DNA of 20,452 bases from a virus: positions 1 through 20,452 of the IMG/VR virus record IMGVR_UViG_3300042451_002263; one strand, 5' to 3'. The translations under genes and the position numbers were made by a program. Position 1 is the first letter of the stretch. Each line of letters begins with the position of its first letter. The notes under the pieces were generated by a model that was not told where the DNA came from, did not search any database, and saw only the letters and a list, made by a program, of their open reading frames with translations. Shown here in pieces: positions 1-20,452 of this stretch.

Positions 1-2
1 CA

Positions 3-119
3 CCCGAACCTGCCGCGACGGTTTTCCTGACGCCCATCCAGGCGCGCGAATTGGCGCGGATGGTCCGCAACGCCGCTGACTTCACCGCCGCCATGGAACC
101 CGCACAAGGCAGCGTGTGA
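3..119 (+). CDS. C-terminal end of an unrecognised phage gene (5' partial)
   Basis: An open frame runs in from the left edge and ends at TGA 117-119, giving 38 C-terminal residues that include FLTPIQARELARMV. The TGA shares its last base with the terminase ATG at 119 (TGATG), so the gene belongs to the same operon and is probably translationally coupled to the terminase. In Mu the gene before the large terminase is the gp27-type small terminase (DUF3486), but I do not recognise that family's C-terminus here. The residue composition suggests a short helical tail. The family cannot be assigned from this fragment. Confidence 0.6.
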   Translation, partial: PEPAATVFLTPIQARELARMVRNAADFTAAMEPAQGSV

Positions 120-1705
120 TGGCCGCGAAGAACTCGAAGCCTTCGAGTACGCCCGACATTGATGGCGTGCTGCTGCCATATCAGCGCGACCTGGTGCGCG
201 CGGTGTCCGAGCATGAAGTCACGGTCTATGAAAAATCCCGCCGCATCGGCGCCACCTGGGGGGTGGGCGCGCAAGGCGTGCTGACTGCCGGTGCGGGGCG
301 TGATCAGCGCGGGATGGATGTGCTTTACATCGGCTACAATTTGGATATGGCGCGCGAATTCATTGATGTCTGCGCGATGTGGGCGCGAAGCTTTGGCCTG
401 GCTGCCGGTGAGATTGGTGAATTTCTGTTTCAGGACCAGGAAGAAAAGGGGGTGGAACGGAACATCGCCGCCTTCCGGATCAAGTTTGCATCGGGCTTTG
501 AAATCCTGGCCCTGGCTTCTCGGCCCCGGTCTTTGCGTGGCCGGCAGGGGTTTGTCATCATCGATGAAGCGGCCTTCCATGATGATCTGGCCGAGCTTTT
601 GAAGGCTGCTGTGGCGCTGCTCATTTGGGGTGGGCGCATCCTTCTCGTCAGCACCCATGACGGTGCGGAAAACCCCTTCGCGGAACTAATCAATGATATC
701 CGCGCCGGGCGAAAGCCCTACCACCTGCTGCGCACCACCTTCGATGAAGCCTGCGACCAGGGCCTCTATCGCCGCGTGGCGATGAAATTGGGCGTGCCAT
801 GGACCGCCGAAGGCGAAGCTGCCTGGAAGGCGAAGATCCGCGCCTTCTATGGCGACAGCGCGACCGAGGAATTGGATGTGGTGCCGCGCGCCGGTTCCGG
901 CCGGTATCTGCCGCTGCATTTGATTGAAGCGCGCACCAGCCGCGATATCCCCGTGCTGCGCTACACCTGCGCCGACGCTTTCGTGCATCTGCCAGACCAT
1001 ATCCGCAGCGCCGAGACGCTGCGCTGGTGTGAAGACAATATCCGCCCGCTACTGGATGGGCTGAACCCGCTGCTACGCAGCCTGACCGGAATGGACTTTG
1101 GCCGCTTGGTTGATCTTTCCGTGATCTGGCCCATCCAGATCATGCCGAATTTGATGCGCGCCACGCCCTTCACCATGGAACTTCGCAATGTGCCCTTCGA
1201 ACAGCAGCGCGAAATCCTGTTCTATCTGGGGGATCGGCTACCCCGGCTTTCCGGCCTGGCGCTGGACCGCACCGGCAATGGCGCCTGGCTGGCGGAACGC
1301 ACGATGCAAAGATACGGCGCGCATCGCGTGGAAGGCATTCATCTGACCGAAGGCTGGTACCGCGACCACATGCCGAAATTGAAGGCGGCCTTCCAGGATG
1401 CCAGCTTTGACATTCCCGCAGATGCGCAGGTGGTGGAAGATTTCCGCGCCATTGAATTGGTGAATGGCGTGGCGCGCGTGAGGCAACGCCAGGTCACCGC
1501 GAAAGGCGAAGACCGCGATCCGAATGCAGGCCAGCGCCATGGTGACGCGGCGATTGCCGCCGCCCTGGTGATCTACGCCGCCAGCCGTGACTGGGGCAGC
1601 CTGACCAATTTCCCGATCCCGCGCAGCGACATCATGGCCCTGCCCGATGATGGCAGCATTCTGGGCATGTCGCCGCATGGCGCTGTCGCAACCTATCTTG
1701 GATGA
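119..1705 (+). CDS. Mu-like large terminase subunit (gp28-type ATPase/nuclease)
   Basis: This is the motor that packages phage DNA into the prohead, 528 residues from ATG 119. A GTG at 116 is possible, but ATG overlaps the upstream stop as TGATG. The N-terminal ATPase domain shows the Mu-type variant Walker A KSRRIGATW (about residues 39-47), Walker B FVIIDEAA (145-152, D149/E150) and a coupling motif VSTHDG (177-182). The C-terminal RNase H-like nuclease has three acidic positions: D326 in TGMDFG, D383 in ALDRTGNG and D476 in RHGDAAIA. The domains are complete and the length is normal for the family. In Mu-like phages this enzyme cuts host-flanked phage DNA for headful packaging and docks on the portal encoded two genes downstream. 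ATGA at 1702-1705 gives an overlapping start for the next reading frame. Confidence 0.95.
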   Translation: MAAKNSKPSSTPDIDGVLLPYQRDLVRAVSEHEVTVYEKSRRIGATWGVGAQGVLTAGAGRDQRGMDVLYIGYNLDMAREFIDVCAMWARSFGLAAGEIGEFLFQDQEEKGVERNIAAFRIKFASGFEILALASRPRSLRGRQGFVIIDEAAFHDDLAELLKAAVALLIWGGRILLVSTHDGAENPFAELINDIRAGRKPYHLLRTTFDEACDQGLYRRVAMKLGVPWTAEGEAAWKAKIRAFYGDSATEELDVVPRAGSGRYLPLHLIEARTSRDIPVLRYTCADAFVHLPDHIRSAETLRWCEDNIRPLLDGLNPLLRSLTGMDFGRLVDLSVIWPIQIMPNLMRATPFTMELRNVPFEQQREILFYLGDRLPRLSGLALDRTGNGAWLAERTMQRYGAHRVEGIHLTEGWYRDHMPKLKAAFQDASFDIPADAQVVEDFRAIELVNGVARVRQRQVTAKGEDRDPNAGQRHGDAAIAAALVIYAASRDWGSLTNFPIPRSDIMALPDDGSILGMSPHGAVATYLG

Positions 1706-1716
1706 AAGAACCAGCC

Positions 1717-1941
1717 ATGGAAAACCAGCACCGCAAGATCACCGGCTACCGCGAACTGACTGAGCTTGAAGTCAACGCGATGAACGTGATCAAGGGCCGT
1801 GGTGAGCAGCTTTCGCAGCTGCTCGATGACCTGGCCAACCTGCCCGATGTGGATAAGCGCGCGCTGGCCATCGCGCGCACCGAATTGCAGACCGGCATGA
1901 TGTGGGCAACGCGCGCCGTTGCCCGCCCCACCAGCTTCTGA
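1717..1941 (+). CDS. Acb2/Tad1-type small protein, probable cyclic-nucleotide sponge (anti-CBASS/anti-Thoeris)
   Basis: A 74-residue protein. Its opening HRKITGYRELTELE, a following helix with VIKGRGEQL, and the ending IARTELQTGMMWATRAVARPTSF-like tail resemble the small phage family annotated as Acb2/Tad1 hairpin domain. Members bind the cyclic nucleotide or cyclic ADP-ribose signals of CBASS or Thoeris and block defence without degrading the signal. Numbering from ATG 1717 puts tyrosine at 11 and lysine at 26, the two positions I recall as cGAMP-contacting in Pseudomonas phage PaMx33 Acb2. An in-frame ATG at 1702 overlaps the terminase stop and would add five residues; I prefer 1717 because homologues I recall begin with M-E/D-x-Q-H-R-K. 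It is shorter than T4 or PaMx33 Acb2 (roughly 90+ residues). Family assignment is from memory of sequence pattern; the activity is inferred. Confidence 0.72.
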   Translation: MENQHRKITGYRELTELEVNAMNVIKGRGEQLSQLLDDLANLPDVDKRALAIARTELQTGMMWATRAVARPTSF

Positions 1942-1966
1942 TCACCCGGCCTTCGGAGCATAAACC

Positions 1967-3460
1967 ATGAGCGGCACCCGCCTTCCGCAAGACTTGGCGC
2001 AGGAAGTCGCCACCTTCGAACGCGACATCACCGCCCAATACTACGCGTTCACGATGCGGACGCGCGACGACATCATCCTTTCGCGCGGGGGCAGTAAGGG
2101 CCTTGGCATCTATCAAGACCTGGCGCGGGATGGCCATGCGGGCGCGGTTTTGCGCAAGCGCCGCAATGCCGTGGTGGCGCGCGAATATCAGGTGGAACCA
2201 GGTGGCGAAGCGCCGGCTGATTTGCTGGCGGCGGAACTGGTGAAGGCCGCGCTGAAGCGGATCCGCTTCGACCGTGCCTGCCGTGGTCTGCTGACGGCGG
2301 TGCTGACCGGGATCGCGGTTGCGGAGATAATCTGGGAAGCGGCGGAGATTGAGGTGGATGGCGCGCGCCGCACCTGGATTGTGCCGGCCGATATCCGCGT
2401 GCGGAACCCGCGCCGCTTCGCCTTTGACCGGGACGGCAAGCTGCGGCTGCTGACGCGGGAAAACCGCACCCAGGGCATCCCGGTACCGGACCGCAAATTC
2501 ATCCTGGTGCGCTATTGGGCCGAAGAAAATGAAGACGCCTATGGGCGGGGCCTCGGCTATGATCTTTTCTGGCCGGTGTTTTTCAAGCGCAACGGCGTGG
2601 CGCTTTGGAATGCGCTGATCGAAAAGCACGGCCAGCCCTTCGTCTATGCCGAATACCCGAACGGCACATCGGATGGCGATGTGAACCGCCTGGTGACCAT
2701 GATCCAGGGCATCGCGCGCGGCGCCGGCGTTGCCGTGCCATCCGGCACGCTGATCAAGACGCTGGAGGTGTCCAAAACCGGCTCGGCGGATATGCACAAG
2801 GAATTGGTGCAGGCCATGAATGCCGAGATTTCCAAGATTGTGCTGGGCGAAACGCTGACGACCGAGATGGGCCAGAATGGCGCGCGCGCAGCATCCGAAA
2901 CCCATAATGATGTCCGCACCGAATTGGCCGATGCGGATGCGGATATGCTCTCCGAAGAACTGAATGAGAGCCTGCTTCGGTGGATGGTGGAACTCAATCT
3001 GCCGGGCGCGGCGCAGCCGACGGTGTGGCGCACGGCGCCGGAAGAGCCTGATTTGGTGGCCAGCGCGACGCTGGATGAAAAGCTGTTCAAGGTGGGCTAT
3101 GAGCCGACCGAAGAACTGGTGCTGGAAAGATATGGCCCCGGCTATAGGCGCATCGCGGGCGCCCAGCCTGCCACGCTGCCACCGCCGCCCGCCTTTGCGG
3201 AAGGCGTGGACCCCGCCACCATTCCGGAAGCGCTGGCCGAGCAGCTTGCGCGCCGCGGTGCGCCTGCCCAGGCCGCGATGCTGGCCGCCATCCGGGCCGA
3301 GGTTTCGGCGGCGGTGGATTTCGCTGATCTGGAACTGCGCCTGCTGCGGCTTTCCGCAGCCATGCCGGTGGGCCGCCTGGTGGAAGAACTCACCCCCGCC
3401 TTGATTGTGGGCCACCTGGCCGGGCGCAGCGATGCGCAGGATGAAGCCACGCCGGCATGA
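1967..3460 (+). CDS. portal protein (DUF935, Mu gp29-like)
   Basis: This 497-residue protein forms the dodecameric portal through which DNA enters and leaves the head. Family features are the N-terminal region with ITAQYYAFTMRTRDDII (about 21-37), the WAEENEDAYGRGLGYDLFWP segment (184-203), which is typical of DUF935, and the predicted stem helix region EISKIVLGETLTTE (287-300) followed by acidic helices (315-340). The C-terminal third is alanine/proline-rich, as usual. ATG 1967 is preceded by GGAG at 1956-1959. The gene follows the Acb2-like gene by 25 bp and overlaps the next gene by ATGA at 3457-3460. The length is normal, with no sign of truncation. Confidence 0.94.
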   Translation: MSGTRLPQDLAQEVATFERDITAQYYAFTMRTRDDIILSRGGSKGLGIYQDLARDGHAGAVLRKRRNAVVAREYQVEPGGEAPADLLAAELVKAALKRIRFDRACRGLLTAVLTGIAVAEIIWEAAEIEVDGARRTWIVPADIRVRNPRRFAFDRDGKLRLLTRENRTQGIPVPDRKFILVRYWAEENEDAYGRGLGYDLFWPVFFKRNGVALWNALIEKHGQPFVYAEYPNGTSDGDVNRLVTMIQGIARGAGVAVPSGTLIKTLEVSKTGSADMHKELVQAMNAEISKIVLGETLTTEMGQNGARAASETHNDVRTELADADADMLSEELNESLLRWMVELNLPGAAQPTVWRTAPEEPDLVASATLDEKLFKVGYEPTEELVLERYGPGYRRIAGAQPATLPPPPAFAEGVDPATIPEALAEQLARRGAPAQAAMLAAIRAEVSAAVDFADLELRLLRLSAAMPVGRLVEELTPALIVGHLAGRSDAQDEATPA

Positions 3461-4710
3461 GCGGCAGCCTTGATGCGCTGAACCTGCCGCCGGAAGAAGC
3501 CATCCGCTTCTTCAGGGCGAAGGTGAATACGCCAACCCGCGCCTGGGATGATCTGCGCCACGGCGCCCATGCCCGCGCCTGGTCAGTGGCCGGTGTGCAG
3601 GCGGATGACATGCTGGCCGATATCCGCCGCGCCATGGATAAGGCGATTGCGCAGGGCACCACACTGGATGAATTCCGCCGCGATATCGCCCCCCTATTGG
3701 GCGAGCTTGGCTGGGCAGATCGCGGGCCTGGTTATGTCGGCTGGCGGACCCGCGTGATCTATGAGACCAACATGCGCACCGCCTATGCCGCTGGCCGCTA
3801 CGCGCAGATGACGGACCCGGATGTGCTGGCGGCGCGGCCCTTCTGGCGCTACCGCCACAGCGGCAAGCGCGATGCGCGCAAGCAGCATAAGGCGTGGGAT
3901 GGCCTGGTGCTGCGCGCGGATGATCCTTTCTGGCAAAGCCACTACCCGCCGAATGGCTGGGGCTGCGGCTGCTATGTGCAATCGCTCGGCCCGCGAGACC
4001 TGGCGCGCGCTGGCAAAGCCGGCCCGGATGAAGCACCGCCTGCGGGGACCAGGCCGTATCGAGACCCGACCACCGGAGAGATTTCCGCACTGCCTGCGGG
4101 CATTGATCCGGGGTGGGGCTATAATGTCGGCGCAAGCTGGACGCAGGGTGTGGTGCCGCCGCCGCTGGCGGAACCGCTTCAGCCTTATCGTGGTGGTGGC
4201 CTGCGGCCTTCAGGCCAGCGCCCTGGTGATCTGCCAGCCATGCCATCTGCGCGGCCTTCCAGCGCAATCACAGCGCCGGAAGGTAAAGACCCAAACACTG
4301 CGATTGAAGAATTCTTGGGTGAATTTGGCGCGACCCGAGACCGCCCCGCTGTGTTCCGCGATGTGTCCGGTACACGGATTGTGATCAGCCGCGATCTGTT
4401 CCTGGCTGCCGATGGCAGCATCAAAAGTGATGAGCAGCGCTTTCGGTATCTGGCGCGGCTTGCGGAAGCCCTCAAAGACCCGGATGAGATTTGGGTGGAT
4501 TGGTGCGAAACCGTCGCCGGCGGCATTCACCTGCGCCGGCGCTATCTGCGCCGCTTCGTGGGCGCGGCGTCAGGACTCGCGGTGCTGGAATGGACCGATG
4601 CCGGATGGTTCGGCGCGACCCTGATGTTGGCGCGCGCGGCGAGCTATCTGGAAAAACAGAGGTCAGGCGCCTTGATCTACGCCCGGCCTGAGAATGGGGA
4701 AGGAAGATGA
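3457..4710 (+). CDS. minor head protein F (MuF/SPP1 gp7-like) with C-terminal PBECR2-like nuclease domain
   Basis: A 417-residue, two-domain protein. Residues 50-175 carry the MuF domain: TRVIYETNMRTAYAAGRYAQM (98-118), the WRYRHSGKRDARKQHKAWDGL block (130-150) and PPNGWGCGCYV (164-174). This domain binds portal or capsid in the head. A proline/glycine-rich linker (about 185-275) leads to a C-terminal domain (280-417) with DEIWVDW (343-349), RRRYLRRF (360-367), EWTDAGWFGATL (378-389) and LEKQRSGALIYAR (398-410). That pattern fits the PBECR2 domain (phage Barnase-EndoU-ColicinE5/D-RelE-like nuclease), which recurs as a fusion to MuF proteins. Such fusions are thought to be toxins packaged in the head and injected; that role is inference here. 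The linker and start of the second domain (about 4260-4450) look less GC-biased than the rest. It starts by ATGA overlap with the portal stop. Confidence 0.9.
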   Translation: MSGSLDALNLPPEEAIRFFRAKVNTPTRAWDDLRHGAHARAWSVAGVQADDMLADIRRAMDKAIAQGTTLDEFRRDIAPLLGELGWADRGPGYVGWRTRVIYETNMRTAYAAGRYAQMTDPDVLAARPFWRYRHSGKRDARKQHKAWDGLVLRADDPFWQSHYPPNGWGCGCYVQSLGPRDLARAGKAGPDEAPPAGTRPYRDPTTGEISALPAGIDPGWGYNVGASWTQGVVPPPLAEPLQPYRGGGLRPSGQRPGDLPAMPSARPSSAITAPEGKDPNTAIEEFLGEFGATRDRPAVFRDVSGTRIVISRDLFLAADGSIKSDEQRFRYLARLAEALKDPDEIWVDWCETVAGGIHLRRRYLRRFVGAASGLAVLEWTDAGWFGATLMLARAASYLEKQRSGALIYARPENGEGR

Positions 4711-4829
4711 GGGGCGCTGCCAACCAGACCCCTCCGCTCCGCCGATGCTGACGAGGGTTGGCCTCCCTACAAGCGGTCACGAAGCATTTTCATTACCCAT
4801 CACCACCTCAGCAGTCAAGGAAATCCACC
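4711..4829 (+). other. 119-bp intergenic gap after the MuF gene
   Basis: One of only two real gaps in the operon. The right half (about 4785-4829) is visibly richer in A/T than the flanking genes. A 7-bp inverted repeat GCCAACC (4719-4725) / GGTTGGC (4756-4762) encloses a 30-nt loop; it has no T-run and is not a convincing terminator. I see no clear promoter boxes. AAGGAAA at 4817-4823 is the Shine-Dalgarno sequence of the next gene. The gap breaks the overlapping-gene pattern, which suggests a junction between modules. Confidence 0.45.
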
Positions 4830-5078
4830 ATGAAACTACTCCGCCCCCTACTCCGCCGCCTCGGTTATGCGCTGATCCCGGTCAATGCCGTGGACTACGT
4901 GGAGATCCGCATCGCAGTGTGGGCGGCGCAATACAGCTACGCCGCCGATAGGATGGGCCTGAAAAATCCGGAAGCCATCGCCAACCATGCAGTCATTCGC
5001 GCGCTGGACCCCGTGCAGGCGGAAAGCGACAAGCGCGCCTTCGCGGCATTACTCGCAGCCGTAGAGGAGCATCTGTAA
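4830..5078 (+). CDS. hypothetical 82-residue protein between MuF and gpG
   Basis: An unrecognised protein from ATG 4830, chosen because AAGGAAA sits 6 nt upstream; a TTG-start extension to 4758 has no ribosome binding site. The first 20 residues are basic and hydrophobic (MKLLRPLLRRLGYALIPV), possibly an amphipathic helix that contacts membrane or protein. The remainder, containing IRIAVWAAQYSY and an alanine-rich helix ending in AALLAAVEEHL, is predicted helical. There is no signal-peptidase site and no cysteine. It ends 2 bp before gpG, whose ribosome binding site GAGGAG (5064-5069) lies inside this gene, so the two are coupled. It could be an accessory morphogenesis factor. Because it directly follows a MuF-nuclease fusion, it could alternatively be an immunity protein; no sequence motif decides between them. 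Confidence 0.7.
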   Translation: MKLLRPLLRRLGYALIPVNAVDYVEIRIAVWAAQYSYAADRMGLKNPEAIANHAVIRALDPVQAESDKRAFAALLAAVEEHL

Positions 5079-5080
5079 TC

Positions 5081-5581
5081 ATGACCGGCGTGCGCATCAC
5101 CATCAACACCGCCGAATTCCGCGATGCCCTCCAGGGCCTTTCCGCGATCATGCGCCGCCCGCAGGCGGTGATGGGCGAAATTGGCGAAGCCATGATCCTT
5201 TCCACCCAGGAACGCGCGGCGGCGGAACAATCGCCGGATGGCGTGGCTTGGCCAAAGCTGAACCCTGGCTATGCGGCGGCAAAGCGCGGCGGTTCAATGT
5301 TGCGTGAAACCGGGCGGCTGCTGGGTAGCCTTTCACGCAAGGTTGATGGCAACCGCGTGGTGGTCGGCACCAATGTGATCTATGCCGCCATCCATCAATT
5401 CGGCGGCACCATTCGCCCGAAGTCGGGCGGGCGGTTGGCCTTCCGGCTGGGGCGCACGCGTGTTTTCGCGCGCAGCGTCAGCATCCCCGCGCGGCCATGG
5501 CTTGGCGTTTCGGCTGCGGACCGGGCCGAGATCATGGCGATCTTTCAGGACCACGCGCGGCGCGCGATGCGCGGCGCGTGA
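5081..5581 (+). CDS. virion morphogenesis protein (Mu gpG/gp31-like)
   Basis: A 166-residue protein of the phage virion morphogenesis family (Mu G, P2 gpS-like), which acts in tail completion and head-tail joining. Family marks are the N-terminal helix region (10-45), AWPKLNPGYAAAKRGG (56-71, the 'W-x-x-L...Y-x-x-x-K' element), RETGRLLGSL (75-84), VGTNVIYAAIHQFGGTI (95-111) and the near C-terminal IPARPWLGVS (135-144). All are in the expected order. ATG 5081 has a strong upstream GAGGAG. The length is normal. Its stop TGA (5579-5581) overlaps a GTG that could start a tiny reading frame, after which comes a structured spacer. Confidence 0.92.
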   Translation: MTGVRITINTAEFRDALQGLSAIMRRPQAVMGEIGEAMILSTQERAAAEQSPDGVAWPKLNPGYAAAKRGGSMLRETGRLLGSLSRKVDGNRVVVGTNVIYAAIHQFGGTIRPKSGGRLAFRLGRTRVFARSVSIPARPWLGVSAADRAEIMAIFQDHARRAMRGA

Positions 5582-5694
5582 CGAACCGCATACGGGCGCG
5601 CTACAGGCGGGAAGGTGGCCCGCGCGCAGCATCCGGGCGTCACGCGGTTTTGAAGGCGCCTGACCCCGCTCTTAAGGCTCTTATTCGCTCTTAA
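5578..5694 (+). CDS. possible small ORF, 38 residues (uncertain)
   Basis: A GTG at 5578 overlaps the gpG stop as GTGA, the junction style used at 6955, and opens a 38-codon frame ending at TAA 5692-5694. The peptide is strongly basic at its start (TNRIRARYRREGG) and ends with PALKALIRS. The last part is built on three direct GCTCTTA repeats. I do not recognise it. The overlap and its position favour translation, but the length and lack of a ribosome binding site leave it doubtful; it may simply be the 5' part of the leader before the protease gene. Confidence 0.3.
   Translation: MTNRIRARYRREGGPRAASGRHAVLKAPDPALKALIRS
5668..5693 (+). repeat. three short direct repeats GCTCTTA
   Basis: Exact copies of GCTCTTA lie at 5668-5674, 5677-5683 and 5687-5693, start-to-start 9 and 10 bp, close to one helical turn each. 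They overlap the end of the possible small ORF. The block is poorer in GC than its surroundings. Such phased repeats can be protein-binding sites, but they could also reflect similar codons for a repeated A/I-L motif. Confidence 0.4.
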
Positions 5695-5712
5695 TCGCGC
5701 TGGGTCTCAGCA

Positions 5713-5795
5713 GCGCATCGCGCGCGCGCGGGGATGCGCGCCGTGCGGACGACTGTCCGCATAATTTCTGCGGGCCAGAACCGCCAGTAAGGCGG
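5713..5795 (+). promoter_or_regulatory. structured leader before the protease/scaffold gene, with competing hairpins
   Basis: Four inverted repeats are crowded into 83 bp. GCGCATC (5713-5719) pairs with GATGCGC (5733-5739) around an alternating CG loop. TGCGGAC (5744-5750) pairs perfectly with GTCCGCA (5755-5761) across a GACT loop. The same GTCCGCA can instead pair with TGCGGGC (5769-5775) across TAATTTC, with one G-U pair, so these two hairpins exclude each other. CCGCC (5781-5785) pairs with GGCGG (5791-5795) and buries the likely Shine-Dalgarno TAAGG (5788-5792) of the next gene. No good T-run follows, so a simple terminator is unlikely. The arrangement suggests control of protease/scaffold translation; this is inference from base pairing alone. 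Confidence 0.4.
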
Positions 5796-5797
5796 TG

Positions 5798-6958
5798 ATG
5801 AAGCAGCTCCATATCTTCCGCGCCGGCATTCACCAGCCCATGCAGGGCGGTGCGCTGGAATTTCGAGAGGCCGATCTGGCCGCGACTGCCGCTGCCTATG
5901 ATCCAGCCTTCGGCGAAGCGCCGTTGGTGGTGGGTCATCCGAAAACCGATGCGCCGGCCTATGGCTGGGTGCGCGCTTTGCGTGCCGAAGGTGGCGACCT
6001 GGTCGCGGAACCGCATCAGGTGGAACCGGCCTTTGCTGAAATGGTGCAGGCGGGCCGCTTCAAGAAAATCAGCGCGTCCTTCTACACGCCGAACCATCCA
6101 TCCAATCCGAAGCCCGGCGCCTTCTATCTGAAGCATGTCGGCTTTTTGGGTGCTGCCGCGCCAGCCGTGAAGGGCCTGCGCGATGTCGCCTTCGCTGCCG
6201 ATGAGGCGGATGTGGTGACGCTGGAATTCGCTGCCGATGGCGCTGCTGTCAGCCCATGGCGCATGTCCATGATGCTTTCCGATATCGGCGGGCTGTTCCG
6301 TGGGCTGCGCGATTGGATTGTGGCGAAGGAAGGCCTTGAGGTGGCCGATAAAATTCTGCCCTCGCAGCCCGTGCAACGCATGACGGATGAGTTGGCGCGT
6401 TTGGAAGGGCAGGCCGAAGGCGCCCGCGCCGCCGCCGTTCCGCCCCCCGCTTTTGCCGACGACAATCAACAGGAGACTGTGACAGTGCCGACTGAAAAAA
6501 CGGATGATGCGGATCGCATCGCCGCGCTTGAAGCGCGCGAACGCGATTTGAAAGCGCGCGAAGCCGCCTTTGCCGAAGCGGATGCCGCGCGGCGCGCTGC
6601 TGAAATGGCGGCCTTCACCGAGAAATTGGTGAGCGAGGCGCGCATCCCGCAAGGGGTGGTGCCGCGCATCCTGGCCTTTGCCGCCAGCCTGCCCGCCACT
6701 GGTGAGATTTGCTTCACCGAAGGCGATGCCACCGTGCGCGAAGCGCCGCTGGATGCCTTCCGTGCCGTTCTATCCGCGCTGCCCGCGCGTGTGGAATTCC
6801 GCGAAGTGGCGCCTGCCGGCCAGGTTGAATTCGCCGCTGATGATCCCATGGCCATCGCTTCCGCCGCCCAGGCCTATCAGGCCGAACGCGCGGCGGCGGG
6901 CCAAAGCGTTTCAATGGCAGCCGCCGTTGAGCATGTCACGAACAGGAGGTCTGCGTGA
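5798..6958 (+). CDS. prohead protease with C-terminal scaffold region (Mu gpI/gp32-like)
   Basis: A 386-residue protein from ATG 5798 (a GTG at 5795 is adjacent; TAAGG at 5788-5792 fits ATG better). The N-terminal half matches Mu-like I protein: LVVGHPKTDAPAYGWVRAL (43-61), ISASFYTP (91-98) and FYLKHVGFLGAAAPAVKGL (109-127). H47, S92/S94 and H113 are candidate catalytic residues by analogy with other prohead proteases. An alanine/proline linker (about 205-225) leads to a charged, coiled-coil-like stretch (235-280, EARERDLKAREAAFAEADAA) and the scaffold region. In Mu the protease cleaves scaffold and itself during head maturation, and the scaffold Z is made from an internal start in the same frame; the same arrangement is seen here. 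The stop overlaps the GTG of the next gene. Confidence 0.9.
   Translation: MKQLHIFRAGIHQPMQGGALEFREADLAATAAAYDPAFGEAPLVVGHPKTDAPAYGWVRALRAEGGDLVAEPHQVEPAFAEMVQAGRFKKISASFYTPNHPSNPKPGAFYLKHVGFLGAAAPAVKGLRDVAFAADEADVVTLEFAADGAAVSPWRMSMMLSDIGGLFRGLRDWIVAKEGLEVADKILPSQPVQRMTDELARLEGQAEGARAAAVPPPAFADDNQQETVTVPTEKTDDADRIAALEARERDLKAREAAFAEADAARRAAEMAAFTEKLVSEARIPQGVVPRILAFAASLPATGEICFTEGDATVREAPLDAFRAVLSALPARVEFREVAPAGQVEFAADDPMAIASAAQAYQAERAAAGQSVSMAAAVEHVTNRRSA
6471..6487 (+). promoter_or_regulatory. internal ribosome binding site and GTG start for scaffold
   Basis: Within the protease frame, AGGAG at 6471-6475 is followed by two in-frame GTG codons at 6479 and 6485. The second lies 9 nt from the AGGAG, a good spacing; the first is too close (3 nt). 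The site falls at the junction between the alanine/proline-rich linker and the coiled-coil region, where the Mu scaffold Z begins inside I. Confidence 0.6.
6485..6958 (+). CDS. head scaffold protein, internal in-frame product of the protease gene (Mu Z-like)
   Basis: This predicted product comprises residues 230-386 of the protease frame, 157 residues, starting at GTG 6485 behind AGGAG. It opens with a long charged helix (IAALEARERDLKAREAAF and onward, about 40 residues) suited to a coiled-coil scaffold, followed by a compact C-terminal part that would contact capsid subunits. The major capsid protein lacks an obvious fused delta domain, so a separate scaffold is expected. Known for Mu: Z is made from an in-frame internal start of I. 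Its existence here is inferred from the ribosome binding site and domain boundary. Confidence 0.6.
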   Translation: MPTEKTDDADRIAALEARERDLKAREAAFAEADAARRAAEMAAFTEKLVSEARIPQGVVPRILAFAASLPATGEICFTEGDATVREAPLDAFRAVLSALPARVEFREVAPAGQVEFAADDPMAIASAAQAYQAERAAAGQSVSMAAAVEHVTNRRSA

Positions 6959-7329
6959 GCAACCCGCTACTTTACAAGGCGTTCACCGCAGGTGGCGCCA
7001 TCAACCCTTACCGCATCGTGCGCCTTTCCGCTGCTGACACGGTGATCCAGGCCGCTGCCGCGACCGATAGCATGTTCGGTGTCAGCACTGATCTGACCAT
7101 CGTGTCCGGTGAACGTGTGGAGGTGATGGTCTGTGGCATCGCCTGGATCGAAGCCGGTGCGGCCATCGCCCTTGGCGCGCCGGTGAGCGCTGATGCTGTT
7201 GGCCGTGGTGTTACCGCCGCGCCAGCCGCTGGCGTGAACAACCGCATCATCGGCTTCGCGCTGGATGCGGCTGTGGCTGCCGGCGATCAAATCCGCGTGT
7301 TGCTCAGCCCCGGCCTGATGCAGGGCTAA
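6955..7329 (+). CDS. DUF2190 family small capsid protein (decoration/cement)
   Basis: A 124-residue protein from GTG 6955, overlapping the protease stop as GTGA and preceded by a perfect AGGAGG at 6944-6949, which implies high expression. The sequence fits DUF2190: an initial NPYRIVRLSAADTVIQAA segment, then VSTDLTIVSGERVEVMVCGIAWIEAGAAIALGAPVSAD-type beta strands (about 44-82) and a C-terminal IIGFALDAAVAAGDQIRVLL. It is rich in alanine, valine and glycine, as befits a small beta-sheet capsid protein. Members sit beside the major capsid gene and are thought to cement or decorate the shell. The next gene begins 15 bp downstream. Confidence 0.85.
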   Translation: MSNPLLYKAFTAGGAINPYRIVRLSAADTVIQAAAATDSMFGVSTDLTIVSGERVEVMVCGIAWIEAGAAIALGAPVSADAVGRGVTAAPAAGVNNRIIGFALDAAVAAGDQIRVLLSPGLMQG

Positions 7330-7344
7330 GAAGGAGTATCGAAC

Positions 7345-8304
7345 ATGGCAACCACCGCCTTTCCCGTAAATCCGGCCCTGACCGCCATCGCGATTGGTTA
7401 TCGCAACCGCGATATTGATCTGATTGCTGACCGTATCTTGCCGCGCATCGGCAAGACCGGAAAGAAATTCAAATACACCGTCTACCCGGTGGGCGAAGCT
7501 TATACCGTCCCGAGTACTCGGGTGGCGCGGCGCGCGGCGCCGACGCAGGTTGATTTCGGTGGCACGGAGGTCAATGACGAATGTGTTGACTTCGGCCTGG
7601 ATGACGTTCTGCCGCTTGATGAAGTGATCGCTTGGGAACAGATGCCGAAGCCGGCTTCTGGTGGCCCTGTATCGCCCATGGCGAAGTCCACGTCCTTGCT
7701 GACAGGCCTGATCTTGCTTGATCGGGAAATTCGCGTGGCCAACCTGGTGTTCAATTCTGCCACTTATCCGGCGGCGAACCGCGCCACGCTTTCCGGAACC
7801 AGCCAATGGTCTGACTTCACCAATTCCAATCCGGTGGACGTCATCCTGGCTGCTTTGGATGTGCCGATCTTCCGCCCGAATGTGCTGACCTTCGGTCAAG
7901 CCACCTGGACCAAGCTGCGCCAGCATCCGCGCATGGTCACCGCCATCCTGGGCAACCAGGTGAATGCCGGTGCGGTCACGCGCGAACAGGTCGCGGCCTT
8001 CTTTGAGGTGCGCGAAGTGGTGGTGGGCGCGGGCTTTGTGAACACGGCGCGGAAAGGCCAGGCGCCCGTCATGTCGCGCGTGTGGGGTAAGCATGCCGCG
8101 GCGCTGTTCATTTCGCAGGATGCCGCCGATGCGGATCATCCCACTTTCGGTTTCACCGCTGAATTCGGTGATCGCATCGCGGGCGACATGAACGAGCCCA
8201 AGTTGGGTCTGCGTGGCTCCACGATTATTCGCGTGGGTGAAAGCGTCAAGGAAGTGATTGCGGCTTCTGCTTCCGGTTACTACTTCGAAAACGCGGTGGC
8301 CTGA
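7345..8304 (+). CDS. major capsid protein
   Basis: A 319-residue protein with a strong AAGGAG (7331-7336) before ATG 7345. Its N-terminal part (NPALTAIAIGYRNRDIDLIADRILPRI, about 9-35) and the following FKYTVYPVGEAYTVP resemble capsid proteins of siphophage and Mu-like phages with HK97-type folds. The C-terminal half includes FRPNVLTFGQATWTKLRQHP and a receptor-like beta segment with VWGKHAAALFIS and GSTIIRVGESVKEVIAA. It does not clearly match the canonical Mu gpT sequence, so the head shell may come from a different capsid subfamily than Mu's. Position after protease/scaffold and DUF2190, the strong ribosome binding site and the length make the role secure even though the subfamily is not. 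Confidence 0.88.
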   Translation: MATTAFPVNPALTAIAIGYRNRDIDLIADRILPRIGKTGKKFKYTVYPVGEAYTVPSTRVARRAAPTQVDFGGTEVNDECVDFGLDDVLPLDEVIAWEQMPKPASGGPVSPMAKSTSLLTGLILLDREIRVANLVFNSATYPAANRATLSGTSQWSDFTNSNPVDVILAALDVPIFRPNVLTFGQATWTKLRQHPRMVTAILGNQVNAGAVTREQVAAFFEVREVVVGAGFVNTARKGQAPVMSRVWGKHAAALFISQDAADADHPTFGFTAEFGDRIAGDMNEPKLGLRGSTIIRVGESVKEVIAASASGYYFENAVA

Positions 8305-8306
8305 TC

Positions 8307-8534
8307 ATGACGCAGGAAACCCAGAAAATCCGCGCGCTGCGTAACCTTGATGTTGACGGTGTGCGCGTTCCTGAAGGCGCGGTGGCTGAAATTCGCCGCG
8401 AATTGGTCCCCGAACTCATCGCCCTGGGCGCGGTGGCTGATGAGGTCGAGGAAGCGCCGGTGGCTGATGGGGATGAGGCCGCCGGCGCATCTTCCGGCGG
8501 CAAGCAGGCCAAGCAGACCAAGCCCAAGGAATAA
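8307..8534 (+). CDS. small head protein in the Mu gp35 position
   Basis: A 75-residue protein starting 2 bp after the capsid stop. The N-terminal half (IRALRNLDVDGVRVPEGAVA) resembles small 'hydrophilic beta-turn' proteins found between capsid and gp36 genes, as for Mu gp35. The sequence GCGGTGGCTGA occurs twice inside the gene. The C-terminal 30 residues are low-complexity, first acidic (DEVEEAPVADGDEAAG) and then lysine-rich (GKQAKQTKPKE), and probably disordered. The function is unproven; position suggests a role in the head or at the head-tail interface. Confidence 0.75.
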   Translation: MTQETQKIRALRNLDVDGVRVPEGAVAEIRRELVPELIALGAVADEVEEAPVADGDEAAGASSGGKQAKQTKPKE

Positions 8535-8537
8535 TCT

Positions 8538-8987
8538 GTGACCGCTTACTGCACCCCGCAGGATTTGATTGACCGCTTCGGTCAGGCCGAAATCGCGCAG
8601 CTTGCGCCGGCCTTGCTCGGCCAGGTTGATACTGCGCGGGTGCAGCGCGCCTGTGATGACGCGGGCGATATGGTGGATGGCTATTTGCGGCCCCGGCACA
8701 CGCTGCCGCTTTCGGCGGTGCCGCGCCTGCTGGTGAAGCTTTCCGCCACCATTGCACGCTTTGAATTGCATCTGGGTGGCGACCGTCAGCCAACCGACCA
8801 GGTGCGGCAGGATCGCGACCAGGCCATTGCCTTCCTGAAGGATGTGGCCGCCGGCAAGGCTGATCTTGGCATTGATGCCAGCGGCAATGAACCGCAGGAA
8901 GATACCACTGCGGTGCGCTTCAAGCCGGGTACTTCCGGCCTGGGCAATGAAGATTTGGGCGCCTATCGCTGGGGTGGCCCGCTATGA
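8538..8987 (+). CDS. DUF1320 protein (Mu gp36-like, head-tail connector)
   Basis: A 149-residue protein from GTG 8538, with AAGGA at 8526-8530. The opening TAYCTPQDLIDRFGQAEIAQL is the hallmark of DUF1320. The helical region RACDDAGDMVDGYLRPRHTLPL (about 36-57) and the QVRQDRDQAIAFLKDVAAGK segment also match. Family members are connector proteins that bridge portal and tail. The C-terminus, with TSGLGNEDLGAYRWGGPL, is glycine-rich as usual. The stop overlaps the next ATG (ATGA 8984-8987), consistent with coupled synthesis of two head-tail joining proteins. Confidence 0.92.
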   Translation: MTAYCTPQDLIDRFGQAEIAQLAPALLGQVDTARVQRACDDAGDMVDGYLRPRHTLPLSAVPRLLVKLSATIARFELHLGGDRQPTDQVRQDRDQAIAFLKDVAAGKADLGIDASGNEPQEDTTAVRFKPGTSGLGNEDLGAYRWGGPL

Positions 8988-9622
8988 TCGGCGCGCTGGA
9001 AGATGCCATCATCAGCCGCCTGCGCGAAGCCTTTCAGAACCGCGTGCGCGAGGTTGACCATAAGCCCGCGAAATTCGACGCCGATGAACTGCTGCGCATT
9101 CTGACCATAACACCCGCGATTTATGTGGCCTTCCTGGGCTGGCAGCGCAGCGCGCGCCTGCCGGGCAGCGTCATGACCACCTTCGGCGCCTATCTTGTGG
9201 CCAAGAATGCCAGCGGCGAACGCGCGCGCCGGCGCGGCGATGAAGCCACGATCGGCGCTTATGAAATGGCCGTGCTGACCGCCGCCACGCTGGACCGCTG
9301 GGTGCCGGAAGGCGCGGCTGGCCCGGTTGAAGTGCAAAGCTGCGAAAACCTTTACGCATCGGTCTTCGAAAAAAACGGCATCACGGTCTATGGCCTGGTC
9401 TGCGATGTGCCGGTGCAAATCCAGGATGGCTGGGGCGTGCCGGTGCTGGATGATGCCGCGCCTGGTGCTGATGCCCCGCCCGCTATCCTGGCGAATTTCA
9501 TCACCTTCCACGCGGATCAAGACATTCCGCCCTTCGGCAATGTGAGTAAGCCCCCGCCCGCGCCGACATCCGGCGCCAATCGCGCCGATGCTGTCGTGCG
9601 CGTCACCCTTCCCACAACGTAA
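8984..9622 (+). CDS. DUF1834 protein (Mu gp37-like, tail terminator/joining)
   Basis: A 212-residue protein beginning MIGALEDAIISRLREAF, the typical DUF1834 start. The middle contains PAIYVAFLGWQR and beta strands, and ENLYASVFEKNGITVYGLVCDVPVQI (about 116-141) is followed by ILANFITFHADQDIPPFGN (165-183), which matches the family's late region. The last 25 residues are proline/alanine-rich. Members lie between gp36 and the DUF2635 gene in Mu-like phages and are thought to cap the tail or join it to the head. The family is firm; the mechanistic role is inferred from position. Confidence 0.88.
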   Translation: MIGALEDAIISRLREAFQNRVREVDHKPAKFDADELLRILTITPAIYVAFLGWQRSARLPGSVMTTFGAYLVAKNASGERARRRGDEATIGAYEMAVLTAATLDRWVPEGAAGPVEVQSCENLYASVFEKNGITVYGLVCDVPVQIQDGWGVPVLDDAAPGADAPPAILANFITFHADQDIPPFGNVSKPPPAPTSGANRADAVVRVTLPTT

Positions 9623-9631
9623 GGCGCCCCG

Positions 9632-9829
9632 ATGTTCGTGAAGCCCGCCCATCCTGACCTTCTGGTCGCCAACCCGGAAGCCCGCCCGCCCATGCCGCGC
9701 CATCTGCCGGCGGAAGGCGCTGAGGTGCCCGATACCCAATACTGGCGCCGCCGCATCGCCGATGGCGATGTGATCCTGCAAGCGCAGGAAGACCCCACCA
9801 CCAAGCCGCGCCGCGTGAAGGAGGACTAA
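9632..9829 (+). CDS. DUF2635 small protein (Mu gp38-like)
   Basis: A 65-residue protein. The core MFVKPAHPDLLV, HLPAEGAEVPDTQYWRRRIADGDV is the well-known DUF2635 pattern, covering nearly the whole protein. It always sits directly upstream of the tail sheath gene in Mu-like phages, as here, and its function is unknown. The C-terminus is lysine/arginine-rich and contains the GAAGGAGGAC ribosome binding site for the sheath gene, so the two are coupled. Length is normal. Confidence 0.9.
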   Translation: MFVKPAHPDLLVANPEARPPMPRHLPAEGAEVPDTQYWRRRIADGDVILQAQEDPTTKPRRVKED

Positions 9830-9832
9830 GCA

Positions 9833-11305
9833 ATGTCCGGTTCCATCAGTTTCAACGCCATTCCGAATAGCATCCGCGTACCGGGCAGCTATGTGGAATT
9901 CGACAATTCGCGCGCGCTGCGTGGGTTGAATGATTGGCCAGCCCGCGTGCTGATCATGGGCCAGCGCCTGACGGCTGGCACCATTGCCCAGGGCGTGCCG
10001 ATCCGCGTGATTGATGCGGCGCAGGCGCGCACCTATTTCGGGCGCGGCAGCAACTTGGCCCACATGTTCGAAGCCTGGTTCCGCAACACGTCCCTGATTG
10101 AAGTCTGGGGCATCGCCATGGATGATGTGGGCGCGGGCCTTGCGGCCACCTACAACATCGCCGCCACCGGCACGTCCACCGCCGCCGGCGTTATTGCCCT
10201 GATGATTGGCGGTCGCCGCGTTGAAGTATCTATCGCATCTGGCACTGCCGCAGCGGCCATCGCCACCGCGATAAATGCCGCGGTCAACGCCGCGCTGGAC
10301 CTGCCTGTTGTGGCCACGGTCGCCACCAGCACCGTGACGTTGACCGCACGCCATAAGGGCGAAATCGGCAATGCGATTGATGTGCGCCATTCCTTCCTGG
10401 CGACCGATGTGCTGCCACCTGGCGTGACCTTGGCCATCAATTCCGTGGCGACTGGCACGCAAAACCCGGTGGTCACCACGGCTTTGGATGCGGTGTCTGA
10501 AACCTGGTTCACGGATTTCGTGACGCCCTGGACCGATGCGACGAACATGGCCGCGCTGGAAGCCCGCATGGCCACCAATTGGGGCCCGCTGGTGCAGCGT
10601 GATGGCCATGGCTGGGCCGGCCTTTCCGGCGCGCATGGCACGTTGACGACCTATGGCGCGGGCCGCAATTCGCCGAATGTCAGCATTATCGGCATGCGGT
10701 CTTCGCCAACCCCGCCCTGGGAATGGGCCGCGGGCCTAGCCAGTGTTTGCATCCCCGCGCTGGCGATTGACCCGGCGCGCCCGGTGCAGACCCTGCAAAT
10801 TCCGGGCGTGGTGGCGCCGCTGGTCAGCAACCGCTTCACCTTCCAGGAACGCGATTTGTTGCTGCGCGACGGCATCAGCACCTTCCGGGTGAATGAGGCC
10901 GGCCAGGTCTTCGTGGAACGCGTGATCAGCACGTATCAGACCGCGCCTTCCGGGGCGGAGGACATCAGCTATTTGGATATCGAGACGGTGAAGACCCTGT
11001 CCTATATCCGCTACGATTTGCGGACCATGATCGCGCTGCGCTTCCCGCGCCATAAGCTGGCGAATGACGGCACGGCCTTCGCGCGCGGGCAGAATGTGGT
11101 GACGCCGGGGACGCTCAAGGCTGAAATTGTCGCGCGCTTCAAGCAATGGGAAGCCGCTGGCCTGGTGGAAGGCGTGGATCAATTCAAGCAGGACATCATT
11201 GTGGTGCGGAGCGAGAGCGACCCGAACCGCGTGGATGCGCTGCTGCCGCCTGACCTGGTGAACCAATTCCGCGTGCTTGCCGCGCAAATCGAATTCCTGC
11301 TGTAA
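9833..11305 (+). CDS. tail sheath protein (Mu gpL/gp39-like)
   Basis: A 490-residue contractile-tail sheath subunit. Features are the N-terminal ISFNAIPNSIRVPGSYVEFDNSRA (4-27), typical of Mu-like sheath; a variable outer domain (about 100-215) rich in Ala/Thr; a conserved later part with FTFQERDLLLRDGISTFRVNEAGQV; and the C-terminal attachment domain with SYIRYDLRTMIALRFPRHKL and IVVRSESDPNRVDALLPPDLVNQFRVLAAQIEFLL. The strong AAGGAGG upstream (about 9818-9824) implies high output. Together with the tube gene next door it shows the particle is a myovirus. The full-length and intact domain order suggest a functional gene. Confidence 0.95.
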   Translation: MSGSISFNAIPNSIRVPGSYVEFDNSRALRGLNDWPARVLIMGQRLTAGTIAQGVPIRVIDAAQARTYFGRGSNLAHMFEAWFRNTSLIEVWGIAMDDVGAGLAATYNIAATGTSTAAGVIALMIGGRRVEVSIASGTAAAAIATAINAAVNAALDLPVVATVATSTVTLTARHKGEIGNAIDVRHSFLATDVLPPGVTLAINSVATGTQNPVVTTALDAVSETWFTDFVTPWTDATNMAALEARMATNWGPLVQRDGHGWAGLSGAHGTLTTYGAGRNSPNVSIIGMRSSPTPPWEWAAGLASVCIPALAIDPARPVQTLQIPGVVAPLVSNRFTFQERDLLLRDGISTFRVNEAGQVFVERVISTYQTAPSGAEDISYLDIETVKTLSYIRYDLRTMIALRFPRHKLANDGTAFARGQNVVTPGTLKAEIVARFKQWEAAGLVEGVDQFKQDIIVVRSESDPNRVDALLPPDLVNQFRVLAAQIEFLL

Positions 11306-11322
11306 TTTGAGGAGAACGGGAC

Positions 11323-11682
11323 ATGCCGCAATTCCTGGGCCGCGCGACCATTCGCGTCAATGGGCGGGTGATCGAAAGCGCCAAGGGCGCCAGCCTGGAT
11401 GTGGGTGGCACCAAGCGCAACCCCGTCACGGTGGGCCGCGTGGTTGGTTGGTCCGAAGAAACCATGCCCGCCATGTGCGAATGCGAAACCAGCCTGCGCA
11501 GCGGCATGTCGCTGGAGACCTTCCGCAACATGGCCGGCGTGACGCTGATTTTCGAATGCGACACGGGCCAGCGCTACGTGATCAACGACGCCTTCGTGAC
11601 CGACACGCCGACGATGAAGGACGGCGAAGGCGGGAACATCACCCTGAAATTCTCAGGCCCTGCGGCTGAGGAAGTGCTGTGA
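11323..11682 (+). CDS. tail tube protein (Mu gpM/gp40-like)
   Basis: A 119-residue protein with GAGGAG upstream of ATG 11323, starting 17 bp after the sheath stop. MPQFLGRATIRVNGRVIESAKGASLDVGG fits the Mu tail tube family, followed by TRKR-like charged turns, ETMPAMCECETSLRSGM and a beta-rich C-terminal part with FVTDTPTMKDGEGGNITLKFSGPAAEEVL. The length equals that of Mu gpM relatives. It forms the inner tube inside the sheath and assembles on the tape measure encoded downstream. Its stop (TGA 11680-11682) shares a base with the chaperone ATG. Confidence 0.93.
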   Translation: MPQFLGRATIRVNGRVIESAKGASLDVGGTKRNPVTVGRVVGWSEETMPAMCECETSLRSGMSLETFRNMAGVTLIFECDTGQRYVINDAFVTDTPTMKDGEGGNITLKFSGPAAEEVL

Positions 11683-12056
11683 TGCGCGCCTCCATCAAGA
11701 TTGTTCTGAAAGAACCGATTGTGCTGCGCAGCACCGATACCGGCGCGGAAGTGCATCGCATTGCGGAGATTGATTTCCGCGAACCGCGCGCGGGCGATAT
11801 GGCGGCGGCGATGGATGCGGGCGGTGCGGGTGGCACCGGCAGCATGATCCTGGCGCTGGCCGCGCGGTGTTCCGGCCTGACGCGCGCGCAGGTGGATGAT
11901 CTTTCGATTGATGATTTCTTCGCGATTTCTGAGGTCGCGACCAGTTTTTTGCAGCGTGGCCAGGAGACTGGCCAGAATGCTGCGAAATTGTCTGGGGCAC
12001 CTTCGGGCTCGCTGCCGGGTGGCAGCGCTGGACTGCCGCAGAGCTTCGGTTCCTGA
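11682..12056 (+). CDS. tail assembly chaperone, short form (Mu gp41-like, E/41 family)
   Basis: A 124-residue protein read from ATG 11682 (GTG 11679 is a less likely start because ATG forms TGATG with the tube stop). The N-terminus SIKIVLKEPIVLRS, IAEIDFREPRAGDM and the segment ALAARCSGLTRAQVDDLSIDDFFAISEVAT match the gp41/E chaperone family, which coats the tape measure protein before tube assembly. After residue 90 the zero frame continues with a low-complexity Gly/Ser/Pro tail (GAPSGSLPGGSAG) that looks like translation of the alternative frame's DNA rather than a fold. It carries an internal -1 frameshift site at 11945-11951. Confidence 0.9.
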   Translation: MRASIKIVLKEPIVLRSTDTGAEVHRIAEIDFREPRAGDMAAAMDAGGAGGTGSMILALAARCSGLTRAQVDDLSIDDFFAISEVATSFLQRGQETGQNAAKLSGAPSGSLPGGSAGLPQSFGS

Positions 12057-12100
12057 CCAACCGCGCGGTGGAATGGAACCGCCGCATGGCCGCGAGGTAA
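11682..12100 (+). CDS. tail assembly chaperone, long form made by -1 frameshift (gp41' type)
   Basis: This product joins 11682-11951 to 11951-12100. After decoding TTT TTG the ribosome slips back one base and reads 49 further codons to TAA 12098-12100, giving 139 residues. The added part ends with GWQRWTAAELRFLTNRAVEWNRRMAAR, a tryptophan-rich, helical sequence resembling the 'El..w..RA' second segment of Mu-like chaperones. This -1 frame begins right after TGA 11930-11932 and has no ATG, GTG or TTG before the slip site, so it can only be reached from the gp41 frame. The minor long form and major short form together guide tube assembly around the tape measure, a scheme known for lambda G/GT and predicted in Mu. 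Confidence 0.82.
11945..11974 (+). other. programmed -1 ribosomal frameshift signal
   Basis: The canonical slippery heptamer T TTT TTG lies at 11945-11951 in the correct register (zero-frame codons AGT TTT TTG). It is followed by a 5-nt spacer (11952-11956) and a perfect 7-bp hairpin, TGGCCAG (11957-11963) / CTGGCCA (11968-11974), closed by the GNRA tetraloop GAGA. Spacing and stem match known stimulatory elements. Confidence 0.85.
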
Positions 12101-12108
12101 TCACATAA

Positions 12109-13860
12109 ATGTCGGGCTCCCTCCGACTATCAATCCTGATCGAAGCGATTGACCGCGCATCGCAGCCCTTGGCGAGGTTGCAGGTGCGGCTTGGTGGCAT
12201 TGCGGCAGGCATGCTGGCGGTGGGTCAGGCGGCGCAACGGCTGGGCGCGCTGACTGGCGCTGGCGTGCTGGCGGGGCAGTTGGGCAATGTTGCCGGGCGC
12301 GCGCGGGATGCGGCGGGCGCGGTGGCGGGGCTTTCGGCTAAGCTGGCGATTGGCGCGGCGGGTGGTGCGTATCTGTTTAATCAGCAATTTGTGCGCGGCG
12401 CGGCGGAGAGTGAGACCTTCCGCACGCGGCTGATTGGCTTAACCGGTAGCGTGCAGGCGGGCGGGCAGCGCTTCAATGAACTGTCGGCCACGGCTGAGCG
12501 GCTCAAATTCCCGACCAGCCAAGTGATGGAGGCCGGTCTGGCACTTGAAGCCATCAACATCCGTGGCACCGCTGCGGACAGAACCCTGAAGGCGGCAGCC
12601 GATGCTTCTGTCGCATTCGGTGTGAGTTTGGACCGCGTGATGGGCAGCTTGGCGTCCGCGAGCCGCGGTGAGATGGACCCGGTTGAGGCCTTCGGCATTC
12701 GGTCCCGTACCCAAGGCAACCGCATTATCATGCAGTGGGAAGAGCAGGGTCGCCAGATGCGCGCGACCGTAAACAAGAACAACCCAGCCGCGATTGCTGC
12801 GGTTGTCACGCGGGCCTGGGAAGGCCGCCACGGCGGCGCGGCGGAAGCAGCAAGCGATGATTGGGATGTGATGCTGCGCCAGATCGGGTCGGCATGGGAA
12901 AACTTCAAGTCAACAGTGATGGCCGCTGGCCCTTTTGAATTCCTGAAGCAGCAATTGAGGGACGTGCTGGCCTGGATTGAGCGGATGAAGACCGAAGGGC
13001 GCCTGGACCAATGGGCGCGCGATATCGGCACCAGCATCACGCGGGCCTTTACGGCGATCCGCAATTTCGTGGTCGGCACGGAAGACACGCCGGGTGCCTT
13101 TGAGCGACTATCCAATATCTTTGAGCGCGTGTCGAAGGTGCTTGGGCCGATTGTGCGATACTTCGGGGGGCTTGAAACTTTCCTTGCTGCCATAGCGCTA
13201 ACGCTTGGCAGCGGGCTGCTCGTCTCTCTCGGTTTATTGGGTAAAGCGATGATATCGCTTTCGGCTGCGCTGTTGTTGACGCCGGTAGGCTGGTTTGTGG
13301 CAGCGGCGGCATTCTTCACCGCGCTTGGTTACCTGGTTTATGAGAATTGGGATGGCATCGTAGCTGTCTGGGATAAAATCCGCGCCGCCTTCCGCGCGTT
13401 CTTTGACTCCGAGCAGATGCAGGAAGCGAAGCGGATTTTTGGCAGCCTGGGCGATTTCATCATCGATGCCTGGAATGGCGTGGGCCAGGTTTTCACGAAT
13501 ATCGGCAACGTGATTAAGGGCGTTTTTGCCGATGTCCTGACCTATTTCCAGCCCGTGCGCGACGCGCTGAGTTGGGTTGCCGATCGGCTAGGCATTGGTG
13601 GCGGCGGCGCGGCTTCCGCGCCCACACCACGCGATGCGGGCCGGGGCAATGGCCTCCGCCGCCAATCCATCTATGGCGACAATGCCCTGCCGGATGGCGC
13701 GGGCGGCGGCGTGATGCCGCCTGCCAATGACGTGCGCGTGCAGACCGGGCTTGATGTGAACATCCGCGCGCCTGAGGGCTTTGGCGTATCAGTCACGCAG
13801 CGCGGCGCCGATGATGGCATGGCGCTGAATGTGCGGCGCGGGATGTTGGCGACACCATGA
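12109..13860 (+). CDS. tail tape measure protein
   Basis: A 583-residue protein that sets tail length and is ejected during infection. The N-terminus (residues 1-30, LRLSILIEAIDRASQPLARL) resembles the start of many Mu-like tape measures. Residues 100-270 hold the tape-measure core with GGQRFNELSATAERLKFPTSQVMEAGLAL and DDWDVMLRQIGSAWENFKSTVM. Long helices (280-350) are followed by a strongly hydrophobic stretch (about 357-411, including ALTLGSGLLVSLGLLGKA and TPVGWFVAAAAFFTALGYLV), probably membrane-inserting at DNA entry. The C-terminal 100 residues are loop-rich. The length is short for the family and would predict a short tail, on the order of 0.15 nm per residue. It begins 8 bp after the long chaperone stop, and its own stop overlaps the next ATG. 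Codon use from about 12470 to 12830 and 13080 to 13400 looks less biased than in neighbours. Confidence 0.9.
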   Translation: MSGSLRLSILIEAIDRASQPLARLQVRLGGIAAGMLAVGQAAQRLGALTGAGVLAGQLGNVAGRARDAAGAVAGLSAKLAIGAAGGAYLFNQQFVRGAAESETFRTRLIGLTGSVQAGGQRFNELSATAERLKFPTSQVMEAGLALEAINIRGTAADRTLKAAADASVAFGVSLDRVMGSLASASRGEMDPVEAFGIRSRTQGNRIIMQWEEQGRQMRATVNKNNPAAIAAVVTRAWEGRHGGAAEAASDDWDVMLRQIGSAWENFKSTVMAAGPFEFLKQQLRDVLAWIERMKTEGRLDQWARDIGTSITRAFTAIRNFVVGTEDTPGAFERLSNIFERVSKVLGPIVRYFGGLETFLAAIALTLGSGLLVSLGLLGKAMISLSAALLLTPVGWFVAAAAFFTALGYLVYENWDGIVAVWDKIRAAFRAFFDSEQMQEAKRIFGSLGDFIIDAWNGVGQVFTNIGNVIKGVFADVLTYFQPVRDALSWVADRLGIGGGGAASAPTPRDAGRGNGLRRQSIYGDNALPDGAGGGVMPPANDVRVQTGLDVNIRAPEGFGVSVTQRGADDGMALNVRRGMLATP

Positions 13861-15140
13861 GCGAAGCCCTGACCAGCATCGCCGGCCTTGCCTCTGCCCT
13901 GCCTTGGGTGGGCGCCAATCTGCGGCCTGGTGCTTTGCGTGGCCTGCTGTTTTACGTGCAATCGTCGGAAGAAAATTCCACCCGGCGCTGGGTGACGCAT
14001 GAATTCCCGGGCCGGGATGAACCCTGGCATGAAGACCTTGGCGCAAAGACGCGCAGCTTCACCATCGAAGGCCTGCTGGTTGGCCCCGATGTGGTGCTGC
14101 AACGCCGCGCCTTTGCCCGCGCCGCGGCAGACCCTGAACCCGCGACGCTGCTGCACCCCTGGCTGGGGGCGATGCGCGTGGTGGTGCTGGATTGCCGCAT
14201 CACGGATGATGTGAACCAGGCGCGCGTGGCGCGGGTTTCGCTGCGGGTAGAGAAGGCCGGCACCAAGCCCGCGCCGGTGATCGGGCTTGATAGCCTGGGC
14301 GAAGTGCTGGATGAGGCTGACCGGCTGCTGACTGCCGCGCAATCCATCTATGCCGAATATCGCTTCATGCGCGCGGCGGCGGATTTCATTGTGCAAAGCT
14401 TCAAGGCCAGCGTGCTTGGCATTGCCGGCGCCATTGAAGGCGCGCTTTCCAATGCTGGGCTGGTGGGCGGCGCGGCAAGCAGTGTTTCCGCGCTTTCGAC
14501 CATAAATGATGCGGCGATTGTTTCCGATACGGCAGTGCCGCTGGCGGTGGCCAGCGCGGCGCGGGATGTATCCGCGCTGGCGGGTGGGCGTGCGGCACTG
14601 ACCAAGGGCGCGGATGCTGCGCCGCAGGCTGCCTTTGCCGCGCTGGATGCATTGAATGCCCAAGAATTGGTGAAGGCGCCCACAGCCCCCGCCACAACGC
14701 CCGCGCGCCAGCAATTGGTGGCGGCGAATGAAGGCCTGGGCGTGCTGGCGGCGGCGATGTTTGCCGGCGAATTCGCCCGCGCCGCAGCTGCTGTGCCCTG
14801 GGCATCGCGCGATGATGCCATGGCTGCGCGGGACAAGGTTGCCGATGCGCTGGCGGCGGCGGCGGACCGCGTGGCGGCGGCGGGCTGGGATGCGGTGTGG
14901 CAGCGCCTGGTGGCGCTCCGTGCCGCCAGTGCCGCCGACCTGGCTGAGCGTGCAGCGCCGCTGCCGCGCATCAAGCGGCTTGAATTACCGGGCGTGATGC
15001 CTGCCTCGTTGATCGCGTATCGGCTGGATGGCGATAGCCTGTCCGATGTGTTTGGCCGTGGTGCTGCCTTGGCCGCGCGCAACCGCGTGCGCCATCCGGG
15101 CTTCGTGCCTGCGGCTCAGCCGATTGAGGTGCTGGTATGA
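13857..15140 (+). CDS. DNA circularisation N-terminal domain protein (Mu gpN/gp43-like)
   Basis: A 427-residue tail/baseplate protein. The N-terminal 140 residues carry the family pattern: ANLRPGALRGLLFYVQSSEENSTRRWVTHEFPGRDEPWHEDLGAKTRSF-type segments (about 20-70), EGLLVGPDVVLQRRAFARAA and LLHPWLGAMRVVVLDCRITDD. The old family name refers to DNA circularisation, but in Mu N is a tail structural gene. The remainder (150-427) is alanine-rich and helical (runs such as AAADRVAAAGWDAVWQRLVALRAASAADLAE) and ends with NRVRHPGFVPAAQPIEVLV, as is typical. ATGA overlaps join it to both neighbours. The part beyond residue 150 has no recognisable domain. Confidence 0.88.
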   Translation: MSEALTSIAGLASALPWVGANLRPGALRGLLFYVQSSEENSTRRWVTHEFPGRDEPWHEDLGAKTRSFTIEGLLVGPDVVLQRRAFARAAADPEPATLLHPWLGAMRVVVLDCRITDDVNQARVARVSLRVEKAGTKPAPVIGLDSLGEVLDEADRLLTAAQSIYAEYRFMRAAADFIVQSFKASVLGIAGAIEGALSNAGLVGGAASSVSALSTINDAAIVSDTAVPLAVASAARDVSALAGGRAALTKGADAAPQAAFAALDALNAQELVKAPTAPATTPARQQLVAANEGLGVLAAAMFAGEFARAAAAVPWASRDDAMAARDKVADALAAAADRVAAAGWDAVWQRLVALRAASAADLAERAAPLPRIKRLELPGVMPASLIAYRLDGDSLSDVFGRGAALAARNRVRHPGFVPAAQPIEVLV

Positions 15141-16279
15141 GCGCCGCGATTGCCGCCACCGTGGAACTGACCGTGGATGGCCTGACCTATCGCGGTTGGC
15201 GTTCGATGAAATGCAGCCTTGGCCTGGATGCGGCAGCGGCGGAGATCAGCATCGAGATGGCGGAACGCTGGGCCGGTGCGGAAGATGCCGCGCAGATCGC
15301 GCGCAGCATCCGCCCCGGTGCGGCATTCACCCTCACGCTGGAAGGTGAAGCCGTGGTCGAAGGCTTCCTGGATGCGCTGGAAGTCGCCTACGACGCCACG
15401 AACCACACGCTGACGGTGCGTGGCCGCGAACGCACGGCGGATCTGGTGGATTGCGCGGCGACCGTGGATGGCCCTTACGAATGGGCCAATATCGGCCTGG
15501 AAGAAGCCGCGCGGCGCATCGCGGAACCTTATGGCATCAGGGTGCGCGCGGAAGCGGACCTGGGCAAAGCCTTCCCGCGCTTTTCCATCCAGCCCGGCGA
15601 AGCGGCCTGGGAAGCCATTGCCCGCGCAGCACGCGAACGCGCGGTGATCGCGACCGGCGATGGCCTTGGCACGCTGATCCTGACCCGCGCGGGCGAAGGT
15701 GGTGAAGCCGCCGGGGCGCTGCGCTTGGGCGGTAAGGATGGCAATATCCTGCGCGCCAATGGCAGTTTTGATGTCGCGGAACGGCATGATGTGGTTGTGG
15801 TGCGCGGCCAGGCGCAGGGCGAAACTGAAGCCAGCCAGGGCGAAGCGCGCGCCAGTGATGAAGACATTATCCGCCACCGCCCGAAGGTGATTTTGGCCGA
15901 AGCGCAGGGCGAAGGCGTGACTTTCCAGGACCGCGCGGCGCATGAAGTGCGCGTGGCTGCCGGGAAGTCTCGGCGCGTGCGCTACACCGTGCCGGGCTGG
16001 CGCGGTTCTTCGGGAAATCTGTGGCTGCCCAATACAAAGGTGTGGGTCGAAGACGCCTTCCTGGAATTGAAGCGCGAATTGCTGATTTCGAACGTGACGT
16101 TCAGCCTGACGGAACAGGGCACCGTGACGGAATTGCAGGTCGCGCCGCTGGATGCCTATGCCCTGCTGCCCGAACCCGGCAAGGGCGGCGGCGGCGGTGG
16201 CGGCGAAAGCGGGCCGTTCGAGACGAAGATCGAGACCCGCGAGAATGATCGTGACGCCTGGAAGCGGGTGGCCGAATGA
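15137..16279 (+). CDS. baseplate hub protein (Mu gpP/gp44-like, late-control D type)
   Basis: A 380-residue protein of the gp27/gpD-like hub class, a trimer that joins tail tube and spike. It shows TVELTVDGLTYRGWRSMKCSLGLDAAAAEISIEMAERW near the start, VVEGFLDALEVAYDATNHTLTVRGRERTADLVDCA (about 73-107), and PYEWANIGLEEAARRIAEPYGI (113-134), all typical of Mu P. Later it has the conserved GKSRRVRYTVPGWRGSSGNLW element (275-295). The tail of the protein has an unusual run of seven glycines (346-352) before a charged C-terminus. Overlaps by ATGA with gp43 and with the spike gene indicate one translation unit of baseplate proteins. Confidence 0.92.
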   Translation: MSAAIAATVELTVDGLTYRGWRSMKCSLGLDAAAAEISIEMAERWAGAEDAAQIARSIRPGAAFTLTLEGEAVVEGFLDALEVAYDATNHTLTVRGRERTADLVDCAATVDGPYEWANIGLEEAARRIAEPYGIRVRAEADLGKAFPRFSIQPGEAAWEAIARAARERAVIATGDGLGTLILTRAGEGGEAAGALRLGGKDGNILRANGSFDVAERHDVVVVRGQAQGETEASQGEARASDEDIIRHRPKVILAEAQGEGVTFQDRAAHEVRVAAGKSRRVRYTVPGWRGSSGNLWLPNTKVWVEDAFLELKRELLISNVTFSLTEQGTVTELQVAPLDAYALLPEPGKGGGGGGGESGPFETKIETRENDRDAWKRVAE

Positions 16280-16845
16280 CGCTGGATGATATGAAGCGCT
16301 TCATCGCCCCCCTGCAACGCCGCGTGATGCTGGCCATTGGCCGTGGCACGCTTGGCCCGGTGAATGATGCTGATGGCTTGCAGCGTAGCCAGGTGACGCT
16401 GCTGGCGGGCGAAGTGCGGGACAATGTGGAACGCATCCAGCAGTACGGGATTTCCGCCGTGCCGCTGCCTGGGGCGAATGTGCTTGTGGTGTGCGTGGGC
16501 GGCAACCGCGACCATCCGGTGATCATTGGTGTGGATGATCAGCGCCACCGCCCAACCGGGCTGCAACCCGGCGATGTCTGCATTTATTCGTATCAGACCG
16601 GCCATAAAATCCTTCTGAAGGCGGACCGGAAGATCGAAATTGAGGGTGATGAAATCACCATCAAGGCGGACACTAAGATCACGCTGGAAGGGCCTTTGGT
16701 GGAAGTGACCGGCGCCTTGGATGTGAATGGCGATATCCGCGACCGCGCCGCTTCCGGTGGCATGTCCATGAATGGGATGCGCGCGGATTACAATAGCCAC
16801 ACCCATGGCGGGGGGCCGGGCGCCAGCCCGCCCATGGCGCCATGA
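16276..16845 (+). CDS. baseplate spike (Mu gp45-like, gpV family)
   Basis: A 189-residue protein that forms the trimeric central needle of the contractile tail and punctures the outer membrane. The N-terminal OB-fold part (about 15-110) carries GRGTLGPVNDADGLQRSQVTLLAGEVRDNVERIQQYG-type sequence and GGNRDHPVIIGVDDQRHRP. The C-terminal beta-helix shows alternating short strands (KIEIEGDEITIKADTKITLEG, about 119-139). It ends with DYNSHTHGGGPGASPPMAP, in which H175 and H177 form the H-x-H motif that coordinates iron at the spike tip in P2 gpV and relatives. Length and order are normal for Mu gp45. ATGA overlaps join it to the genes on both sides. Confidence 0.93.
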   Translation: MTLDDMKRFIAPLQRRVMLAIGRGTLGPVNDADGLQRSQVTLLAGEVRDNVERIQQYGISAVPLPGANVLVVCVGGNRDHPVIIGVDDQRHRPTGLQPGDVCIYSYQTGHKILLKADRKIEIEGDEITIKADTKITLEGPLVEVTGALDVNGDIRDRAASGGMSMNGMRADYNSHTHGGGPGASPPMAP

Positions 16846-17264
16846 TCGCGCTGGAATGGAATGGCACCGTGGGTGCGGCGGATTTGGCGCTGGCCGAAAC
16901 CGGCGCGCTGGCCAATGAAGCCGCGCTGCAAACCGCCGTGGTGCTTTCGCTTTTCACCGATGCCCGCGCGCGGCCTGATGATGGTGCTGAGGGCGACAGG
17001 CGCGGCTGGCTGGGTGATGCCTTTGCCCCGGAAGACCGCTACGGGTCGCGGCTGTGGCTGCTGAAGCGCGAAAAGCAAACCGAAGAAACCCGCCGCCGCG
17101 CCGAAGACTACGCCAATGAAGCGCTGGCCTGGTTGGTGGATGCCGCGCTGGCCACCGATGTGGCGGTGACCGCCGAATGGGTGGCGCGCGGCGTGCTTGG
17201 CCTGGCGGTGCGGATCGCCACACCAAGCGGCATTGAAACCAGCCAATTCACAATGAGGCTCTGA
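16842..17264 (+). CDS. baseplate wedge/assembly protein (Mu gp46-like)
   Basis: A 140-residue member of the gp46 family (related to P2 W and T4 gp25), which nucleates sheath assembly on the baseplate. Signature segments are LQTAVVLSLFTDARARPDD, DRRGWLGDAFAPEDRYGSRLWLLKREKQTEETRRRAEDYANEALAWL, and VTAEWVARGVLGLAVRIATP. It begins by ATGA overlap with the spike gene and stops 2 bp before the next. No truncation or anomaly is visible. Confidence 0.93.
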   Translation: MIALEWNGTVGAADLALAETGALANEAALQTAVVLSLFTDARARPDDGAEGDRRGWLGDAFAPEDRYGSRLWLLKREKQTEETRRRAEDYANEALAWLVDAALATDVAVTAEWVARGVLGLAVRIATPSGIETSQFTMRL

Positions 17265-17266
17265 TC

Positions 17267-18316
17267 ATGCCCTTTGCCCGCCCTTCACCTGCTGAAATTC
17301 GCAACCGCATGGGCGCCGAAATTGCGGTGGCGCTGCCCGGTGCGGATGCGCGGCTGCGGCGCAGCATGGAAGACGTGCTGGTGCGCGCCATCGCCATCGC
17401 CAGCCATGAATTGCACAGCCACATTGAATGGGCCGCGCTGCAAATTCTGCCCGATACGGCGGAAGATGAAGTGCTGGCCCGCCACGCGGCCATTTGGGGC
17501 ATCACGCGGATTGTCGCCACGGCGGCATTGGGCAGCGTTACCTTCACCGGCACGCCGGGTGCCATTGTGCCGGCGGGCACTGAGCTGCGGCGGAATGATG
17601 ATGCGCGGTTTCTGCTGGCGGCGGATGTGACCATCGCCGGCGGCGGCAGCGGCGCGGGCAATGTGGTGGCGCGTGTGGCGGGCGCGGCTGGCAATAGCCA
17701 GGCCGGGATCAGCCTGGCTCTGGTGGCGCCGGTGGCGGGCATTGCGCCCAGCGCGACCGTGGCGGCGGGTGGCCTGGCTGCTGGCGCCGATGCGGAAAGC
17801 GACGCGGCGCTGCGCGCGCGCTTGCTTCAGCGTATTCAATCTCCGCCCGCGGGCGGTGCCAGCAATGACTATGTGACCTGGGCGCTGGCCGTGGCCGGGG
17901 TGGAACGCGTTTGGGTTTATCCGAATTGGCTGGGCGCCGGCACGGTTGGCGTGGCCTTTGTGACCACCGGCGGCGCCATTCCCGCCGCGCCCTTGGTCGC
18001 AGCCGTGCAGGCCGCGTTGAACCTGCGCCGCCCAGTGACGGCTGCGGTGACGGTGTTTGCCCCCGCGACGCAGGCCGTGGCGCTGACGATTGACCTGGCG
18101 GTGGATACCGCTGCCATCCGCGAAGCGGTGCTGGCCGAATTGGCTGATTTCTTTGTGCGGGAAGCGCAGCCGGGCGGCACCATCCGCGTATCGCGCATTT
18201 CTGCCGCCATCAGCGGCGCGCTGGGGGAAGTGGCGCATCTGCTGGTGGCACCCTCCGCCGATATCACCCTGCCTGCGGGCACCATTGCGGTGCTGGGCAC
18301 CGTGACTTGGGCCTGA
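17267..18316 (+). CDS. baseplate J-like protein (Mu gp47-like)
   Basis: A 349-residue baseplate wedge component of the J/gp47 family. The N-terminal region has FARPSPAEIRNRMGAEI and RRSMEDVLVRAIAIASHELH. A central Ig-like or beta-rich section runs through GSVTFTGTPGAIVPAGTEL (89-107) and an alanine/glycine-rich stretch. The family hallmark DAESDAALRARLLQRIQSPPAGG (175-197) is followed by NDYVTWALAVAGVERVWVYPNWLGAGTVGVAFV (200-232). The C-terminal part ends with ISAAISGALGEVAHLLVAPSADITLPAGTIAVLG. Length is normal. It sits 2 bp from gp46 and 3 bp from the next gene. The wedge connects hub and fibres and changes conformation to trigger contraction. Confidence 0.94.
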   Translation: MPFARPSPAEIRNRMGAEIAVALPGADARLRRSMEDVLVRAIAIASHELHSHIEWAALQILPDTAEDEVLARHAAIWGITRIVATAALGSVTFTGTPGAIVPAGTELRRNDDARFLLAADVTIAGGGSGAGNVVARVAGAAGNSQAGISLALVAPVAGIAPSATVAAGGLAAGADAESDAALRARLLQRIQSPPAGGASNDYVTWALAVAGVERVWVYPNWLGAGTVGVAFVTTGGAIPAAPLVAAVQAALNLRRPVTAAVTVFAPATQAVALTIDLAVDTAAIREAVLAELADFFVREAQPGGTIRVSRISAAISGALGEVAHLLVAPSADITLPAGTIAVLGTVTWA

Positions 18317-18319
18317 CGC

Positions 18320-19624
18320 ATGGACGCCAGCGCCTATCTTTCGCAACTTCTGGGCCTGCTGCCGCCCGGTGATGCGCTGCCGCGTGAACCTGGTTCCCGC
18401 GTGGAACGGCTGCTGACGGTGCCGGCGGCGGAATTGGCGCGTGTGGATGGCCGCGTGGAAGCGCTGCTGCTGGAAAGTGACCCGGCGCGGACCACGGAAA
18501 TGCTGGCGGATTGGGAACGTGCCCTGGGCCTGCCCGATGAATGCTACCCGAATGAGAAATTCAGCCGCGCCAGCCGCGCCTGGTACTTCGATGGCGCGGG
18601 CGTGTTGCGGGAAGCGGCGGTGGATGAACCGCGTTATTTGTTTGATGGCGCGGGCCAGCGCACCGAAGCGGTGTTGGTGGAAGCGGCGGCGACGAATTTT
18701 CTGCCGAATTCGCGCGCTGGTGGCGCGGTGGTGGGCACGCCGGGGGCGCTGCCGACCGGCTTCACCGTATCTGGCGCGCCGCTGGCGCTGGCGCAGGTCG
18801 GCTTCGTTGGCGCTGAAGATGGCCTGCCCTGTGTGGAGCTTCGCATCGCGGGCACGCTGGGTGCCGCGGGTGATCTGGACATTGCCTTCACGACCACCAC
18901 CGCGACACCTGCCGTGCTGAATGATGTTTTCACCGGCAGCTTCTTCTGGCGCCTGATCAGCGGCACCAACCCGACCAATTGGCGCATGCGGTTTGAGGAA
19001 CATTCCAGCGGCGGCGCCCTGCTTGTGGGCAGCCAGGTTGATCTTTCGCCGGCGACAAATGCCGCGCTGCGCGGGCAGCGCGCCAGCAGCGCTTACACGG
19101 TGGCCAATGCGTCCGCCGCCTTCCTGCGCCATGTGATGCGGCTGCGCTTTGCCGCCGGCGCGGTGAATGCCACGCTGCGCCTGGCTGTGCCGCAATTGGA
19201 ACGCGGTGCGGTTGCCACCAGCCCCATTCTGAACCCGGTTGGCGCGCCCGCTGCCACCACCCGCGCGGCGGATCAGCGCTATGTGGCGACCGTTGCGGAA
19301 CGCCGCGCGCGGGTGCTGGCGCGCTTGATTGAACGGTTCGAGCCCACGCCCACGGCCATTATTGGCCTGGCGGCGCGCTTGGGTGATGCCGTCACGCTCA
19401 CGGAATTCAGCCCGCATGATTGCGAAGATGCCTGCGAAGCGCCGCTGCTGGATGAAGCCTGGGCACATGCCTTTCAGGTTTCGGGTGCTTCTTCCCTGGT
19501 GGTGGAATTCACCTGCGAAGATGGCTGCGAAACACCCCTGAACCAATGGCGGACCGGCGCATACGAATGCGCCATCCGCCGCTTTGCGCCGGCGCATACC
19601 GTGCCGATTTTCAGCTATGCATAA
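18320..19624 (+). CDS. gp48-like baseplate protein (DUF2313) with inserted jelly-roll-type module
   Basis: A 434-residue protein, about twice the usual size of the Mu gp48/DUF2313 family (near 190-210). Residues 1-76 are the normal start: SQLLGLLPPGDALPREPGSRVERLL, EALLLESDPARTTEMLADWERALGLPDEC. Residues 320-434 are the normal end: ERRARVLARLIERFEPTPTAI, TEFSPHDCEDACEAPLL, ECAIRRFAPAHTVPIFSY. Between them, about 79-318, is a foreign module starting FSRASRAWYFDGAGVLREAA and LVEAAATNFLPNS and ending VPQLERGAVATSPI and AATTRAADQ. That layout is the common beta-sandwich (carbohydrate-binding-like) module of phage tail fibres. The end region also has twin C-E-D-x-C-E motifs (C368/C372 and C399/C403). 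The insert may extend receptor binding at the baseplate; this is inference. Confidence 0.88.
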   Translation: MDASAYLSQLLGLLPPGDALPREPGSRVERLLTVPAAELARVDGRVEALLLESDPARTTEMLADWERALGLPDECYPNEKFSRASRAWYFDGAGVLREAAVDEPRYLFDGAGQRTEAVLVEAAATNFLPNSRAGGAVVGTPGALPTGFTVSGAPLALAQVGFVGAEDGLPCVELRIAGTLGAAGDLDIAFTTTTATPAVLNDVFTGSFFWRLISGTNPTNWRMRFEEHSSGGALLVGSQVDLSPATNAALRGQRASSAYTVANASAAFLRHVMRLRFAAGAVNATLRLAVPQLERGAVATSPILNPVGAPAATTRAADQRYVATVAERRARVLARLIERFEPTPTAIIGLAARLGDAVTLTEFSPHDCEDACEAPLLDEAWAHAFQVSGASSLVVEFTCEDGCETPLNQWRTGAYECAIRRFAPAHTVPIFSYA

Positions 19625-19635
19625 GGAGAAAGCGC

Positions 19636-20452
19636 ATGCAGCGCGTTAGCCGATCTTCCGCCGTGCCCAGCCTGCCAGCGGCGCCGGCATCCCCGGGCGC
19701 ACCAGGCTACTTCACCGGCGGTAATCCGGGCCTTGGCCAGGGGGCGACGGTGCCGGGCTATGAATGGTTCAATGCTGTCCAGGAAGAAATGATCCATGTC
19801 TTACTGCGCGCGGGCGTCAGCCCGGCGCAAGGGGATTTATCGCAGCTTCGCCAAGCGATGGACCGCCTTTATGGTGGCGGCTTGGTGACTTATTTGGCCA
19901 ATGCCACGCTGACGATCGCGGATGCGGGTGTTGTAGAGGTGAATGCTTCTGCCGGCCCACGCGTCATCACCCTGCCGGCGGCGTCCGCCATGAATGGTCG
20001 GCCTATCCCGATCCGCGTGGTGAAGACCGATAACTCAGCGAACACGGTCACAGTGCAGCGCGCGGGTGCAGACCTTATTGAGGGTGTGGCATCCCTTGTA
20101 CTGACCAGCCAGTTTTCCAGTGCAGCGCTGATTTCGAATGGCGTGACAACTTGGTATAACGCTGCGCCTTTCCTGGCCAGCACCACACAACGCGGCATCG
20201 CGCGCTTCGCGACCACGGCTGAAACCGATGTGGGTGCGGTCGCGGATGCCGTGATCACCCCAGCCGGTCTGGCTGGTGCCATGGGGAAGCTTCTCGCGGC
20301 CAATGGCTATCAGCGGCTGCCGGGCGGGCTAATCCTGCAATGGGGTCAAACGACGACCGGAAACATGACCACGTCGCCTTTGGCTCTGACGGCGACTTTT
20401 CCACTCGCTTTCCCGGGCGCGGTGCTAAACGTGGTTGGTAGTGTCTTCAGTT
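19636..20452 (+). CDS. tail fibre protein, N-terminal part (3' partial)
   Basis: An open frame from ATG 19636, with AAGGAGA at 19623-19629, runs off the right edge (272 residues visible). The first 30 residues are proline/alanine/glycine-rich and likely disordered; YEWFNAVQEEMIHVLLRAGV (43-62) and the following helical region match the baseplate-binding start of Mu-like fibres. A beta-rich section has DAGVVEVNASAGPRVITLPAASAMNG. A fibre repeat appears at about 182-214 (STTQRGIARFATTAETDVGAV, then VITPAGLAGAM). LPGGLILQWGQTTTG begins a C-terminal receptor-binding tip of the kind found in many tail fibres; the tip is cut by the window. The gene is less codon-biased than its neighbours. A fibre assembly chaperone would be expected downstream. 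Confidence 0.85.
   Translation, partial: MQRVSRSSAVPSLPAAPASPGAPGYFTGGNPGLGQGATVPGYEWFNAVQEEMIHVLLRAGVSPAQGDLSQLRQAMDRLYGGGLVTYLANATLTIADAGVVEVNASAGPRVITLPAASAMNGRPIPIRVVKTDNSANTVTVQRAGADLIEGVASLVLTSQFSSAALISNGVTTWYNAAPFLASTTQRGIARFATTAETDVGAVADAVITPAGLAGAMGKLLAANGYQRLPGGLILQWGQTTTGNMTTSPLALTATFPLAFPGAVLNVVGSVFS

Follow-up and report, generated by a model that had tools for sequence, protein, structure and literature searches.

The window analysed here is a whole viral record of 20,452 bases that carries the head and tail module of a Mu-like myophage. A gene of 74 codons, termed acb2 below, is the single open reading frame that separates the terminase large subunit (TerL) from the portal gene (table 1), as the first-pass annotation had placed it. 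TerL aligns with the terminases of Mu, D108 and JBD25 at 40% identity, with about 95% of the query covered (tblastn), and the other genes of the window include those for a Mu gpF-like protein, a gpG-like virion morphogenesis protein, the capsid and the tail sheath. In the translated acb2 frame, the two motifs that drew attention to the protein, HRKITGYRELTE and IARTELQTG, lie at residues 5–16 and 52–60. An in-frame ATG at 1702 offers an alternative start that would add five residues; the start listed in table 1 is the likely one, because almost every homologue begins at the methionine of an M(E/D)NQH motif.

Table 1. Genes and spacers at the TerL–portal junction of the window.
Feature	Coordinates	Strand	Description and basis
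Terminase large subunit (TerL), Mu gp28-like	116..1705	+	upstream flank of insertion point; PF03237 at threshold
Spacer, 11 nt, after TerL stop	1706..1716	+	read from sequence, assigned by eye
acb2-like gene, 74 aa	1717..1941	+	Acb2/Tad1 hairpin domain at residues 10–70
Spacer, 25 nt (CTTCGGAGC), after acb2	1942..1966	+	junction comparison, 8 filled and 17 empty contigs
Mu-type portal protein	1967..3460	+	downstream flank of insertion point; PF06074 Portal_Mu, E = 4.3e-100

The spacer in front of acb2 is likely to hold the ribosome-binding site of the gene, judging by a purine-rich GAAAGAA that starts inside the TerL stop codon, and the longer spacer behind it likely serves as the ribosome-binding site of the portal gene. 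The latter is missing in phages that lack acb2, where the junction between the TerL stop and the portal gene is different and short. No promoter-like site was found around acb2 between positions 1400 and 2300, so the gene should be read with the operon.

The first-pass annotation had also remarked on the position of such a gene within a packaging operon. This position is real in the window but not unusual: in Pseudomonas phage JBD67 (Beetrevirus), gp34, a 108-aa protein with the same Pfam domain (PF24729), is encoded between the major head protein and the head–tail adaptor, and phage Ps60 is alike, so that an unprecedented location is ruled out. Other Mu-like phages have acb2 in front of TerL, in the interval from portal to gpF, or behind the capsid gene. 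Two Mu-like contigs (L009 and L010, both at 6001–6222) carry homologues upstream of TerL that start with GTG (VDNQHR...) and are 65–68% identical.

Two observations were made further along the head module. The gpF-like minor head protein (3457–4710) has a C-terminal PBECR2 domain (PF18810, E = 2.4e-29) after Phage_Mu_F; PBECR2 is a phage-barnase-EndoU-colicin/RelE-like nuclease, and this arrangement of domains suggests that the protein may be a head-borne nuclease. Between gpF and gpG (about 4830–5078) lies a second variable slot, with a protein of approximately 82 residues (MKLLRPLLRRLGYALIPVNAVDYV...) that has no Pfam match. Most relatives have this protein; contig L130 lacks it (18-nt gap, 5357–5375), and in contigs L004, L006 and L007 it is accompanied by an extra membrane-like ORF of 83–84 residues.

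Family, length and pocket residues

Proteins of the Acb2 family sequester the alarm molecules of bacteria. A profile search, which had been set beforehand as a check on the proposed Acb2/Tad1 identity, gave a significant match to the Acb2/Tad1 hairpin family PF24729 (E = 2.4e-19), covering the full model (1–58) with 69.7 bits, 43 bits above the curated cut-off of 27, too strong a resemblance to be fortuitous. Phmmer searches of the PDB recovered the solved Acb2 protein p26 (8h2j, 6e-14; 8ixz) and Vs.4 of phage T4 (7uq2, 0.0017), and a profile built from 59 homologues retrieved 8h2j, 8ixz and 7uq2 at 2e-31, 5e-30 and 6e-9, respectively, and no others. Three PHROG families (717, 29522 and 1454), all of unannotated function, also matched; PADLOC returned no match for the protein and NCBIfam no credible one. 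The AlphaFold model of the monomer is a two-helix hairpin (helices 16–40 and 47–69, mean pLDDT 90.4) with residues 1–15 as coil, of low confidence over residues 1–10; the short N-terminal helix was not predicted. Foldseek placed Acb2 first among PDB folds (8h2x/8h2j, probability 1.00, TM 0.75; E = 5.9e-5 for 8h2x), followed by Vs.4 (7uq2, 1.8e-3), and the moderate TM-scores probably reflect the longer hairpins of the solved proteins. Profile, sequence and fold comparison agree, and establish that the 74-residue protein belongs to the Acb2 family.

The residues expected of a binding pocket are in place. Y11 and K26 of the window protein align without gaps with Y11 and K26 of 8h2j, as the first-pass annotation had it, and the pair is kept in 62 and 61, respectively, of 62 non-redundant homologues (<80% identity). 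K26 is presumably a critical position in PaMx33 Acb2. Besides Y11, the residues G10, R12, N23, R48, M62, R66 and P71 are invariant in all 62 representatives. Conservation is concentrated at both ends of the protein, which is where the dinucleotide pockets of Acb2 have been placed (PMC12043709). For T4 Acb2, the Panoptes study reported that binding of cyclic dinucleotides is disrupted in a Y8A mutant, and that F82 makes a stacking contact with the base (PMC12657218); Y8 aligns with Y11 of the window protein and F82 with A69, a position that is also alanine in 8h2j.

The protein is indeed shorter than the solved proteins (89–93 aa), as had been remarked, but it is not short for the family: homologues are between 72 and 117 aa long, with 74 aa as the most frequent length (29 of 62 non-redundant sequences), in a set that was recruited with the window protein as query and whose length count is thus biased toward its kin. 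Full-length GenBank matches spanning exactly 74 codons occur in T4-like, jumbo and other phages. The length difference among homologues falls almost wholly at the hairpin tip. An unusual compact form at 74 aa is ruled out by this modal length, and the suggestion of a compact sponge with a different ligand range draws no support from length, since short hairpin tips are common.

Presence and absence of acb2 in related phages

The neighbours of acb2 were surveyed in related phages, as had been proposed. The order TerL–acb2–portal recurs in seven contigs besides the window, and acb2 is missing from 17 related contigs identified by a portal search, several of them near-identical to each other, in which TerL and portal lie at most 16 nt apart, stop codon included. 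Most of these contigs are 84–96% identical to the window in their TerL and portal DNA. Between the common filled and the common empty junction the net difference is 252 bp, to which the gene contributes 225 bp and spacer the other 27 bp. In a tree built from the final 1.5 kb of TerL, the distribution of acb2 needs at least four gains or losses, three of them forced by supported branches, and the closest TerL relative of the window, its sister L132 (support 97/98), is acb2-empty. Recombination across the junction could be an alternative source of this pattern. No other PF24729 gene was found in eight empty relatives, a set that includes records of 37–39 kb and several fragments. We conclude that acb2 is optional cargo at the TerL–portal spot among near-identical phages.

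The gene is under purifying selection. Among the eight acb2 copies, dN/dS is 0.06–0.22 in most pairs with enough changes, so the protein is maintained where it is present.

A Roseomonas metagenome-assembled genome (L082, JADCEX010000084.1, 6421–14585) contains a closely related prophage that shares this gene order and points to Roseomonas-type bacteria as the probable host group; its Acb2 protein is 96% identical to that of the window. Of 35 genomes from the Roseomonas genus group, three have CBASS-type SMODS nucleotidyltransferases that score above the cut-off, which makes an anti-CBASS role plausibly relevant to the host. The MAG with the near-identical prophage, which may be incomplete, gave no SMODS match.

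A predicted sponge and its alternatives

We consider it highly probable that the product of acb2 is a sponge for cyclic nucleotides, of the Acb2 type, and that the gene is optional cargo within the head operon of a transposable, Mu-like myophage that infects Roseomonas-type bacteria. An Acb2 hexamer has three sites for dinucleotides and two for trinucleotides. By homology, the two-helix protomers of the window protein would assemble into such a hexamer and bind the CBASS signal nucleotides (cyclic di- and trinucleotides), in pockets at the two conserved termini, N and C. Sequestration would keep the host effector from being activated during the lytic phase. With no detectable promoter of its own, acb2 would be translated from a late polycistronic mRNA together with terminase and portal. 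Expression in the lytic phase would fit the report that Acb2 is active on induction and not in the maintained lysogen (PMC12043709).

Pfam defines a hairpin domain common to Tad1 and the window protein, and the first-pass annotation had used both names; the Acb2 part of that label stands and the Tad1 part does not. Tad1 has an N-terminal beta-sheet region whose loops help to build the gcADPR pocket (PMC12043709). The window protein consists of the hairpin and a 15-residue N-terminus, with two helices and no strands predicted, and because the N-terminal sheet (b1–b4) is missing, membership of Tad1 is ruled out and the protein is assigned to the Acb2 type. An anti-Thoeris sponge for gcADPR of the Tad1 type is thus very unlikely. 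A structural or packaging role, in which a head accessory protein or TerL–portal adaptor has the hairpin fold by chance, would suit a gene that sits between terminase and portal and lacks a promoter. However, the 17 related contigs with adjacent TerL and portal genes do without acb2, its homologues are found at many other positions and in unrelated phages (T4-like, jumbo and siphoviruses), and the pocket residues are conserved, so we regard such a role as extremely unlikely.

A subtler alternative keeps the fold and family but has an aromatic swap shift the window clade to another ligand set, for example one in which trinucleotides bind less tightly. At position 49, which adjoins the invariant R48, most of the family has W and the window clade A; at position 63 most members have A and the window clade W, a 63-W pattern shared by T4 Vs.4. 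Among the 62 representatives, an aromatic residue is found at 49 only in 43, at 63 only in 14, at both in three and at neither in two; exactly one is thus aromatic in 57 (Fisher p = 2.5e-9; p = 3e-5 at 65% redundancy). Shared ancestry may nevertheless account for this anticorrelation, as on the tree the swap needs approximately five changes, of which one is forced by supported branches, and the independent pairs are too few to give a test any power; moreover, the window clade keeps Y11, K26 and R48. Drift to a different ligand set is therefore unlikely, and the alignment only hints at the swap as a possible marker of an Acb2 subtype. The two positions are 14 residues apart on one helix.

The preferred reading, an Acb2-type sponge as optional cargo, leaves the picture of the family unchanged, with the window protein as an ordinary member; the new part is evolutionary and consists in the clean presence and absence at one site. 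It can be taken further: the TerL–portal junction of Roseomonas-type Mu-like phages might be a swap site at which opposing selective pressures lead to repeated gain and loss of a promoterless, late-expressed sponge, with CBASS favouring it and Panoptes-like guards acting against it, and the change of W49 to A and A63 to W might mark a subtype with altered trinucleotide binding. This combined proposal we judge quite improbable. The phages nonetheless form a natural set of close relatives with and without acb2 at one position, in which selection for or against a sponge could be studied; a trade-off of this kind has been described for the sponge of T4 in the Panoptes work (PMC12657218). They also extend Acb2 to Mu-like phages of alphaproteobacteria.

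Compared with known systems, the window protein is close to Acb2 of Pseudomonas phage PaP2/PaMx33 (8h2j, p26, 93 aa in the PDB chain), with which it shares the domain, the tyrosine and lysine of the pocket, the absence of any extra domain and the N- and C-terminal motifs NQH.KI.GYR.L and LAI..T..QTGMM...RA.A.P.SF. Its hairpin tip is 19 residues shorter, however, and it has A rather than W at 49, beside the conserved Arg, and W rather than A at 63. JBD67 gp34, from a transposable Pseudomonas phage, is likewise a PF24729 member inside a Mu/B3-like head gene module, but is longer and lies outside the TerL–portal interval. T4 Vs.4 (Acb2, 7uq2) has the same fold, the equivalent tyrosine and a W at the equivalent of position 63, whereas its identity is about 30%, it has F82 in place of A69 and its gene belongs to a T4-like phage and is not part of a Mu-type head module. 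Tad1 has the two-helix hairpin in common with the window protein, by Pfam's definition, and is set apart by the N-terminal beta-sheet region that contributes to its gcADPR pocket.
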